Source: Nakamurella deserti (lineage in GTDB: Bacteria > Actinomycetota > Actinomycetes > Mycobacteriales > Nakamurellaceae). From it: a stretch of 64,000 nucleotides of DNA. The first letter of the stretch is position 1, and every line of letters begins with the position of its first letter. A program made the translations under genes and the position numbers. Under the pieces are notes generated by a model. It made no database searches and was not told the DNA's origin. It saw nothing but the letters and a program-made list of their open reading frames with translations. Shown piece after piece: positions 1-64,000 of the stretch. Where the stretch lies: assembly GCF_003260015.1 (NCBI RefSeq), contig NZ_QCXS01000002.1:1612001-1676000 (forward strand), read 5' to 3'.

Positions 1-256
1 GGTGCGACCAACTGCCGTGGACGAACGGCGCCGTGAGGATACCGAGCAGACCGTCCACCCGGCGGGGGTCGATCCCGGTGTGCTGGACGACGTTCAACGC
101 CGGGACCGAGTTGACGATCTGCACCACGACCATCACCGCGACGAGCACCCCGGGCACGATCGCGGCCTGCTGCCAGCGGGCCGGCACCAGGGTGTTGCGG
201 CTCTTCGGGACCACCGTGGTCCGCGGATTCGGGGAGGGCGTCACCGGGAAGGTCAT
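1..256 (-). CDS. Rhomboid family intramembrane serine protease, N-terminal part (cut by window edge)
   Basis: Only the first 85 codons are inside the window. The ATG is at 254-256 on the complement. The visible part has a short polar N-terminus, one hydrophobic segment at about residues 33-50, then GILTAPFVHGSWSH, which matches the L1-loop entry of rhomboid proteases (the conserved H-x-x-W/H-L-x-x-N region). The GxSG serine and the catalytic histidine lie beyond the edge, so activity cannot be judged. In mycobacteria a rhomboid gene sits in the same clpS/DUF2017 neighbourhood, which supports the call. Confidence 0.72.
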   Translation of the reverse strand, partial: MTFPVTPSPNPRTTVVPKSRNTLVPARWQQAAIVPGVLVAVMVVVQIVNSVPALNVVQHTGIDPRRVDGLLGILTAPFVHGSWSH

Positions 257-344
257 GCTCTCCAGGCTACCGACGGGGTGGCCGCCCACATCGGGGTGAA
301 CCCTGAACCGACCCCGGCCCGACCGCGCCGGCCCGCCCCCCCGG

Positions 345-890
345 TCAGTGCATCAACGCGACGACGAGCGAGTCCTGCAGCGCCGACAGCCAGCGGTACA
401 CGTTGTACATCGCCGCGCCGGTTCCGTGCAGGTCGGGCCGGTCCAGGTCCGGCTCCGCCTCGTCGTCGGTGATGTCCAGCCGGACGCCGAGCGCCAGCCG
501 GACGTCGTTGAGCGACGTGAGCCACGCCTGCGCCGTGTCCTCCGAGAGCCGGACCGTGCCGCCGCCGTGCGGCAGGGAGTCCAGGAGCGCGACGGCGGCG
601 CGGTCCTTGGCGGTGATCAGCTCCGGCTCGTACAGCACCCGCAGACCCGCCGCCAGCTCGTCGTCCTCGCGGTGGAAGGCGGGCAGCAACCGGCCCAGCG
701 CCGGGTCGGCCGGCGCGGTCGACGGTGCGGTCTGGATGCCGGTGATGGCGTCCAACGGATCCGAGGGCGCCTCCGCGCGGCGTTGCGCCAGCAACTGCCG
801 GACCTGGTCGACGACGTCGGCCAGCACCTGCACCTCGGCGGGTTCCAGCGTGACGACGAGCTTGCCGCGGCGGCGGCGGAATCCCGGCAC
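345..890 (-). CDS. DUF2017 family protein
   Basis: A 181-residue soluble protein that starts at a GTG (888-890) one base after the clpS stop. Longer in-frame starts exist but would run back through clpS, so the GTG is preferred. The sequence has an N-terminal FRRRRGKLVVTLEPAEVQVL stretch and a helical body ending in a W-L-S-A-L-Q-D-S-L-V-V-A-L tail, typical of actinobacterial DUF2017 proteins encoded directly after clpS. The function of the family is not established. Constant linkage to ClpS suggests a role near ClpAP/ClpCP proteolysis, but that is inference from position only. Confidence 0.8.
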   Translation of the reverse strand: MPGFRRRRGKLVVTLEPAEVQVLADVVDQVRQLLAQRRAEAPSDPLDAITGIQTAPSTAPADPALGRLLPAFHREDDELAAGLRVLYEPELITAKDRAAVALLDSLPHGGGTVRLSEDTAQAWLTSLNDVRLALGVRLDITDDEAEPDLDRPDLHGTGAAMYNVYRWLSALQDSLVVALMH

Positions 891-891
891 G

Positions 892-1188
892 TCAGGAGTC
901 CTGCTGCAGCGTCGCCCACAGACCCGCGCCCTGCAGCTTGGCCACGTCGGCCTCCATCTGCTCACGGGAGCCACTGCTGACGGCGGCGCGGCCGAGGTGG
1001 TGCACGTCCGACATCAGCTTCTCGGCCTTGTCCTTGGGGTGTCCCAGCAGCTTCATGAACACGTAGGTGACGTAGGACATCAGGTTGACCGGGTCGTTCC
1101 AGACGATGGTCACCCAGGGCAGTTGCGCGGCGGTGACCTCGTCCGTCTGCTGGATCACCTCGGTCGTCGGTGCGGTCACGGCGTCCAT
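892..1188 (-). CDS. clpS: ATP-dependent Clp protease adaptor ClpS
   Basis: A 98-residue adaptor that delivers N-degron substrates to the ClpC/ClpA chaperone of the Clp protease. The core [20 protein letters not shown] (residues 24-43) carries the family's N-D-P-V-N substrate-pocket signature, followed by [17 protein letters not shown] and a histidine pair (DVHHLGRA) as in ClpS. Length is normal for actinobacteria. It is transcribed with the DUF2017 gene, one base apart, and divergently from pncB with only 76 bases between the two starts, so that gap must hold both promoters. Confidence 0.95.
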
Positions 1189-1264
1189 TGTTCCACTCCC
1201 GCCCGACCCCGCCGCCTCCCGCGAGGCGATCGGGCGGCCGTCGGGTCGCTACAGTGCTGGACCT

Positions 1265-2566
1265 ATGACGCCCTCCGCACTGTCGCCGCGGTCGACCGCG
1301 CTGATGACGGACCATTATGAACTGACCATGCTGCAGGCCGCGCTGCGGGACGGTACCGCCGAGCGCACCTGCAGTTTCGAGGCGTTCACCCGCCGGCTGC
1401 CCGACGGGCGCCGCTACGGCGTGGTCGCGGGGATCGGCCGACTGGTCGACGCGATCGCGCAGTTCCGGTTCGGCGACGCGGAGCTGGAACGGCTGCGGGG
1501 TGTGCTCGACGAGCCGACCCTGGACTACCTGGCCGGCTACCGCTTCGACGGCGACATCGACGCCTACCCCGAGGGTGAGCTGTTCTTCCCGGGTTCGCCG
1601 ATCCTCACCGTCCGCGGCACCTTCGCCGCCGCCGGCATCCTCGAGACGCTCGTCCTGTCGATCCTGAACTACGACTGCGCGGTGGCCTCGGCCGCGGCCC
1701 GGATGGTCAGCGCGGCCGAGGGCCGGCCGCTGATCGAGATGGGCGGCCGGCGCACCCACGAGGAGTCGGCCGTGGCCGCCGCCCGCGCCGCCTACCTCGC
1801 CGGCTTCACCGCCACGTCCAACCTCGAGGCGGGACGCCGTCACGGCATCCCGACCGGCGGCACCGCGGCGCATTCGTTCACCCTGCTGCACGACACCGAG
1901 GCGGCCGCGTTCCGGGCGCAGGTGGACGCGCTGGGCGTGGGCACGACCCTGCTCGTGGACACCTACGACATCACGCAGGGCATCGCCACCGCGATCGAGG
2001 TCGCCGGCACCGGGCTGGGGGCGGTCCGCATCGACTCCGGGGACCTGGGGGTACTCACCCGCTCGGCCCGCCGTCAGCTGGATTCGCTGGGCGCCACCGC
2101 CACGAAGATCGTCCTGTCGGGCGACCTCGACGAGTACGCGATCGCCGCGCTGCGCGCGGAGCCGGTCGACACCTACGGCGTGGGCACCTCGGTGGTCACC
2201 GGTTCGGGGGCACCGACGGCCAGCATGGTCTACAAGCTGGTCGAGGTGGACGGCCGGCCGGTCGCCAAGCGGAGCGAGAACAAGCGCTCCTACGGCGGCC
2301 GCAAGGCCGCGCTCCGGCGGTACAAGTCCACCGGTACCGCCCTGGAGGAGGTCGTCTACCTCGCCGACGGTGAGCCGCCGGCGGCCGAGGAGTTCGACCG
2401 GCACCTGCCCCGGCCGTTGCTGCGCGGCGGCGTCCCCGTCGACGGGCTGCCCACCCTGGAGGAGTCGCGTCGGGCGCTGGCCGACGGCCTGGTCTCACTC
2501 CCCTGGGCGGGCCTGAAGCTCTCCCGCGGCGAGCCCGCGATCCCGACCCTCAACCTGATCCCCTGA
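1265..2566 (+). CDS. pncB: Nicotinate phosphoribosyltransferase
   Basis: A 433-residue enzyme that makes nicotinate mononucleotide from nicotinate and PRPP in NAD salvage. The ATG at 1265 is chosen because the open frame upstream overlaps the divergent clpS. Family signatures seen: ALMTDHYELTMLQAAL near the N-terminus, SFEAFTRRLP, FFPGSPILTV, MGGRRTHEESAVAAARAAYL, the GTAAHSF histidine region, and IDSGDL plus YGVGTSVV in the C-terminal barrel. It is followed after 10 bases by a nicotinamidase gene, so the two consecutive salvage steps appear to be one operon. Confidence 0.95.
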   Translation: MTPSALSPRSTALMTDHYELTMLQAALRDGTAERTCSFEAFTRRLPDGRRYGVVAGIGRLVDAIAQFRFGDAELERLRGVLDEPTLDYLAGYRFDGDIDAYPEGELFFPGSPILTVRGTFAAAGILETLVLSILNYDCAVASAAARMVSAAEGRPLIEMGGRRTHEESAVAAARAAYLAGFTATSNLEAGRRHGIPTGGTAAHSFTLLHDTEAAAFRAQVDALGVGTTLLVDTYDITQGIATAIEVAGTGLGAVRIDSGDLGVLTRSARRQLDSLGATATKIVLSGDLDEYAIAALRAEPVDTYGVGTSVVTGSGAPTASMVYKLVEVDGRPVAKRSENKRSYGGRKAALRRYKSTGTALEEVVYLADGEPPAAEEFDRHLPRPLLRGGVPVDGLPTLEESRRALADGLVSLPWAGLKLSRGEPAIPTLNLIP

Positions 2567-2576
2567 CAGGACACCG

Positions 2577-3164
2577 ATGACGCAGACCTACCTCCCGTCC
2601 ACCGCGCTCGTGGTGGTGGACATGCAGCACGACTTCGCCGACCCCGACGGCAGCCTGTACGTCCGGGGCGGCGAACAGCTCCTGGACGGCGTGAACGCCG
2701 AGATCGCCGCGGCGCAGGCCGCGGGCGCCACGGTGGTCTACACCCAGGACTGGCACCCCGAGAGCACCCCGCACTTCGCCAAGGACGGCGGGCTGTGGCC
2801 CGTGCACTGCGTGATCGGCAGCCACGGCGCCGCACTGCTGGACGGTCTGGACGTCGTGGGTGAGGTCGTCCGCAAGGGTGACGGACCGGAGGACGGCTAC
2901 TCGGGGTTCACGGTGCTGCACCTGCCCACCGGCACCAACCGCGGTACGAAGCTGTCGACCATCCTGGACGAGAACGGCGTGATGTCCGTCGTCGTCGTGG
3001 GGCTGGCCGGTGACTGGTGCGTCAAGGAGACGGCCATCGACGGCGTCAAGCTCGGTTACGACGTGACGGTGCCGCTCGAGCTGACCCGCTTCGTCGAGCT
3101 GCAGCCCGGTGACGGTGACCGCGCGGTCGAGGCGATGCGCGAGTCCGGGGTGACGCTGGTCTGA
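2577..3164 (+). CDS. pncA: Nicotinamidase (isochorismatase-like fold)
   Basis: A 195-residue enzyme that hydrolyses nicotinamide to nicotinate, feeding PncB encoded immediately upstream. The catalytic triad can be placed as Asp15 (VVVDMQHDF), Lys100 (VVRKGDG) and Cys148 (LAGDWCVKETA). The likely metal ligands are Asp58 and His60 in TQDWHPE and His77 in WPVHC, matching the pyrazinamidase/nicotinamidase pattern. Length is normal. A cis-peptide region VVGLAGDWC is intact. The gene ends 20 bases before the convergent stop of the PTH2-like gene. Confidence 0.95.
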   Translation: MTQTYLPSTALVVVDMQHDFADPDGSLYVRGGEQLLDGVNAEIAAAQAAGATVVYTQDWHPESTPHFAKDGGLWPVHCVIGSHGAALLDGLDVVGEVVRKGDGPEDGYSGFTVLHLPTGTNRGTKLSTILDENGVMSVVVVGLAGDWCVKETAIDGVKLGYDVTVPLELTRFVELQPGDGDRAVEAMRESGVTLV

Positions 3165-3184
3165 GCCGGCCGCCGGGGGTGTCG

Positions 3185-3985
3185 CTACAGCCCGGTGGCG
3201 TCGGCGATCACGGTGACGGTGCCGGGGTCGATCTCGGTGAACCCGGCGTCGCGGACCGCGACCCGGCGGTGTTCCCAGGCGTGGGCGTCGCCGGCAAGGA
3301 TGTGCTCCGCCGACCAGGCCCGCTCGGTCAGCAGCGCGACCGTGGTCGGCAGGCCCGCCGCCCACCAGCGTTGCAGCGCGCCGCCGTCGGTCGCGGACAG
3401 CAGGGCGGCCGTGATCATCCCGGCGTGCCCGGTCTGGGCCATCAATTTGCCGGCCGTCATGGGGATGTGCGCGGGCAGTTGCAGCAGCAGGACGCCCGCG
3501 GGCGCCACCGGACGGTCGCCGGCCCTCAGGTCCACCGGCAGATCGGTGCCGCCCACCTGGAGTTTGCCGACCCGTTTGTCGAGATCGGTGACCGGACCGG
3601 GAAGCAGCGCCCGCACCTCGGCGTCACGACGGGTGACGGTCGTGCCGGGCAGGTCCTGCACCGCCTGCCACTGGCCGGCCCGCGCGCGCCGGGTGACCTT
3701 GCGGATGTGCGCCCGCACGTACCCGGCGACGGGGTCGTGCCAGGCGCCACCCGGGGCCGCCCGCTCGTCCAGGCAGATGGCGGTGGCCGCGGTGCATGCC
3801 GCGGCCAGCGCCGACGACCAGGACGGCGCCTGCTCACGCTCCAGCCGCAGGATCAGCTGCATCGCCCGGACGTCCTCGGCGGCCTCGTCCCGGTCGTCGA
3901 GCACCTCGTCGTCGCGCAGGCTCATCCAGTGGGCGTGCCGCTCCGCCAGCGGGGCCAGCACGGCGCCGAAGGCCTCGGGGGTCAT
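3185..3985 (-). CDS. Peptidyl-tRNA hydrolase family 2-like protein
   Basis: A 266-residue protein. The C-terminal ~100 residues contain MTAGKLMAQTGHAGM, the K-x-x-A-Q-x-x-H-A signature of type 2 peptidyl-tRNA hydrolases, followed by TVALLTERAW and a DAGFTEIDPGTVTVIADATG ending, also PTH2-like. The N-terminal ~150 residues (helical, with RHAHWMSLRDDEV and RLEREQAPSWSSALAAACTA) are an extension not present in archaeal or eukaryotic PTH2. Its ATG overlaps the serB stop as ATGA, implying translational coupling. Enzymatic activity on peptidyl-tRNA is inferred only. Confidence 0.7.
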   Translation of the reverse strand: MTPEAFGAVLAPLAERHAHWMSLRDDEVLDDRDEAAEDVRAMQLILRLEREQAPSWSSALAAACTAATAICLDERAAPGGAWHDPVAGYVRAHIRKVTRRARAGQWQAVQDLPGTTVTRRDAEVRALLPGPVTDLDKRVGKLQVGGTDLPVDLRAGDRPVAPAGVLLLQLPAHIPMTAGKLMAQTGHAGMITAALLSATDGGALQRWWAAGLPTTVALLTERAWSAEHILAGDAHAWEHRRVAVRDAGFTEIDPGTVTVIADATGL

Positions 3986-5187
3986 CCGATCGGCACCCGG
4001 CGAAGCGTGCCGTCGGCGGCGTCGGCGGCTTCGACCTCGGCCCGGGTGATGCCGAGGATGAACAGCACCGGGTCCAGGAACGGCTGGTTGAGGGTGGTGT
4101 CGGCGAACTCTGCGACGATCGGCTTGGCGTTGAAGGCGATCCCCAGCCCGGCGGCGGTGAGCATGTCGATGTCGTTGGCCCCGTCGCCGACCGCGACCGT
4201 CTGGTTCATCGGCACCCCGGACTCGAGAGCGAAGCGGGCGAGCGCACGCGCCTTTCCCTGCCGGTCGACGACGTCCCCGACGACCCGTCCGGTCAGGCGG
4301 CCACCCTCCACCTCGAGGGTGTTGGCGGCCACGAAATCCAGCGACAGATCGTCGACGAGGTGGCGGGCGACCTGGGTGAACCCGCCCGAGACGATGCCGC
4401 AGCGGTAGCCCAGACGCTTCAGCGTCCGGATGGTGGTGCGCGCACCCGGGGTGAGCTCCAGCGACCGGCCGACCTCGTCGAGGACCGCGGCGTCGAGCCC
4501 GGCGAGCATCGCGACCCGTCGGTGCAGCGACTGGGCGAAGTCGAGTTCGCCGCGCATGGCCGCCTCGGTGATCCGCTCGACCTCGGCCCGCCGTCCGGTG
4601 TGGTCGGCGAGGATCTCGATGACCTCGCCGGTGATCAACGTCGAGTCGACGTCGAACACGATGAGCCGCTTGGAGCGGCGGGCGATCCCGGCGCGCTGGA
4701 CGGCGATGTCGACCCCGGCGGCGGCGCCGACCTCGGCGACGGCCTGCCGGAGCAGTTCGTCCCCGGCCGCCGACACCAGCAGTTCCAGCCCCGTCACCGG
4801 GTAGTCGGCCACCCGCTTGATCGTCTCGATGTTGACCCCGAGCTCGCCCAGCCGGCCCGCCAGCAGCGCGACCGCGGTGGCCTGCAGCGGGCGGCCCATC
4901 ACGACCAGCACGTGGGTGCCCGCGGAGCGGGGCTCGTCGACCCCGACGTCGAGTCGGACGGTGACCGCCATGTCGACGGCGGCCATCGCGGCCTGCACGT
5001 CCTCCTGCAGGCGCACGCCGGAGCCGTCCACGGAGACCAGCACGCCGAGGGTGAGCTGGCCCCGCACGACGACCTGCTCGACGTCGAGGACGTCGACGCG
5101 GTGGGCGCCGAGGACGGCGAAGAGGGCCCCGGTGACGCCCGGGTGGTCGCTGCCGGTGACCGTCATCAGCACGGCGTTCTGCGCCAT
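3982..5187 (-). CDS. serB: Phosphoserine phosphatase with tandem ACT domains
   Basis: A 401-residue enzyme for the last step of serine synthesis, phosphoserine to serine. ACT-type regulatory domains cover about residues 6-80 and 92-165. The HAD catalytic domain follows, with the nucleophile motif FDVDSTLITGE (Asp179 and Asp181), the second motif SGGFTQVA, the lysine in RQGKARALARF and the acidic motif AVGDGANDIDML. This two-ACT arrangement is the usual mycobacterial SerB2 layout, in which serine feeds back through the ACT domains. The ATG at 5187 directly precedes the ACT fold. Confidence 0.95.
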   Translation of the reverse strand: MAQNAVLMTVTGSDHPGVTGALFAVLGAHRVDVLDVEQVVVRGQLTLGVLVSVDGSGVRLQEDVQAAMAAVDMAVTVRLDVGVDEPRSAGTHVLVVMGRPLQATAVALLAGRLGELGVNIETIKRVADYPVTGLELLVSAAGDELLRQAVAEVGAAAGVDIAVQRAGIARRSKRLIVFDVDSTLITGEVIEILADHTGRRAEVERITEAAMRGELDFAQSLHRRVAMLAGLDAAVLDEVGRSLELTPGARTTIRTLKRLGYRCGIVSGGFTQVARHLVDDLSLDFVAANTLEVEGGRLTGRVVGDVVDRQGKARALARFALESGVPMNQTVAVGDGANDIDMLTAAGLGIAFNAKPIVAEFADTTLNQPFLDPVLFILGITRAEVEAADAADGTLRRVPIG

Positions 5188-5241
5188 GCGCACTCCTTCG
5201 GGTGGGGCCGGCCACCCTGCCACGCGCAGGGTCCGGACATG

Positions 5242-5276
5242 CCGAGTCCCGCTGCCGGATCGGCAGCGGGACTCGG
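5242..5276 (-). terminator. Strong hairpin terminator after ctaD
   Basis: Perfect 15-bp inverted repeat (5242-5256 with 5262-5276) around a 5-base loop, 8 bases beyond the ctaD stop. No U-tract follows, as is common in GC-rich actinobacteria. It also insulates serB from ctaD. Confidence 0.8.
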
Positions 5277-5284
5277 GGATCAGC

Positions 5285-7030
5285 TCAGGACTTCGGTTCG
5301 TCGGGGATCTTGAGGTGGTCGCTGGACTCCGCGGCCTCGAGTCCCTTCCAGTCACGGCTCGGGTGGGCCTCCGAGCGCATCCGCTCGATCATGTGCGGGT
5401 GGTGCAGCTCGAACGCGGGGCGCTCGGACCGGATGCGCGGCAGCGTGAGGAAGTTGTGCCGCGGCGGCGGGGAGCTGGTGGCCCACTCCAGCGAGTTGCC
5501 GTAACCCCACGGGTCGTCGGCGTGGGTGATCTCGCCGTGGCGGAACGACTTGGCGACGTTCCAGATGAACGGCAACGTCGAGGCCCCGAGGATGAAGGCG
5601 CCCACCGTGGAGAACGTGTTCATGAACGTGAAGCCGTCGCTCTCCACGTAGTCGGCGTACCGGCGCGGCATACCGACGTTGCCCAGCCAGTGCTGGATGA
5701 GGAAGGTGGCGTGGAAGCCGACGAAGGTCAGCCAGAAGTGCCACTTGCCGAGGCCCTCGTCGAGGAAGCGACCGGTCATCTTCGGGAACCAGAAGTAGAT
5801 CCCGCCGAAGGTGGCGAACACGATGACGCCGAACAGCACGTAGTGGAAGTGCGCGACCACGAAGTAGGAGTCCGACACGTGGAAGTCCAGGGCGGGCGCG
5901 GCCAGGATGATGCCGGTCAGGCCGCCGAAGAGGAACGTCACCAGGAAGCCCGCGACGAACAGCATCGGCGTCTCGAAGGTGAGCTGGCCCTTCCACATGG
6001 TGCCGATCCAGTTGAAGAACTTCAGCCCGGTCGGCACCGCGATGAGGAAGGTCATCAGCGAGAAGAACGGCAGCAGCACCGAACCGGTGGCGAACATGTG
6101 GTGAGCCCACACCGCGACCGACAGGGCGGCGATGGAGATGGTCGCGAACACCAGGCCGCGGTAGCCGAAGATCGGCTTGCGGGCGAAGACCGGGATGATC
6201 TCGGAGACGATGCCGAAGAACGGCAGCGCCAGGATGTACACCTCGGGGTGCCCGAAGAACCAGAACAGGTGCTGGAAGAGGATCGCACCGCCGTTGGCGG
6301 GGTCGAACACGTGGGAGCCGAAGTGCCGGTCGGCGGCGAGGCCGAACAGGGCCGCGGTCAGCACCGGGAAGGCGATCAGGACCAGCAGCGAGGTGACCAG
6401 GATCGTCCAGGTGAAGACGGGCATCCGCCACATCGTCATGCCGGGGGCACGCAGGCAGATGATCGTGGTGATCATGTTGACCGCGCCGAGGATGGTGCCG
6501 AGACCGCCGACGGCCAGGCCCATGATCCACAGGTCGCCACCGACGCCGGGCGAGTGCTCGACGCTGGAGAGCGGGGTGTAGGCGGTCCAGCCGAACGCCG
6601 CGGCGCCACCCGGCGTGAAGAAGCCGGACATCGCGATCAGCGCGCCGAACAGGAACAGCCAGTACGAGAAGGCGTTCAGGCGCGGGAAGGCGACGTCGGG
6701 GGCACCGATCTGCAGCGGCATCACGAAGTTCGCGAAACCGAACACGATGGGCGTCGCGTAGAACAGCAGCATCACCGTGCCGTGCATGGTGAACAGCTGG
6801 TTGTACTGGTCGGTCGACAGGAACTGCAGGCCCGGCCGGGCGAGCTCGGCGCGCATGAGCAGCGCGAGGACGCCACCGATCATGAAGAAGACCATGCAGG
6901 TCGTGATGTACATCAGACCGAGGGTCTTGTGGTCGGTCGTCTGCAGCAGGCTGAGGAACTTGGTCCCTCGGGACGGCCGATGGACGGGGATCGGCCTGCT
7001 CACCACGGGGCGAGGAGCGACGGCGGTCAC
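5285..7030 (-). CDS. ctaD: Cytochrome c oxidase subunit I (aa3 type)
   Basis: A 581-residue, 12-helix haem-copper oxidase subunit that reduces O2 and pumps protons. The GTG at 7030 is chosen because GGAGGAA lies just upstream. The ATG 19 codons earlier has no such site. Ligands seen: low-spin haem His83 in MHGTVML, CuB His261 and crosslinked Tyr265 in [16 protein letters not shown], CuB His310/His311 in VWAHHMF, and the haem ligands in [12 protein letters not shown]. The N-terminal extension before helix 1 is typical of actinobacterial CtaD. Subunits II, III and the bcc complex are not in this window. Confidence 0.95.
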
Positions 7031-7470
7031 TGAACTGTTCCTCCAGCTGATCGGCGCACTGACGTCCCGGGTGCCCCGGAATGCCATGAGCTTAGTCCGA
7101 TCACGCCCCCGACACCTGTCGGGCTGACCCGATATCGGCGTCGGGTACGGCGGTGATGCGAACCGAGGACCAATCTACGCCGCGTAGAGCCGGGCGCGGG
7201 CACCGCCCGGCCCGCGCGCCGCCGGCCGACTCCCCCGCCGGGAGGTCGTCAGCTCCACCGTGGACCCCCGACCTGTGGCGATGCTGTGGACCGCGTCCGA
7301 ACGCGCTGGACGGCCGCCGCCGGATGCGCCGCCGGACGTGGCCCTGCTCACGCCCACCCGCCCTGGAGAGCTTAGGCAACCCTCAGTTAGGGTTGCCTCA
7401 GCAGTGCACTCCGGCCGGTCGTCCGACGCCGGAACGCGGTCCCGCCCGGCGGGCAGAACGGAAGCGACAG
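7031..7470. other. 440-base divergent intergenic region, ctaD / siderophore reductase
   Basis: No supported gene. It must hold the ctaD promoter (towards the left) and the promoter of the reductase (towards the right). The one clear structure is the AGGGTTGCC palindrome described separately. Open frames through here have poor codon use and no homology that I recognise. Confidence 0.6.
7372..7400 (+). promoter_or_regulatory. Candidate iron-box (DtxR/IdeR-type operator)
   Basis: Perfect 9-bp inverted repeat GGCAACCCT / AGGGTTGCC (7375-7383 with 7389-7397), flanked by TTAGG at 7372 and again at 7387. TTAGG half-sites with CCT partners are the hallmark of DtxR/IdeR boxes, and the gene 71 bases downstream is a siderophore-interacting reductase, a classic iron-repressed target. 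The match to the 19-bp consensus is only about 11 positions, so the regulator is not certain. Confidence 0.45.
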
Positions 7471-8412
7471 ATGAGCGCCCCCACTCTCGTCACCCCGTAC
7501 CACCTGGTCTCCTCGACGGTCGCCCGCATCGTCGACCTCGGCCGCGGCTTCCGCCGCTTCACCTTCACCGGCCCGGCCGTGCACCGGCTCGCCAGCGGCG
7601 GGTACGACCAGCGCGTCAAGCTCATCCTGCCGCTCCCCGATCGCGGCTTCGCGGATCTGCCCACGGGCGGCGACTGGTACCTGCAGTGGCGTGCGCTGCC
7701 CGACGAGTGCCGCAATCCCGTCCGCACCTACACCGTGCGGGCCCTGCGTCCCGAGGCCGCCGAGGTCGACATCGACATCGCCCTGCACGGACGCACGGGC
7801 CCGGCGTCCCGGTGGGCCACCGACGCGGTCGTCGGCGACGAGCTCTACATCTGCGGTCCCAACGCCGAACACGGCGGGCCCTACGGCGGTGTGGACTTCC
7901 TGCCGCCGGCGCACACCGACCAGTTCCTGCTCGCGGGCGACCCGACCGCCGTCCCGGCCATCGCCGCCATCCTGGAGTCGCTGCCCCCGCACGCCCGGGG
8001 GGTGGCGGTCCTGGAGGTCGAGCACGCCTCGGACGGCAACGCGCTCGGACGCGTGCCCGACGGCGTGCAGGTCCGGCTGGTGGTCCGCGAGCCCGGACGG
8101 CACGGCTCGCGGTTGATCCCCGCGGTCGAGGTCGCGGCGGCCGAGCTGTGCGGCACGGGAAGCTGCCACGACACCCCGCCCAGCACCGACCTCGAGGACG
8201 TCGACGTGGACGCCGGTCTGCTGTGGGAGGCGCCGCGCAACGACGAGGACGGCCCGGCGCGCGACCGCACCCGCCTGTACGCCTGGCTCGCCGGCGAGGC
8301 CGCGGTGATCAAGTCGCTGCGCCGTCACCTGGTCAGCGAGCGCGGCATCGACCGGAAGTCGGTGGCCTTCATGGGGTACTGGCGTCAGGGTCGCGCCGAG
8401 GACGGCCGCTGA
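7471..8412 (+). CDS. Siderophore-interacting protein (FAD-dependent ferric-siderophore reductase family)
   Basis: A 313-residue cytosolic flavoprotein likely to release iron from imported ferric siderophores. It shows the FAD-binding motif RTYTVR (residues 85-90) in RNPVRTYTVRAL, the N-terminal barrel motif FRRFTFTG, and the C-terminal YAWLAGEAAVIKSLRRHL and MGYWRQG signatures of ViuB-type reductases. An acidic insert (around DLEDVDVDAGLLWEAPRND) is usual in actinobacterial members. ATG at 7471 is the start that begins the conserved domain. Iron control is suggested by the upstream palindrome. Confidence 0.9.
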   Translation: MSAPTLVTPYHLVSSTVARIVDLGRGFRRFTFTGPAVHRLASGGYDQRVKLILPLPDRGFADLPTGGDWYLQWRALPDECRNPVRTYTVRALRPEAAEVDIDIALHGRTGPASRWATDAVVGDELYICGPNAEHGGPYGGVDFLPPAHTDQFLLAGDPTAVPAIAAILESLPPHARGVAVLEVEHASDGNALGRVPDGVQVRLVVREPGRHGSRLIPAVEVAAAELCGTGSCHDTPPSTDLEDVDVDAGLLWEAPRNDEDGPARDRTRLYAWLAGEAAVIKSLRRHLVSERGIDRKSVAFMGYWRQGRAEDGR

Positions 8413-8419
8413 CCTCGGC

Positions 8420-9502
8420 TCACGCCGTGTGCAGGCGCCACAACGCGGTCGCCGCGTCGGTCCACCGGTAGCCGGCGGCACGCAGCCGCCCCCGGGTGGC
8501 CAGGTCCGCGGCCGTCGGCCGGTCATCCAGCACGGTCCGCAGCCGGTCCGCCAGCGCGTCGGCGTCGTCCCGGGGGAACGACAGCGTGGCGTCGCCGCCC
8601 ACCTCCACGAGCGCCGGTGCGTCGGAGTGCACCACCGGGATCCCCGCGGCCATCCCCTCCAGCACCGGCAGCCCGAACCCTTCGGCCCGGGACGGCACGG
8701 CCAGCACCGCGGCGCGGTCCAGCACGACCCCGAGGTCGGCGTCGGGCAGCCGGCCGAGCAGGTGCAGCCGGCGGCGGTCCAGCCCGGCCGCGTCGGCCCA
8801 GCGCCGCAGGTCCACCTCCCCCCAGCCGGCCTGACCCACCACCACCAGGTCGGCGTCGACGCCGGCCATCGCGGCGACCAGCACGTCCAGACCCTTGCGC
8901 GGCTCCACCGTGGCCAGACTCAGCACGTACCGCGCCGGCACGCCCAGCGCCGCGGCGCGCGCGTCCGGGTCGTCGGCGCCGGGCAGCGCGGTGACCCCGT
9001 GTCCCACCACCACGATCCGGTCCGCGGCCCGGGGGAACAGCGCGGCCAGCTCGTCGGCGACCGTCCGGGTCGGGACGACGATCCGGTCCGCGGTCCGGGC
9101 CGCGCGGTCGATCATCGTCCGGTGCCAGGCCACGCCGCGCGGCGTGAGCGTCTCCGGATGCGTCCAGGGCACCGTGTCGTGGACGGTGACCACGGTCCGG
9201 CCGCGTCGGGGGGCCGGGGCCAGCGGGGTGGTGGCGTGCACCCGGTCACCCGCCGGCCAGGGCGGCAGGCCGTGCCTCCACAGCTGGGCCAGTGCCCGGG
9301 GCCCGGCCGGCTGCCGGTGGGGCCCGTCCACCCCGGGCACGACGGCACGTCCGGTGTCCCGGTGCCAGGCGGTCGTGGACCGGACCGTCCACCCGGCCGG
9401 CGACGTCTGCGCCAGCGCCTGCAGGATCTGGCGTGCGTACCGCCCGGTACCGCCCGGCACCGGCGCCAGGATCTGCTCGGCGATGACGGTCAGGGTCGGC
9501 AT
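8420..9502 (-). CDS. Glycosyltransferase, GT4-like
   Basis: A 360-residue GT-B fold enzyme. The N-terminal domain begins with a Rossmann strand and a G-G-x-G-R acceptor-side motif (PVPGGTGRYARQIL). HDTVPWTHPE lies near residue 110. The nucleotide-sugar domain has LSLATVEPRKGLDVLVAAM and the E-x(7)-E motif region SRAEGFGLPVLEGMAAGIPV. Donor and acceptor cannot be read from sequence. It is a single gene, not flanked by other polysaccharide genes, facing the reductase tail to tail with 7 bases between. Confidence 0.85.
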   Translation of the reverse strand: MPTLTVIAEQILAPVPGGTGRYARQILQALAQTSPAGWTVRSTTAWHRDTGRAVVPGVDGPHRQPAGPRALAQLWRHGLPPWPAGDRVHATTPLAPAPRRGRTVVTVHDTVPWTHPETLTPRGVAWHRTMIDRAARTADRIVVPTRTVADELAALFPRAADRIVVVGHGVTALPGADDPDARAAALGVPARYVLSLATVEPRKGLDVLVAAMAGVDADLVVVGQAGWGEVDLRRWADAAGLDRRRLHLLGRLPDADLGVVLDRAAVLAVPSRAEGFGLPVLEGMAAGIPVVHSDAPALVEVGGDATLSFPRDDADALADRLRTVLDDRPTAADLATRGRLRAAGYRWTDAATALWRLHTA

Positions 9503-9587
9503 CGACCGAGCCTACGGTCGCCCCGCCGCAGCTGAGACGCGCGCCACCACCGCATCACGGCTCGGGGGATCGGGTAGCAGCGCAGTC

Positions 9588-10652
9588 ATGAAGCTGGTCA
9601 TCATCGGAGCGTCGGGCAACATCGGAACGGCACTGCTGCGGCGGTGCGCGCAGGACGCGGAGCTCACGGTGGTCGGCGTCAGCCGCCGTCGGCCACCCGC
9701 CGAACCGCCGTACGACGTGAGCGCCTGGGTGCCGCTGGACGTCGCCGGACCCTCCGCGGCCGGCGAGCTGGCCGAGGCGTTCGCCGATGCGGACGCCGTG
9801 GTCAACCTGGCGTGGGGGTTCCAGCCGTCACGCGACGAGGCGTACCTGGAGGCCGTCGGGGTCGGCGGTCTGCGGTCGGTGCTGTCCGCCGCCGTGGCGG
9901 CGGGCGTCCCCCACGTGGTGCACATGTCGTCGGTCGGCGCCTACGGGCCCGGGTCCTACGGCGTGCCGGTGGACGAGTCGTTCCCGACCACCGGCATCCC
10001 GACCTCGCCGTACAGCCGTCACAAGTCCGCCGCCGAGCACGTGCTCGACGTCTTCGAGCGTGAGCACCCCGACCTGCTGATCAGTCGCGCCCGGCCGGGC
10101 CTGGTCATGAGCCCCGATGCCGGCTCAAGCCTGCTGCGGTACGGGCTCCCGCCGTTCGTCCCGGGCCGGCTCGTCGGCCTGCTGCCGGTGCTGCCCCTCG
10201 ACGGCGACTTCCGGGTGCCTGTGGTGCACGCTGACGACGTGGCCGCCGCCCTGCTGGAGATGGTGCGGCGCCGGGCGGGTGGCGCGTTCAACCTCGCCGC
10301 CCCCACCCCGCTGGACCGTGCGTTGATCGCCCGGGCGATGCACGCCCGGCCGCTCCCGATGCCCCGCTCGTTGCTGCGGGGGCTGGTGACCGCGGGGTGG
10401 CGGCTGCACCTCGAGCGGCTCGACCCGGGTTGGATCGACCTGGCGTTCTCGGTGCCGCTGATGCGGACCGACCGGGCCCGGGAGGTCCTGGACTGGACGC
10501 CGCGCATCGACACCGCCGTCGGTATCGCGCAGGTCGTCGACGCCATGACGCAGGGCGCGGGCACCGCGAGCCCGGTCCTGCGGCGGCGGTCCGTGCGGTC
10601 GGAGCTGGGCGACCTGCGCCGGGGGGCGGCCAGCCGGCGACGGCTGACCTGA
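9588..10652 (+). CDS. NAD-dependent epimerase/dehydratase family protein
   Basis: A 354-residue extended short-chain dehydrogenase-like protein. The N-terminal Rossmann motif is GASGNIG (7-13). The active-site tyrosine and lysine are visible in SPYSRHKSAAEHVLD, preceded by VHMSSVGAYGPG. The last ~60 residues are not part of the fold and end in an arginine-rich tail (RRRSVRSELGDLRRGA). The substrate is unknown, with NDP-sugar or similar implied by the family. ATG at 9588 starts exactly at the first beta strand. Confidence 0.85.
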   Translation: MKLVIIGASGNIGTALLRRCAQDAELTVVGVSRRRPPAEPPYDVSAWVPLDVAGPSAAGELAEAFADADAVVNLAWGFQPSRDEAYLEAVGVGGLRSVLSAAVAAGVPHVVHMSSVGAYGPGSYGVPVDESFPTTGIPTSPYSRHKSAAEHVLDVFEREHPDLLISRARPGLVMSPDAGSSLLRYGLPPFVPGRLVGLLPVLPLDGDFRVPVVHADDVAAALLEMVRRRAGGAFNLAAPTPLDRALIARAMHARPLPMPRSLLRGLVTAGWRLHLERLDPGWIDLAFSVPLMRTDRAREVLDWTPRIDTAVGIAQVVDAMTQGAGTASPVLRRRSVRSELGDLRRGAASRRRLT

Positions 10653-10803
10653 ACGGCGTCACCGCCGGGATCCGGCACCGCCGGGGTATCGCCGGAACCG
10701 GAGCTCCGCGGCGGCGGGTGGGCGCCGCGTGGGCCCGGGTGGTGACACCGTGCGGTGGGCGGTGCACCATCGACGCCATCCGACACCTGCGGGAGGACCG
10801 ACG

Positions 10804-11211
10804 ATGGCCGACTACAACACCCAGATCATCGAGGAGTTCCGGGCCAACGAGGGCCGGGTGGGCGGCAACTTCGCGGGTGCTCCGCTGCTGCTGCTGCACA
10901 CCACCGGCGCCCGGTCCGGGGAGGAGCGCGTGCATCCGATGATGTACCGGGCCGTGGACGGGGGCTGGGCGGTGTTCGCGTCGAAGGCGGGCGCCGACAC
11001 GCACCCCGCCTGGTACCACAACCTGCTGGCCCATCCGGCGGCCGGCATCGAGGTCGGGACCGAGTACCGGACGGTGACGGCGCGGGTGGCCGAGGGCGCG
11101 GAGCGCGAGGCGATCTGGACGGCCCAGAAGGCGGACTACCCGGGCTTCGCCGGCTACGAGGCGAAGACGTCGCGGGTCATCCCGGTCGTGGTCCTGGAAC
11201 CGACCGGCTGA
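10804..11211 (+). CDS. Deazaflavin (F420)-dependent nitroreductase family protein (Ddn-like)
   Basis: A 135-residue split-barrel protein. Signatures are PLLLLHTTGARSGEERVHPM (the L-L-T-T-x-G-R-x-S-G motif that binds the F420 phosphate) and ASKAGADTHPAWYHNLLA, both characteristic of the Ddn/DUF385 family, whose members use reduced F420 to reduce quinones or nitro compounds. The start ATG at 10804 follows GGGAGGACC. Earlier starts would add residues without similarity. The real substrate is not known. Confidence 0.9.
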   Translation: MADYNTQIIEEFRANEGRVGGNFAGAPLLLLHTTGARSGEERVHPMMYRAVDGGWAVFASKAGADTHPAWYHNLLAHPAAGIEVGTEYRTVTARVAEGAEREAIWTAQKADYPGFAGYEAKTSRVIPVVVLEPTG

Positions 11212-11225
11212 CGTCGCGGCGCCGG

Positions 11226-11624
11226 TCAGTCCGGCGGACCGTCCTCGGGTTGCGCCCGGGTCCGGCGCAGCAGCCACTGGGTCCCACCGGTGTGCACGAG
11301 CACGTACCGCACGTCGAACTCCCGTCCGTGCAGGGTGAAGACCATCCGCCGGTCGTTGCGGTCGTGCTCCTCCCACCACCCGGTGTCGGCGATGGACTTG
11401 TCGGCGTCGGTGTAGCGCAGGTGGTCCAGGTCGTGGTCGTCCACGGCCACCGCCAGCCGGCTCTCGTCGGGCCCGGGCAGTCCCCGCGGTACCGCCCACG
11501 AACGCAGCACACCGCCCTCCTCGAGCCGGAGGTCGAAGTGCGGTCGCGGCGTCCGGTGGTCGTGCAGCACGAACGCCGCCCGGTCGGGTCGACCGGGACC
11601 GTGGGATTCCTCCGGATCGGTCAC
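11226..11624 (-). CDS. Stand-alone LigD 3'-phosphoesterase domain protein
   Basis: A 132-residue protein that is only the phosphoesterase module of the bacterial NHEJ enzyme LigD. It shows AAFVLHDHRTPRPHFDLRLE, with the H-x-x-x-x-x-H-F-D-L-R-L-E metal-binding motif, then LRSWAVPRGLP and a DKSIADTGWWEEHDRN loop. In NHEJ this module trims 3'-phosphates and ribonucleotides at breaks. The GTG at 11624 is preceded by GGAAGGCGGGG. No Ku or ligase gene lies nearby, so it either works in trans with LigD elsewhere or has a separate repair role. Confidence 0.85.
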   Translation of the reverse strand: MTDPEESHGPGRPDRAAFVLHDHRTPRPHFDLRLEEGGVLRSWAVPRGLPGPDESRLAVAVDDHDLDHLRYTDADKSIADTGWWEEHDRNDRRMVFTLHGREFDVRYVLVHTGGTQWLLRRTRAQPEDGPPD

Positions 11625-11858
11625 GACCCCGCCTTCCTGCGTCGGCCCGCTGCACCCTGACGGCGCACCTCGCGGGCCCGATGTGACACGTGTGACCACT
11701 GTGGCAGAAGAGGATCGCCCTGCGTAGTCGGCGGGGCTACTCTGGTGACGGCATCGGGCCGGTCGTCGTCCGGGGCGGGTGCGTCGAGTGGACGCACGTC
11801 GGTGCGGGTGGTCCTGTTCGCGTCGTCCAACCGACGACCCGGTGCACGCGGAGTGGTG

Positions 11859-12716
11859 ATGAGCGAATCGGACCGGCGTCCGCCCCAGGGCGAGGCGGTG
11901 TGGGTCCCGCAGCCACCCCCTGAACAGGACGACCCCGACTGGCTGCTCGCGTGGTCGCGGAGCACCCGGCAGGAGGCGCCGGAGCCGCCCCGCTCGGACC
12001 GCAGCCTGTGGAGGCCCCGGCCGCCACGGTTCGGTCCCCTGCTGGACCGCGTCGAGGCGCGGCGGCTGGCGCCGATCCTGGACGGATCCTCGGTGCGCAT
12101 GGTCGACACCCCGGACGGTCCGCGCCGCGCCTTGGTCCACCGGCACTGGATCGGTCTCGTCCTGCGCCTCGTCGCCGGCTTCGTGGCCGTGGTCGTCGCG
12201 GTGCTCGTGTCGCCCGCCTACCTGGCGCTGGTGCTGCTCGCCGCGGCGCACGCCGGTGTGGTGTCGATGCGGCGCGGGGTCAAGCGTGAGACCGGCGCGA
12301 TCATCGGCGGCGCTGAGCTCGCCGCCGGCCTGCTGATCGGCATCTTCGCCGGCGAGGGCCTGCTGCACGCCGCGCTGATCCTGGCCACGATCGGCATGAT
12401 GGCCCTGACGGTGGCCGCCTGGCAGGTGGACATGGAGCTGATCACCGAAGGTGGCCGCCTCGTGCGGACACGCGGTCTGTGGCTGATGAAACGCACCGTG
12501 ACCGCACCGCTGACGTCGATCCGGATCGCCAACACGAAGGGCCCGTTCGTGGGTCTGGGGTACGTGACTGTTGACACACCGTCCGACAACGACGACATGC
12601 TGCACAATTTCGGCTTGATCGGTCAGCCGAACGAGTGGGCCGCGCTGCTCCTGCGCGAAGCCACCCGACCGAAGGTCACGTCGTCCCCGGCGGCGCAGGC
12701 CGCGCAGGCGGACTGA
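11859..12716 (+). CDS. PH-domain (bPH2-like) membrane protein
   Basis: A 285-residue membrane protein. Residues ~1-85 are proline/arginine-rich and cytosolic. Two hydrophobic pairs follow (about 95-130 and 140-175). The C-terminal ~100 residues from WQVDMELITEGGRLVRTRGL resemble bacterial PH-like domains (KRTVTAPLTSIRIANTKGP, then LGYVTVDTPS). Such proteins are common in actinobacteria, without a settled role. ATG at 11859 follows GGAGTGGTG, with the overlapping GTG at 11856 as an alternative. It diverges from the LigD-type gene across 234 bases that hold both promoters. Confidence 0.7.
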   Translation: MSESDRRPPQGEAVWVPQPPPEQDDPDWLLAWSRSTRQEAPEPPRSDRSLWRPRPPRFGPLLDRVEARRLAPILDGSSVRMVDTPDGPRRALVHRHWIGLVLRLVAGFVAVVVAVLVSPAYLALVLLAAAHAGVVSMRRGVKRETGAIIGGAELAAGLLIGIFAGEGLLHAALILATIGMMALTVAAWQVDMELITEGGRLVRTRGLWLMKRTVTAPLTSIRIANTKGPFVGLGYVTVDTPSDNDDMLHNFGLIGQPNEWAALLLREATRPKVTSSPAAQAAQAD

Positions 12717-12796
12717 ACCGTCACCACCGACCGGCTCGACCGAGCCGGCCCGGACCCGCCCGTAGGCATCCCGTTGTATCGAAAGGTCGTTTGGAC

Positions 12797-12967
12797 ATGG
12801 TGAAGACCGGTATCCGCACCGTCGTGTGGCTGGCCGTCGTGCTGCTGCTGCTGACCGCGCTGCTGGGGGTGACCCCGACGCAGGCCGGCGAATTCATCCG
12901 CGACCAGTGGAACAACGTGCTGGAGTTCCTGCGCACGGTCTTCGCCGGCGGACTCACCAACTCCTGA
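12797..12967 (+). CDS. Small single-helix membrane protein (56 aa)
   Basis: A short hypothetical protein: positively charged start MVKTGIRT, one strong transmembrane helix (about residues 9-25, VVWLAVVLLLLTALLGV), then an amphipathic tail with EFIRDQWNNVLEFLRTVFAGG. GAAAGG lies 11 bases before the ATG. Codon use matches neighbours. It follows the PH-domain gene by 80 bases in the same direction and could be co-transcribed. Function unknown. Confidence 0.6.
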   Translation: MVKTGIRTVVWLAVVLLLLTALLGVTPTQAGEFIRDQWNNVLEFLRTVFAGGLTNS

Positions 12968-12998
12968 CCCGGCGGCCGGCACCCGGCGCACCGCCGGG
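12968..12998. terminator. Weak hairpin between convergent genes
   Basis: Inverted repeat CCCGGCGG / CCGCCGGG (12968-12975 with 12991-12998), loop of 15. It sits between the small membrane protein and the convergent GAF-like gene and could terminate both. The long loop makes this tentative. Confidence 0.3.
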
Positions 12999-13014
12999 GA
13001 CGGCCGGGGGTGGG

Positions 13015-13923
13015 TCAGGCGGCCAGTCCGTGCGAGTCGGCCACTTCCTGGCCGGCCTCCCGGAGCATCGCGGCGTAGGCCGTGAGTCCGACGGCCTGGC
13101 TCAGCTGGTCGGCGATCTGCCGGCACTCGTCGGTGAAGCCGCGGGGCGACCGGATCGTGTGCGCCACGACCAGCTGACCGCCCACGGGACCGGGTAACGG
13201 CACCACCAGCAGCGACCGGGTGCCCTGCTCCCAGGAGAAGTGGTCGGGCAACGGCACCGACCGGGTGTCCTGGATGCAGAGCGGCCCCTCGCCCATCGCG
13301 CGCAGGGCGCCGAGCGCACCGGCGAGGGCGTCGTGGTCGCAGACGTCGACCGATCCCCAGGTGCTGGTGGCGCCGTAGCGGCCGGTGCCGTCCTGGACGA
13401 CCGCCACCTCGCAGCGGAGCGCGCCGGCGGCCACGTCGGCAGCCAGCGACAGGATGCTCCAGACGTCGGGACGGCGGCTGGTCGTGATGGCCTGCACGGC
13501 CGGATGGACGTCGTTGTGCCGCACGGGCGTCCCCGCCCCGGGGACGTCGAACGTCCAGCGGGCCAGGTCGGCGAGCTGCCGCAGCTGGGCGTCGTCGGCG
13601 TGGCCGGCGAGCTGACCCCGGCGGTTCCCGACGACGACGAGCGTGTCGGCGTCGAGACGCACCAGGACCGCTCCCCACGCCCAGTACGGTCCCAGGATCC
13701 GGGTCGATTCACGGTGACGGAACCAGCGCTGTTCGCCCGGTCCGTCGGGAATGGCGGCGAACCCGACCGGATCGGAGTCCTCGACACCGAAGGGGCCGAT
13801 CCACACCTCGCCGCGACCCACCCCGCCCAGGTTGACCCACTGGCCGGCCTCGGTGTGCCGGAGGACGAAAACGTCGAGCGCGCCGAGTCCGGTGGCGCGC
13901 CCCGCCACTTCTGGAGCGGTCAT
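13015..13923 (-). CDS. GAF-like domain hypothetical protein
   Basis: A 302-residue soluble protein. The second half (about residues 145-280) reads like a GAF sensor domain: a helix with DVWSILSLAADVAAGALRCE, a beta meander with VAVVQDGTGRYGATSTWGS, and SLLVVPLPGPVGGQLVVAHT before an ADQLSQAVGLTAYAAML helix. No output domain (HATPase, GGDEF, ANTAR) is attached. The ATG at 13923 follows GGGGGAA closely. A GTG 12 bases earlier is possible. The signal sensed is unknown. Confidence 0.6.
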   Translation of the reverse strand: MTAPEVAGRATGLGALDVFVLRHTEAGQWVNLGGVGRGEVWIGPFGVEDSDPVGFAAIPDGPGEQRWFRHRESTRILGPYWAWGAVLVRLDADTLVVVGNRRGQLAGHADDAQLRQLADLARWTFDVPGAGTPVRHNDVHPAVQAITTSRRPDVWSILSLAADVAAGALRCEVAVVQDGTGRYGATSTWGSVDVCDHDALAGALGALRAMGEGPLCIQDTRSVPLPDHFSWEQGTRSLLVVPLPGPVGGQLVVAHTIRSPRGFTDECRQIADQLSQAVGLTAYAAMLREAGQEVADSHGLAA

Positions 13924-14501
13924 GACTTCCCCCACGTGCTGACGGTCGGTGCTCGGTCCGCCGGTGCTGCACCGGCGGAGTCTCTTCTGTTCGGGACACG
14001 GGACCTGGGTCCCGCCGGGCCGCGCTGCCCACGTGATGCTTCAAGTTACCGGTCGGAACGTCGCTCTTCGGCGAGAGGACGTTACGCGCGTCCGCCGGGC
14101 ACCCGCGTCCCATCATCCGTTCGCCGACCCGCGCGTCGCAGGACAATGCGCCGGGTGCACGCTTTCGCCACGGACCGTCACCCGGTCACCGTCGGTAGGT
14201 CACGTCACGTGGCCGAGGTCGGTCGCGGCGCGGTGGCGACGGGTCGCTCACCATGGTTCGACCGCATTCTCGTCACGGAGAGTGGCGGGGACGGGCGGAC
14301 GGGCACGGTGCGTCATCGCCGGCGGCCGTCGACCAGCATGTACCCCACAGCCCACCTCCGGCAACGTGACGTCGTCGGTGCGACCGGAGGCCGCAGGGTC
14401 CACGCTCCGGCGGTGGCCACCGCGCCGGGGTGCCATGGCCGGTCGGCGACACGGCGACGGGATGACCGGAGTCACGAGGTCGGGTCGCTAGCGTGAGCGG
14501 C
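13924..14501. other. 578-base intergenic region, nothing recognised
   Basis: This divergent gap between the GAF-like gene and the Phd-type antitoxin contains only short arginine-rich frames without credible starts or codon bias. A 7-bp palindrome CGGGACC / GGTCCCG near 13999-14014 has almost no loop. No RNA gene or repeat was seen. Confidence 0.5.
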
Positions 14502-14735
14502 ATGCGAACCGTCGGTGCCTACGAGGCGAACACCACTCTCTCCCGGCTTCTCGAGGCCGTCGAGGCCGGCGAGACGATCAGCATCACCCGGCACGGCCGG
14601 GAGGTCGCCAAGCTGGTGCCGGCCCGTGAGCAGCCGCTGCACAGCGAGGTGGTGACCGCCCTGCGGGCGGCGCGGACCGGTGTGCGACGTTCGGGGACGT
14701 CGCTGCGCCGGCTCATCGAGGCCGGCCGCCGCTGA
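14502..14735 (+). CDS. Phd/YefM-family antitoxin, solitary
   Basis: A 77-residue protein with the Phd fold start MRTVGAYEANTTLSRLLEAV, then EAGETISITRHGREVAKLVP, which is the DNA-binding half shared with VapB/Phd antitoxins in actinobacteria. The C-terminal toxin-binding tail is short and basic (RSGTSLRRLIEAGRR). No PIN/VapC, Doc or RelE toxin follows. The next gene is an aldo/keto reductase. It may act as an orphan regulator or partner a distant toxin. A GTG at 14493 is an alternative start. Confidence 0.8.
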   Translation: MRTVGAYEANTTLSRLLEAVEAGETISITRHGREVAKLVPAREQPLHSEVVTALRAARTGVRRSGTSLRRLIEAGRR

Positions 14736-14813
14736 CGCGTCCCGGGTTCAGCTGACAGCGCAGCGCCGACGCCCGACGGGACCGCCACCCGCGATGGGGG
14801 CACTACGGACGGT

Positions 14814-15845
14814 ATGGAATACAGAAACCTCGGTAACAGCGGCTGCGCCGTCTCCAATCTCGCCCTGGGCACCATGACCTTCGGCGACGAGTCCGACGAG
14901 AAGGTCTCGTTCGCCCAGCTGGACCGCTTCATCGAAGCGGGCGGCACCCTCGTCGACACCGCCGATGTCTACTCCACCGGCATCTCCGAGGAGATCATCG
15001 GACGCTGGCTCAAGGACCGCCCGGCCGACGTCACCGACCGTGTCGTCCTGGCCACCAAGGGCCGTTTCCCCATGGACGACACCCCGAACGGCGTCGGGCT
15101 GTCGAACCGGCACCTCACCAAGGCGCTGCACGCCTCGCTGAAGCGGCTCGGCGTCGAATCGGTCGACCTCTACCAGGCGCACGCCTGGGACGCGCTCACC
15201 CCCATCGACGAGACGCTGCGCACGATGGACGGCTTCGTCCGCGCCGGCCTGATCCACTACTACGGGTTCTCCAACTTCACCGGCTGGCAGCTGACGAAGG
15301 CCGTGCACCGCGCCCAGGCTCTCGGGCTGGCCGCGCCGGTCACCCTGCAGCCGCAGTACAACCTGCTGGTCCGCGAGATCGAGTGGGAGGTCGTGCCCGC
15401 GTCGCTGGACGCCGGTCTCGGCCTGCTGCCGTGGTCGCCGCTCGGCGGCGGCTGGCTGTCCGGCAAGTACCGGCGCGACCAGCGGCCGACCGGTGCCACC
15501 CGGCTCGGTGAGGACCCCGACCGCGGCGTCGAGGCCTACGACCGTCGCAACGTCGACCGGACGTGGAACGTCATCGAGGCGGTGCAGAAGATCGCCGAGG
15601 GCCGTGGCGCGTCGATGGCGCAGGTGGCGCTGGCCTGGGTCACCGATCAGCCGGGCGTCACGTCGACCATCCTCGGGGCCCGCACCCTCGAGCAGCTCGA
15701 CGACAACCTGGGTGCGGCCGATCTGCACCTGGACGCCGAGGAGATGTCGGCGCTGGACGACGCGAGCCGGACGGTCGTCGGGGACTACCCGTACGGCTTG
15801 CTGGGCGTGCAGCAGCGCGAGCGGAAGATCACCGGCGGCCGCTGA
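14814..15845 (+). CDS. Aldo/keto reductase
   Basis: A 343-residue TIM-barrel NADPH-dependent oxidoreductase. Motifs: LGNSGCAVSNLALGTMTFG at the N-terminus, the catalytic Asp-Tyr pair in FIEAGGTLVDTADVYSTG, Lys in LATKGRF, His in LYQAHAWD, and the cofactor loop PWSPLGGGWLSGKY with TSTILGARTLEQLDDNLGA near the end. The layout matches the AKR11/12-like general stress reductases. Substrate unknown. The gene stands alone, with its own hairpin terminator. Confidence 0.92.
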   Translation: MEYRNLGNSGCAVSNLALGTMTFGDESDEKVSFAQLDRFIEAGGTLVDTADVYSTGISEEIIGRWLKDRPADVTDRVVLATKGRFPMDDTPNGVGLSNRHLTKALHASLKRLGVESVDLYQAHAWDALTPIDETLRTMDGFVRAGLIHYYGFSNFTGWQLTKAVHRAQALGLAAPVTLQPQYNLLVREIEWEVVPASLDAGLGLLPWSPLGGGWLSGKYRRDQRPTGATRLGEDPDRGVEAYDRRNVDRTWNVIEAVQKIAEGRGASMAQVALAWVTDQPGVTSTILGARTLEQLDDNLGAADLHLDAEEMSALDDASRTVVGDYPYGLLGVQQRERKITGGR

Positions 15846-15857
15846 GCGGTCGGATGT

Positions 15858-15888
15858 CGACGGCCCCCGGCTCCGGCCGGGGCCGTCG
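15858..15888 (+). terminator. Hairpin terminator after aldo/keto reductase
   Basis: 10-bp perfect stem CGACGGCCCC / GGGGCCGTCG (15858-15867 with 15879-15888) with an 11-base loop, 13 bases beyond the stop codon. Confidence 0.65.
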
Positions 15889-16021
15889 CCGCGTCCGAAG
15901 CCCGTTGGGTCCGTCCGGGTCGGTCGATCGGCCGGTCGCCACGGCCGTAGGCTGCGGTCATCGCACCGGAGCCGGGAACTCCCTCGCGTCCACGCATTCC
16001 CACCACGCTCCGGAGGTCCTC

Positions 16022-16129
16022 ATGGCCAGCAAGAACAAGGGCGGACGCGAAGTCCGCAAGCCCAAAGCCGACAAGAAGCTGAAGGCGATCCCGTCCTCGA
16101 CGGTCGTGCCGGCCCCCAAGAAGGCCTGA
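16022..16129 (+). CDS. Small basic conserved protein (35 aa)
   Basis: A 35-residue lysine-rich peptide, MASKNKGGREVRKPKADKKL and a PAPKKA end. A very good ribosome binding site, GGAGG, lies 6 bases before the ATG. Short proteins with the same K-N-K-G-G-R-E-V-R-K-P-K core recur in bacterial genomes, which together with the strong initiation site argues for a real gene. Its extreme charge suggests nucleic acid or ribosome contact, but no function is known. Confidence 0.65.
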   Translation: MASKNKGGREVRKPKADKKLKAIPSSTVVPAPKKA

Positions 16130-16198
16130 GCCGCGTCGGACGCCCCGACGTCGCGCCGGGAACTGCCGGCGCGACGGCGGGGTCGCATACTCAGGGCC

Positions 16199-16531
16199 AT
16201 GGCCTACGACCGTGACCTCGCCGACCGCATCCGTGCCGTGCTGGACGACCAGCCCGACCTGACGGAGAAGGCGATGTTCGGCGGGCTCGGCTTCATGGTC
16301 AACGGCAACATGGGGGTGGCGGCCGCGGGTCACGGCGGGTTGATGGTCCGGGTGGGCCCGGCCGAGGCCGACGGTCTGATCGCCGACGGCAGCGCGGCAC
16401 GGATGGTCATGCAGGGTCGCGAGCTCGCCGGCTGGGTGCTCGTCCCAGCCGGGAACCTCGTGACCGAATCCGAGCTGGAGCGCTGGGTGCGCACCGGCAC
16501 CGGTTACGCGTCGACGCTGCCGCCGAAGTGA
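16199..16531 (+). CDS. TfoX/Sxy N-terminal domain family protein
   Basis: A 110-residue protein: an N-terminal helix ADRIRAVLDDQPDLTEKAMF, the family motif EKAMFGGLGFMVNGNMGVAA, and GLMVRVGPAEAD, closing with WVRTGTGYASTLP. In Haemophilus the larger Sxy protein regulates competence. The single-domain actinobacterial version has no proven role and no competence genes are nearby. Its stop codon abuts the stop of the convergent AlkB-like gene (TGA directly followed by the complement of TGA). Confidence 0.85.
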   Translation: MAYDRDLADRIRAVLDDQPDLTEKAMFGGLGFMVNGNMGVAAAGHGGLMVRVGPAEADGLIADGSAARMVMQGRELAGWVLVPAGNLVTESELERWVRTGTGYASTLPPK

Positions 16532-17164
16532 TCAGCGGACCCCGCGGGGCCGGAACTGCACGCTGATCCGGGGACCGGTCGGCTTCGCCGTCTTGGGCAC
16601 CGCGTGGTCCCAGGTGCGCTGACAACTGCCGCCCATCACCACGAGGTCGCCGTGCCCCAGGAGATACCGCCGGGACGGGCCACCGCTGTGCGGCCGGAGC
16701 AGCAGGGCCCTCGGCGCCCCCAGCGACAGGATCGCCACCATCGTGTCCTCGGTGCTGCTGCGTCCGATCCGGTCCCCGTGCCAGGCCACACTGTCGCGTC
16801 CGTCGCGGTAGAAGCACAGTCCTGCCGTCGCGAACCGCTCCCCCAGCTCGGCCCGGTAGTGCGCGTCCAGCCGCGCCCGCGCCTCCTCGAGCGACGGATC
16901 CGGCAGGGGCCGCCCCTCGTCGTAGAAGCACAGCAGCCGTGGAACGGCCACGGTCCGGTCGTACATCACCCGGTGCTCGGCGTGCCACGGCACCACGTCC
17001 CGCAACCGCTCGAAGAGCACGTCGGCACCGGACAACCAACCGGGCCGGACGTCCAACCAGGCCCCGTCGGTCAGTTCGGTGCGCCGGACCTCGGCGCCGA
17101 GCGGGCCGACGGTCACCTCGTCGCATCCCGCGTCGAACAGGGACGCCTGGAAAGCCGCACTCAT
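16532..17164 (-). CDS. AlkB-like 2-oxoglutarate/Fe(II) oxygenase
   Basis: A 210-residue dioxygenase of the family that removes alkyl lesions from DNA or RNA. Iron ligands are seen as the His and Asp of SVAWHGDRIGR and a distal His in QRTWDHAVPK. The 2-oxoglutarate arginines lie in PRISVQFRPRG at the end. LLCFYDEGRPLPD and FATAGLCFYRDG are typical of the AlkB2/3-like actinobacterial group. The ATG at 17164 begins MSAAFQASLFD. A longer frame adds 20 residues without similarity. Confidence 0.88.
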   Translation of the reverse strand: MSAAFQASLFDAGCDEVTVGPLGAEVRRTELTDGAWLDVRPGWLSGADVLFERLRDVVPWHAEHRVMYDRTVAVPRLLCFYDEGRPLPDPSLEEARARLDAHYRAELGERFATAGLCFYRDGRDSVAWHGDRIGRSSTEDTMVAILSLGAPRALLLRPHSGGPSRRYLLGHGDLVVMGGSCQRTWDHAVPKTAKPTGPRISVQFRPRGVR

Positions 17165-17334
17165 ACCTGCATCGTAGCCGCTCTCATACACGTGTTCGAA
17201 GACGAGGCGGGCACTGGTCGGCACTGGTCGGCAATCGGTCGGCAGCGGTTGTCAAGGGACTGGTCCCCCTTGATGCGACTCCCGTCGCCCACCTACCGTG
17301 CACTCCAACTCCGACTGCGACGAAACGGCCTCGA

Positions 17335-18987
17335 ATGACGACGACTGGTGCGCTGGACACGTCCGTGCTGATCGCGGGCGCCGGACCGGTGGGTCTGATG
17401 ACCGCCGTGGAACTCCGCCGCCGCGGGATCGACGTCATCGTCCTCGAGCCGCGCCTGACCGTGGCCCCGTGGGCCAAGGCCGTCGGGGTGCAACCGCGGA
17501 CCCTGGAACTGTGGGACGGGGTCGGCGTGGCCCGTGACGCGCTGGACGCCGGGATGACCATGCACGGCCAGCTGGCTTTCCAGGACGGCGAACCGTCGGG
17601 CCGCATCGACCTGACGTTGCCCGACGACGTGCCCTACCGGTTCATCGCGCTGCCCCAGTACGAGACCGAACGGATCCTCGGCGCCCGGCTCCGCGAGTCG
17701 GGCACCGACGTCCGCCGGGGCTGGGAACTCGTCGACGTCGCCCAGGACGACTCCGGGGTCACGGCCACCGTCCGCAGTCCGGCCGGCGAGACCTCCCTGC
17801 GGGCGGCGTATCTCGTCGGGTGCGACGGTGCCCACAGCCGGGTGCGCAAGAGCCTGGGACTGTCGTTCGACGGAGCGGCGTTCGCCGAGGAGTACATGCT
17901 CGCCGACGTCGAGGTGGACTGGGACCTGCCCACCGGGTACGGCGTCCGGTCCTTGCGCCGGACGGACGGATCGGTGGACGACATCCTCGTGGGCATCCCG
18001 CTCCCGGGACACAAGCGGTACCGGATGTCGATGCTGGTGCCCGACGAACTGCGGACGGCGCCGGCCGACGGCGGGCTCGCCCACGGTCTCGAGGGCGGCC
18101 GGGCGCCGGAGCTGCACCACATCCAGGCGGTGCTGGACCGGCTGTCGCCCCGCCCCACCACCGCGTCGGCGATGCGCTGGTCGTCGGTGTTCCGCATCAG
18201 TCACCGCATCGTCGACCGGTACTCCGTCGGCCGGGTCTTCGTCGCCGGCGATGCCGCCCACATCCACCCGCCGACCGGCGCGCAGGGGATGAACACCGGC
18301 ATCCAGGACGCCTGCAACCTCGGGTGGAAGCTGGCGGCGGCGGTCCGGGGCCGGGCGGCCGCGGGTCTGCTGGACAGCTACCACGACGAGCGGCACCCCA
18401 TCGGCGAGGAGGTCGTCGGGCGGACGGTGCGGGCCGCGCGGACCGGCATCGGGACCGGCGAGACGCTGTCGTTCGAGCAGATCGTGATGCGCGAGGCGCA
18501 GTTGCTGCTGGGTTACCCCGAGAGTGCCCTGTCCGCCGCGGATGTCGACGCCGGATGGTTCACCGGTGGTCCGGCACCCGGGCTCCGCGCGCCGGATGCG
18601 GGCGGACTGCGGCAGGACCCGGTGGGCGCGGCTTTCCGGTGGCACGAACTGATGCGCCATCCCGGGCACACGCTCCTGCTGTGGGTCCCCGACGCCGACG
18701 GTCACCGTGCCGCGCTCGACGCCGCGACGGAGATCGCGAGGGCCACCGCCGGCGACGTCCGGTCCCGGGTGGTCGTGGCACGAGGCGTCGAGATCGACGA
18801 CGTCTCCGGGATCACCTTCCGGGACGCGAGCGGAACCCTCGCCGCCGCCTACGGTTTCGCGCAGCCGGGCCGACTCGGCGCCTACCTCGTCAGACCGGAC
18901 GGTTACGTCGGTTACCGCACGGCGTCGCTGGACGTCGGGCATTTGCTGACCCATCTGCAGCACACCTTCGTCGTGGCACAGCGATGA
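17335..18987 (+). CDS. FAD-dependent aromatic monooxygenase-type protein (PheA/TfdB group)
   Basis: A 550-residue flavoprotein hydroxylase. The dinucleotide-binding site is VLIAGAGPVGLMTAVELRRR (residues 11-30). The second FAD/NADPH motif is GCDGAHSRVRKSLGL. The third FAD motif is VFVAGDAAHIHPPTGAQGMN with GIQDACNLGWKLA. The thioredoxin-like C-terminal domain of the family is present (HTLLLWVPDADGH to GYVGYRTASLDV). Substrates in the family are phenols and polyketide aromatics. No catabolic or biosynthetic cluster is adjacent, so the true substrate is open. Confidence 0.88.
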   Translation: MTTTGALDTSVLIAGAGPVGLMTAVELRRRGIDVIVLEPRLTVAPWAKAVGVQPRTLELWDGVGVARDALDAGMTMHGQLAFQDGEPSGRIDLTLPDDVPYRFIALPQYETERILGARLRESGTDVRRGWELVDVAQDDSGVTATVRSPAGETSLRAAYLVGCDGAHSRVRKSLGLSFDGAAFAEEYMLADVEVDWDLPTGYGVRSLRRTDGSVDDILVGIPLPGHKRYRMSMLVPDELRTAPADGGLAHGLEGGRAPELHHIQAVLDRLSPRPTTASAMRWSSVFRISHRIVDRYSVGRVFVAGDAAHIHPPTGAQGMNTGIQDACNLGWKLAAAVRGRAAAGLLDSYHDERHPIGEEVVGRTVRAARTGIGTGETLSFEQIVMREAQLLLGYPESALSAADVDAGWFTGGPAPGLRAPDAGGLRQDPVGAAFRWHELMRHPGHTLLLWVPDADGHRAALDAATEIARATAGDVRSRVVVARGVEIDDVSGITFRDASGTLAAAYGFAQPGRLGAYLVRPDGYVGYRTASLDVGHLLTHLQHTFVVAQR

Positions 18988-19754
18988 CGGCGGGGCGACG
19001 AGGCACCGGCACGCGGTGGCGGCGACTCCGGGCCGCGGTCACCCTCGGCACGATCACCCTCGGCACGGTCGCGGCCGTCCAGGGGTGCGCCGGGCCGGCC
19101 CCAGCCCACGTTGCGGGACCCGTTGCCGCCTCGTCGGTCTCGAGTGACCGAGCGGCGGAAGCGGACTCCGTGGTACCCGTCACGGCCACGGGCCCGGGCC
19201 CGGCAGCCACGGCGGGGCCCCTCACCCCGGGGACACCGGCCATGGGGCCGGACGGTCCGGAGTGGCCGAACGACGTCGCCCGGGTCGCCGACGCCCTGCG
19301 GGCGGCCTTCCCGGACGAGTTCGGCACGGCGCGCGTGGATGTGGACGCCGGCACGGGCACCGTGAGGTTCAAGGGCGAGATCCCGGCCGGCGCCGCCGCG
19401 ATCGCCGCCGGCGTCCCCCAGGTGCGACTGGCCGGCGGCGCGGGGTTCAGCGAGGGCGACCTGGCGGGGGCGACGACCACCTATCTCGCGGCGGTGCACG
19501 CCGCTTTCGACCCGGCCAGGGTCGTCGTCGCCGAAGCGGACCAGGAGACCGGCCGGATCCTCGTCCGCGTCGGCTCCGCGCTCGACCCGGGGGTGGTGTC
19601 GGCGCCGCTGACCGCCGGGGAGGTGGCGGCGGTGCGAGCCGCCGCGCTGGCGGTCGACCCGCTGCCGCCGGGGCTGAGTCTGGAGTTGGAGTTCGCCGCG
19701 GACGCGGAGCTCGACTTGGTGCCGCCGTGGGGGCCCGAGCCGTCGGGCCGGTAG
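18984..19754 (+). CDS. Secreted, possibly lipid-anchored hypothetical protein
   Basis: A 256-residue protein whose ATG overlaps the monooxygenase stop (ATGA), so the two are translationally coupled. The signal region RRLRAAVTLGTITLGTVAAV ends in VQGC, a lipobox-like site with an unusual Gln at -2. An Ala/Pro/Thr-rich linker follows to about residue 85, then a folded domain with DVARVADALRAAFPDEFGTA and repeated VDVDAGTGTVRFKGEIPAGA-like strands. I do not recognise the domain. Coupling to a cytosolic hydroxylase is unexplained. Confidence 0.6.
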   Translation: MTAGRRGTGTRWRRLRAAVTLGTITLGTVAAVQGCAGPAPAHVAGPVAASSVSSDRAAEADSVVPVTATGPGPAATAGPLTPGTPAMGPDGPEWPNDVARVADALRAAFPDEFGTARVDVDAGTGTVRFKGEIPAGAAAIAAGVPQVRLAGGAGFSEGDLAGATTTYLAAVHAAFDPARVVVAEADQETGRILVRVGSALDPGVVSAPLTAGEVAAVRAAALAVDPLPPGLSLELEFAADAELDLVPPWGPEPSGR

Positions 19755-19971
19755 GGAGTCCACCTGATCCGTGCCGTGCGCCACCGACCGTCACCGCCAC
19801 CGCACGGACGGCGGCGGGTGCCGGTCGGCCGCGTCACCCGGACCGGCGGCACCGGTGGCCGGAGGTTGACGGGCGCGCCGCGGCACCGGCGATCGGTCGG
19901 CCCCGGCGGCGTCGCGTCGTGACGTGGCGCTGATCACCACCGGTTCTGCCGGCGAGGACACCGGCCCGGCA

Positions 19972-20016
19972 ACGACGAAGGCCGTGGATCCCGATGGGAT
20001 CCACGGCCTTCGTCGT
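19972..20016 (-). terminator. 21-bp perfect hairpin terminator after tRNA-Ala
   Basis: Inverted repeat of 21 bp (19972-19992 with 19996-20016) around a 3-base loop, 32 bases beyond the tRNA 3' end on the complement. The stretch 19755-19971 between the upstream gene and this hairpin contains nothing else that I can support. Confidence 0.85.
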
Positions 20017-20048
20017 ACTGTTCCCGGTGCTCCGGAGAGCCGCCCGAG

Positions 20049-20121
20049 TGGAGCTGAGGGGACTCGAACCCCTGACCCCCACACTGCCAGTGTGGTGCGC
20101 TACCAGCTGCGCCACAGCCCC
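20049..20121 (-). tRNA. tRNA-Ala (anticodon GGC)
   Basis: A 73-nt cloverleaf on the complement. The acceptor stem is GGGGCTG paired with CAGCTCC, including the G3:U70 pair that identifies alanine tRNAs. The D-arm is GCGCAGCTGGTAGCGC. The anticodon stem-loop is CCACA-CTGGCAG-TGTGG with GGC at 20086-20088. The T-arm is GGGGTTCGAGTCCCC with the standard TTCGA loop. The CCA end is not encoded. A long hairpin terminator follows. Confidence 0.97.
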
Positions 20122-20250
20122 ATGCTGCCTGACAACTTTATCAAGACCCCGCCCGCGAAACCTAATCGGCGGCCGGCGGGCCGCCCGGGGGTCGTCGGCA
20201 GACACCGCCGGCGCCCGGGGTGCCCGATGACCACCCCGGCGCCGCGGGTG

Positions 20251-21168
20251 TCAGCCGGTGATGGTCGACAGCCAGTTGGTGTCGTCGACGTTCACCACGG
20301 CCCCGTCGTGGGCGATGACCGGCGACCGGACCCCACCGACGAGCTGGGTCAGGGTGGCACTGCTGGCGTTGAAGGCGGACGTGACGGTCGGCAGCATCTG
20401 ACCGCTGTCGATGCAGGAGGTGGCGGCGGTGATCGGCGCCGCGTCGGCGGCCAGACCCGCGCCGGTCCCGGCGTCGGTGACGTGCTGCGCGAGCTGCGCG
20501 TCGGTCATGTCCTCGACGGAGTTCTCCTCGGGCTGCACGTCCTCCTCGTACAGCGTGGTGTGCAGCGAGGCCCAGGCGCCAGGGGTGGAACCCAGGTTGG
20601 TCGCGGCGCACATCAGTGCCGCGGTGGCCCGCGTCGAGTAGTTCCCGGACCCGGACGCCCGGTCCAGGAAGTTGAGCAGGTGGTAGTTGACCGCGACCTT
20701 GCCCTCGTCCACGGCCTGGGCGATCTGCTGGCCGTACTGGCGCTCGAACTGCGCGCAGTAGGGGCAGAGCGGGTCCTCGTAGACGTCGAAGGAGGCGGCG
20801 GGGTTGCCCGCGCTGACGGTGATGGTGCCGGCGGCGTCCATGGTGACGGTGCTCTTCGCGGCGGTGCCGTAACCGTCGTTCTCGGTCTTGTTGCTGTTCA
20901 TGTTGATCACGATGCCGACCACGATCACCACCGCCATCACGGCGATGGCCGCTCCCCAGATGATGAGCTGGCTGCGGTTGGTGCCCGAGGTGCGGCCCGC
21001 GGCGGCCTGACGGCTGCGGGTGCTGCCCTGGGGACCGTTGCCGACCGGTGTCCGCTGGGCGGCCGACGGCACCCGGTTCGCTGAGGCACCGGAGGCACCG
21101 CCGGGTCGCGCCGCCTTACCGGTCGGGCCCGATCCGGACGGTCGCTTCTTCTTGCCCTGCTGCGCCAC
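20251..21168 (-). CDS. DsbA-like thioredoxin-fold membrane-anchored protein
   Basis: A 305-residue protein with a basic, disordered N-terminus (1-65), one transmembrane helix (about 68-90) and an extracytoplasmic thioredoxin-fold domain carrying the redox motif CPYC (135-138) in VYEDPLCPYCAQFERQYGQQ. Homologues are the actinobacterial thiol:disulfide oxidoreductases that act on exported proteins. A second cysteine pair (Cys in LMCAAT and TSCID) could form a structural disulfide. GTG at 21168 follows GGAGA. The downstream-to-upstream neighbour is a MauE/DoxX-like gene, a common redox pairing. Confidence 0.9.
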   Translation of the reverse strand: MAQQGKKKRPSGSGPTGKAARPGGASGASANRVPSAAQRTPVGNGPQGSTRSRQAAAGRTSGTNRSQLIIWGAAIAVMAVVIVVGIVINMNSNKTENDGYGTAAKSTVTMDAAGTITVSAGNPAASFDVYEDPLCPYCAQFERQYGQQIAQAVDEGKVAVNYHLLNFLDRASGSGNYSTRATAALMCAATNLGSTPGAWASLHTTLYEEDVQPEENSVEDMTDAQLAQHVTDAGTGAGLAADAAPITAATSCIDSGQMLPTVTSAFNASSATLTQLVGGVRSPVIAHDGAVVNVDDTNWLSTITG

Positions 21169-21226
21169 TACCGATCTCCGCTCTCGTCCCGTGTCCGTGC
21201 GTGCGGGGCCTGATCCCCTGGGTCCA

Positions 21227-21820
21227 CTATGCCTGCCGGACCTGCGCGTTCCCGATCGCGGCGTCGACCGACAGGGGTGACGACGGACGCCACGCGAGGT
21301 AGCCGGCCATCACCAGGAAGACGGCGTCACGGACGATCTCCTCGGTGTAGCGGGTCTCCCCGGGCGCGACCGCACCACCGCCTCCGAAGCATCCGCAGTC
21401 GATGGCCAGCCCCCGCGCCGCCGCCGAGGCGACCCCGGCGATGAACGCAGCCATCAGCACCGCCGAGACCACCGCGGTCACCCGGGTGGCGAGCCCCACG
21501 ACCAGCAGCAATGCCAGCCCGATCTCGAACCAGGGCAGCACCGCGGCGACCGGCCCGACGAGCGCTCCGGGCAGCAGCGAGTAGGCGCGGACGGCGACCT
21601 CGGTGCCGAGGGGGTCACCGGCCTTGGCGATCCCGGACCAGCCGAACACGACGGCCAGACCGAGCCGGACGGCGAGTGACACCCAGCGCCACCACGGGCG
21701 AGGGTGGCCGCCGGCGCCGTCCTCGGCCCCGGCACCGCCGTCGTGAACATCACGTCCCGGCCCGCTCTCCGGCCGGGTCGGGGGGTTCGGCGCCGGTCGC
21801 TGCGTCGGTGATGGTTCCAC
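21227..21820 (-). CDS. MauE/DoxX-like membrane protein
   Basis: A protein of about 197 residues with a proline-rich cytosolic start and four hydrophobic helices. The first helix carries LAVRLGLAVVFGWSGIAKAG, the typical MauE/DoxX opening. The second helix region PWFEIGLALLLVVGL and the pair of cysteines in LAIDCGCFGGGG are also family features, and such CxC sites are thought to relay electrons to DsbA-like partners. The DsbA-like gene lies 58 bases downstream in the same direction. The GTG start at 21820 is a best guess. The frame extends further without a clear ribosome site. Confidence 0.8.
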   Translation of the reverse strand: MEPSPTQRPAPNPPTRPESGPGRDVHDGGAGAEDGAGGHPRPWWRWVSLAVRLGLAVVFGWSGIAKAGDPLGTEVAVRAYSLLPGALVGPVAAVLPWFEIGLALLLVVGLATRVTAVVSAVLMAAFIAGVASAAARGLAIDCGCFGGGGAVAPGETRYTEEIVRDAVFLVMAGYLAWRPSSPLSVDAAIGNAQVRQA

Positions 21821-22055
21821 CTGGTCACGGTAGCCCGGCGAAGCTCCACGGGCCGGTCGGTGCGGCGGTTCCCCGGTCGCGTTCCCGCTCGCGGGTCGGA
21901 ATCGACCGTGTACACGACTGCCGCACGGATGCCGTTCGTGCGCACGGGGATTCGATCCGACCGGATGTCGTCGCGTTCTCCACTTGGACACGGGCCGCGC
22001 GCCCGGCATAGTGACCGCCATGGTCAACGGTCAGCCGAAATCCCGGCGACATTTC

Positions 22056-22073
22056 GGTGAACCCGCGATGAAC
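22056..22073 (-). promoter_or_regulatory. Candidate PHO-box (PhoP-type direct repeat)
   Basis: On the complement, GTTCATC-N4-GTTCACC: two 7-base repeats at 11-base spacing, the form of actinobacterial PHO boxes. It lies 26 bases before the start of a phosphate transporter gene. Only two units are convincing and the orientation is reversed relative to that gene. Confidence 0.28.
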
Positions 22074-22099
22074 GGTTCGTCCGGGACGCCGGTGCCCGG

Positions 22100-23308
22100 G
22101 TGAGCACCACGCTCTTCGTCGTGATCGTCGTGGTCGTGACGGCGTTGATGTTCGATTTCACCAACGGCTTCCACGACAGCGCGAACGCGATGGCCACGTC
22201 GGTGGCGACCGGCGCGCTGAAGCCCAGGACGGCGGTCCTGCTCGCGGCGGTGCTCAACGTCGTCGGGGCGTTCCTGTCCACCGAGGTCGCCAAGACGATC
22301 TCGGGCGGACTGGTCAACGAGTCGTTCGTGACCCCGGCGATGGTGTTCGGGGGACTCGTCGGCGCCATCCTGTGGAATCTGCTCACGTGGTTGTACGGCC
22401 TGCCGTCCAGTTCCTCACATGCCCTGTTCGGTGGCCTGATCGGCGCCGTGCTGGTGGGAGCGGGCACCGCCGGCGTGAACTTCTCCGTGGTGATCTCCAA
22501 GATCCTGCTGCCGGCGATCGTGGCGCCGCTCGTCGCCGGCGTCGCCGCGGGCCTGGCCACCGCACTCGCGTACCGGATCACCGGCAACCAGAACAAGCGC
22601 ACCCGACGCGGCTTCAAGAGCGGCCAGGCCGTCACCGGCTCCCTCGTCGCGTTGGCCCACGGCACCTCCGACGGTCAGAAGACGATGGGCGTCATCACGC
22701 TCGTGCTCATCACCGCCAACTACCAGGACGCGGGCACCGACCCCCAGTGGTGGGTCATCCTGACCGCCGGCCTGGCCATCGGCCTGGGCACCTACTCGGG
22801 CGGCTGGCGCATCATGCGGACCCTGGGCAAGGGTCTCGCCGACATCGAGCCCGCCCAGGGCTTCGCGGCCAACGCCTCGTCCACCGCCACCATCCTCGCC
22901 TCCTCGCACCTGGGCTTCGGGCTCTCCACCACCCACGTCTGCTCCGGGTCCGTGTTGGGCTCGGGCGTGGGCCGCGCGGGCGGCACCGTCCGTTGGGGCA
23001 CCGCGGGCCGGATGGGCCTGGCCTGGCTGCTCACGCTGCCGGCCGCCGCGGTGGTCGGCGGCCTCGCCGCCTGGATCGCCATCACCGGGCCGGTGGGGGT
23101 GGCGATCGTCCTCACCCTGCTCGTCGCCGGATCGGCCGTCATCTGGGTCATCTCCCGCAAGACCGCGGTCGACCGGCACAACGTCAACGAGATGCCCGAG
23201 GTCGAGGTGCTCGGCGAGTACCGGACGAAGAAGGAGCGCAAGCGGGCGCTCAAGGAGCGGCAACGCCAGCGCCAGCCCTCCCTCACCGAGCACGGGGGTC
23301 CGTCGTGA
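22100..23308 (+). CDS. pit: Inorganic phosphate transporter, Pit family
   Basis: A 402-residue low-affinity phosphate (metal-phosphate)/H+ symporter with about 10 membrane helices. Both copies of the Pit signature are present: FDFTNGFHDSANAMATSVAT near the N-terminus and the second-half repeat VALAHGTSDGQKTMGVI. Also seen are GLPSSSSHALFGGLIGA and STTHVCSGSVLGSGVG, the paired S-T-T-H/S-S-S-H loops. The C-terminal tail is charged and cytosolic. It starts at GTG 22100. The next gene overlaps its stop. Confidence 0.93.
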   Translation: MSTTLFVVIVVVVTALMFDFTNGFHDSANAMATSVATGALKPRTAVLLAAVLNVVGAFLSTEVAKTISGGLVNESFVTPAMVFGGLVGAILWNLLTWLYGLPSSSSHALFGGLIGAVLVGAGTAGVNFSVVISKILLPAIVAPLVAGVAAGLATALAYRITGNQNKRTRRGFKSGQAVTGSLVALAHGTSDGQKTMGVITLVLITANYQDAGTDPQWWVILTAGLAIGLGTYSGGWRIMRTLGKGLADIEPAQGFAANASSTATILASSHLGFGLSTTHVCSGSVLGSGVGRAGGTVRWGTAGRMGLAWLLTLPAAAVVGGLAAWIAITGPVGVAIVLTLLVAGSAVIWVISRKTAVDRHNVNEMPEVEVLGEYRTKKERKRALKERQRQRQPSLTEHGGPS

Positions 23309-23535
23309 AGATCGACTGGTCGGCCCTGGGTCTGGTCAGCGTCGTGTCGCTGGTGGCCACCGTGCTCGTGGTCGGGGTCGCCGCCTGCGGCATCCGCGCG
23401 CTGGACGTCGCCGTCGAGCACGAGAAGCTCGGACGACCCGCGGCCGGGCTCCGCGCCGCCGGCCGGCTCTGCATCGGCGTCGCCGGCCTGGCGGTGCTGT
23501 TCGGCATCTACCTGATCGTGCCCGCACTGCACTGA
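23305..23535 (+). CDS. Small two-helix membrane protein coupled to pit
   Basis: A 76-residue hypothetical protein whose GTG overlaps the pit stop (GTGA), implying translational coupling. Two membrane helices are visible, about residues 7-31 (LGLVSVVSLVATVLVVGVAA) and 53-74 (GRLCIGVAGLAVLFGIYLIV), with a charged loop DVAVEHEKLGRPAAG between them. Similar small genes follow pit in other actinobacteria, so it may be an accessory subunit. That role is inferred from position alone. Confidence 0.75.
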   Translation: MKIDWSALGLVSVVSLVATVLVVGVAACGIRALDVAVEHEKLGRPAAGLRAAGRLCIGVAGLAVLFGIYLIVPALH

Positions 23536-23554
23536 GCCGTCCGGGTCCGGGGGC

Positions 23555-25732
23555 TCAGTCCCGCGGCCGCAGCGACAGCCGCCGCAACAGCTGGGCGTTG
23601 GCCGCCACCACGACCGTCGAGACGCTCATCAGGACGGCGCCGACCGCGGGTGGCAGCACCACTCCCGCGGGTGCGAGGACGCCCGCGGCCAGCGGCACCA
23701 TGACCACGTTGTAGCCGGTCGCCCAGGCCAGGTTCTGTCGCATGGTGCGGTAGCTCGCGCGGGACAGCGCGATCACCCCGAGCACCGACCGCGGATCGTC
23801 GGACGCCAGCACCACCCCGGCCGACTCGACGGCGACGTCCGTCCCGGCGCCGATCGCGATACCGACGTCGGCGCGGGCGAGCGCCGGCGCGTCGTTCACC
23901 CCGTCACCGACCATCGCCACCCGACGCCCCCGGGCCTGCAGCGCCGCCACCGCCCCGTCCTTGTCGGCCGGCAGCACCTCGGCGACGACCTCGTCCACGC
24001 CGACGGACCGGCCCACCGCGTCGGCCACCGGCTGGGCGTCCCCGCTGATCAGCACCGTGCGGACCCCCCGCGCGCGCAGTTCACGGACCGCCGCCACCGA
24101 CTCGGGACGCACCTCGTCGGCCAGGGCCAGCACCCCGGCGGGAACACCGTCGCGCAGCACCGTCAGGACGGTGCTGCCGTCGGCCGCCCACCGGTTCGCC
24201 GCGGTGGCGAGGGTGTCCGGCAGCGTCACGCCCAGGTCGCGCAGCATGCCCGGTCCTCCCACGGAGATCCGGCGGCCGCCGACGTCGGCCGACACCCCCC
24301 GGGCGGTCGTCGCCCGGAAGTCCGACGCCGCCGGGAGCGGCGCCGGGGCCGCGGCGACCACCGCCCGGGCCAGCGGGTGTTCGCTGTCGGCCTCCGCCGC
24401 GGCGGCCTCCCGCAGCAGCGCGTCGGTGTCGCCGTCGGTCGCGACGGCGCCGGTGACGGCCGGTGTCCCGCGGGTGAGCGTGCCGGTCTTGTCGAACAGG
24501 ACCGTGTCCACAGTCCGCATCCGTTCCAGTGCCAGCCGGTCCTTGACCAGGATGCCGGCGCGGGCCGACACCGTGGTCGAGATCGCCACCACCAGCGGGA
24601 TCGCCAGCCCCAGCGCGTGTGGGCAGGCGATGACGAGCACGGTGACCGTCCGCTCCACCGCCTCCTGCGGATCTCCCAGCATCAGCCACACGACGAAGGT
24701 CAGCAGGCCGGCCACCGCCGCGAACCAGAACAGGGCACCCGCGGCCCGGTCGGCCAGGGCCTGCGCCCGCGACCGCGACGACTGCGCCTGCTCGACGAGG
24801 CGGCGGATGCCGGCCAGCGCGGTCCGCTCACCCACCGCGTCGACGACGAGGCGTAACGACGCGTCGGTGGCGACCGTGCCGGCCACCACACGCCCGCCGA
24901 CGGCTCGGTGCACGGGCCGGGACTCCCCGGTGATCATCGACTCGTCGACGTCCGCGGCACCGTCGACGACGACGCCGTCCGCGGGCACCCGACCGCCGGG
25001 GCGCACCAGCACCAGGTCGCCGGGAGCCAGCGCCGCCAGCCCGACCACCTCGACCGTCCCGTCCGGGCGGAGGCGTTCCGCCTGGTCCGGGAGCAGCGCG
25101 GCGAGGGCGTCCAGCGCCCCCGAGGCCTGCCCCAGCGCGCGCATCTCCAGCCAGTGGCCCAACAGCATGATCACCACGAGAAGGGCGAGCTCCCACCAGA
25201 AGTCGAGCTCCACGCCCCCCACACCCAGGGTGGTGGCCAGGCTCGCACCGAAGGCCACGGTGAGGGCCGTCGCGACCAGCAGCATCATGCCGGGCCTGCG
25301 TACCCGGATCTCGTCCACCGCTCCGGCGAGGAACGGCCGCCCCCCGTACAGGTACACCGCGGTACCCAGGACCGGCGCGACCCATCCGGTGCCGGGCGGG
25401 AGGTGGTACCCGAGCAGGTCGGCCACCATGTGGCTGAACCCCACCACCGGCACCGCGAGCGCCAGGCTCCACCAGAAGCGGTCCCGGAACTGCGCCGCGT
25501 GGTCGGTGTGGTTCCCGTGGCCGGCGTGGTGCCCGCGGTCTCCGCGGCCGGCACGGTCTGCGTGCGCTCGGTGGCCGACGCCGTCGGTGAGGTTCCCGTG
25601 GCCGGCGTGATCGGTGTGACCGGCGGACTCCTGCCCGGCGATCCCGGCGTACGCCGCCGAATCCCCGTCGAGCCGCGTCCGGGGCGATCCCCCGGCCTGG
25701 TCGGTGTGGTCGGTGTGGGTCTGTGAGTGCAC
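23555..25732 (-). CDS. Heavy-metal translocating P-type ATPase, CopB-like (P1B-3)
   Basis: A 725-residue copper/silver-type export pump. The N-terminus (1-80) is a histidine-rich metal-binding tail of repeated HTDH/GHGNHTDH units and lacks a CXXC domain. The membrane metal site is Cys-Pro-His (370-372, VIACPHALGLAIP), the mark of the CopB/P1B-3 subgroup. TGES is at 268-271, the phosphorylated Asp at 414 in DKTGTLT, and GDGVNDAPAL with the hinge follows. The GTG at 25732 has GGAGGAGGAA directly upstream, better than the ATG 12 codons earlier. A CsoR-like operator sits in its promoter. Confidence 0.92.
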   Translation of the reverse strand: MHSQTHTDHTDQAGGSPRTRLDGDSAAYAGIAGQESAGHTDHAGHGNLTDGVGHRAHADRAGRGDRGHHAGHGNHTDHAAQFRDRFWWSLALAVPVVGFSHMVADLLGYHLPPGTGWVAPVLGTAVYLYGGRPFLAGAVDEIRVRRPGMMLLVATALTVAFGASLATTLGVGGVELDFWWELALLVVIMLLGHWLEMRALGQASGALDALAALLPDQAERLRPDGTVEVVGLAALAPGDLVLVRPGGRVPADGVVVDGAADVDESMITGESRPVHRAVGGRVVAGTVATDASLRLVVDAVGERTALAGIRRLVEQAQSSRSRAQALADRAAGALFWFAAVAGLLTFVVWLMLGDPQEAVERTVTVLVIACPHALGLAIPLVVAISTTVSARAGILVKDRLALERMRTVDTVLFDKTGTLTRGTPAVTGAVATDGDTDALLREAAAAEADSEHPLARAVVAAAPAPLPAASDFRATTARGVSADVGGRRISVGGPGMLRDLGVTLPDTLATAANRWAADGSTVLTVLRDGVPAGVLALADEVRPESVAAVRELRARGVRTVLISGDAQPVADAVGRSVGVDEVVAEVLPADKDGAVAALQARGRRVAMVGDGVNDAPALARADVGIAIGAGTDVAVESAGVVLASDDPRSVLGVIALSRASYRTMRQNLAWATGYNVVMVPLAAGVLAPAGVVLPPAVGAVLMSVSTVVVAANAQLLRRLSLRPRD

Positions 25733-25773
25733 CGTTCCTCCTCCGTCGGGCCGCCCGCCGGCGACCATCCACA

Positions 25774-25801
25774 GATATACCCCCTGGGGGTATCAACGCA
25801 A
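25774..25801 (-). promoter_or_regulatory. Predicted promoter of the CopB-like ATPase gene
   Basis: On the complement, TTGCGT (25796-25801) and TATATC (25774-25779) are separated by 16 bases, a reasonable -35/-10 pair about 40 bases before the GTG. The palindromic operator fills the spacer, which is how MerR- and CsoR-controlled copper promoters are arranged. Confidence 0.5.
25777..25793. promoter_or_regulatory. CsoR-type copper operator
   Basis: Perfect 17-base palindrome ATACCCCCTGGGGGTAT, AT-flanked C-tract/G-tract halves as in known CsoR sites (TACCCC...GGGGTA). It is the most AT-rich spot in this region and lies inside the promoter of a copper-type ATPase. No csoR gene is present in the window, so the repressor would be encoded elsewhere. 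Confidence 0.65.
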
Positions 25802-25838
25802 GGCCGTCGGAGGATGTTCCACCGACCGGTGGACCTGC

Positions 25839-26097
25839 CCCGCACCGACGACCGGAAGCCGCCGGACCCACCGACGACGAAGCGCCCGCCGGGCGGTGCA
25901 CCAGCCCGCACCGCCGACCGGAAGCCGCCGGACCCGCCGACGACGAAGCGCCCGCCGGGCGGTGCACCGACCCGCACCGACGACCGGAAGCCGGCGGACC
26001 CACCGACGACGAAGCGCCCGCCGGGCGGTGCACCAGCCCGCACCGACGACCGGAAGCCGGCGGACCCGCCGACGACGGAGGGCCCGGTCGGGCGGTG
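25839..26097. repeat. 66-bp tandem repeat, about 3.9 copies
   Basis: Units start at 25839, 25905, 25971 and 26037. The first three differ from each other by only a few bases. The fourth decays at its right end into the terminator of the FKBP gene. Because 66 is a multiple of three and the unit has no stop, several frames on both strands stay open and give 22-residue repeats, but none has a convincing start site. The array lies between the promoter of the copper ATPase and the end of the FKBP gene. Confidence 0.9.
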
Positions 26098-26123
26098 TTC
26101 CCACCGCCCGACCGGGCCCTCCG
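26076..26123 (-). terminator. 22-bp perfect hairpin terminator after FKBP gene
   Basis: Inverted repeat 26076-26097 with 26102-26123 around a TTCC loop, 30 bases beyond the FKBP stop. It is symmetrical enough to work in both directions, and its left arm merges with the last 66-bp repeat unit. Confidence 0.85.
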
Positions 26124-26153
26124 AGACGTGCGCCTACCGGCGCATCCTGGTAC

Positions 26154-27107
26154 CTACTGGAACAGCAGATCGAGCACGATCACCGACGCGGGCGAACCGG
26201 ACGCGGCGTCCGCCGGGATCTGCAGCATGACGCGGCTGCCGACCGGGATGCCGATCAGCCCGGCGAGCTGCGGGGTCTCCGCGGCGACCGGGATCGACTG
26301 CGGTCCCTCGTTCTCCCAGCTGGCCGCCTGCTGCGCACCCTGCCAGTCCCACACGCCGTACTGGGCGTACACGTCGCCCGCGACGACCGGGGCGCCGGTG
26401 CCCTGGGCGATGACCGTGGTCTTAACCTCGGTCGGCTCGGCCAGACCAGCCGGGATGGTCAGCGTCGGGGCGGCACCGAGGTCGCCGCCGACCTGGGGGC
26501 CGGCGGGGTCCTGCGGCTGCGGCGCGGCGTCGGCCTGGCCGAAGACGGTCTTGCCCAGGGAGTTGACGATGTCGATGACGAACACCAGGGTGTCGGTGCC
26601 GGTGATGTCGGGGGCGCGGCCGGTGGTGCCGTACCCGTCCGACGGCGACAGGGTCAGCAGCACGCGGGAACCGACCTTCATGCCGACGAGGCCGACGTCC
26701 CAGCCCTTGACGACCTGGCCGACGCCGATCGGGAAGACGCTGGGCTTGCCGCGGTCGTAGGAGTTGTCGAACGGCGTGGTGCCGCCCCACACCTCACCGA
26801 GGTAGTTCGCGACCAGCTGGTCACCGGTCTGCACCTCGGGCCCGGTGCCCTCGACGAGCACCTGGCGCTGCAGCCCGGGCGGCGGCGTCTCGCTCGGGAA
26901 GGTGAACGTCGGCTTCTCGCCGAAAGCGCCCGTGGCGGTGGGCATCTCGGCCGCGGTCGCGGTGCCGACGGCGGTGGCGGCCGGAGTGGCCGGGCCGGCG
27001 ACGTCGGCTGTCGGGCTGGTGTTGACCGCCGCGACGGGTTCGGCGGTGCCGCCGCACGCGGCGAGCAGGACCAACGGGACAGCGACGAACAGGGACCGGA
27101 TGCGCAT
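26154..27107 (-). CDS. FKBP-type peptidyl-prolyl isomerase, lipoprotein
   Basis: A 317-residue extracytoplasmic folding enzyme. The signal peptide ends in the lipobox LLAAC with Cys18. A Thr/Ala-rich linker runs to about residue 65. The first FKBP domain (about 75-190) has the usual elements: VQTGDQLVANYLGEVWGG, FDNSYDRGKPSVFPIG, VVKGWDVGLVGMKVGSR and SDGYGTTG. The second half (about 210-317) looks like a degenerate FKBP copy (GDVYAQYGVWDWQG, LAGLIGIPVGSRVMLQIP) lacking the aspartate and most active-site aromatics. The start has GAGGAA just upstream. Confidence 0.9.
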   Translation of the reverse strand: MRIRSLFVAVPLVLLAACGGTAEPVAAVNTSPTADVAGPATPAATAVGTATAAEMPTATGAFGEKPTFTFPSETPPPGLQRQVLVEGTGPEVQTGDQLVANYLGEVWGGTTPFDNSYDRGKPSVFPIGVGQVVKGWDVGLVGMKVGSRVLLTLSPSDGYGTTGRAPDITGTDTLVFVIDIVNSLGKTVFGQADAAPQPQDPAGPQVGGDLGAAPTLTIPAGLAEPTEVKTTVIAQGTGAPVVAGDVYAQYGVWDWQGAQQAASWENEGPQSIPVAAETPQLAGLIGIPVGSRVMLQIPADAASGSPASVIVLDLLFQ

Positions 27108-27290
27108 GAATTCCTCAGGACGGACGACGATCGACGGTTGCCACCGTACCGGCCGTGGCTGTGTCACGGCAGCCACCGGATCGGTCACCCACGGCAACCA
27201 CATCCGTCGCACAGGGAGCCGTCGATGAACATCGGGTGTCCCGGAGTCGCCGTGGTACACGCACCCCACCGGCCCTCCTAGGCTGTTCAG

Positions 27291-28574
27291 GTGGTCGCCA
27301 ACAGCAAGGTCTTCGCCGCCCAGCTCGACGGGCTGCCCGTGTACGGTCCGGGCGGCGAGTCGATCGGCAAGGTGCGCGACCTCGTCGCCGCCGTCCGGGT
27401 GGACAAACAGGCGCCCCGCGTACTGGGGATCGTCGTCGAGCTGCCCAACCGGCGGCCCATCTTCGTCCCCATGCTGCGGGTCAACAGCATCGAGGCGCAC
27501 GCGGTGTCGCTGGCCCGCGGTTCGGTGTCGCTGCGCCGCTTCGAGCAGCGCCCGACCGAGGTGCTGCTGCTGGCCCAGTTGATCGGCACCAAGGTCACCG
27601 TGGCGACCACCCAGGCGGGTGTGGTCATCGTCGACGCCGGCCTGGAGCAGTCGCGCACGCGGGACTGGCTGGTCAACCGGGTGGCGGTGCGCGCGCGCAC
27701 CCCGTTCCTCGGCCGCCGCGGCAACGTCACGGTCGTCGGCTGGAACGACGTCCGTGGCGTGGACTTCCACTCCCTGACCGGTACCGCGCAGGGCACCCAC
27801 CAGTTGCTGACCAGCCTGGAGACCATGCGCGCCGCCGATGCCGCCGGTGTGTTCCGCGACCTGGACGACGAACGCCGCCACGAGATCGCCGACGCGCTCA
27901 ACGACGAGAAGCTCGCCGACGTCATCGAGGAGCTGTCCGAGGACGACCAGATGGACGTGCTGACCCACCTCGACGAGGCCCGGGCCGCCGACATCCTGGA
28001 GGCGATGGACCCCGACGACGCCGCCGACCTGCTCAGCGAGCTGCCCAAGGGCGTCTCGGAGCGGCTGCTGGAGCTGATGGAGCCCGAGGAGTCCGCGCCG
28101 GTCAAGCGGCTCATGCAGTACTCCTACGACACCGCCGGCGGTCTGATGACCCCGGAGCCGGTGATCGTCAGCCCGGACGCCACCATCGCCGAGGCACTGG
28201 CCCGGGTCCGCGCCCCCAACCTGACGCCGGCGCTGGCCTCGATGGTGTTCGTCTGCCGGCCGCCCCAGGCCACCCCGACCGGACGCTACCTGGGCTGCGT
28301 GCACACCCAGCGGCTGCTGCGGGAGTCGCCGTTCGACCTGGTGGCGGGAGCGTTGGACACCGACATGGCCAGGCTCGCCCCGCAGGCCCGGATTCCCGAG
28401 GTGACGCGGTTCTTCGCCGCCTACAACCTGGTCTGCGCGCCGGTCGTGGACGACGAGAACCACCTGCTGGGAGCGGTCTCGGTCGACGACCTGCTCGACC
28501 ATCTGCTGCCCGACAACTGGCGCGACGACGACACCGCGCTGGACGCCGACGTGATCGGGGCGCACGGTGGCTGA
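27291..28574 (+). CDS. MgtE N-terminal and CBS domain protein with PRC-like N-terminus
   Basis: A 427-residue cytosolic protein with no membrane helices, so it is not itself an Mg2+ channel. Residues ~8-75 look like a PRC-barrel (GESIGKVRDLVAAVRV). Residues ~165-285 are MgtE N-terminal helical repeats (VFRDLDDERRHEIADAL, DVIEELSEDDQMDVLTHLD, ADILEAMDPDDAADLLSELP). Residues ~290-415 are a CBS pair (GGLMTPEPVIVSPDATIAEA, then LVCAPVVDDENHLLGAVSVD). It starts at GTG 27291 and overlaps the next gene by 8 bases. A Mg2+/nucleotide sensing role is plausible, unproven. Confidence 0.88.
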   Translation: MVANSKVFAAQLDGLPVYGPGGESIGKVRDLVAAVRVDKQAPRVLGIVVELPNRRPIFVPMLRVNSIEAHAVSLARGSVSLRRFEQRPTEVLLLAQLIGTKVTVATTQAGVVIVDAGLEQSRTRDWLVNRVAVRARTPFLGRRGNVTVVGWNDVRGVDFHSLTGTAQGTHQLLTSLETMRAADAAGVFRDLDDERRHEIADALNDEKLADVIEELSEDDQMDVLTHLDEARAADILEAMDPDDAADLLSELPKGVSERLLELMEPEESAPVKRLMQYSYDTAGGLMTPEPVIVSPDATIAEALARVRAPNLTPALASMVFVCRPPQATPTGRYLGCVHTQRLLRESPFDLVAGALDTDMARLAPQARIPEVTRFFAAYNLVCAPVVDDENHLLGAVSVDDLLDHLLPDNWRDDDTALDADVIGAHGG

Positions 28575-29223
28575 GCCGACCCGGCGGCGCCTGGACCAGC
28601 CGCGCACCGTCACCAAGTGGCGTCCGCAGATCGACCCGGACTCCTTCGGCCGCACCTCCGAACGCCTGGCCCGGTTCCTGGGTACCGGCAAGTTCCTGTT
28701 CTGGCAGTCGATGATCGTCATCGCCTGGATCACCCTCAACATCACCGGGTGGATCGGGCAGTGGGACGCCTATCCGTTCATCCTGCTCAACCTGGCGTTC
28801 TCGACCCAGGCGGCGTACGCGGCACCCCTGATCCTGCTCGCGCAGAACCGCCAGGACGACCGCGACCGGATCTCGCTCGAGGAGGACCGCAGCCGCGCTC
28901 TGCAGACGCGGGCCGGCACCGAGTACCTGGCCCGCGAGATCGCCGCCCTGCGCGTCGCCATCAACGAGGTGGCCACCCGTGACTACCTGCGCGGTGAGCT
29001 CGAGAAGCTACGGACCGATCTGGAGGACCTGAGCGAGAAGGTGACCGGCGAGCCGGCCGAACCGCCGGCGGCGACGCCGCGGAAGGCGGGCAAGCAGAAG
29101 GCCCGGACCGACCGCGACCGGGAACGGGACCGCGCCCAGCGTGACCGCGAGCGGGAACGGGAGCGGGAACGCCGCCGGGAACGCGACCGCGCCGCCACCG
29201 CAGCCGGGCCGGCCGACTCGTGA
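28567..29223 (+). CDS. DUF1003 family membrane protein
   Basis: A 218-residue protein with the DUF1003 core: FLGTGKFLFWQSMIVIAWI and GWIGQWDAYPFILLNLAFST form two membrane helices, then AAPLILLAQNRQDDRDR. After about residue 125 it becomes helical and ends in a run of alternating Arg-Asp/Arg-Glu residues (about 179-207), a likely single charged helix. DUF1003 genes regularly sit beside MgtE-type proteins, as here with an 8-base overlap. The biochemical role is unknown. Confidence 0.88.
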   Translation: MAEPTRRRLDQPRTVTKWRPQIDPDSFGRTSERLARFLGTGKFLFWQSMIVIAWITLNITGWIGQWDAYPFILLNLAFSTQAAYAAPLILLAQNRQDDRDRISLEEDRSRALQTRAGTEYLAREIAALRVAINEVATRDYLRGELEKLRTDLEDLSEKVTGEPAEPPAATPRKAGKQKARTDRDRERDRAQRDRERERERERRRERDRAATAAGPADS

Positions 29224-30050
29224 CCCCCCGCATCACGCTGCTCACCGGCGCCGACATGCCCGTCCCCGACGACGAGACCGTGCACCTGGTCGCGGCTCTG
29301 GACCGCGCCGGGGTGCAGGCCCGGATCGCCGTCTGGTCCGACGAGGAGGCGATCACCGACCCCGGTGATCTCGTCGTCGTCCGCACCACCTGGGACTACA
29401 CGTTCATGCCCGACCGGTTCCTCGCGACACTGCCGCGCTGGGGGGCGACGCTGCAGAACCCGTTCCCGGTCATCGAGCGGAACGTCCGCAAGCGGTACCT
29501 GCTCGCCCTCGCCGACGCCGGAGTGCCGGTGGTGCCCACCCGGCTGCTCACCGCCGGCGAGACCCTCGGCGCGGCAACGGGTCGCATCGTGCTCAAGCCC
29601 GAGATCGCTGCCGGCGCGGACGGGATCGGACTCTTCGACGCCGACGATCCCGCGGCGGCAGCGCATCTGCAGGACCTCCATCGGCGCGGTGACGTGCTGC
29701 TGCAGCCGTACCTGGAATCGGTGCAGGACGGCGAGCGGTCGCTGGTGTACCTGGGCGGGGAGTACTCGCACGCGGTCCGCAAGGTGCCGGCGGACGGCGA
29801 CTTCCGGGTGCAGCTCGAGCACGGCGGCACCACGATCCCGTACGTCCCCACACCCGCGGAGCGGCGGCTCGCCGAGGCGGCCCTGGCCGAGGTCGGGCAC
29901 GACCTGCTGTACGCCCGGGTCGATCTCGTGGCCACGCCGGACGGTCCGCTGCTGATGGAGCTGGAACTGATCGAGCCCGACCTGTTCCTCGGTCACGCCG
30001 ACGGCGCCTTCGACCGTTTCGCCGCGGTTCTCGCCGCGGCCGCACGGTGA
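29220..30050 (+). CDS. ATP-grasp domain protein (RimK/glutathione synthetase-like)
   Basis: A 276-residue ATP-grasp ligase-like protein, GTG overlapping the DUF1003 stop. It shows VVVRTTWDYTFMPDRF and WGATLQNPFPVIERNVRKRY in the N-terminal domain, the ATP-binding lysine in GRIVLKPEIAAGADGI, and the metal-site acidic residues in LLMELELIEPDLFL. Such 'RTTWDY' proteins are widespread and uncharacterised. The substrate is unknown. Coupling to a glycerate kinase gene downstream (GTGA overlap) suggests co-regulation rather than an obvious pathway. Confidence 0.85.
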   Translation: MTPRITLLTGADMPVPDDETVHLVAALDRAGVQARIAVWSDEEAITDPGDLVVVRTTWDYTFMPDRFLATLPRWGATLQNPFPVIERNVRKRYLLALADAGVPVVPTRLLTAGETLGAATGRIVLKPEIAAGADGIGLFDADDPAAAAHLQDLHRRGDVLLQPYLESVQDGERSLVYLGGEYSHAVRKVPADGDFRVQLEHGGTTIPYVPTPAERRLAEAALAEVGHDLLYARVDLVATPDGPLLMELELIEPDLFLGHADGAFDRFAAVLAAAAR

Positions 30051-31054
30051 CGCGGGTCCTGGCCGCCCCGGACAAGTTCCGGGGTACGGCGACCGCACCC
30101 GAAGCGGCGGCCGCGATCGCGGCCGGGGTCGGGGACGCGGGCGGCAGCTGTGTGCGGCACCCGTTGGCCGACGGCGGCGAGGGCACCGTCGACGCCTTCG
30201 GCGGCGCCAACCGGTGGTCGGAGGTCGCCGGCCCGGCCGGCCGGCCGGTGCGGGCCGGCTGGCGGCTCACCGACGAGGGCGACGCCGTCCTGGAGATGGC
30301 GGCGGCCTCGGGCCTGGTGGCGGCGGGCGGCGCCGACCGCAACGACCCGTGGGATGCCACCACCGCCGGCACCGGCGAGCTGATCCTGGCGGCGACCGCG
30401 GCGGGTGCACGGCGCATCATCGTCGGTCTCGGTGGCTCCGCGACCACCGACGGCGGCTGGGATGCCCTGGAGGTGCTGCGGCAGCACCCCCGCTGGCAGG
30501 ACCCGGCGAGCCGCCCCGAGCTCGTCGTGTGCTGCGACGTCACCACCGCCTTCGTCGACGCGGCCGCGGTCTTCGGTCCACAGAAGGGCGCCGACCCCGA
30601 CACCGTGTCCCGCCTGGCCGACCGGCTGCGAGCCCTGCAGGACCGCTACCGGGACGAGTTCGGCGTCGACGTCTCGGCGTTGCCCGGCGCCGGCGCGGCG
30701 GGCGGCCTGGCCGGCGGGCTCGCCGTCCTGGGCGCCCGGCTGGCCCCCGGTTTCGACCTCGTCGCCGACGTCACCGGCTTCGACACCGCCCTCAGCGAGG
30801 CCGATCTGGTGATCACCGGCGAGGGTCATCTGGACGCGGGGTCCTACGACGGCAAGGTCGTCGGTGGGGTGCTGCACCGGGCCCGCGGCCGCGGCGTGCC
30901 GGTGGTGGCGGTGGTCGGGCGGCAGACCCGCTCCGATCGGGACGACGAGGACCTGACGGTTCTGGAGCTGGTGTCCTTCGTCGGCGCCGACGCCGCGATC
31001 GGGGACACCACGGCGTCGATCCGCCGGGTGGTCGCGGAGTACCTGGCCGGCTGA
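30047..31054 (+). CDS. Glycerate kinase (GlxK/GarK family)
   Basis: A 335-residue type-II glycerate kinase making 2- or 3-phosphoglycerate. Family motifs: VLAAPDKFRGTATAPEAAAA at the N-terminus, RHPLADGGEGTVDAF, AAASGLVAAG with TTAGTGELI, the glycine loop IIVGLGGSATTDGG, LVVCCDVTTAF, FGPQKGAD, and LVITGEGHLDAGSYDGKV. All are intact. It ends one base before the convergent stop of the ECF transporter S component. Confidence 0.92.
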   Translation: MTRVLAAPDKFRGTATAPEAAAAIAAGVGDAGGSCVRHPLADGGEGTVDAFGGANRWSEVAGPAGRPVRAGWRLTDEGDAVLEMAAASGLVAAGGADRNDPWDATTAGTGELILAATAAGARRIIVGLGGSATTDGGWDALEVLRQHPRWQDPASRPELVVCCDVTTAFVDAAAVFGPQKGADPDTVSRLADRLRALQDRYRDEFGVDVSALPGAGAAGGLAGGLAVLGARLAPGFDLVADVTGFDTALSEADLVITGEGHLDAGSYDGKVVGGVLHRARGRGVPVVAVVGRQTRSDRDDEDLTVLELVSFVGADAAIGDTTASIRRVVAEYLAG

Positions 31055-31855
31055 TCAGCGGCTCGGGGCGTCGAACCGGGCGCGCCTCGCGGCCCGGCGC
31101 AACACGGTCAGCACCGCCGGTCCCAGCACGGAGATCGCGACGACGTTCGTCAGGGCGCGGCCGGTGTCCCACCCGGCCGTGGAGGTGATGAGGGTGTAGA
31201 CCACGAAGCGGTGCAGGTTCTCCCCCGGCGACGCCCCCGGAAGGTAGGCCAGACCCGGGGTGTCGAAGCCGGCGCTGACCGCGAACGGCCACGACGAGAG
31301 GTTCATCAGCAGGCCGAACGCGTACGCCGCCAGCACGCCGTACAGGGCCAGCATCACGATCTCGGCGACGCCGCGGACCCGTCGCGGCAGCAGCCCGGCG
31401 CCCATCCCGACCCACGCCGCCGCCAGCATCTGGAACGGCAGCCACGGCCCCACCCCGGCGGTCAGCAGGGCCGAGGCGAACAGCGAGGTGATGCCGAGCA
31501 TGAACCCGAACCCGGGTCCGAAGACCCGGCCGGACAGGATGAGCAGGAAGAACACCAGCTCGATGCCGGCGGTGCCGGCACCCAGCGGCCGCAGGGCGGC
31601 GTTCACCGCGGACAGCACACCCAGCATCGCCAGCGTGGTGGCGCTGAGCCCCCCGTCGGACAACTGGGCCACCACCAGCAGCACCAGCACCGGCAGCAGC
31701 GCCACCACGACGAACGGCGCCTGGGCGTCCTGCACGGCGGTCGGCGCGTTCCCGATCAGCAGCGGCCAGCCGAACAGCAACAACCCGGCGACGGTGGCCG
31801 CGGTCAGCACCACCGCCGAGCGCACCCCCAGCGGCCAGGCACGGATCCCGCTCAT
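31055..31855 (-). CDS. ECF transporter S component (substrate-binding, predicted cobalamin)
   Basis: A 266-residue membrane protein with six hydrophobic helices (first at about 14-32, VVLTAATVAGLLLFGWPLL). It binds the vitamin in an ECF importer. Sequence hallmarks of S components are weak, but FVVVALLPVLVLLVVAQLSD, LGVLSAVNAALRPL, LSGRVFGPGFGFMLGITSLF and LPFQMLAAAWVGMGAGLLPR match the actinobacterial group called CbrT in subsystem annotations. Its ATG overlaps the ATPase stop (ATGA). It is the last gene of a five-gene run headed by a cobalamin riboswitch, which is the main reason for predicting B12 as substrate. Confidence 0.8.
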   Translation of the reverse strand: MSGIRAWPLGVRSAVVLTAATVAGLLLFGWPLLIGNAPTAVQDAQAPFVVVALLPVLVLLVVAQLSDGGLSATTLAMLGVLSAVNAALRPLGAGTAGIELVFFLLILSGRVFGPGFGFMLGITSLFASALLTAGVGPWLPFQMLAAAWVGMGAGLLPRRVRGVAEIVMLALYGVLAAYAFGLLMNLSSWPFAVSAGFDTPGLAYLPGASPGENLHRFVVYTLITSTAGWDTGRALTNVVAISVLGPAVLTVLRRAARRARFDAPSR

Positions 31856-33435
31856 GACAACGCCTTTCTGACCTGCTCGACGGTCAGCCACGGTTCCGGG
31901 TGCAGGACCCGGGCCACCTGCGGCGCGAACGCCGGGGAGGCGGCGATGACGTCCGCGGTGGGTCCGTCGGCGACGATCTCACCGGCCGCCAGCACCATCA
32001 CGCGGTCGGCGTAGCGGGCCACGAACTCGACGTCGTGGGTGGCGACCAGCAGGGTGGTGCCGGCGTCGGCGAGTTCGGCCAGGACGTCGACCAGCGCCGC
32101 CTTGGCGCGGTAGTCCAGCCCGCGGGTCGGCTCGTCGAGGAGCACCAGGGCCGGCGCGGCGGTGAGCTGGACGGCCAGCGCCAACGCCAGCCGCTGACCC
32201 TCCGAGAGGTCGCGCGGGTGGGTGCTGTCGGCGATCCCCGGGGCGAGCCGGTCCAGCAGGGTGCGACAGGTCCCGTCGGGGACCTGCTGTTGACGCTCGG
32301 CGGTCCGGCACTCGGCGCCGACGCTGTCCAGGTAGAGCAGGTCGGCGGCCGTCTGCGGCACCAGTACCACCTGGGCGTCCCGGTCGACCGGGACGCCCCG
32401 TACCGTCACCCGTCCCGCCGTGCGGCGGCCGACACCGGTGAGGGACCAGAGCAGGCTGGATTTCCCGGACCCGTTGCGCCCCATCAGGGCCACCCGCTCC
32501 CCCGTCCGCAACGTCAGCGTCAGGTCGTGGACGGCGGTGCGCTCCCCGTAGCGGACGGTGAGACCGGCCGCGGTCAGCAGGGTCGCGCCGACGGACGCGG
32601 TGCGCTGCGGCGGACGGCGACCGGCCAGCCGGTCCCGCAGCGGCGTCGCGCGGCGCCGGGCGTCCCGGATGGACAGGGGAAGCGGCGACCAGCCGGTCAA
32701 CCGGCCGAGTTCGACCAGCGGTGGCGCCACCGGAGCGTCGACCATCAGACGGGCCGGGTCACCCGCCGCGATCGTGCCGTCCCCGGCCACCAGCACCAGC
32801 CGGTCGGCGTACTGCAGCACCCGCTCCAGCCGGTGTTCGGCCATCACGACGGTGACCCCGAGGTCGTGGACGAGGCGCACCACCGCCGCGACGACCTCCT
32901 CGGCGCTGGTCGGGTCCAGCGCGCTGGTCGGCTCGTCCAGCACGAGCACCCGGGGGCCGGCGGCGAGCACCGCGGCGATGGCCACCCGCTGCTGCTGGCC
33001 GCCGGAGAGCGTCCGGAGCGCACGGTCGCGCAGATCGGCGATACCGAGCAGGTCCAGCGTCTCCTCGACGCGGGTGCGCATCGTCGACGGCGGCAGCCCG
33101 AGCTGCTCCATGCCGTAGGCGAGCTCCTCCTCGACCACGTCGGTCACGAAGCCCGCGAGCGGGTCCTGCCCGACGACCCCGACGCTGGCGGCGAAGTCGC
33201 GTGGCGGGTGGTCGGCGGTGCGCAGGCCGGCCACGGTGACCGTCCCGGTGAGGACGCCGCCGGAGAAGTGCGGCACCAGGCCGTTGAGCAGCCCGAGCAG
33301 CGACGACTTGCCGGAGCCGGTCGGGCCCGCGACGACGACCAGCTCCCCCTCGGGGATGTCGAGGTCGACCCGGTGCAGGACCGCGGGGCCGTCGTCGGTG
33401 TACCGCAGGGTGACGTCGTCCAGCCGGATCACCAT
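31852..33435 (-). CDS. ECF transporter ATPase with two fused ATP-binding domains (A-A')
   Basis: A 527-residue double ABC ATPase that powers the ECF importer. Domain 1: Walker A GPTGSGKSS (37-45), Q-loop VGQDP, signature LSGGQQQRVAIAA (143-), Walker B VLVLDEPTSALD. Domain 2: Walker A GRNGSGKSS (319-327), signature LSEGQRLALALA (410-), Walker B ALVLLDEPTRGLD. The second signature has Glu instead of the usual Gly, and its Q-loop reads VPQTA. Both switch histidines are seen (MAEHRLE, ATHDVE). It overlaps the T-component gene by 7 bases and the S-component gene by 4. Confidence 0.93.
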   Translation of the reverse strand: MVIRLDDVTLRYTDDGPAVLHRVDLDIPEGELVVVAGPTGSGKSSLLGLLNGLVPHFSGGVLTGTVTVAGLRTADHPPRDFAASVGVVGQDPLAGFVTDVVEEELAYGMEQLGLPPSTMRTRVEETLDLLGIADLRDRALRTLSGGQQQRVAIAAVLAAGPRVLVLDEPTSALDPTSAEEVVAAVVRLVHDLGVTVVMAEHRLERVLQYADRLVLVAGDGTIAAGDPARLMVDAPVAPPLVELGRLTGWSPLPLSIRDARRRATPLRDRLAGRRPPQRTASVGATLLTAAGLTVRYGERTAVHDLTLTLRTGERVALMGRNGSGKSSLLWSLTGVGRRTAGRVTVRGVPVDRDAQVVLVPQTAADLLYLDSVGAECRTAERQQQVPDGTCRTLLDRLAPGIADSTHPRDLSEGQRLALALAVQLTAAPALVLLDEPTRGLDYRAKAALVDVLAELADAGTTLLVATHDVEFVARYADRVMVLAAGEIVADGPTADVIAASPAFAPQVARVLHPEPWLTVEQVRKALS

Positions 33436-34493
33436 CGGAACGCCCCCGCCGGCAACGCCGGGATCACTGCGACCAGCAGTCCGAGCGCGGCCGTCACCGG
33501 CAGGGCCGGCCACATCAGCGGGTTCGCGCTCGGGTACAGCTGCGCGGGGGATGCGGCGAACACCGCGGCGGCGGCCACCGCGCCAGTGCCGGCCACCAGC
33601 CACTCCCGTCCGCGCCACGGGTCGGGACGGTACCGGGAACGGTGCACCCGGGCGCCGGCCAGCCGGAACCCCAGCGCGCCGACGACGACCCCCGCGATCG
33701 CCACCGGGGTGCCCAGCCACCAGGGGCTCTGGGCGTCGAGCAACCCGTAGGCCCCGATCGCCACGCCGCCGACGCCGGCCAGCAGGCAGGCCGACGTGAG
33801 CCGGCGGCGCTCCGATCCGGCCGGTGACCGGCCGTAGCCCCGGGAATCCATCGACGCGGCGAGCAGCAGCGACCGGTCGAGCGCGTCGGTGAGCACCGGG
33901 ACGACCACCGTCCGCAGCCGGTGACGCCGGGTCCGTGGACCGCGCCGCAACGCCTGGGCGCGGCGGACCCGGCCGACCGCCTCGACCAGCTGCGGGAACA
34001 CCGACACGCTCACCACCAGCACGGTGCCCACCTCGTACAACGCCGACGGCATCGCGGCCAGCAGCCGTTTCGGATTGGCCAGCGCGGCGGCCGCGCCGAC
34101 ACAGACGATCATCGTGGCCAACCGCAGTCCGTCGTAGAAGCCGGCGAGCAGTGCCTCCGCCGACACCTCGCCGAGCAGGCTGACGCCGGCCGCGGCCTCG
34201 GGCAGTGCGATCTCCGGGAGGGTGAACAGCACGGTGGGTCCGGCGCCGGCCGTGAGCATCCGGAAGGTGACGCGCAGCACGACCACGAGCGCGGCGACCG
34301 CCAGGTACCAGCGGAACCCGACCGCCCACGGGGCGGCGGTGCGGCGGGCGGCGACCACCAGTCCGGCGATCGCGATGATGAGGCCCAGCAGCAACGGGTT
34401 GGTGGTGTGGCTGGCCGCGGCGGCCAGCGTCAGCGACCACAGCCACCAGGCGCCCGGATGGGTCGCCCGGCGTCGTGTCCAACTGTCCGCCAT
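33429..34493 (-). CDS. ECF transporter T component (CbiQ-like)
   Basis: A 354-residue transmembrane energizing subunit joining the ATPases to the S component. There are N-terminal helices to about residue 160, then the cytosolic coupling region VGRVRRAQALRRG and DRSLLLAASMDSRGYGR, whose S-R-G corresponds to the A-R-G coupling motif of T components. It is longer than typical EcfT (about 265) because of four extra C-terminal helices (about 245-350). The start ATG at 34493 is 6 bases after the stop of the surface-protein gene. Confidence 0.9.
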   Translation of the reverse strand: MADSWTRRRATHPGAWWLWSLTLAAAASHTTNPLLLGLIIAIAGLVVAARRTAAPWAVGFRWYLAVAALVVVLRVTFRMLTAGAGPTVLFTLPEIALPEAAAGVSLLGEVSAEALLAGFYDGLRLATMIVCVGAAAALANPKRLLAAMPSALYEVGTVLVVSVSVFPQLVEAVGRVRRAQALRRGPRTRRHRLRTVVVPVLTDALDRSLLLAASMDSRGYGRSPAGSERRRLTSACLLAGVGGVAIGAYGLLDAQSPWWLGTPVAIAGVVVGALGFRLAGARVHRSRYRPDPWRGREWLVAGTGAVAAAAVFAASPAQLYPSANPLMWPALPVTAALGLLVAVIPALPAGAFRW

Positions 34494-34499
34494 CGAGGG

Positions 34500-35624
34500 T
34501 CAGTCGTCGTCGCGGGTGGCCCGGCGCCGGTGGATCAGCACGGTGCCGACGACGAGCACGGCGATGAGCACGGCGCCGGCGAGCGCGACCAGCGCGGCGT
34601 CACCGGAGTCGTCGGGGGTGAGATCCGCAGCATCAGCGGCGTTGTCGAGGGTGGTGGCTCCGGCGTTCGGCGTCCCCGTGGCCGTTCCGGTGGACGACGG
34701 ATCCGTGGCGGCCGACGTCGACGACGCTGATCCTTCACCGGGAGGCGAGGTCCCGGCGACCGGCGGGGTGGACGACTCCGTGGGTGGGGTGGCGGCGGGG
34801 TCGACCGCCGTGGTGCCGGGCGCCGGGTCCACCGTGCCCGGCGCCGGGTCGGCGGTGCCCGGCTCCGGGTCGGCGCTGTCGGGGGGCGGGGTGCGCGAGG
34901 TGGTGGCCGGTGACGTCGTGCTCCGTGACGGAGTCGTCGGGGCGGGGGCCGGAGCAGGTGCGGGCGCGGGGGCCGGGGCAGGTGCCGGAGCGGGGGCCGG
35001 AGCAGGTGCCGGTGCGGGGGCGGGGGCGGGTTCCGGATCGGGCTGTGGTGCGGGCGCCTGGACCTCGGGTGGCACCTCGACGGCCGCGGCGGCGACCGGG
35101 GCGTAGCCGGGCGGCGAACCGCTACCCCGCCCGAAGACCCACCCTTCGAAGCCGCCGGGCTGCACCCGGCTGGAGGTGAGTCCGTTGCTGCTGTAGGTCC
35201 AGTTCCCGTCGCCGCTGGACTGCCAGTACGCCCAGGAGGCGTCGGCGGGCGGGGTGTCGACGCAGGACTCGGTGTAGTCCGCGTCCTTGGTGGTGCCGAC
35301 GCTCTCGGCGATGGTCGGACGGCCGTTGAGCCGGCAGAGGAACCCCGGCTGGGTCGTCGGTGGCGACCACGAGAAGCCCGCGGCTTCCAGGGCCCTGCTC
35401 CCCCGGGATGCCGAAGTCAGTCCAGTGGCGCAGCCGACCTGGATGCCGCCGCCGAGGCGGCCGTAGTCGACGACGACGGTGACACCGTCGGCACTGGTGC
35501 AGCCGCTCCCGCGAGCGGCGGTGGCCGTGCCCGGCGCGAACGTCCCGAGCAGCACGCAGAGGACCCCGACGAGGGCGGCGACCCGGCCGGGTCGCCGCCC
35601 GGTGGCTGCGGTGCGGATCGGCAT
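34500..35624 (-). CDS. Secreted membrane-anchored DUF4430-like protein with (Ala-Pro)15 stalk
   Basis: A 374-residue cell-surface protein. The signal peptide is at 1-36 (AALVGVLCVLLGTFAPGTATA). The DUF4430-like beta domain (about 41-165) has cysteines 42, 65, 97 and 121 and the core GVTVVVDYGRLGGGIQVGCA. An exact (Ala-Pro)15 stalk spans 200-229, then a Thr/Ser/Pro-rich linker. One C-terminal helix (about 342-365) with the basic stop IHRRRATRDDD keeps it in the membrane. DUF4430 corresponds to the beta domain of animal intrinsic factor/transcobalamin. A B12-capture role is inferred from this and from the riboswitch-led operon. Confidence 0.75.
   Translation of the reverse strand: MPIRTAATGRRPGRVAALVGVLCVLLGTFAPGTATAARGSGCTSADGVTVVVDYGRLGGGIQVGCATGLTSASRGSRALEAAGFSWSPPTTQPGFLCRLNGRPTIAESVGTTKDADYTESCVDTPPADASWAYWQSSGDGNWTYSSNGLTSSRVQPGGFEGWVFGRGSGSPPGYAPVAAAAVEVPPEVQAPAPQPDPEPAPAPAPAPAPAPAPAPAPAPAPAPAPAPAPTTPSRSTTSPATTSRTPPPDSADPEPGTADPAPGTVDPAPGTTAVDPAATPPTESSTPPVAGTSPPGEGSASSTSAATDPSSTGTATGTPNAGATTLDNAADAADLTPDDSGDAALVALAGAVLIAVLVVGTVLIHRRRATRDDD
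34938..35027. repeat. (Ala-Pro)15 coding repeat
   Basis: Ninety bases coding for fifteen Ala-Pro pairs (residues 200-229 of the surface protein). Codons vary between units (GCC/GCA/GCT/GCG with CCC/CCG/CCT), so the peptide is being conserved rather than the DNA. It probably forms a stiff rod that lifts the domain off the membrane. Confidence 0.85.
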
Positions 35625-37456
35625 CAGTGCCGGCGGGGTGCCCGGGTCCGGCGGCCCGCGACGACGAGGCCGGCGCCGGCGACGAGCAGGAGTGCGGCGA
35701 TCCCGAGCTCGGTACCGGTCCGGTCGGTGACGCCGGTGGACGCCAGCGCCGGAGCGGTGGTCTTGACCGGGGTGCGGGTAGTCGACGGGGTCGTGCTCGT
35801 GGTCACCGGAGCCGCCGCGGAGGCGGTCGTCGGCTGCGCGGAGGTGGTCGGGGCCACGGGCTCGGTGGTCGGGGCCACGGGCTCGGTGGTCGGAACCACG
35901 GGCTCGCTCGTCGGGTCGGTGGGCTCGGTGACCGGGGCCTCACAGGTGGCGGCGGCGGGCAGCGCGTCCTCGGCGCCGGCGGCGGTCAGGTCGGCCAGTG
36001 CGGGAGTGCCCAGGCCGAGCACGGCCTGCACGGAGGCGTACTGCCACTCGCCCAGGTTGCCCTCGTCGAGGCCGAACTCGGCGGCGTCGGCCAGGCCGGC
36101 CGGGGTCCAGGCGATGGCGCCGACCTCGGCCGGGGTCAGCGCGGTGTCGACGAGGGTGTCGCAGGTGACCTGCAGCCCGCCGATGAAGCCCGCGGCGGCG
36201 GTGGCGGCGTCGGCAGCCCCCACGGCGGCGAAGGCGTTGCCGCCCAGACCGGTCGAGTTCGTGTTGCCACCGAGATCACCGGCGGTGCCCTGCTGCGCGC
36301 TCAGCCAGGCGGTGGCCGTCGCGACGGTCGCGTCGTCGCCGGTCAGGCCGCCGGCCAGCAGGCCCTCGACGGCCAGGGCGGTGTAGTCGGGGTCGGCGGA
36401 GGTGCACGGATCGGCGTCGTAACCGAAACCGCCCGCGTTCGCCCCCTCGGCGCACTGCTGGGCGGCCAGCCAGCTCAGCGCGGTGGCCGGAGCACCCGCT
36501 TCGGTGCGACTCAGCGCGATGAGCGCGTAGGCGTGCCGGAACGGGTCGTCGGCGGTGCCGAACGAGCCGTCGGCGTTGAGGGTGGAGCGGAGTTCGCCGA
36601 GGAGGTCGCGGGTGCCGCCGGCACCGTCCGGGAAGGCCGCGGTGTCCACGCCGGCGATCTGCAGGGCCAGCGCGAACTTGGCGATCTGCGCGAACTTCGC
36701 GGGCGCCTCGGCTGCTGTCCCGACGTAGGCCGACCCGGACGCGAGCAGCGCGGCGGCGGAGCGGTCGATGGTGTCGCCACCGACACCGGCCGCGGCCAGC
36801 GCGTAGACCGCGTCCACGGTCAATCCGGGCGAGCCGTTGATCAGGCCGTCGCCGGCCTCCAATTGACGGCCGATCCAGCCGGCGACCGCGGTGGCGCTGC
36901 CCTGGGCGGGGCCGTAGGCGGGCACCTCGACCGGGGTGTTGTCGCGAGCCGGCAGCGCGGTCAGGTCGAGGCGGGGCGGCGCGCTGGTCGTGCCATCACT
37001 GAGGCTGTAACCGATCGTGCTACCCACACCCACCGGTCCGCCGCTCAGCCCGACCTGGGCGAACGCCCACTCGTCGGTCGGCGCTCCAGCCGGCTGACCC
37101 TCTGCGTTGGACAGCCACGACGACCAGTAGGGCCCGGGGAACGCGAAACAGTCGTCGGCATTGGCTGCGACCCCGTCGATGGCGCACAGGTAGGGTCCGC
37201 TGAAGTCCTGCGTGGTGACCTCGAAGCCGGCCGCCTCCATCGCATCTCCGAGGGACTCCTGCGGACCCGCCGCGCAGCCGACGACGAGCTCGTCCTCGGC
37301 GGGCGCGAAGTCCACGACGACGGTGACGCCCTCGTTGACGCCGCAGGCGGTGCCGGTGACGGTCGGTGCGGCGGAGGCGGACTGCACCAGCATCAGCGAG
37401 CTCAGTCCGGCGGTGGCGGTGACGAGGGTGACGGCAGCGAGCCGGCGGATCGACAT
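35624..37456 (-). CDS. Secreted intrinsic-factor-like protein: DUF4430-like domain plus alpha/alpha toroid, LPXTG-like tail
   Basis: A 610-residue surface protein. Signal peptide 1-29. DUF4430-like domain ~36-155 (cysteines 38, 61, 91, 103; GVTVVVDFAPAEDELVVGCA). Alpha/alpha-toroid (prenyltransferase/squalene-oxidase-repeat-like) ~185-495 with recurring helix starts FRHAYALIALSRT, DPDYTALAVEGLLAG and STGLGGNAFAAVGA, the last resembling the S-T-G-L-A-x-Q-A-L repeat of cobalamin-binding intrinsic factor. Pro/Thr linker 506-565, then LASTG (571-575), helix and basic tail, like a variant sortase signal. First gene behind the cobalamin riboswitch. Its stop overlaps the next start (TGATG). Confidence 0.8.
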   Translation of the reverse strand: MSIRRLAAVTLVTATAGLSSLMLVQSASAAPTVTGTACGVNEGVTVVVDFAPAEDELVVGCAAGPQESLGDAMEAAGFEVTTQDFSGPYLCAIDGVAANADDCFAFPGPYWSSWLSNAEGQPAGAPTDEWAFAQVGLSGGPVGVGSTIGYSLSDGTTSAPPRLDLTALPARDNTPVEVPAYGPAQGSATAVAGWIGRQLEAGDGLINGSPGLTVDAVYALAAAGVGGDTIDRSAAALLASGSAYVGTAAEAPAKFAQIAKFALALQIAGVDTAAFPDGAGGTRDLLGELRSTLNADGSFGTADDPFRHAYALIALSRTEAGAPATALSWLAAQQCAEGANAGGFGYDADPCTSADPDYTALAVEGLLAGGLTGDDATVATATAWLSAQQGTAGDLGGNTNSTGLGGNAFAAVGAADAATAAAGFIGGLQVTCDTLVDTALTPAEVGAIAWTPAGLADAAEFGLDEGNLGEWQYASVQAVLGLGTPALADLTAAGAEDALPAAATCEAPVTEPTDPTSEPVVPTTEPVAPTTEPVAPTTSAQPTTASAAAPVTTSTTPSTTRTPVKTTAPALASTGVTDRTGTELGIAALLLVAGAGLVVAGRRTRAPRRH

Positions 37457-38011
37457 ACGGGCCTTTCGGGCGCGGGCGGAGCGCCGGCAGGCTCGAAGTA
37501 GGGCGTCCGACGGAGCGCAGCATGCATCGCACCGGGACGACGGGACCCGAGCTCCGCCCTGCAATCCGCGACAGGGATGGAGCGTCACTCACATCCGGGA
37601 AGGCGATCCGACTCACGGCCCTGGGGCCGACCACGGTTGCGCGACAGTGCCGGAATCCGACCGGCTTCCCCTGCCCGGGGTGGAACAACGCCGCTGAGCG
37701 TATCCCACGCTCACAGCCGATTCCGACCCTGCCCACATCCGCCCCCCACGAGCGTGCCGTGCCCGAGTTGGTACCGGCGCGTCGGTCGTCGTGGACCGGG
37801 ATCGGGACCGTCCTGGTTCGGCGGTCCGCGTATCCAGGCCGTCAGCGTGCCCACCGCGCTGCGCGGTGTCTCGCCGCACCCGGTGGCGACGCGCCGGGGA
37901 TGCCGCGAACGTCGCCGTGCAGCGGCGTGGCTCCTCCACCCGCCGCGGTGAGGGCGGCACCGTGGTCCGGTCGCCGGTAGCCCGGCGGCCGACCGAGCCC
38001 GGGAAACACAA
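37457..38011. other. Intergenic region holding the riboswitch
   Basis: The leader from the surface-protein start to about 37712 is the cobalamin riboswitch and its expression platform. From 37713 to 38011, before the ssrA terminator, I see no gene, hairpin or repeat. The operon promoter is expected here, but no clear -35/-10 pair stands out. Confidence 0.5.
37585..37712 (-). promoter_or_regulatory. Cobalamin (B12) riboswitch
   Basis: On the complement the aptamer core reads GGGAAGCCGGTCGGATTCCGG (about 37650-37670), CACTGTCGCGCAACCGTGG (the B12-box region, 37631-37649) and GAGTCGGATCGCC (37602-37614), in the order and spacing of the cobalamin riboswitch consensus (GGGAA, GGTG-like, CTGTCCCGCAACTGT, GAGTC). 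It ends about 130 bases before the start of the intrinsic-factor-like gene, leaving room for an expression platform that should shut the operon off when adenosylcobalamin is bound. The outer limits given are approximate. Confidence 0.9.
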
Positions 38012-38037
38012 CAGCCCCGGACCGGGGTCCGGGGCTG
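38012..38037 (-). terminator. ssrA terminator
   Basis: Hairpin CAGCCCCGGAC / GTCCGGGGCTG (38012-38022 with 38027-38037), 4-base loop, 10 bases beyond the mature 3' end of tmRNA. Confidence 0.8.
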
Positions 38038-38047
38038 CTCTGCGCTG

Positions 38048-38417
38048 TGGAGGTGGCGGGAATCGAACCCGCGTCCAACGTTGCTTTCTGAGGGCTTCTA
38101 CGTGCGTAGTCCACTAAGCCTCTACTCGACCCCATCGATCACGTGAACATGCCGATGTGACGGGCCCAGTCACTGTTTGATGTCCCATTCACCCGCGTGA
38201 CCCGGCTGAACGGTGATCCCCCTAGTCGACGCCAGGATCCGGGCTGGGGGCAGGCCCGGTCTGACGGAGTCGCTACTCGCTCAGGCGGCGAGGGCGAACT
38301 CGCGCTGACTGTTGTCGGCGCTTGATTTTTTTGCGACGGGTGGTTAACGAGCTCATCGTCGCCTTCCTCGGCACGCTTCACCTCAGTCGACATCCGCTGT
38401 CGAAACCAATCACCCCC
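38048..38417 (-). ncRNA. ssrA: Transfer-messenger RNA (tmRNA)
   Basis: A 370-nt RNA on the complement. The 5' end GGGGGTGATTGGTTTCGACA pairs with the 3' end CACCTCC (G3:U alanine identity pair), and GGACGCGGGTTCGATTCCCGCC forms the T-arm. The tag frame (38281-38334) begins at resume codon GCA and encodes AKKSSADNSQREFALAA, ending in TGA. The ALAA end is the protease signal. CCA is not encoded. Its protein partner smpB lies 4.8 kb away on the same strand, with ftsX and ftsE beyond it, as in other actinobacteria. Confidence 0.97.
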
Positions 38418-39149
38418 TGGGGGATGCCTGACCTCTTCAAGCCTTGCCATCCTACGTGGTGGACAACGGTGAAGGCCAGCCGGTTGTTCCCGGTGCTGCC
38501 GTCTCGCCCCGTGGCGGGCGTTTCCGGGTCGGCCGTCGCCGGCTACCCGAGCGCTCCGACGCTGGTCGGTCGCTGGGCCTGGCCCCCTCCGCGACAGGAT
38601 CGACGTCTTCGCGACAGCTTCACGGAGGTGCAACCGTCGCGAAGCTGACGAACCCGTCTCGAAGCCGACCGAGAGCCTCCGGCACACAGCCTGGGCGGCC
38701 CTCCGGGTCAGCCCCAGCCTGCACCCGACCACTCGCGACACCCTCACCCACTTCGCGACAGGTCCACACATCCGCGACCGTCGCATCGCCGACGGACACG
38801 TCGCGAAGTGAACCGGGCAGCACCATTCCAGTCCGACCGTTGTCGGTGGGCCTCCCGGGGCGGCTGTCGCGCCCGCACTCGACCACTTCGCGACACCCTC
38901 ACCCACTTCGCGACAGGTCCACACGTCCGCAACCGTCGCGAAGCCGACGGACACGTCGTGAAGTAACCGGGCGGGATCCGCCCGCGCCGCTCAGTCCACG
39001 GGCAGGCTGCGGGCCGGTGGAGCCGGCACCGTGACCGCTCCCAGCCCGTTGCAACCGTCGCGGAAAGAAGGCAGCGGCCGCGGAGCGACGTCGGGACAAC
39101 GCCGGCCGTCCACCCATCCCGGGCACTCCGGGTCGGACGAAGCGCCCCG
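38418..39149. other. 732-base gene-free region upstream of ssrA
   Basis: It holds the ssrA promoter side (38418-38600, no clear promoter picked) and a cluster of repeats at 38600-38975 described separately. From 38976 to 39149 nothing is seen. Frames across it have no start sites or family resemblance. Confidence 0.6.
38600..38975. repeat. Direct and inverted repeats built on TTCGCGAC / GTCGCGAA
   Basis: Two ~93-base copies, 38727-38820 and 38881-38974, are over 85% identical and begin 154 bases apart. Each starts with two CACTTCGCGACA-like motifs and ends with a GTCGCGAAGT-like inverse before AACCGGGC. A third, degenerate copy (CTTCGCGAC at 38607-38615, GTCGCGAAG at 38636-38644, GTCTCGAAG at 38656-38664) precedes them. 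Each copy is bounded by opposite-facing 9-base arms, so it could fold or bind a dimeric protein. No coding signal seen. Confidence 0.8.
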
Positions 39150-40034
39150 TCACGCCGCGGACAGCACCTCGACGCCGGTCAGGCGCGCGGACAGGTCGAA
39201 CAGCTGGCGGGCCATCTCGTCGTCCCGGGCCGCCCGGCTCCGGCTCTCCAGCTGGGGTCCGTTCCTGCCCGGCCCGACGAAGCTGTCGCCGGGCAGGTCC
39301 TGCGTCGCGGCGTACAGGGTCGGGAGCGCGCCGTCCGCGGCCGAGGTCGCGACCAGGCTCGTCAGCGTGTTCAGTGGTCGGCCCAGGAAGCCGTCGAAAT
39401 GCGAGGTCAGACCGGTGGCGGCGAAGCCCGGGTGTGCGGCGACCGCCCGGACCGGGCTGCCGGCCAGCTCGAGCCGTCGCTGCAGCTCGCTGGTGAACAG
39501 CAGGTTCGCGAGCTTCGACTGCCCGTAGGCCCCCCAGCGGTGGTAGCGCCGGCGTTCGGCGTTGAGATCGGTGAGGTGGATCCGCCCCATCCGGTGCGCC
39601 TGGGACGAGACGGTGACGACCCGGTCCGTGATGTGGGGCAACAGCAGTGCGGTGAGCGCGAAGTGCCCGAGGTGGTTGGTGCCGATCTGCATCTCGAAGC
39701 CGTCGGCGGTCTCCCCCTCGGGCACCGCCATGATCCCGGCGTTGTTGATCAACACGTCCAGTGGACCCGACCAGTCGGCGGCGAAGGCGCGGACCGAGGC
39801 GAGATCGGCGAGGTCCAGCCACCGGACCTCGAGATCACCGGTCATGGCTTCGGCGACCCGCTCGCCCTTGGCGATGTCGCGGACGGCGAGCACCACGCGG
39901 GCGCCGGCGCGGGTGAGCTCGGCGGCGTTGCGCTCCCCCAGCCCGCTGGAGGCTCCGGTGACGACGACGGTCGTGCCCTCCATCCGGTGGAGGTCGTGCG
40001 CGGACCAGGCGGGCCTGGGTGTGGCGGCGGTCAT
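39150..40034 (-). CDS. Short-chain dehydrogenase/reductase (protochlorophyllide-reductase/retinol-dehydrogenase-like)
   Basis: A 294-residue SDR oxidoreductase. The cofactor site is VVVTGASSGLGERNAAEL (the usual Gly-Ala after GLG replaced by Glu-Arg). NINNAG-type motif is VLINNAGIMAVP. The active site has VVTVSSQAHRMG with the catalytic Ser, and Tyr-Lys in WGAYGQSKLANLLF. ALAxHPG is seen as AVAAHPGFAATGL. Arg in LAVRDIAKGER suggests NADP preference. Substrate unknown, no pathway neighbours. Confidence 0.88.
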   Translation of the reverse strand: MTAATPRPAWSAHDLHRMEGTTVVVTGASSGLGERNAAELTRAGARVVLAVRDIAKGERVAEAMTGDLEVRWLDLADLASVRAFAADWSGPLDVLINNAGIMAVPEGETADGFEMQIGTNHLGHFALTALLLPHITDRVVTVSSQAHRMGRIHLTDLNAERRRYHRWGAYGQSKLANLLFTSELQRRLELAGSPVRAVAAHPGFAATGLTSHFDGFLGRPLNTLTSLVATSAADGALPTLYAATQDLPGDSFVGPGRNGPQLESRSRAARDDEMARQLFDLSARLTGVEVLSAA

Positions 40035-40116
40035 CGTCGTCCTGCTCTCGTTGTCGTCCCGGGGCGGATGCGCCCACGGGACCGACGAACGGTAGCGCCG
40101 ATTCGTGCCCGCAGGT

Positions 40117-40596
40117 TCAGGCGCGGCTGCCCGGCGGCCCGACGACCAGCAACGCGGCGAAGATCAGCGCCACGGCGACGAGACCGATGAGGGCCATCCG
40201 ACCGGGGTGGGCGAGCAGGGTCCGCAGCATCCGGTCGGCGGCGCCGGCGTCGGCGGGGTCGTTCCCGGGGGTCCGGCGCCAGTCGCCGTCGAGGCGTCCG
40301 CGCTTCTCGAGCCGGCGGTCCATCGGGATGGTGGCGAACGGCAGGATCGAGGTCGCCAGGGTGACCAGCAACAGCACGGCCGACCACCGCTGGTTGACGC
40401 CCACGACGACGGCGACGACCAGGTACAGCAGGAACACGAAGCCGTGGAGCCCGCCGCCGATCGTGACACCGAGGCCGCCGAGGTCGAAGACGTACTTGCC
40501 GAGCATTCCCAGGATCAGCAGCGTCCAGGTGACCGCCTCGGCGATCGCGACGGTGCGGAAGAGCCGGCGTGGGGTCCAGGTGTCGGTGGTGTTCAT
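40117..40596 (-). CDS. DUF3817 family integral membrane protein
   Basis: A 159-residue membrane protein with four helices. The DUF3817 block is RLFRTVAIAEAVTWTLLILG, KYVFDLGGLGVTIGGGLHGF and VLLLVTLATSILPFATIPMD. A charged cytosolic segment (RRLEKRGRLDGDW) precedes the last helix. ATG at 40596 starts the conserved domain. The earlier ATG would add 35 unrelated residues. Function unknown. It may share a transcript with the upstream MFS gene, 62 bases away. Confidence 0.82.
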   Translation of the reverse strand: MNTTDTWTPRRLFRTVAIAEAVTWTLLILGMLGKYVFDLGGLGVTIGGGLHGFVFLLYLVVAVVVGVNQRWSAVLLLVTLATSILPFATIPMDRRLEKRGRLDGDWRRTPGNDPADAGAADRMLRTLLAHPGRMALIGLVAVALIFAALLVVGPPGSRA

Positions 40597-40658
40597 CGTC
40601 TCCGAGCCTAGGGCGACGGCCCGGGTGCGACCCTTCGCGGCGACGTGAGGTCGGTCGC

Positions 40659-41915
40659 TCAGCCGGCGGACTTCGGCAGCGTCTCGGGCGAGCGGAACCA
40701 CAGCGGAACGGTCGCGAGCACGACCGCGGCACCGACCCCGAGAGCGACGCCGAAGCCGCTCGCGTCGACGAGCAGGCCGGCGACGACGGGACCGACGACC
40801 GCGCCGATGTCACCGGTCATCTGGTAGACCGCGAGCACCGAACCACCGGGTCGGCCGCCCATCACGTCGGCGACGACGGCCTGCTGGGCCGGGGTGATCA
40901 GGCCGGACCCGATGCCGCCGACGAGACACAGCGCGAGCAGCTCCCAGACCTGGCCGCTGATCCCGATGAGACCCAGGGAGGCCGCCGACACGACGAGCCC
41001 CAGGATCATCGGCGTCTTCCGGCCGACCTGATCGACCCAGCGACCGACGAAGGTGAGGACGGCGGCGTTGCCGATGGCGAAGACGGTCAGCGCCCAGCCG
41101 GCCATCGCCTCACCGGCGTCCAGGACCTGGACGACGAACAGCGGGATGAGGGCCATCCGGATGCCGAACACCGACCAGCCGACGGCGAAGTTGGACGACA
41201 GCGCGGCCTGGAAGGCGGGCAGCCGCAGCGTCTCCCGCAGGTCGACCTGCACGATGTCGGTGTTGCGCACCGGGTTCGGGATGTGCCGGAGCGAGACCTG
41301 CACGACCGCAGCGGCGATCACCAGCAGCACGCCGTAGGAGATGAACGGCGCCTTGATCGACCAGCCGGCGAGCAGGCCACCGATCAACGGCCCGGAGATG
41401 CCGCCGATGAGGAAGCCCGAGGCGTACATCGCCGAGGCGCGGCCGCGCAACGGCGCCGGCGTCACCCGCACCAGCAGGGCCAGGCCGGAGATGGTGAACA
41501 TCGCCGACCCGATGCCGCCGGCGCTGCGGGCGATGAGCAGCCCGGAGTACCCCGGCGAGTAGGCGATGGCGATGCTGGAGGCGGCGACGATGAGGAGACC
41601 GGCGAGGTACAGCGGCCGCTCGGCGAGCCTGGCCAGCAGCTTCCCGGCGAAGGGCGAGAAGATCAACCGGGCGAAGGCGAAGGCGGAGATGATGACGCTG
41701 ACCGCGGCGTTGGAGACCCCGAACCCGGAGGCGTAGGCCGGCAGCACCGGCGCGATCAGTCCGTAGCCGACGGCGACCAGGAACGCCGCCGCGACCAGCA
41801 CGATGACTTCGCGCGGCAGGGTCGGCTTCTCGCCGGACGTCGGTGGCAGCGCCGCGTCCCTCACCGGGTCGGACGGGTCGAGCGGTGGTGGAGGCACTCG
41901 TTCGACACTACCCAT
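40659..41915 (-). CDS. MFS transporter
   Basis: A 418-residue 12-helix major facilitator exporter. There is a cytosolic N-terminus (1-36), then helix 1 VIVLVAAAFLVAVGYGLIAP, the motif A region in the helix 2-3 loop around AFARLIFSPFAGKLLARLAE, and GGIGSAMFTISGLALLVRV with PLRGRASAMYASGFLIGGISG, as in drug-resistance type transporters. A second half repeat has FVGRWVDQVGRKTPMIL. The substrate is not predictable. The ATG at 41915 is one of several nearby starts, including GTG further up. Confidence 0.85.
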   Translation of the reverse strand: MGSVERVPPPPLDPSDPVRDAALPPTSGEKPTLPREVIVLVAAAFLVAVGYGLIAPVLPAYASGFGVSNAAVSVIISAFAFARLIFSPFAGKLLARLAERPLYLAGLLIVAASSIAIAYSPGYSGLLIARSAGGIGSAMFTISGLALLVRVTPAPLRGRASAMYASGFLIGGISGPLIGGLLAGWSIKAPFISYGVLLVIAAAVVQVSLRHIPNPVRNTDIVQVDLRETLRLPAFQAALSSNFAVGWSVFGIRMALIPLFVVQVLDAGEAMAGWALTVFAIGNAAVLTFVGRWVDQVGRKTPMILGLVVSAASLGLIGISGQVWELLALCLVGGIGSGLITPAQQAVVADVMGGRPGGSVLAVYQMTGDIGAVVGPVVAGLLVDASGFGVALGVGAAVVLATVPLWFRSPETLPKSAG

Positions 41916-42063
41916 CGAGCCGTGCACCGACCCGTGTTCACGCCACTGCACGGCCGGGCGGATAGCGACCCACGGCCCGCCCGGTGCACCGATTGGCTCC
42001 GGTTGCCGGTGACCGGCTGCAGACCTACGCTTCGCCGATCCCATTCATCCTTTGGAGGCAAAG

Positions 42064-42342
42064 ATGTCACGTCCCCGTTCGATTCTGCTGGTCGGTGGCG
42101 CTGCGATCGGTCTGGCAATGGCGGCGAGCCCGGCGGCGCAGGCGGGAGAACCCGTCGGAGGGTGCAATCCGTCGACTGAACTTCGTACGGTCGCGTCGCT
42201 CCAGGAGGAGGCCAGCAACGCCGCCGATGCCTTCTTCGTGGCCACCGACAAGAACGGCGACGGCTACCTGTGCAACAAGTACCTGCCCGAGCCGCCAGCC
42301 GCCAAGGGGTTGGTTTTCGACAACTCGAAGAAGCTCCGCTGA
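42064..42342 (+). CDS. Small secreted protein with EF-hand-like loop
   Basis: A 92-residue exported protein. Signal peptide 1-27 (SILLVGGAAIGLAMAASPAA, cut after AQA). The mature part has two cysteines (CNPS and YLCNK) and DKNGDGYLC, an EF-hand-like calcium loop of the D-x-N-x-D-G type seen in small actinobacterial secreted proteins. The GGAGG six bases before ATG 42064 fixes the start over the ATG four codons earlier. Function unknown. It is probably monocistronic, followed by mug after 73 bases. Confidence 0.8.
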   Translation: MSRPRSILLVGGAAIGLAMAASPAAQAGEPVGGCNPSTELRTVASLQEEASNAADAFFVATDKNGDGYLCNKYLPEPPAAKGLVFDNSKKLR

Positions 42343-42415
42343 CGGCCGGACGGCATCACGCGCTGACTTCGTGACCGTCATCGGGTGCGAGTCGTACCGG
42401 CAGTAGGTTCGCCGG

Positions 42416-42991
42416 ATGGGCTTCACCAAGGCGCAACTGGAAGAGTTCCGGGACACCACCGTCGACGATCTGGTCGGGCCGTCGGTGCGTCTGTTGTTCG
42501 TCGGGATCAACCCCGGGCTGTGGACGGCGGCCGTGCAGACGCACTTCGCCCGGCCCGGCAACCGCTTCTACCCGGCGTTGGTCGCAGCCGGGATCCTCGA
42601 GCGGCCGGTGGGCTACGTCGACGGCATGACTCCGGACGACCGCGCGTACCTGCTCGACCGGGGCATCGGCATCACCAACCTGGCGCACCGGGCCACCGCG
42701 CGGGCGGACGAGCTGACGCCCGAGGAGTTGCGGGCGGGCCGGCTGCAGCTCGAGCAGCTGGTCGCCCGGATCCGGCCGACGGTCGTGGCCATGGCGGGCA
42801 TCACCGCCTACCGCGCGGCGTTCGGCCGCAACCGGGCCACGCCGGGACGCCAGCCGGAGACGTTGTCCGGGTCGATCCTGTGGGTGGTGCCGAACCCGAG
42901 CGGACTCAACGCCCACGACACCGCGGCCAGCCTCGCGGCGGCCTACCGGGAGCCGGCGATCGCCGCCGGGATCATCCGATCCGGTGAGTGA
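42416..42991 (+). CDS. mug: Mismatch-specific (G:T/U) DNA glycosylase
   Basis: A 191-residue base-excision repair enzyme. The catalytic motif is LLFVGINPGLWTA, with Asn of GINPG as in Mug. The second motif is VPNPSGLNAH, matching NPSGLS. HFARPGNRFYPAL and LLDRGIGITNLAHRATARAD also match the family. It removes uracil or thymine mispaired with guanine, a useful activity in a GC-rich genome. Length is normal. Confidence 0.93.
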   Translation: MGFTKAQLEEFRDTTVDDLVGPSVRLLFVGINPGLWTAAVQTHFARPGNRFYPALVAAGILERPVGYVDGMTPDDRAYLLDRGIGITNLAHRATARADELTPEELRAGRLQLEQLVARIRPTVVAMAGITAYRAAFGRNRATPGRQPETLSGSILWVVPNPSGLNAHDTAASLAAAYREPAIAAGIIRSGE

Positions 42992-43216
42992 CGACGCCGG
43001 GAGCGACCGCGGTGGCGGATGTCCCGGCGAAGAGCGGCACGGCGAGCGCCATCTCGACCCGGGTGCCGGAGCCCACCGCGATCGCGGCCACGGCGGTCAG
43101 CGGGAACCCGGTCACCGCCGGCGCCCGGGTGGGCACGGCGCCACCACGCCCGCCGCCGCGGCACATCCACGGGTCACGCGGGTCGTCAGGGGCCGTCGGC
43201 ACCCCGAGGGCGACCG

Positions 43217-43693
43217 TCAGTCCATGCCCTTGAAGTGCCGGCCGCTGACGCGGGCGAGCTCGCGCTCGGCGTCCCGCTTGGCCAGGCTCTGCCGCTTGTC
43301 GTAGGTCTTCTTGCCCTTGGCCAGACCGAGCTCGACCTTGGCCTTGCCGTTGGAGAAGTACAGGCTCAGCGGCACCAGGGCCCAGCCGTCCTCGCGCATG
43401 ATGCCGGACAGCTTCGCGATCTCCTCGCGGTGCAGCAGGAGCTTGCGGGCCCGCCGCGGCTCGTGGTTGGTCCACGTACCCTGCAGGTACTCGTTGATGT
43501 GCACGCCCCGCAGCCACACCTCGTTGTCGGTGAGCGTCGCGTAGCCGTCCACCAGGGACGCGCGACCGTCACGCAACGACTTCACCTCCGTCCCCTTGAG
43601 CAGCATCCCTGCTTCGTAGGTGTCGACGATCGTGTAGTCGTGGCGTGCTTTGCGGTTCGACGCGATGAGCTTGCGTCCGGTTTCTCTGGGCAT
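43217..43693 (-). CDS. smpB: SsrA-binding protein SmpB
   Basis: A 158-residue tmRNA partner for trans-translation. Hallmarks are [65 protein letters not shown] and the basic tail [16 protein letters not shown] that mimics the anticodon arm. Start ATG at 43693. The ssrA gene is 4.8 kb downstream on the same strand. The 225 bases from 42992 to 43216 before mug carry no supported gene. Confidence 0.97.
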
Positions 43694-43781
43694 GGCCGTT
43701 CCAGAGTAGTCGGCGGTCCAGCGCGCGCCGATCAGTCGTCCGCCGGGCTGAATGTGCCGCGCCCCCCTGCCCGTCGCACCG

Positions 43782-44660
43782 CTATCCCGCCCACGGCAGC
43801 GGCCCGTCCCCGATCTGCCGCAGCGACAGGGTGAGCGACCGGTCGTCGGCGACACGGACGCCGCACAGCGCGGTGGCGCCCTTGGCGTTGTCGGGCAGGG
43901 GCATCGGCACGAACCGGGACTGGATGCCCTCGAACCAGACGAACACCGCGGACTCCACGGTCAGTCCCGCGAGGTCGCTGCGCCCGGTGGTGCGTCCGAC
44001 GATGCCGGCGCACCACGCGTCGATGTCGTCCTGGGCCGGCGGCCGCGCGACGTCGATCTCGAGGGAGGCGAACAGCTCGCCGCGGTGCGGCATCCGGCAG
44101 GGCGTGTCGCGGGCGTCGAACGCGGCGAACTCGTCGTCGTAGCAGCGGCCGAGGGTGGGCGGCGGGTCGTCGTCCGCCGCGACCCCGGCCAGTGACCCGG
44201 TGAACGGCTCGGCGCCGTACACGATGCAGGCCGCCCACCGCTGGCCCCCCGCGAACTGCCGGACGTCCGGGCCGGTGGCGGTCACGTCGTAGACCAGTAC
44301 CGCCGACCACGGCTCGGTGGTCGCGTCGCCGGTCAGATAGGTCTGCAGCCCGTCGCTCGCCCAGCAGGTGGCGAGCCCGGACGCCCCCTGCCCGGACGGC
44401 ACGTCGATGACGTCGAACACCTCGCCCCAGTGGGCCGCACCGCAGTCGCCCGCCACGAACTCGGGCAGCGGCCGCATCCAGCCGGCGGCGTCGAACACCG
44501 GGTGGACGGGATCGCGCAGACAGGTTCCGACGGCCGGCGGCGGGCCCGGCGGCTCGGCCGACGCGGTCCCGTTCACGCCGGGACCCGACACCCGCGGCAG
44601 CACCGCGACGATCAACGCCACGAACAGCAGCACCACCGCCCCCGCCGCCCTCCGGTCCAT
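43782..44660 (-). CDS. Septum-formation-like secreted/membrane protein
   Basis: A 292-residue protein with one N-terminal helix (5-22, [18 protein letters not shown]) and an extracytoplasmic part holding seven or more cysteines. It contains two repeats of the pattern V-G-T-C-L ... [10 protein letters not shown] and L-G-R-C-Y ... [10 protein letters not shown], the G-x-C-(n)-C-x-x-x-H-x-x-E-V/L-F signature of the 'septum formation' family. Location beside ftsX/ftsE is suggestive, but a division role is not shown. Confidence 0.7.
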
Positions 44661-44695
44661 GACCGGACCTTACGTGCGTGGCCCGCAGCGTCGGG

Positions 44696-45193
44696 TCAGC
44701 CGATGCGGTGCAGCTCCACCGAGGTGAGCTCGCCGGCGTCGATCTCGGCGGTCAGATAGGTGCGGAAGGGCTCCCGACGGCGGTCGGTGCACGATCCGGG
44801 GTTGAGCAGTCGCATCCCGTTCGGTGCCGTCGAGTCCCACGGGATGTGGCTGTGGCCGAAGACCAGCACGTCGGTGTCGGGGAACGCCGCCTGCATCCGC
44901 TGCTCGCGACGGTCCTTGGCGCCGGTCTCGTGGACGACCGTGCACCGCACCCCGTCGAGCGTCACGGATGCGACCAGCGGCAACCGCTCCCGCAGCACGC
45001 CGTGGTCGTTGTTGCCGTACACACCGACGAGCCGGGCAGCCCGGGTCTCGAGCTGGTCCAGCAGGGCCACGTCCACCCAGTCGCCCGCGTGGACGACGAC
45101 GTCGGCGGCGTCGACCGCGGCCCACACCTCGGCGGGCAGGTCCTTCGCGCGTGCCGGGACGTGGGTGTCGGAGATCAGCAGCAGGCGCAGCAC
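44696..45193 (-). CDS. Metallophosphoesterase, YfcE/MJ0936 type
   Basis: A 165-residue calcineurin-like phosphodiesterase. Metal motifs: ISDTHVPARAKDL (D-x-H), VVHAGDWVD (G-D), GVYGNNDHG (G-N-x-D), and VFGHSHIPW (G-H-x-H), with NPGSCTDRR closing as in YfcE. The GTG start lies one base after the ftsX stop, so it is the third gene of the ftsE-ftsX transcript. Natural substrate unknown. Confidence 0.9.
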   Translation of the reverse strand: MLRLLLISDTHVPARAKDLPAEVWAAVDAADVVVHAGDWVDVALLDQLETRAARLVGVYGNNDHGVLRERLPLVASVTLDGVRCTVVHETGAKDRREQRMQAAFPDTDVLVFGHSHIPWDSTAPNGMRLLNPGSCTDRRREPFRTYLTAEIDAGELTSVELHRIG

Positions 45194-45194
45194 G

Positions 45195-46097
45195 TCACGT
45201 ACGGACGTAGAGCCGCAGCGTCACGTAGGCCGAGATCGCGGCCAGACCGGCGCCGACGACACCGAGGATCGGGGCCACGTAGAAGAACGCGGCCTGGTCG
45301 ATCGCCGGGATGATGCCGGCCTGGATGGGCGCTTCGAGGGCACTGTCGACGAACCACACCTTCGCCGCGACCAGGCCGGCCACCGCGAGGATCGCACCCA
45401 CCACGCCGGCCACCACCGCTTCGATGATGAACGGCAACTGCGTCCGCCATCGGGAGGCGCCGACGAGCCGCATGATCTCGGTCTCCGTGCGCCGCGTGTA
45501 CGCGGCGATCTGGACCATGTTCGAGATCAGCAGGAACGCGGCGATCGCCTGCACGATGGAGATCGCCAGCGTGGCGTTGCGCAACCCGTTGAGCAGCGAG
45601 AACAGCCGGTCCAGGAACGCGCTCTGGTCGGACACCGAATCCACCCCGGGACGGCCGGAGTACTCGGTGATGATGGTGCGGTAGTTCTCCGGGTTGTTCA
45701 GGGCGACGTGGAACGACGCCGGCAGCGCGTCCGCGGACACGATGTCCAGCAGCTCGGGCTGCGCGGCGAACATCTCGTTGTAGCGCTCGAGGGCCTGCTG
45801 CTGCGACTCGTAGCGGGCGGTGGACACCTCGGGGTTGTCGGTCAGGTCCTTCAGGAGCGCCTGGCACAGGTCCTGCTCGCAGTTGGGGTCGGCCTGCGAC
45901 TGGGCGGTCGTCAGGTAGACGGTGACCTCCACGCGGTTGCCGAAGATCTGCTTCATCTGGTCGGTCATCCGGGCGATGATCAGGCCGCCACCGAGCATCC
46001 CGAGCGAGATGGCGGTGGTCAGGATCATCGCGATCGTCATCGTGACGTTGCGTCTGAGCCCAGCCATGACCTCGCTGAACATGATTCCGGCTCGCAT
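45195..46097 (-). CDS. ftsX: Cell-division ABC transporter permease FtsX
   Basis: A 300-residue, four-helix permease. With FtsE it activates peptidoglycan hydrolases at the septum. The N-terminal cytosolic MRAGIMFSEVMAGLRRNVTM and helix 1 are followed by a ~140-residue extracellular loop with two cysteines (NCEQDLC), then QAIAAFLLISNMVQIAAYTR and TETEIMRLVGASRWRTQLPF, the usual E-I-M-R-L-V-G-A coupling helix, and two last helices. The 84-base gap to ftsE holds a 7-bp GC hairpin (46145-46161). Confidence 0.95.
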   Translation of the reverse strand: MRAGIMFSEVMAGLRRNVTMTIAMILTTAISLGMLGGGLIIARMTDQMKQIFGNRVEVTVYLTTAQSQADPNCEQDLCQALLKDLTDNPEVSTARYESQQQALERYNEMFAAQPELLDIVSADALPASFHVALNNPENYRTIITEYSGRPGVDSVSDQSAFLDRLFSLLNGLRNATLAISIVQAIAAFLLISNMVQIAAYTRRTETEIMRLVGASRWRTQLPFIIEAVVAGVVGAILAVAGLVAAKVWFVDSALEAPIQAGIIPAIDQAAFFYVAPILGVVGAGLAAISAYVTLRLYVRT

Positions 46098-46181
46098 GGG
46101 GTTCTCCTCGTGCTTTCTACGGCGGGTACGGCGGTGCGTGCGGTGCGCCCGCTGCGGGCGCTCCGGCGGGGTGCGGGGGTG

Positions 46182-46871
46182 TCAGCGCCCCACGCCGTAC
46201 ACGCCACGGGACTCGTCCCGGACGACCTTGCCGGACTGCAGTTCGATGACCCGCCGACGCATGGCGTCGACGATGTGGTTGTCGTGGGTGGCCATCAGCA
46301 CCGTGGTGCCGGTGCGGTTGATGCGCTCGAGCAGCAGCATGATGTCGCCACTGGTGTCGGGGTCGAGGTTGCCGGTGGGCTCGTCGGCCAGCAGCAGCAA
46401 CGGACGGTTGACGAACGCGCGGGCGATGGCCACGCGCTGCTGCTCGCCACCCGACAACTCGTGCGGGAAGCGCTTGGCCTTGCCCTCCAGGCCGACGAGT
46501 TCGAGGACCTCGGGGACGACCTTGCGGATGTGCGGACGCGACTTGCCGATGACCTCGAGCGCGAACCCGATGTTGCCCTCGACCGTCTTGTTGGAGAGCA
46601 ACCGGAAGTCCTGGAAGACGCAGCCGAGGCTGCGCCGGTGGGCCGGGATCTTGGAGCGGCGCATGCGTTGCAGGTCGCTACCGGCCACCTCGATCTCGCC
46701 CTTCGAGGGCTGCTCCTCGCGCAGCAGCAGTCGCAGGAAGGTGGACTTACCGGAACCGGACGGGCCTATGAGGAAGACGAATTCGCCCTTCTCCACGTCG
46801 ACCGTGACGTCGTCCAACGCGGGACGCGTCGAGGTCTTGTACGTCTTGGAGATCTGGGACATGTGGATCAC
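46182..46871 (-). CDS. ftsE: Cell-division ATP-binding protein FtsE
   Basis: A 229-residue ABC ATPase, the same length as mycobacterial FtsE. Walker A is GPSGSGKST, the Q-loop is VFQDFRLL, the signature is [14 protein letters not shown], Walker B is [13 protein letters not shown], and the switch His is in MATHDNHIV. The GTG at 46871 ([12 protein letters not shown]) gives the family's normal N-terminus. The GTG 8 codons upstream is less likely. First gene of ftsE-ftsX-phosphoesterase. Confidence 0.95.
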
Positions 46872-46959
46872 GGGACCTGACTCTACCTCGACCACCTTTG
46901 CGGAATCGTTATCCGACGGCCCGCCACGCCCCCGTCTTCAACTCCGTGACCGGCCACAA

Positions 46960-46987
46960 CAGGTGCAATTGTGCCTTTGGGCACCTG
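46960..46987 (-). terminator. Possible terminator after the GT39 gene
   Basis: Stem CAGGTGC / GCACCTG (46960-46966 with 46981-46987), 14-base loop, 22 bases past the stop. Modest strength. Confidence 0.4.
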
Positions 46988-47008
46988 GCCCGGCGGATCC
47001 CCGGGGGG

Positions 47009-48487
47009 TCAGCTCCGGTGCCGCATGGCCGGCCAGACGGCGGCCCAGCCGCCGATCGGACCCCGGCAGACGACCACCGGCTGCTCCTGCTCCTCGTTGT
47101 CGACGCCGCGCCCGTTGTCGAGTTCGTCGGCGGCGGTACACGTCCGGAACAGCAACCGGGTCGGCTCCGCCCGGCCGACCACGACGGCGGTGGTGGCGGT
47201 GTCGGGCGGGGGCGGGCCGTCGGCCAGGGCGTTGTGTCCGCTGTAGGCGGCGGGGAGTCCGTGATGCGGACCGAAGCGCGCGATCGCGCCCGCCTCGCCG
47301 TAGTTGGCGGTGACGATCACCGCGGCCGCGCGCTCGTCGACCGGCAGCGCGGCCCAGACGGCGGCGATCTGGTCGACGTAGGTGGGCCAGCCGATGGAAT
47401 CGCCGGTCACGGCGTTCATCCCGGGCAGCGGGGTGTCGCCGACGAACCGCTCCGGGATGACGGGCAGCGCGATCACGGCGGCCACCGCCCCGTTGACCGC
47501 CACCGCGACGACGGCGCCGACCCGCCACCCCTGTCGGCCGGCGAGCCACCGGCTCACCGGAACGCAGCCGACCGCGAACACGACCAGCATCAACGGCGCC
47601 GGATAGTAGAACTGCGTGCCGCCGACCCAGGTGGCGACCAGCACCACGACGAGAGCGACCGGCAGCCACCGGGCGGCCCGCAGCGCGGCCGAGCGGTACG
47701 GCGCGATCATCCCGGCGACCAGCACCGGCAGCAGCGGTGGACCGAGCAGCAACGGCAGGAACACGGGGATGTTCGACCGCACCCGCCCGGAGTTCCCGGC
47801 GGCCAGCGCCGCCCCCATCTGCAGCTGCGGCCAGTCGTGGGTGGCCTGGTAGATCAGGTTCGGGGCGCCGACCGCCAGCGCCAGCAGGATGCCGAGCACC
47901 GGCCACCGGGTGGCGAGCACCCTGCGGGGACCGCCGACCAGCAGGCCGACGGCGATGCCGGCCAGCAGCATCGCGATCAGCAGCTTGTTGTACATGCTCA
48001 GGCCGGTGACCAGCCCGGCGACCAGCCACCACCCCGGGCGGTCGCGGACCACCGCCCACAGCACGCACAGGCACACGACCGGCCAGATGAGCAGGTCCAG
48101 CGACGCGGTCAGCATGGTGTGCCCGAAGACCAGCACGATCGACGTCGACGCGGTGCCGAACGCGGCCAGGCTCTGCGCGGTGCGCCCGCCGCCGAGCTCG
48201 CGGGCGGTCGCCGCCGCCGCGATGACGGTCAGGGTCGCGGCGAGAGTCGCCGGGATCCGGATCATCCACGGCTCGTCGACGATCCCGCTGAGCGTCCGCA
48301 CCACCAGCGGCAGCAGCGGCGGCTGGTCGACGTAGCCCCATGCCGGCGGCAGCATCCGGAAGTACAGCTCGTCCCGGTGGTAGCCGTAGCCGTTGCTCGC
48401 GAGGGTCAGCGCGACCGCGACCAGTCCCGCGGCGACGAAGACGGGCAGCCGCGCGGGCGGCGGCCGGACGGGGGTGGCGTCGTCCAC
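47009..48487 (-). CDS. GT39-like (ArnT/PMT) membrane glycosyltransferase
   Basis: A 492-residue polytopic enzyme, predicted to move a sugar from a polyprenyl-phosphate donor to an extracytoplasmic acceptor. The first extracytoplasmic loop has GYGYHRDELYF, the catalytic D-E pair of the GT-C superfamily, followed by WGYVDQPPLLPLV. About ten helices follow to residue ~360, then an extracytoplasmic C-terminal domain with ANYGEAGAIARFG and GHNALADGPPP. The GTG start at 48487 lies 2 bases after the hisN-type gene's stop, so they are co-transcribed. Confidence 0.85.
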   Translation of the reverse strand: MDDATPVRPPPARLPVFVAAGLVAVALTLASNGYGYHRDELYFRMLPPAWGYVDQPPLLPLVVRTLSGIVDEPWMIRIPATLAATLTVIAAAATARELGGGRTAQSLAAFGTASTSIVLVFGHTMLTASLDLLIWPVVCLCVLWAVVRDRPGWWLVAGLVTGLSMYNKLLIAMLLAGIAVGLLVGGPRRVLATRWPVLGILLALAVGAPNLIYQATHDWPQLQMGAALAAGNSGRVRSNIPVFLPLLLGPPLLPVLVAGMIAPYRSAALRAARWLPVALVVVLVATWVGGTQFYYPAPLMLVVFAVGCVPVSRWLAGRQGWRVGAVVAVAVNGAVAAVIALPVIPERFVGDTPLPGMNAVTGDSIGWPTYVDQIAAVWAALPVDERAAAVIVTANYGEAGAIARFGPHHGLPAAYSGHNALADGPPPPDTATTAVVVGRAEPTRLLFRTCTAADELDNGRGVDNEEQEQPVVVCRGPIGGWAAVWPAMRHRS

Positions 48488-48489
48488 CG

Positions 48490-49302
48490 TCAGGGCGCGA
48501 GCGCCGCGGACACCGCGGCGTGCAGCAGGCCGTTGGTGGCCAGTGCGTTGCCGGCGTCGGTGGCCGGCGTGCGGCCGTCGATGCCGGTCATGGTGCCGCC
48601 GGCTTCGCTGACGATGGGGACGAGCGCGGCCATGTCCCAGACGTTGAGTTCCGGCTCGGCGGCGATGTCGACGGCGCCTTCGGCGACCAGCATGTACGGA
48701 TAGAAGTCGCCGTAGCCGCGGAGCCGCCAGGTCGCCCGCGACAGCCCGAGCAGTTGCTCGAGCCGGTCGTGCGCCTCCCATTCGGCGAGGTCGGAGATCG
48801 CCAGGCTGGCGTCGGCCGGGTCCGCGACCGCCGACACCCGGCAGCGGCGGGGCGTGCCCTCCCGGAAGGCGGTGAAGGCGCCGCCACCGACGGTGGCCCA
48901 CCAGCGGCGGGCCAGCGCGGGGGCGGAGACGACTCCGACGACGATGGCGCCGGTGTCGTCGAGCAGCGCGATCAGCGTGGCCCACACGGGGACACCGCGG
49001 ACGTAGTTCTTCGTCCCGTCGATCGGGTCGACGACCCAGCGGCGACCGGTGGTGTCGGACAGCGCACCGCCGTACTCCTCACCCACGACGACGTCGTCCG
49101 GCCGCTCGGCGGTGATCATCGCCCGTAACGCCCGCTCGACGGCGGTGTCGGCGTCCGACACCGGCGTCAGGTCGGGCTTGGAGTCGACCCGCAGGTCGGC
49201 GGCCTGGAAGCGGTCCATGCTGATCGCGTCGGCGGCGTCGGCCAGCAGCAACGCGAGGGCCAGATCGTCGGCGTGGACGGGGCGGGGGTCTGCGGCGGAC
49301 AT
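48490..49302 (-). CDS. hisN: Histidinol-phosphatase of the inositol monophosphatase family
   Basis: A 270-residue Mg2+ phosphatase. Motifs: [25 protein letters not shown] (metal Glu), [20 protein letters not shown] (the D-P-I-D-G-T core) and [20 protein letters not shown]. The DGTKN(Y/F)-R-G-V-P form and closing elements match actinobacterial HisN more than SuhB, but phosphatase families overlap, so other sugar- or polyol-phosphates are possible. It heads a two-gene unit with the GT39-like enzyme. No other his genes are nearby. Confidence 0.85.
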
Positions 49303-49324
49303 GACCGCAGACCCTATCGGCCGG

Positions 49325-49912
49325 TCACCCCCCGAAAGCCCTCCGGTAGAGCTCGCGCAGCTCCGGGCCGGCTTCGCCGCTCCGCCCGCAGGTGGCGACC
49401 CGGCCGTCGGTGGCGGCGATCAGGTAAGCGGTGCCCCGGACGTACGGCACGGCGGAGAAGTCGGCGGCGGCGGCGTCCTGCTGCGTGACGGCGACCTCGT
49501 CGCCGATCTCACCTCGGAACCGCTCCGAGACGTCGAGGGTCACAGTGGAACCGTCGATGCCGGTCACCGTCCCCTCGAAGGCCAGCGTGTTCGGCGCCAA
49601 CGCCTCCGCGGTGACCTGGGCGCACATGGCCATCGGGTCGGTCGCGGATTGCGTGAGGCGGGTGACGTCGGGGCCGCCGGTGGTCAACACCATCACCCCG
49701 GCGGCCGCCGCGGCGACGCCGATCCCCCCGCCGATCAGCCACGTCGTACGGCGCCGACGCAGCGGCGCCACGGTCGCGGTGGGTTCGATGGCGGTCATGG
49801 CGTCCTCCAGGTGTCGGTCCCGCCGGTCGGCGGGCAGCGGCGGCAGAGCGGCGGCCGGGTCGACGGCGCGCAGGCGGGCCCGGAGCGGATCGTCGTCGTA
49901 GTCGGTGGTCAT
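49325..49912 (-). CDS. Anti-sigma-like single-pass membrane protein
   Basis: A 195-residue protein whose ATG overlaps the sigma factor stop (ATGA). The cytosolic N-terminus (1-53) is followed by one membrane helix (about 58-78, [20 protein letters not shown]) and an outside domain of ~115 residues with three cysteines. There is no zinc-type H-x-x-x-C-x-x-C anti-sigma motif, so the call rests on gene order and topology. The outer domain has no relatives that I recognise. Confidence 0.6.
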
Positions 49913-50451
49913 CCCCGGCTCCTCTCTGTGTCCTGTCCATGTCCGTCGGGGTGGTCACTCTTTCCGAGCGCGGCCCTGAGCCGTTGTTTCGCCCGGTGCA
50001 GGCGGATCGACGCGGCGTTGGGGGTGATGCCGAGGACGGTGCCGATGGCGGCGGGCGCCAGGTCCTCCCAGGCCCACAGACGCAGCACCTCGGCGTCGTC
50101 CGCCGACAGTGACGCGAAGGCCCGATCCAGGGTGTCGTCGGCGGAGTCCGGGCCGGGGGTGGCCGTCGCGGGCGGGTCGACCGCCCGGATGCGGCCGATC
50201 AGCCTCGCCTGGCGGCGGTCGGAGCGGTCGGCGTTGGCCAGGCAGTTGCGGGCGACGACGTAGGTCCACGGCAGCACGTCGTCCGGGATGTCGTCGAGGC
50301 GCCGCCAGCAGACCAGCAGCGTCTCGCTCAGCACGTCCTCGGCGGTGTCGGCGTCGGTACGCCGGTGCAGGTACCGCCGCACCGGCTCGACCACGACCGC
50401 CGCGACGGCGTGGAACCGCGCCGCCCGCTCCCCCTCACGCACACCCGTCAC
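49909..50451 (-). CDS. ECF-type RNA polymerase sigma factor
   Basis: A 180-residue group 4 sigma factor. Region 2 (about 10-75) has TAEDVLSETLLVCWRRLDDI and LPWTYVVARNCLANADRSDR. Region 4 (about 110-160) has FASLSADDAEVLRLWAWEDL and the helix-turn-helix IGTVLGITPNAASIRLHRAK. Start GTG at 50451 follows GGAGGGG. A GTG three codons later is possible. It is divergent from the CpaF-type gene (130-base gap) and coupled to a membrane protein that probably regulates it. Confidence 0.92.
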   Translation of the reverse strand: MTGVREGERAARFHAVAAVVVEPVRRYLHRRTDADTAEDVLSETLLVCWRRLDDIPDDVLPWTYVVARNCLANADRSDRRQARLIGRIRAVDPPATATPGPDSADDTLDRAFASLSADDAEVLRLWAWEDLAPAAIGTVLGITPNAASIRLHRAKQRLRAALGKSDHPDGHGQDTERSRG

Positions 50452-50581
50452 GCCCCTCCATGTCCGGTCCTCCCCGGCATCTTTCCCGGCCGGCGGGATC
50501 CATCCCCATTCGCCGCGATCCGTCCCGCCGATCCGCCGATGTCGATACCGTTGCGGCAGACGGGTGAACGGCAGGGGCGGC

Positions 50582-51835
50582 ATGGCGACGGCAGTGGCGG
50601 CGGCGGAACACATCCAGCTTGAGGTGCGGGAGCTGATCCGGCGACGGGGCATCGATCCGGTCGCCGACCCGCGGTCGGCCCGCGACCTCATCAACGAGGT
50701 CATCAACCACTACGAGGAGCGGGTCAGCACCTCGTCGCTGCCACCGATGACCCACCGCGGCCAGGTCACCCGCGAGGTGTTCGACGCCGTCGCCGGATTC
50801 GGCCCGCTGCAGCGGTTCCTCGACGACGAGGAGGTCGAGGAGATCTGGGTCAACCAACCCGGGCAGGTCTTCGTCGCCCGCGCCGGACGGTCCGAACTCA
50901 CCACCACGGTGCTCACCGCCGGCGAGCTGCGTGACCTCGTCGAACGGATGCTCAAACCGTCCGGCCGGCGCCTGGACCTCAGCTCACCGTTCGTCGACGC
51001 CCTGCTGCCCGACGGCAGTCGGCTGCACGCAGTCATCCCCGACATCACCCGCACGCACCTGTCGCTGAACATCCGGAAGTTCGTGGTCGCGGCGCACTCG
51101 CTCGACGACCTGGTCGGCCGGCGGTCGCTCACCGGGCACGCCGCCCGGTTCCTGGAGGCCGCGGTGGCCAGCGGGCTGAACATCATCGTGGCCGGCGGCA
51201 CCCAGGCCGGGAAGACGACGCTGCTCAACGCGCTGATCAACTCGATCCCGGCGACGGAACGGGTGATCACCTGCGAGGAGGTGTTCGAGCTGCGGCCGCG
51301 GCTGCCCGACGTGGTGGCCATGCAGACCCGCCAGCCCAACCTGGAGGGCACCGGTGAGATCCGGTTGCGGCGGCTGATCAAGGAGGCGCTGCGGATGCGC
51401 CCGTCCCGCATCATCGTCGGGGAGGTCCGCCAGGAGGAGTCGCTGGACCTGCTGATCGCACTGAACTCCGGGCTGCCCGGCATGTGCTCGGTGCACGCGA
51501 ACTCCGCCCGCGAGGCCGTCGTCAAGCTGTGCACGCTGCCGCTGCTGGCCGGCGAGAACGTCACCGCCGCGTTCGTCGTCCCCACCGTCGCGGCGTCCGT
51601 GGACCTCATCGTCCAGGTCGGCCTCGACCACCACGGCCACCGCACCGTCCGCGAGATCGTCGCCCTCCCCGGCCGGGTCGAGAACGGCGTCGTGGAGACC
51701 GCCGATCTCTTCACCGCCCGCGACGGCACTCTCGTCCGCGCCGACGGCTACCCGCCGCACGCCGAACGCTTCGCCCGGCACGGGTACGACCTCGCCGCGC
51801 TGCTCAGCGGCGAGCGGGCGCCAGGGTCGCGCTGA
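50582..51835 (+). CDS. CpaF/TadA-type secretion ATPase, solitary
   Basis: A 417-residue hexameric AAA-type ATPase of type II/IV secretion and Tad pilus machines. N-terminal domain 1-165 (TREVFDAVAGFGPLQRFLDD). Walker A is GGTQAGKTT (205-213), the Asp box is RVITCEEVFELRP, Walker B is MRPSRIIVGEVRQEESLDLL, and the His box is SVHANSAREAVVKL. Ala in GTQAGKTT is a slight departure from GSGKTT. No tadB, tadC, flp or prepilin peptidase gene follows, and a convergent peptidase gene begins 7 bases later, so its partner machinery must lie elsewhere. Confidence 0.9.
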   Translation: MATAVAAAEHIQLEVRELIRRRGIDPVADPRSARDLINEVINHYEERVSTSSLPPMTHRGQVTREVFDAVAGFGPLQRFLDDEEVEEIWVNQPGQVFVARAGRSELTTTVLTAGELRDLVERMLKPSGRRLDLSSPFVDALLPDGSRLHAVIPDITRTHLSLNIRKFVVAAHSLDDLVGRRSLTGHAARFLEAAVASGLNIIVAGGTQAGKTTLLNALINSIPATERVITCEEVFELRPRLPDVVAMQTRQPNLEGTGEIRLRRLIKEALRMRPSRIIVGEVRQEESLDLLIALNSGLPGMCSVHANSAREAVVKLCTLPLLAGENVTAAFVVPTVAASVDLIVQVGLDHHGHRTVREIVALPGRVENGVVETADLFTARDGTLVRADGYPPHAERFARHGYDLAALLSGERAPGSR

Positions 51836-51842
51836 CCCCGGG

Positions 51843-54800
51843 TCAGGACCCCAGCAGGTGCTCGACCGTCGCACCGAGCAGTGCCGCCCGGGCGGCCGGG
51901 TCCGCCACCTGCTCGACCCCGAATCCGAACAGCACCGTGTCCGGCGTCGTCACGGCCGCTCCGAACAGGCTCTGGCTCCGCCCGAACGCCACGCCGTTCG
52001 CCGGACTGCCTTCGGGCGGTCCCGTGACACTCCACGCGCCGAGACCGTCCTCGAAGCCTTCCGCCCCGGCCACGGCGCCGCCGACCAGCAACCGCGTGTC
52101 GTCCACGGCCACGCCGAGCCCGCCGAATCCGGGGTCGGTGACGTAGGCGACGGACACCTCGATCTGCGAGCCGGCGTACGCCGACAGATCGAAGGCGACC
52201 TGCTGCCAGCCGCCCGAATTCCCGGTCATCGCATGCCAGGAACCGGTGGTGCCGGTCGGCGTGCAGGCCTCCTCCCCCGGTGTCAGGTAGTGCCCGAGGA
52301 ACGGGTGGTCGGCCAGCAGGAAGCCGACCTCGCATTCCGCGGGCACGTCGGTCGTCGTCCGGCCACCCGCCTCGGGCAGGGTCGTCCAGTCGTCGGAACC
52401 GACGGTGTGGACCTCGACGATGACGTTGTCGTAGCTGGGCTCGGTGTCGAAGGACAGTCCGAACGCCAGCGTCGGTGTCTCGGCCGCGGTGACCGCACCG
52501 AGGTCGACGGTCCGGGTCAGCCGGGTCCACGAGCTGTCCGCGTGCGGGGTCGCCGCGTACCAGTTCCCCACCAGCGGCTCGAACGGCGCGGCCACCTCCC
52601 CTCCCTCGTAGCGACCGGACACCCAACTGCGGAACTGGGGGAACTCCGACTCCGGCAACACGGCACTGGTCGGCAGGAACGCGCCGGCTTCGTCCAGTGG
52701 GTTCGCCACGGTGGCCGGCCCGCCGAAGGCCACACCGCCGCCGGTGAACGGCTCCGCCGTCCCCACCGCGCCCGTCGGCCCGGTGGAGGTCGTGCGCGCG
52801 AAGGCCCCGAGGTAGTACTGCGTGAAGTCGTCCGACAGCACCAGGCAGTCGGTCGAGAAGTCGGCCGGGATGGCGCAGTCCTGGTCGGGGGCGCCGTCGA
52901 GCCCGTAGAGCAGACCACCGAAATCACCCGCGAGAGGACCGTAGTAGGCGGCGGTCTCGCCACTGAAGGCGAGCTTGCCGCCGGCGTTGAGATGGTCCCG
53001 CACGGCGAGGGTCAGGTACTGCTGACGCTCCGCCACCGCCGCGTCCGGGTAGGACTCACCGCCGATGTCGGTGAGCTCGTCCTCCGGATCCTGGGTCAGC
53101 CGGTTGTCGCCGAGGTACCAGACCACCGCCGGGAAGTGCGCGAGGACCCCGAGATCGTGCGGTACCCCCTGGGCGGTCACGTCCCACACGGTCGCGCGGT
53201 GTCCGGCGGCGGCCAGCGCATCGACGTACTCCTGCGCGTACTTCGGCGCGGTCACCGTCGCGGGGTAGGTGGGGTTCACACCCTCGTAGTCCTCGTCGGC
53301 GATGACCAGCACCTCGGTGTCGGGGACGTCGACGACGGTGTAGGTGAAGTGCTCGCTCTGCACCCACCCGCGGTGACCGTGACCGCGGGATTCCGGCGCC
53401 GCCGCGTCGGAGTGACGTCCGGCCCGGCGGCCGGCGAACCAGACCTCGACGCTGTCGCCCGGCTCGGCCCGCGTGATCGCCGCGCGGTACTCCGCGAAGT
53501 ACACGTCGCCGGTGTCGCCGTACCGTTCCCCGCCGCCCCACTCCGCCACCGACAGCCGACGCTCCTTGCCTCCGTTGATCCGGTACCGCACATGGAGGTC
53601 CCGCAAATCCCGCCGGGCCACCACCGCGACGGTCTGCGGCCGGCCGTAGCTCACCTCGAAGGTGTCGACCGCGAAATCGGGTGCGGTGCGCCCGACCACC
53701 GACACCGGGTACGCCGGGTTGCCCGCGGACTCCGCGACGGCCACCGCGAACGGCAGGTTCTTCTCGAACTCGGCCTGGATGAGAGGCTCGGAATCGGGGA
53801 AGTTGAAGCCGCTCTCGCAGGCGTCCGGCTCGAAGGCGTCGTCGGGATCGATCGCACTGACGGTCTGACAGGTCGACATCTCCGGCGTGAACGCCAGCGT
53901 CCCGTAGGCCGCCTGGGCGTGCTCGGTGGTCTCCCCGTTGGTGGTGTACAGCTCGGCCGACAGGTCGGGGTCGTACCCCGGCACCGCGGGGTTCTGGTTG
54001 TCCCCCACCATCGCCTCGTACAGCAGGTCGTCGGGCGTGGGCGTGGCGACCTGGGAACCCACCCCGTAGAGCAGCAGCTCGGCCGCCGAGTGGTAGTTGA
54101 TCAGGAAGGCGAAGTCGACACGGCTCAGCAGACCGTCGTAGGCGCGGGTCTCGGGCTCGGACGCGGCGGACGGTCCGCGGTAGGTGTCACTGCCCGGAGT
54201 GGACGACGAGCCCTCGTTGTCGTAGCCCCACTTGGTCGGGAAGTTCCGGTTCAGGTCGACGCCGTCGGAGCCCGTGATGACGCCGTCACCGTCGTTGTCG
54301 CGGAGGTTCTTGCGCCAGAGGCGGTTGCCCTCGGTGAAGGTGAAGTCGTAGCCGTCGGGGTTGGCCACCGGGATGAACCACAGCTCGGTGGAATCCAGCA
54401 GGCTGCGGATGCGGCGGTCGGTCCGGTAGTTGTCGACGTAGTACCGCAGCAGCCGCCGGTTCATCTCCGGCGTGATCCACTCCCGGGCGTGCTGGGCCGC
54501 TGCGTAGAGCACGGCCGGGCGGCGACCGTCCCTGGTCGTGCCCGCGTCCCTGGTGACCTTGAGCGCGATGATGTCGGTCCCCTGGACCGTGGTACCGATG
54601 CTGACCAGCTTGACCAGGGTGGGATGCGCGGCCGCGAGGCTGCGGTACTCCTCCAGCAGACCTCCCGGACCCGAGTAGGGGCGGAAGACCGATTCCTGCA
54701 CGCTCCGCCGGTCGCCGGTGGTGTCCGAGGAGGGTCGTTCCTCGAGAGCAAGCCCGGCGCGCCGCAGTGTCTCCACCTGCAGATCGGTGAGGACCACCTC

Positions 54801-55022
54801 GACCCGGGTGCTTCCCGCTCGGGCACCGGCGGTGGCCCGGACCTCCCGACGGTCGACCCCGAGCTCCCACAGCAGCGCCTGCTGCGGAGCGGTCAGGTCA
54901 CCGACGTAGGCGCTGGGTCCGCCCGTGTCAGCCGGCGGCGGCGCCTGCGCGGCGACGGGTGTCCCGATCACCATGCCCGCCGTCAGTACCGCCGCGATCA
55001 ACAACGCCGACACACGCTTCAT
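51843..55022 (-). CDS. Large secreted M14 zinc carboxypeptidase
   Basis: A 1059-residue exported metallopeptidase. Signal peptide 1-26. M14 domain ~115-430 with zinc ligands His178 and Glu181 (AQHAREWITPE), His311 (INYHS), catalytic Glu381 (FTPEMSTCQ), plus DLNRNFPTKWGYD. After it come a beta domain (~435-540), a glutamine-amidotransferase-like/class-I-fold segment (~565-800, VLVIADEDYEGVNP, GVLAHFPAVVWYLGDNR, GGKLAFSGETAAYYG) and a C-terminal jelly-roll-like module (~880-1010, VAYVTDPGFGGLGVAVDDTR) of the immune-inhibitor-A sort. The start is ATG 55022, with GTG three codons upstream as an alternative. Confidence 0.9.
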   Translation of the reverse strand: MKRVSALLIAAVLTAGMVIGTPVAAQAPPPADTGGPSAYVGDLTAPQQALLWELGVDRREVRATAGARAGSTRVEVVLTDLQVETLRRAGLALEERPSSDTTGDRRSVQESVFRPYSGPGGLLEEYRSLAAAHPTLVKLVSIGTTVQGTDIIALKVTRDAGTTRDGRRPAVLYAAAQHAREWITPEMNRRLLRYYVDNYRTDRRIRSLLDSTELWFIPVANPDGYDFTFTEGNRLWRKNLRDNDGDGVITGSDGVDLNRNFPTKWGYDNEGSSSTPGSDTYRGPSAASEPETRAYDGLLSRVDFAFLINYHSAAELLLYGVGSQVATPTPDDLLYEAMVGDNQNPAVPGYDPDLSAELYTTNGETTEHAQAAYGTLAFTPEMSTCQTVSAIDPDDAFEPDACESGFNFPDSEPLIQAEFEKNLPFAVAVAESAGNPAYPVSVVGRTAPDFAVDTFEVSYGRPQTVAVVARRDLRDLHVRYRINGGKERRLSVAEWGGGERYGDTGDVYFAEYRAAITRAEPGDSVEVWFAGRRAGRHSDAAAPESRGHGHRGWVQSEHFTYTVVDVPDTEVLVIADEDYEGVNPTYPATVTAPKYAQEYVDALAAAGHRATVWDVTAQGVPHDLGVLAHFPAVVWYLGDNRLTQDPEDELTDIGGESYPDAAVAERQQYLTLAVRDHLNAGGKLAFSGETAAYYGPLAGDFGGLLYGLDGAPDQDCAIPADFSTDCLVLSDDFTQYYLGAFARTTSTGPTGAVGTAEPFTGGGVAFGGPATVANPLDEAGAFLPTSAVLPESEFPQFRSWVSGRYEGGEVAAPFEPLVGNWYAATPHADSSWTRLTRTVDLGAVTAAETPTLAFGLSFDTEPSYDNVIVEVHTVGSDDWTTLPEAGGRTTTDVPAECEVGFLLADHPFLGHYLTPGEEACTPTGTTGSWHAMTGNSGGWQQVAFDLSAYAGSQIEVSVAYVTDPGFGGLGVAVDDTRLLVGGAVAGAEGFEDGLGAWSVTGPPEGSPANGVAFGRSQSLFGAAVTTPDTVLFGFGVEQVADPAARAALLGATVEHLLGS

Positions 55023-55226
55023 CGCGTCCACCCGTGTCCGAGGATCAGTCGAGGATCAGGCGGCGCTCCGCGACCGCACAGCACGACTCAAGGACAACCG
55101 GACGAACCAGTCAAGGAACGGATCGAAGTTCGCCCGTTCGCCACGGGCACGTTCGCCGCACCAGGGGTCGTCCCGCGCCGGACGCGGTCACCCGACCGGT
55201 GCACCACGGCTCCGGCAGGCGGGACG

Positions 55227-55724
55227 TCAGTGCGACACCCTGCCGCGCCGGGACTGCAGCTCCGGCCGGATCAGCCGCTCCGCGACGAGGCCGGTGACGA
55301 GCGCGTACACGGCCTTGTGGGTGTAGTCGACGACCCGCTCCCGGACCGGCCAGGTCTGCGGGGGCGCACCCACGCCGGTCGCGTTTTCGACGGTCTGGTC
55401 GAACGCCAGCCGCACCACGGTGGCGGCGACGGTCGCCTCCGGACCGCGCAGCCCCACCACCGCCCACACTCCGCGGACGGCACCGAGGGTCGCGCCGGTG
55501 GCCCAGTGCATCGCGTGGTTCCAGACCAGCGGGCGCTCCGCGTCCGACGGGTGGCGACCCAGGAGGGTCAGCAGCGCCCGCGCCGGGACGTAGGAATCCG
55601 GCCGGTGGGTCACGGCCTGCTCGACCTTCTCCCCCGCCGTCATCGCGGCGACGCCGGCCAACCCGGCCAGGGCGCCGATCCCGGCGGCTCGGGCCAGTGC
55701 TGTCGGTCGTGTGCTCGGGGTCAT
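55227..55724 (-). CDS. Hypothetical membrane protein (YagU/DUF1440-like)
   Basis: A 165-residue membrane protein with about four helices, starting RAAGIGALAGLAGVAAMTAGEKVEQ (first 20 residues form helix 1), then WNHAMHWATGATLGAVRGVW and a last helix KAVYALVTGLVAERLI. The pattern of G-A-x-G-G-x-A-M-T-x-x-E and H-x-x-x-W-x-x-G-x-x-x-G-x-x-x-G resembles DUF1440-type proteins, but this is tentative. GGAGGAG lies 7 bases before the ATG, making the start firm. Function unknown. Confidence 0.65.
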   Translation of the reverse strand: MTPSTRPTALARAAGIGALAGLAGVAAMTAGEKVEQAVTHRPDSYVPARALLTLLGRHPSDAERPLVWNHAMHWATGATLGAVRGVWAVVGLRGPEATVAATVVRLAFDQTVENATGVGAPPQTWPVRERVVDYTHKAVYALVTGLVAERLIRPELQSRRGRVSH

Positions 55725-55854
55725 CGGTTCTCCTCCTGGGTCACGACGCACCGCTGTCCGATGGGTCGCGTCCGTGTGGTCCTGGAACCTGTACCCGTTC
55801 GCGGGACCTCTGCGAGGACCGCCGGCGGGCCGACCGCGGCGGAAACGACCGGCG

Positions 55855-56082
55855 TCAGGCCCCGTCCGGGCCGCGCTCGTCCGCGTCACGTCTCAGGGCG
55901 GCGAAGCCGCTCTGCAGGGCGTCGCGCCACATGTCGGCCCACAGCACGTCGTCGCCGTTCCCCGCAGAGGGCGGGTCCGCATCCACCGCGTCGTCCTCCG
56001 TCGGCCGAGCGACGGCAGCATCCGGGTGATCCGGTTGAGCGGAGGAACCGGGGTCCGACCCCGGCGGCACACTCGTGGACAC
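55855..56082 (-). CDS. Small acidic hypothetical protein
   Basis: A possible 75-residue protein from GTG 56082 (preceded by GGGA). The first 45 residues are disordered (Pro/Asp/Ser-rich). The end is a helix, DVLWADMWRDALQSGFAALR. No homologues come to mind. It is retained because it fills the gap between two genes, is acidic and not arginine-rich as random frames here are, and ends 130 bases before the next gene on its strand. Confidence 0.4.
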   Translation of the reverse strand: MSTSVPPGSDPGSSAQPDHPDAAVARPTEDDAVDADPPSAGNGDDVLWADMWRDALQSGFAALRRDADERGPDGA

Positions 56083-56217
56083 TCCCGAACTGTATCCGGA
56101 TCCGCCCGCCACCCGGCGCGGGACCGACCGCAACGAGTGGTTCGGCTCCCCGAACGTACGAGTCGTCGCCCTCCCGATCAGCACGGATGCCGCTTGACCG
56201 AGCTCTACGATCAGGGC

Positions 56218-57111
56218 GTGGGCGACTTCTTCCAGCGCAACATCATCGAGCCCGGCAAACTGCCGCCGCTGCTCGCCCTGTTCGCGTTCATCGTCACCTT
56301 CCTCGTCACCCGCCTGATCACCCGCTCGATCCGGGCCGGCCGGGGCCCGTTCCGCGACAACGTCTCGGCCGACGGCACCCACGTGCACCACGCGGTGCCC
56401 GGCATCATCCTGCTCGTCACCGGGGCGTTCACCGCGATCAGCGCCCAGACCGAGCCGTGGGTGGCGGTCGCCGCCCTGGCGATCGGGATGGGCACCTCGC
56501 TGGTGCTGGACGAGTTCGCGCTGATCCTGCACCTCAAGGACGTCTACTGGAGCACCGAGGGCCGGGTCTCGGTCGAGCTCGTCGGCCTGGCCGCGGCCTG
56601 CCTGGCCTTCGTGACCATCGGCTTCGTGCCGCTGGGGGTCGAGCAGGTCAACATCGAGGAGTTCGGGCTGCGCATCACGCTCATCACGAACTACACCCTC
56701 AACGGCATCATGGTCTTCGTCTGCGTGCTGAAGGGGAAGTACCGGGCGGCGCTCATCGGTCTGTTCTTCCCGTTCTCGGCCTGGGTCTGCGCCCTGCGAC
56801 TGGCCCGGCCCACGTCGTTCTGGGCCCGGCGCTGGTACCGCACGAAGCGCCTGGAGAAGGCCCGGCGGCGCGACGCCGCGTGGTCCCGACGCTGGGATCC
56901 GCGCTGGTACCGGCTGTCCAACTTCGTCGCGGGCCGGCCCACGGTCGCGACGGGTGTGATCGCCGGTCCGCCGGTGGTCGCGACGCCGGTACCGGTCACC
57001 GGGCCGCCCCTGCTCGCGACGCCGGTCCCGGTCACCGGGCCACCCACCGCCACGGCCACGGTGGACACACACGCCGAGTCGACGGCCGCCGGCGAGACGG
57101 GATCACGATGA
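56218..57111 (+). CDS. Conserved hypothetical membrane protein with Pro/Val/Thr repeat tail
   Basis: A 297-residue integral membrane protein. Helices lie at about 16-33 (LLALFAFIVTFLVTRLI), 59-76, 82-99, 123-140 and 158-187. It has a conserved-looking SADGTHVHHAVPGIILLVTG loop (His-x-His-His) and VLDEFALILHLKDVYWSTEG. After the last helix come basic W-R-R-W-Y motifs and two 12-residue repeats (VATPVPVTGPP type). The start GTG 56218 is chosen over TTG 56194. Its stop overlaps the next ATG. Function not known. Confidence 0.75.
   Translation: MGDFFQRNIIEPGKLPPLLALFAFIVTFLVTRLITRSIRAGRGPFRDNVSADGTHVHHAVPGIILLVTGAFTAISAQTEPWVAVAALAIGMGTSLVLDEFALILHLKDVYWSTEGRVSVELVGLAAACLAFVTIGFVPLGVEQVNIEEFGLRITLITNYTLNGIMVFVCVLKGKYRAALIGLFFPFSAWVCALRLARPTSFWARRWYRTKRLEKARRRDAAWSRRWDPRWYRLSNFVAGRPTVATGVIAGPPVVATPVPVTGPPLLATPVPVTGPPTATATVDTHAESTAAGETGSR
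56974..57045 (+). repeat. 36-base tandem repeat, two copies, in coding sequence
   Basis: Units 56974-57009 and 57010-57045 encode VVATPVPVTGPP and LLATPVPVTGPP in the tail of the membrane protein. A partial earlier unit (GVIAGPP) precedes them. Confidence 0.8.
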
Positions 57112-57473
57112 CCACTCCGACACCCGACGCGAACGCCGACGACGGCACCAGGCCGCCGAACCCGGCCGAGCTGATGCAGCAGCTGACGGCGATGGCCGCG
57201 CGCCTGTGGGGCGTGCCGACGGTCGGGGCGCCGCCGGTGCTGCCCGTCCTTCCCCAGGTCGGTGCGATGTCGGCGCAGCAGGTCGGTGCGATGGTGAGCA
57301 CGGTCCGGGCCCAGCGCCAGAGCATCGCCGCGTTGCAGTCCCAGCTGCAGGCCTTCGACGAGCACCTGGCGTCGCTGGAGCAGCTGTTGGAGCCGCTCCG
57401 GGCGTGGACGGCGTCATGGGCCGCGGTCGAGCGGGGACTCGGCGGTCCGGCCCGACCCACCGATCAGACCTGA
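57108..57473 (+). CDS. Hypothetical helical protein coupled to the membrane protein
   Basis: A 121-residue protein whose ATG overlaps the upstream stop (ATGA). An N-terminal Pro/Asp-rich stretch leads to PAELMQQLTAMAARLWG, then a long helix VSTVRAQRQSIAALQSQLQA and FDEHLASLEQLLEPLRAWTA, which looks like an amphipathic coiled coil similar in character to phasins. No enzyme motif. It probably binds the membrane protein or a surface. That is inference from coupling. Confidence 0.7.
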   Translation: MTTPTPDANADDGTRPPNPAELMQQLTAMAARLWGVPTVGAPPVLPVLPQVGAMSAQQVGAMVSTVRAQRQSIAALQSQLQAFDEHLASLEQLLEPLRAWTASWAAVERGLGGPARPTDQT

Positions 57474-57725
57474 CGTCCGCGGTCGTCCGGCGACCCACCG
57501 GACCCGGGACGGCAGTCGTCGTGGGGCGCGAGCCGTTCGGCGTCCCCCGCTGCGGGTGAGACTCCGACGACCGACCTCATCGGCCAGGGCGAGAAGTCGG
57601 GACGGGCCGCCACGCCGGCACGGACTCCGACAGCTGGAGCGGACCGTCGGCGGCGGGCCCCGGTCCGGGCCGTCGCGTCCACCGCGTCGGGGCGTGGGGC
57701 GGGTGGGTCACGAAAGGCTGCACCG

Positions 57726-57766
57726 ACACCACGCCCCGGCCGTGGACAACGGCCGGGGTGTGGTGT
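57726..57766. terminator. Second hairpin beyond the symporter gene
   Basis: An 18-bp stem (57726-57743 with 57749-57766) with one G:U pair and a 5-base loop. It is symmetrical and could act on either strand. Confidence 0.7.
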
Positions 57767-57774
57767 CCGGATCG

Positions 57775-57806
57775 GGCGGGGCGTCCGGTGTCCGGGACGC
57801 CCCGCC
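57775..57806 (-). terminator. First hairpin beyond the symporter gene
   Basis: 12-bp perfect stem GGCGGGGCGTCC / GGACGCCCCGCC (57775-57786 with 57795-57806), 8-base loop, 21 bases past the symporter stop. Confidence 0.75.
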
Positions 57807-57827
57807 GTCGTCGGTAGCGGGTTTTCC

Positions 57828-59471
57828 TCAGTGCGTGGCGATGGCCCGGAGATCGGTGTCGCCCTCGTCCGCGTGGTAGTCGCGACCCCGGGTCTCGTCG
57901 CGGCCGTCGGCCACCTTCGCCGCGCGCAGGATCAGCGTCACCACGACCGCAACGACCAGGTTGGCCACCAGCGCCACGATCCCGACGTAGATCTGCAGCG
58001 TCGACCCGGCGAACGGGTGCCAGCCGAACAGCGACAGCTTGTCCAGGGTGAGGGCCGACCCACCGAAGTGCGCCTTGCCGTTGGCCGGGTTGGGGATCGT
58101 GTACAGCAGGTACAGGCCCCAGCCCATCCCGACGAACCAGCCCGCGATGACCGCCTTGGAGTGCAGCCACCGGGTGTACAGCGCGATCGCCACCGCCGGC
58201 AGGGTCTGCAGGATCATCACTCCGCCGATCAGCTGCAGGTCGATGGAGAACTGCGGATCGATGAACAGGATGAAGGCCACCGCCCCGAACTTGACCACCA
58301 GCGAGGCCCACTTCGCCTGCGTCGCCTCCTGCTTCGGGGTGGCGTTCCTGGCGATGTACTCCTTGTAGATGTTGCGGGTCCACAGGTTGGCCGCGGCGAT
58401 GCTCATGATCGCGGCCGGCACCAGCGCACCGATACCGATCGCGGCGTAGGCGACACCGGCGAACCAGCCCGAGAACTGCTGGTCGAACAGCAGCGGGATG
58501 AGCGTGTTGCTGTCCGGACGGCCGGTGGCGTTGTTGGTCAGCGGCGTGACGCCGGCGGCGATCGCGGCGAAGCCCAGCAGCGCCAGCAGACCCAGCAGGA
58601 ACGAGTACGCCGGCAGCGCGATCATGTTCTTCTTGATCACGTCACGGCCCCGGGAGGCCAGGATGCCGGTCGCCGAGTGCGGATACAGGAACAGTGCCAG
58701 CGCCGAACCCAGCGCCAGGGTGGCGTACTGCAGCTGGTTGTTGCCGTTGAGCAGCACGCCGTCCCCGGGTGCTGGGGTGGCGTCGAACTTCGCCTCCGCC
58801 GCGTCGAAGATGGTGCCCCAGCCGCCGAGCTTCGCCGGCAGGTAGATCACCGCCACGATGATGACGATGTAGATCAGCGAGTCCTTGACGAACGCGATCA
58901 GCGCCGGCGCCCGCAGGCCGGACTTGTAGGTGTAGAGCGCCAGCACCAGGAACGCCAGGAACAGCGGCAGGTGACCGATGAACCCGGAACCGTTGATGCC
59001 CATCGTCCGCAGCACCGCCTCCAGGCCGACCAGCTGCAGCGCGATGTAGGGCATGGTGGCGACGATGCCGGTCAGCGCGATGAGCAGCGCCAGCGTCGAC
59101 GATCCGGAGCGGCCGCGGACGAAGTCCGCCGGCGTCACGTAACCGTGGGTCCGCGACACCGACCAGAGCCGCAGCACCGGCAGGAAGACCAGCGGGTACA
59201 GCACCACCGTGTAGGGCAGCGCGAAGAACCCGATCGCACCGGCGCCGAACACCAGGGCGGGCACCGCGACGAAGGTGTAGGCGGTGTAGATGTCGCCGCC
59301 CACCAGGAACCAGGTGATCCAGCCGCCGAACTTGCGGCCACCGAGGCCCCACTCGTCGAGGTGGTCCATTGTGTCGCCGGACTTCCAGCGCGCGGCCATG
59401 AAGCCCATCACCGCGACGCCGAGGAACAGGATCAGGAAGACGATCAGCTCGGTGGTCTTGATGCCGCTCAT
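57828..59471 (-). CDS. mctP: Sodium:solute symporter, monocarboxylate transporter MctP-like
   Basis: A 547-residue, ~13-helix SSS-family carrier. The start region SGIKTTELIVFLILFLGVAV and WGLGGRKFGGWITWFLVGGD match the MctP group, which takes up lactate, pyruvate and short acids. Also GYVTPADFVRGRSGSSTLAL and the sodium-site region AYAAIGIGALVPAAIMSIAA. The C-terminal 30 residues are charged and cytosolic. Its ATG overlaps the stop of a DUF3311 gene, the usual two-gene pairing for this transporter class. Confidence 0.87.
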   Translation of the reverse strand: MSGIKTTELIVFLILFLGVAVMGFMAARWKSGDTMDHLDEWGLGGRKFGGWITWFLVGGDIYTAYTFVAVPALVFGAGAIGFFALPYTVVLYPLVFLPVLRLWSVSRTHGYVTPADFVRGRSGSSTLALLIALTGIVATMPYIALQLVGLEAVLRTMGINGSGFIGHLPLFLAFLVLALYTYKSGLRAPALIAFVKDSLIYIVIIVAVIYLPAKLGGWGTIFDAAEAKFDATPAPGDGVLLNGNNQLQYATLALGSALALFLYPHSATGILASRGRDVIKKNMIALPAYSFLLGLLALLGFAAIAAGVTPLTNNATGRPDSNTLIPLLFDQQFSGWFAGVAYAAIGIGALVPAAIMSIAAANLWTRNIYKEYIARNATPKQEATQAKWASLVVKFGAVAFILFIDPQFSIDLQLIGGVMILQTLPAVAIALYTRWLHSKAVIAGWFVGMGWGLYLLYTIPNPANGKAHFGGSALTLDKLSLFGWHPFAGSTLQIYVGIVALVANLVVAVVVTLILRAAKVADGRDETRGRDYHADEGDTDLRAIATH

Positions 59472-59803
59472 GCGTCGTCACCGGTCCGTTCGGTGTTGCC
59501 CGGGCGACGGTTCCTGGTCGCGGCGAACACGATCGCGACGGTGGCGACACCGACGAAGACGAAGGCGAACTGGAACCAGTAGAACAGCGGCAGGCCGAGG
59601 AACCGCGGTTCGGTCTTGTTGAACACCGGCGTGACGAGCATCAGCAGCGGCAACGCCAGCAGCAAGTTCCACCAGCTCCACTGGATGGCGTTGCCGGCGT
59701 CACGACCGGTGCCCTCCTCGCGGTCGACGGCCCGGCCGCTCTGCCACCCGGTCGGATCACGACCCTTGTCCGGACTCGATCCGCTACCGCCGCCAGCTGC
59801 CAT
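59468..59803 (-). CDS. DUF3311 family small membrane subunit
   Basis: A 111-residue protein with two helices. The DUF3311 core is NLLLALPLLMLVTPVFNKTE, PRFLGLPLFYWFQFAFVFVG and VATVAIVF. The N-terminal ~40 residues are polar (DKGRDPTGWQSGRAVDREEG) and longer than usual. DUF3311 proteins are encoded just upstream of SSS-type symporters and are thought to be accessory subunits. GGGAGA precedes the ATG at 59803. Confidence 0.88.
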   Translation of the reverse strand: MAAGGGSGSSPDKGRDPTGWQSGRAVDREEGTGRDAGNAIQWSWWNLLLALPLLMLVTPVFNKTEPRFLGLPLFYWFQFAFVFVGVATVAIVFAATRNRRPGNTERTGDDA

Positions 59804-60052
59804 GATGACCGTCTCCCTACCCTGCTGTTCGTCGTCGAACCGTGCCGTGCCCGGCCGTGCAGGCAACACAGTAGGACCCTCCCGGTCCGATCGCGCGACC
59901 GCGATCCCCGACACGCCACGCGGTGCCGCGCCCGGATGCGCCCGGCGGGAGCAGACCGCCGCACGACCGGGCGGTCCTGTTGTCGTATCCTTCGCAGCGC
60001 GGTCGCGCCGGTGGTGCATCGCCCCACCTCGCCCCGCGCCGGAGGACCTCCC

Positions 60053-61492
60053 ATGCCCAGCACCCGCCCGAGCCCCTGGGCCCGGCTGGTCGCGACCGCC
60101 GGCGGCCGGACGCAGCTGCGCGTCATCGCCCTGCTGGCCGGTGCGCTCGCGCTGGCGGCGGGTGACCAGACCATCGTCGGCGCGGTCGCGCCGGACATGA
60201 AGGTCGCGCTGGACATCGACAACACCGCGGTCGGCCTGCTGATCACCGCGGCCAGCCTGGTGGGTGCGGCGACCACGCTCCCCTTCGGCATCCTCGCCGA
60301 CCGGACCCGCCGGGTGCGGCTGCTGGCGTGGTGCGTGCTGAGCTGGTCGGTGTCGGTCACGGTGGCCGGTTTCTCGCCGAACTACCTGACCATGCTGGCG
60401 GCGCAGGTCGCGCTGGGTGCCGGCATCGGGGCCGCGACCCCGATCGTCGCGTCGCTGACCGGCGACCTCTTCCCGTCCGCGAGCCGCGGCCGGGTCTACG
60501 CGTTGATCCTCGCCGGCGAGTTCACCGGGGCGGCGGCCGCGCTGCTGCTGGCCGGTGAGATGGCGGCGTGGTGGTCGTGGCGCGGCGCCTTCTGGGTGCT
60601 CGCGGTACCGGGTCCGCTGCTGGCCTACGCCCTGATCCGGACGCTGCCGGAGCCGGCGCGCGGCGGCCAGCAGGAGCTGCTCGACCACGACGCCACCGCG
60701 GAACGGTCGGGCAGTCTCACCACGCTGGTGCGCTCCAGAGGCGTCCAGCCGGACCCGCGGGCCGTGCTCACCACCGACCCCACCGGCCACTCGATGTGGT
60801 GGGCCGTGAAGTACGTGCTGACCATCCGCTCCAACGTCTACATCATCGTGGCGTCGGCGTTGGTGTACTTCTACGTCGCCGGCCTGCAGGCGTTCATCGT
60901 GGTGTTCCTGCGCGGCCGCTACGACTTCGACCAGAACACCGCCACCCTGCTGCTCGTCACCGTCGGCATCGCCACCGTCACCGGCACCCTGATCGCCGGC
61001 CCGCTCTCGGACCGCTGGATCGGCCGCGGCCGGATCGCCGCCCGTCCGGTCCTGGCCGGGATCGCCTGCCTGGTCGCCTTCGTGCTGGCGGTCCCCGGTG
61101 TGGCCATCCCGACGTTCCTGATCGGCTGGCCGCTGCTGCTCATCGCCTCGGCGCTGATCGGCGCGGCGAACCCGCCGCTGGACGCCGCCCGGCTCGACGT
61201 CGTCCACTCCCGGCTGTGGGGCCGGGCGGAGAGCGTGCGCACGTTCGTCCAGACGCTGCTGAAATCATCCGCGCCGCTGCTGTTCGGCTGGCTGTCCACC
61301 GTGCTCAGCCCGGCCGGGGTGGACCCCAACGAGGTGCAGGGCGACGGTGCCGTCGGTCTCACCCGGGCCTTCCTGCTGCTCCTGGGGGTGCTGGTCGTCG
61401 CCGGCGGGCTGCTGGTGGTCGCCGCGCGCCGCAGCTACCCCCGTGACGTCGCCACCGCGATCGCCTCCGAGGACGCCACCGCACGGCGCTGA
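60053..61492 (+). CDS. MFS transporter
   Basis: A 479-residue major facilitator protein. Helix 1 is VIALLAGALALAAGDQTIVG. Motif A is ATTLPFGILADRTRRVRLLA. The helix 5 motif region is GEFTGAAAALLLAGEMAAWW with WRGAFWVLAVPGPLLAYALI. The central cytosolic loop (about 205-250) is long. The second half has LIAGPLSDRWIGRGRIAARP. GGAGG sits 8 bases before ATG 60053. The substrate is unknown. The arrangement resembles the spinster-like/hexuronate-like MFS group. Confidence 0.85.
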   Translation: MPSTRPSPWARLVATAGGRTQLRVIALLAGALALAAGDQTIVGAVAPDMKVALDIDNTAVGLLITAASLVGAATTLPFGILADRTRRVRLLAWCVLSWSVSVTVAGFSPNYLTMLAAQVALGAGIGAATPIVASLTGDLFPSASRGRVYALILAGEFTGAAAALLLAGEMAAWWSWRGAFWVLAVPGPLLAYALIRTLPEPARGGQQELLDHDATAERSGSLTTLVRSRGVQPDPRAVLTTDPTGHSMWWAVKYVLTIRSNVYIIVASALVYFYVAGLQAFIVVFLRGRYDFDQNTATLLLVTVGIATVTGTLIAGPLSDRWIGRGRIAARPVLAGIACLVAFVLAVPGVAIPTFLIGWPLLLIASALIGAANPPLDAARLDVVHSRLWGRAESVRTFVQTLLKSSAPLLFGWLSTVLSPAGVDPNEVQGDGAVGLTRAFLLLLGVLVVAGGLLVVAARRSYPRDVATAIASEDATARR

Positions 61493-61564
61493 CGGACGAC
61501 CCCCGGTTTGCCCTGCCGTCGGGAGCGGGCATCCTGGGCGAGAGGACAGAAACGGGGTCATGGC

Positions 61565-63955
61565 ATGGTGCTCGACAGCAGCGACGACAAGGACTACGAC
61601 GAGGCCGACCTGAAGGTCGAACACCGGAAGGACCACGCGGCCGGCCCGACCGCCGTCGCGGTGTCGATGAAGCGGGCGCTGGGGCACATGGGCGTCAAGC
61701 GGACGGCGCAGACGCTGCTCAAGCTCAACCAGCTCGAGGGCTTCGACTGCATGAGCTGCGCCTGGCCCGATCCCGATCCGGGGCATCGGCACACCGCCGA
61801 GTTCTGCGAGAACGGCGCCAAGGCCGTCGCCGAGGAGGCGACCACCGCCCGGGCCACCCCGGACTTCTTCGCCGCGCACAGCATCGCCGAGCTCGACAGC
61901 CACACCGAGCTCTGGCTCGGTCAGCAGGGTCGCATCACCCACCCGATGGTGAAGCGCCCCGGTGCCACCCACTACACCGAGATCGCCTGGGACGAGGCCT
62001 TCAGCCTCATCGGCGACCACCTGAAGTCGCTGGACCCCGACCAGGCGATCTTCTACACGTCGGGACGCGCCTCCAACGAGGCCGCGTTCGCCTACCAGCT
62101 CTTCGTCCGGGCCTACGGCACCAACAACCTCCCCGACTGCTCCAACATGTGCCACGAGTCGACCAGCATCGCGCTGCAGGAGTCCATCGGCATCGGCAAG
62201 GCCAGCGTCAGCATCGACGACGTGCACCACGCGAAGCTGCTGATCCTGGCCGGCCAGAACCCGGGCACCAACCACCCGCGGATGCTGTCGGCCCTGGAGA
62301 TCGCCAAGGCCAACGGCGCGAAGATCATCTCGATCAACCCGCTCCGCGAGGCCGGGCTGGTCCGGTTCAAGAACCCGCAGACGCCGAAGGGCGTCGTGGG
62401 CCGCGGCACCGAGCTGTCCGACCTGCACCTGCCCATCCGGATCAACGGCGACCTCGCGCTGTTCCAGGCCGTCGGCGCGCTGCTGACCGGATGGGACGCC
62501 GTCGACCACGACTTCATCGAGCGCTACACCACCGGCTTCGACGCCTGGAAGACCCACGTCGGCGCCATCGACTGGGACTTCGTCACCACCACCACCGGCC
62601 TGTCCCGCGACCAGATCACCGAGATGGCCACGATGATCCGGGACTCCGACGCCACCGTCTGGTGCTGGGCGATGGGACTCACGCAGCACCACAATGCGGT
62701 CGCCACCATCAAGGAGGTCGTCAACCTGGCGCTGATCCGCGGCGACATCGGCAAGCCCGGCGCCGGGGTCTTCCCGGTGCGGGGCCACTCCAACGTCCAG
62801 GGCGACCGGACGATGGGCATCTGGGAGCGGCCGCCGGCGTCGTTCCTGGACTCGCTGCAGAAGGAGTTCGGCTTCGACCCGCCGCGGGAGAACGGCCTGG
62901 ACACCGTGGACAGCATCCGGGCGCTGCGGGACGGCAAGGCGCACTTCTTCCTCGGACTGGGCGGCAACTTCGTGCAGGCCGTCCCGGACACCGACGTCAT
63001 CGTCGAGGCGTTCCGGCACACCGCGATGACCGTGCACATCTCGACCAAGCTCAACCGTTCGCACCTCACCCCCGGGCACACCGCGCTGATCCTGCCGACC
63101 AAGGGCCGCACCGAGAAGGACGTCCAGGCGTCGGGTCCGCAGTGGATCTCGGTGGAGGACTCGACGTGCGTGGTGCACGCGTCGCGCGGACCGCTCAAGC
63201 CGGCGAGCGAGCACCTGAAGTCGGAGGTGGAGATCATCAGCCGGATCGCCGAGGCCACGATCGGCGACCGGTACGGCCTGCAGTGGAAGGCCATGCGGGA
63301 CAACTACTCCGTCATCCGGACGCACATCTCCCGGGTGGTCCCCGGGTGCGAGGCGTACGAGGTCAACGTGCACACCCCCGGCGGCTACGTGATGCCGCAC
63401 CCGCCGCGCGACTCCCGGACGTTCCCGACGGCGTCGGGCAAGGGCGAGATCGTCGTCTCCCCCGTCGACGTGTTGCAGGTGCCGCCGAAGCACCTGATCC
63501 TGCAGACCCTGCGCAGCCACGACCAGTTCAACACCACCATCTACGGACTGTCCGACCGGTACCGGGGTATCGAGGGCGGGCGGCGCGTGGTGTTCCTGCA
63601 CCGCGACGACATCACCGACCTCGGCTTCCACGACGGCGACTACGTCGATCTCCAGACGCGTTGGGACGGCGACGACCACGAGCGGGTCGCCGAGCGGTTC
63701 CGCATCGTCGAGTACGACACGCCCCGCGGGAGTGCGGCGGCCTACTACCCGGAGACCAATCCGCTGGTGCCGCTGGACTCCACCGCCGTGGGCAGCAACT
63801 GTCCGACGTCGAAATCGATCGTCATCGAGCTGTTGCGTTCCGGGGCCCAGGACCCGTACGACAGCCGGTCGGGAGAGGGCCGGACCGACGGTCAGGACGC
63901 CGTGGGCTCGGACTGGACGCACAAGTCCGATCCGCAGCCGCTGCACCTGTCCTGA
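61565..63955 (+). CDS. FdhF/YdeP family molybdopterin oxidoreductase
   Basis: A 796-residue protein like the YdeP branch of formate dehydrogenase-type molybdoenzymes. The N-terminal site has only a cysteine pair (FDCMSCAWPDPDPGHRH), not a full [4Fe-4S] set. Molybdopterin-binding segments: FYTSGRASNEAAFAYQLFVR, NMCHESTSIALQESIGIG, GANPGT-like LLILAGQNPGTNHPRML, and AGVFPVRGHSNVQGDRTMGI. The C-terminal beta-barrel domain is at ~650-780. E. coli YdeP is linked to acid resistance. The actual reaction is unknown. It starts at ATG 61565, 72 bases after the MFS gene. Confidence 0.9.
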   Translation: MVLDSSDDKDYDEADLKVEHRKDHAAGPTAVAVSMKRALGHMGVKRTAQTLLKLNQLEGFDCMSCAWPDPDPGHRHTAEFCENGAKAVAEEATTARATPDFFAAHSIAELDSHTELWLGQQGRITHPMVKRPGATHYTEIAWDEAFSLIGDHLKSLDPDQAIFYTSGRASNEAAFAYQLFVRAYGTNNLPDCSNMCHESTSIALQESIGIGKASVSIDDVHHAKLLILAGQNPGTNHPRMLSALEIAKANGAKIISINPLREAGLVRFKNPQTPKGVVGRGTELSDLHLPIRINGDLALFQAVGALLTGWDAVDHDFIERYTTGFDAWKTHVGAIDWDFVTTTTGLSRDQITEMATMIRDSDATVWCWAMGLTQHHNAVATIKEVVNLALIRGDIGKPGAGVFPVRGHSNVQGDRTMGIWERPPASFLDSLQKEFGFDPPRENGLDTVDSIRALRDGKAHFFLGLGGNFVQAVPDTDVIVEAFRHTAMTVHISTKLNRSHLTPGHTALILPTKGRTEKDVQASGPQWISVEDSTCVVHASRGPLKPASEHLKSEVEIISRIAEATIGDRYGLQWKAMRDNYSVIRTHISRVVPGCEAYEVNVHTPGGYVMPHPPRDSRTFPTASGKGEIVVSPVDVLQVPPKHLILQTLRSHDQFNTTIYGLSDRYRGIEGGRRVVFLHRDDITDLGFHDGDYVDLQTRWDGDDHERVAERFRIVEYDTPRGSAAAYYPETNPLVPLDSTAVGSNCPTSKSIVIELLRSGAQDPYDSRSGEGRTDGQDAVGSDWTHKSDPQPLHLS

Positions 63956-64000
63956 GGTCCGCGCTCGGGCGGTGCGGCTGGGATGTCGGCACGACGGGCG

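What the first reader, a model, noticed from the sequence alone, without database searches (positions are those of the whole stretch)
31055..37712. Riboswitch-led operon joining intrinsic-factor-like surface proteins to an ECF importer: a predicted bacterial B12 capture system
Seen: a cobalamin riboswitch precedes five minus-strand genes with overlaps or 6-base spacing: a toroid plus DUF4430-like surface protein, a DUF4430-like stalk protein, and ECF T, A-A' and S subunits. Known: animal intrinsic factor and transcobalamin bind B12 between an alpha/alpha toroid and a beta domain; B12 riboswitches shut off B12 import or synthesis genes; a B12-type ECF transporter (CbrT) is known. Inference: the two surface proteins grip B12 outside the membrane and hand it to the S component, replacing the BtuF/BtuC type of import.
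Basis: partly seen in the sequence, partly recalled or inferred. Interest (0 to 1): 0.88.

Follow-up and report, generated by a model that had tools for sequence, protein, structure and literature searches.

The report
Bacterial vitamin B12 capture-and-import operon
A bacterium carries a B12-sensing RNA switch in front of genes for two surface proteins that resemble the animal B12 carriers and for an energy-driven membrane importer; such a system had been foreseen in print for other bacteria, but here it proves to be widespread among actinomycetes, with an unexpected reshuffled form of the carrier domain in some of them.

Summary
A cobalamin riboswitch leads five tightly packed minus-strand genes: below Rfam's cut-off (42 of 50 bits), but found by a model built without the window at 72.5 bits, E 1.3e-15. 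The genes encode an SLBB (transcobalamin beta-domain-like) plus toroid wall protein, an SLBB stalk protein, and ECF T, A-A' and S subunits. Of 68 testable homologous loci 66 have the riboswitch, 65 an SLBB and 51 a toroid upstream of T. CbiC and CobS were not found in the host genome, which has methylmalonyl-CoA mutase, a MetH-like B12 domain and a riboswitch-led metE. Best reading: capture and import of complete B12. The idea is in print: Burroughs 2007 (toroid/SLBB proteins with CbiO/CbiQ) and Kang 2017 (riboswitch-led ECF modules in acI). Added here: their union in actinomycetes, SLBB as near-constant partner of S, and a circularly permuted SLBB in 10 of 20 hand-picked further loci and 9 of 9 small-genome loci (none in the 80 nearest), which follows the S-component tree.

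The parts
37548..37697 (-). Cobalamin (AdoCbl-type) riboswitch leading the operon
   Evidence: RF01482 42 bits, below cut-off 50; held-out model R1 72.5 bits, E 1.3e-15; family covariation 98.0% of cells paired, 11 of 16 pairs with double changes, 0 of 500 shuffles as high
35624..37456 (-). P1, 610 aa: signal peptide, SLBB domain, alpha/alpha toroid, Thr/Pro linker, LASTG-type sorting signal with TM and basic tail
   Evidence: ORF (start codon chosen by me); SCO2321_fam 37.7 bits, below cut-off 300; family alignments A5, A6; tail. Signal peptide read by eye.
36947..37366 (-). P1 SLBB (transcobalamin beta-domain-like) domain, residues 31-170
   Evidence: Row of alignment A5; A5 against DUF4430 by hhalign E 2.7e-4, 0 of 150 column shuffles as high
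35957..36928 (-). P1 alpha/alpha-toroid domain, residues 177-500
   Evidence: Row of alignment A6; family members hit SQHop_cyclase_C, Prenyltrans, Cobalamin_bind; family profile finds squalene-hopene cyclase structures, E 2.1e-31
35732..35746 (-). LASTG, predicted sortase (LAxTG/LPxTG-type) motif of P1
   Evidence: 0 of 3340 other open frames of 200 aa or more in the 80 loci have such a tail. That LAxTG is a sortase motif is recalled.
34500..35624 (-). P2, 374 aa: signal peptide, SLBB domain, Pro/Ala/Thr stalk, C-terminal TM anchor
   Evidence: ORF; TM tail; SLBB family A5; SCO2322_fam only 13.8 bits, cut-off 85
35085..35516 (-). P2 SLBB domain, residues 37-180
   Evidence: First row of A5
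33429..34493 (-). ECF T subunit (CbiQ-like)
   Evidence: PF02361 E 1.9e-7, 31.4 bits over cut-off 25
31852..33435 (-). ECF A-A', two fused ABC ATPase domains
   Evidence: PF00005, two stretches, E 1.2e-49; ECF_ATPase families at E 2.9e-82 and 2.1e-81 but below their cut-offs; TIGR01166 cbiO 217.7 bits over cut-off 211.8
31055..31855 (-). ECF S component, substrate-binding membrane subunit
   Evidence: ECF-ribofla_trS 24.4 bits of 26.7; ECF_S_folT_fam 23.3 of 60; homologues in 211 of 394 genomes of the class

Best explanation
The operon is a B12 (cobamide) scavenging importer. When B12 is scarce the leader riboswitch lets the genes be expressed; when coenzyme B12 is plentiful it shuts them off. 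P1, anchored in the cell wall, and P2, anchored in the membrane by a stalk, display transcobalamin-like SLBB domains and a toroid that pick up B12 outside the membrane. P2, the more constant partner, passes it to the S component, and the T/A-A' module drives import with ATP. Shown: the genes, their order, the riboswitch homology and covariation, conservation of the set, and the host's B12-user gene content. Inferred: corrinoid binding, hand-over, transport direction, wall anchoring and off-switching.
For: Riboswitch. 66 of 68 testable homologous loci have it upstream of T, 57 of 59 when loci used to train the model are left out; 65 of 68 have SLBB and 51 of 68 a toroid upstream. Of the 89 best riboswitch matches the next domain downstream is a toroid or SLBB in 86 (85 within 450 nt, one 1589 nt away) and T in 3; median 190 nt. 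Some stand-alone toroid/SLBB units near the operon have riboswitches of their own. Loci never used in training: 19 of 20 at E below 1e-4 and 9 of 9. The toroid family touches Cobalamin_bind. A true DUF4430 protein lies in the same cluster in one relative (36.4 bits, cut-off 23.8). Host: no CbiC match, no CobS match, mutase, MetH-like domain, riboswitch-led metE; without CobS, cobinamide or lower-ligand salvage would not obviously serve. Over 394 genomes S is commoner where CbiC is absent (135 S only, 76 both, 126 CbiC only, 57 neither, not corrected for kinship). The SLBB form follows the S tree.
Against: The SLBB-DUF4430 similarity is remote: hhalign probability 42%, 1 of 86 Pfam-level hits at E 0.097; exchanging the halves of the permuted SLBB did not raise its score against DUF4430 (31.9 both ways). 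The S component shows no similarity to a solved ECF S chain, so its ligand rests on context. 76 S-bearing genomes also carry CbiC, so the system is not confined to non-makers. Two loci (L051, L053) lack the riboswitch and three (L026, L029, L079) lack an SLBB upstream of T. The toroid family is nearest by sequence to squalene cyclases. The leader does not fold better than shuffles.
Confidence: 0.78

Rival explanations
1. The importer carries a B12 precursor or part (cobinamide, alpha-ribazole or dimethylbenzimidazole, cobalt), not complete B12.
For: B12 riboswitches also control cobalt and precursor transporters (PMC3766115, passages); cbrUVT and cblTS are listed for cobyrinate diamide and DMB uptake in a review (PMC8123684, passages). 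76 S-bearing genomes have CbiC and could finish a precursor.
Against: CbiC and CobS were not found in the window's genome, so precursors or cobalt would be of little use there; a toroid plus SLBB suits a large corrinoid. Other salvage enzymes (CobU, CbiB, CobT) were not searched.
Confidence: 0.13
2. The surface proteins are B12 stores, sensors or scaffolds of the wall, and the ECF part alone imports.
For: The toroid is often absent or in a separate unit; toroid/SLBB units occur away from the transporter genes.
Against: An SLBB lies 5' of T in 65 of 68 loci, 20 of 20 further loci and 9 of 9 small-genome loci, and its form follows the S-component tree with 2 changes against 17.9 in shuffles, which points to a working pair.
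Confidence: 0.12
3. The ligand is not a corrinoid: the riboswitch merely switches an alternative route that is needed when B12 is low.
For: Cobalamin riboswitches also control isozymes of B12-dependent enzymes (PMC3766115, passages), as before the metE-like gene of this very genome; the S component is nearest to folate/riboflavin-type S families, below cut-off.
Against: [quoted passage not shown]
Confidence: 0.06

Closest known systems
Transcobalamin-clade SLBB/toroid operons with CbiO/CbiQ predicted by Burroughs et al. 2007 (PMC1796856; passages and section 7 part 1 of 2)
   Same: Secreted SLBB fused to an alpha/alpha toroid (either order in bacteria), a second SLBB paralogue, CbiO-like ATPase and CbiQ-like membrane protein in the operon; proposed to scavenge B12 or precursors.
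   Different: The parts read name low-GC Gram-positives, planctomycetes and, less often, euryarchaea for the clade; a riboswitch, an S component and a permuted form are not mentioned in them (a Gram-positive anchor motif is).
Putative cobalamin ECF modules led by cobalamin/AdoCbl riboswitches in acI freshwater actinobacteria (Kang et al. 2017, PMC5301498; passages)
   Same: Actinobacterial ECF module behind a B12 riboswitch in genomes without B12 synthesis.
   Different: No surface proteins are mentioned in the passages read.
ECF-CbrT of Lactobacillus delbrueckii (PMC5997447; passages)
   Same: ECF importer for B12.
   Different: The S-component profile finds no ECF S chain among solved structures. 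CbrT works with a shared ECF module (group II; recalled), whereas here T and A-A' are encoded with S.
Animal intrinsic factor / transcobalamin
   Same: Toroid plus beta-domain; the toroid family touches Pfam Cobalamin_bind (14 of 76 members at E up to 1, best 2.2e-4).
   Different: Order reversed in P1 (SLBB then toroid); domains on separate proteins in most relatives; a second SLBB on P2; predicted to be surface-anchored.
NCBIfam SCO2321_fam and SCO2322_fam (Streptomyces gene names)
   Same: 73 of 76 toroids match SCO2321_fam and 61 of 86 SLBB domains match SCO2322_fam at E up to 0.01.
   Different: Window proteins are far below both cut-offs; the one protein tested that passes SCO2322_fam (L179, 153.3 of 85 bits) is of the circularly permuted form, and colinear SLBB domains match only the profile's first third.

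Membership tests
Cobalamin riboswitch (Rfam CL00101) | Score above an Rfam gathering cut-off | tested here: not met
   42 of 50 bits, RF01482
Cobalamin riboswitch (Rfam CL00101) | Match to a model of cobalamin riboswitches of relatives, window held out | tested here: met
   72.5 bits, E 1.3e-15; 8 of the 13 model rows pass an Rfam cut-off, 5 score just below it
Cobalamin riboswitch (Rfam CL00101) | Binds a corrinoid and switches expression | not testable with these tools
   needs in-line probing or a reporter
Burroughs SLBB/toroid B12-scavenging operon | Secreted toroid plus SLBB protein | tested here: met
   toroid by family profiles; SLBB only by remote profile comparison; secretion read by eye
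Burroughs SLBB/toroid B12-scavenging operon | Second extracellular SLBB paralogue in the operon | tested here: met
   P2, alignment A5
Burroughs SLBB/toroid B12-scavenging operon | CbiO-like ATPase and CbiQ-like T in the operon | tested here: met
Burroughs SLBB/toroid B12-scavenging operon | Host lacks key B12 synthesis enzymes | tested here: met
   no CbiC, no CobS match in a genome given as 99.55% complete; only these two enzymes were searched
Pfam DUF4430 (PF14478) | Score above Pfam cut-off | tested here: not met
   0 families for P1 and P2; 0 matches in the whole own genome
Pfam DUF4430 (PF14478) | Homology by profile-profile comparison | tested here: met
   E 2.7e-4, 0 of 150 column shuffles as high; probability only 42%
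Group I ECF transporter | S, T and ATPases encoded together in one operon | tested here: met
   S is below its family cut-offs
CbrT S component | Sequence similarity to solved ECF-CbrT | tested here: not met
   no ECF S chain among solved structures at E up to 10; a fold comparison was not possible
Animal intrinsic factor/transcobalamin | Toroid N-terminal, beta-domain C-terminal in one chain | tested here: not met
   P1 order is SLBB then toroid
Animal intrinsic factor/transcobalamin | B12 sandwiched between the two domains | not testable with these tools
   structure prediction switched off; no binding data
SCO2321_fam / SCO2322_fam | Score above NCBIfam cut-off | tested here: not met
   37.7 of 300 and 13.8 of 85 bits

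The most novel reading that the evidence does not exclude
More than half of the actinomycete genomes sampled carry this S component, with an SLBB (transcobalamin beta-domain-like) surface protein as its standing partner: a B12 capture device on an ECF importer. In several lineages, among them what look like Streptomyces and small freshwater-type genomes, that domain is circularly permuted, and the permutation has been inherited together with the S component, perhaps from one event by way of tandem SLBB domains such as some relatives still have. B12 carriers of the animal kind would then be one outcome of an old bacterial capture domain that tolerates permutation, splitting and reordering.
Probability: 0.55. 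Interest if true: 0.75.

Novelty: new variant of a known kind. Interest (0 to 1): 0.6.

Why it matters
How Gram-positive B12 users take up B12 is only partly known; [quoted passage not shown] This operon names candidate proteins in over half of the genomes sampled from its class (S component in 211 of 394). If P1/P2 bind B12, an ECF importer would have an extracellular binding protein in addition to S, which is itself described as the substrate-binding protein (PMC5997447, passages), and the ancestry of the human B12 carriers could be tested on bacterial proteins. The permuted form gives a direct test of which parts of the fold matter.

Tried and rejected
Direct Pfam and NCBIfam scans of the window proteins gave no toroid or DUF4430 hit over cut-off; only family alignments and profile comparison did. 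Solved-structure search with the SLBB profile gave two weak antibody hits taken as chance, and with the S profile nothing of use. A first DUF4430 comparison used wrong strands for minus-strand loci and was repeated correctly. Mapping of RF00174 hits to loci by contig numbers was unsure (the hit mapped to L034 did not look like a riboswitch); the hits used to train R1 were looked at by eye, and the loci were then searched with R1 themselves. Lone-strand folding of the leader was uninformative; no promoter-like sites were found. SbmA/BacA (PF05992) as another B12 route: no match. Papers were searched for SCO2321-SCO2324, DUF4430, CbrTUV, transcobalamin-like, SLBB, Streptomyces B12 transport and circular permutation: no description of the actinomycete toroid/SLBB plus ECF operon or of a permuted SLBB was seen in the listings or passages read; most subscription papers are not held, and Rodionov's 2009 ECF paper (recalled) was not read. 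For no paper was the whole text read: passages only, plus section 7 part 1 of PMC1796856.

Rows left out and limits: one search used the 89 best of 99 matches (E up to 9.2e-5) and 68 of 80 loci; 12 were dropped (no T: L033, L035, L041, L087; less than 4.5 kb upstream of T: L040, L044, L045, L049, L059, L062, L070, L090). Alignment A5 has 2 window rows and 84 of 100 SLBB hits; A6 has 1 window row and 75 of 93 toroid hits, near-copies left out by hand. The DUF4430 alignment has 29 of 30 loci (L145 gave no readable stretch). The 80 loci are the best of 548 confirmed, from a capped list, so they lean towards close relatives. The 20 loci L188-L207 were picked by hand over families from the list. 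Of the ten small genomes nine loci were fetched; G369, with a stop inside its match, was not. One search scored 150 of 341 first-look candidates. The cross-table takes the 394 genomes to be the same draw, as their handles suggest; one S match in it is weak (G048, E 4.5e-4).
Full report
CHECK OF THE OBSERVATION. The five minus-strand genes are there as described: P1 37456-35624, P2 35624-34500, T 34493-33429, A-A' 33435-31852, S 31855-31055, with overlaps or a 6-base gap. The riboswitch is real by homology but atypical for Rfam: the gathering scan misses it and AdoCbl reaches 42 of 50 bits. I built a covariance model from 13 riboswitches of related loci, leaving the window out; 8 of them pass an Rfam cut-off and 5 score below it (24.8-31.1 bits). 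It finds the window element at 37697-37582 with 72.5 bits, E 1.3e-15, the next best place having 16.5 bits. On 99 matches in relatives the modelled helices are 98.0% paired, 11 of 16 pairs show changes on both sides, and no shuffle of 500 comes near; the alignment was fitted to the model's structure, which leans the count that way, but slid versions fall to 62% paired or less. Folding the window leader alone gives no signal (z 0.70).

THE PROTEINS. T is a CbiQ-type subunit and A-A' a fused pair of ABC ATPases. S resembles ECF S components below cut-off. P1 has, after a signal peptide read by eye, an SLBB domain, a toroid, a Thr/Pro linker and a LASTG-TM-basic tail; P2 has an SLBB domain, a Pro/Ala-rich stalk and a C-terminal TM segment. 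In the 80 loci, sorting-type tails were found in 9 of 79 toroid ORFs, 1 of 6 ORFs with both domains and 1 of 96 SLBB ORFs, against 0 of 3340 other open frames of 200 aa or more (many of them not genes); 69 of 96 SLBB ORFs end in a TM segment. So most toroid proteins have no such wall signal. The toroid family is secure: 56 of 76 members hit SQHop_cyclase_C, 41 Prenyltrans, 14 Cobalamin_bind at E up to 1, and its profile finds squalene-hopene cyclase at E 2.1e-31. The SLBB domain is a remote relative of DUF4430: only 1 of 86 members hits it, at E 0.097, but the profile comparison gives E 2.7e-4 over 74 columns, score 29.7 against at most 19.1 in 150 column shuffles and 12.3 for the reversed profile, with a probability of only 42%. 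In one relative (L158) a protein over the DUF4430 cut-off (36.4 of 23.8 bits) lies in the same cluster, after SLBB, T, A-A', S and a toroid gene.

CONSERVATION. Anchoring on the S component, which knows nothing of surface proteins or RNA, 80 loci were fetched from named genomes (capped at the best 80). Of the 68 with T and at least 4.5 kb upstream, 66 have the riboswitch on the same strand upstream of T (57 of 59 without loci used in training), 65 an SLBB and 51 a toroid there; by my count of the listing, 57 of 68 have a toroid somewhere in the locus. Of the 89 best riboswitch matches, the next domain downstream is a toroid or SLBB in 86 and T in 3, median distance 190 nt; one of the 86 lies 1589 nt away, the rest within 450 nt. 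Some toroid or SLBB units near the operon have riboswitches of their own, for example in L052, L064, L078 and L094. Nine of ten small genomes (1.3-2.2 Mb, one family) were looked at: all nine have riboswitch, SLBB, T, A-A' and S but no detected toroid within 14 kb. Over the class, 211 of 394 genomes have the S component.

THE HOST. In the window's genome (given as 99.55% complete) no CbiC and no CobS was found, but there are two methylmalonyl-CoA mutase stretches and a B12-binding domain in a 1184-codon frame that I take for MetH. The one RF00174 riboswitch found in it lies before a gene whose translation I read as MetE. So it seems to use B12, to save on MetE when B12 is there, and not to make it. 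In 394 genomes S and CbiC tend to exclude each other (76 both, 135 S only, 126 CbiC only, 57 neither; odds ratio 0.25, p 7e-11, not corrected for kinship), but 76 genomes have both. Two FecCD pairs could be siderophore or BtuC-type permeases; this was not settled. In the genus, by a search with P1 alone, 3 of 17 genomes have a match over most of the protein, the window's included, so the system looks patchy there.

A CIRCULAR PERMUTATION. In the small-genome loci the SLBB protein matches the window-type profile in two pieces in reversed order, 9 of 9; the one tested (L179) passes SCO2322_fam (153.3 of 85 bits). The same holds in 10 of the 20 further loci, the other 10 being colinear; among 103 SLBB ORFs of the 80 nearest loci none is permuted. 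The second piece is weak in single proteins (E 0.001 to 0.96), but profile comparison of the 19 permuted domains with A5 gives both pieces, E 4.7e-12 and 9.3e-8, in swapped order, and exchanging the halves gives one colinear alignment of 113 columns, E 1.7e-18. The exchange does not raise the score against DUF4430 (31.9 both ways). On a tree of 106 S components the permuted state needs 2 changes against 17.9 in shuffles; one origin is not excluded (several long branches, bootstrap not fully settled). G414 and G127 have one system of each kind. Some relatives have tandem SLBB domains (L018, L019), the kind of intermediate from which a permutation can arise (inference). The window itself has the colinear form.

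MECHANISM AND PRIOR WORK. The best reading is stated above: riboswitch-controlled capture of complete B12 by surface-anchored SLBB/toroid proteins and import through a dedicated ECF transporter. Burroughs et al. 2007 (PMC1796856; passages and section 7 part 1) already inferred that toroid-SLBB surface proteins, often with a second SLBB paralogue and with CbiO/CbiQ genes, scavenge B12 or precursors, and that animals gained theirs by transfer from bacteria. Kang et al. 2017 (PMC5301498; passages) proposed riboswitch-led ECF modules as B12 transporters in acI actinobacteria. What this study adds is the joining of the two in actinomycetes, a quantified link to the riboswitch, the near-constant SLBB-S partnership, and the permuted form. 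Corrinoid binding, hand-over and any replacement of BtuFCD remain inference.

Noticed in passing
L179-L187; L188-L192, L194, L195, L202, L203, L206: The SLBB protein beside the ECF genes is a circular permutant of the window-type domain (SCO2322_fam type in the one tested); the state follows the S-component tree.
   Followed up: yes
window 38045-38417 (-): A tmRNA gene lies upstream of the riboswitch-led operon on the same strand (Rfam 157.7 bits).
   Followed up: no
window 31054/31055: A glycerate kinase gene (30047-31054, plus strand; PF02595) ends base to base against the end of the S gene.
   Followed up: no
L017 4778-5017 (-) (own genome, C2:984777-985016): The one RF00174 riboswitch found in the genome precedes a gene that reads as MetE.
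   Followed up: partly
L012 8185-12727: Two toroid/SLBB gene pairs in one locus, each with an R1 riboswitch before it.
   Followed up: partly
L158 8370-9134: A protein over the DUF4430 cut-off sits in the same cluster, after S and a toroid gene.
   Followed up: yes
L051, L053 (Amycolatopsis): SLBB-T-A-S loci without a detected riboswitch and without a detected toroid.
   Followed up: no
genus of the window (G001-G016): By a search with P1, only G004 and G014 of 16 congeners have a match over most of the protein.
   Followed up: no
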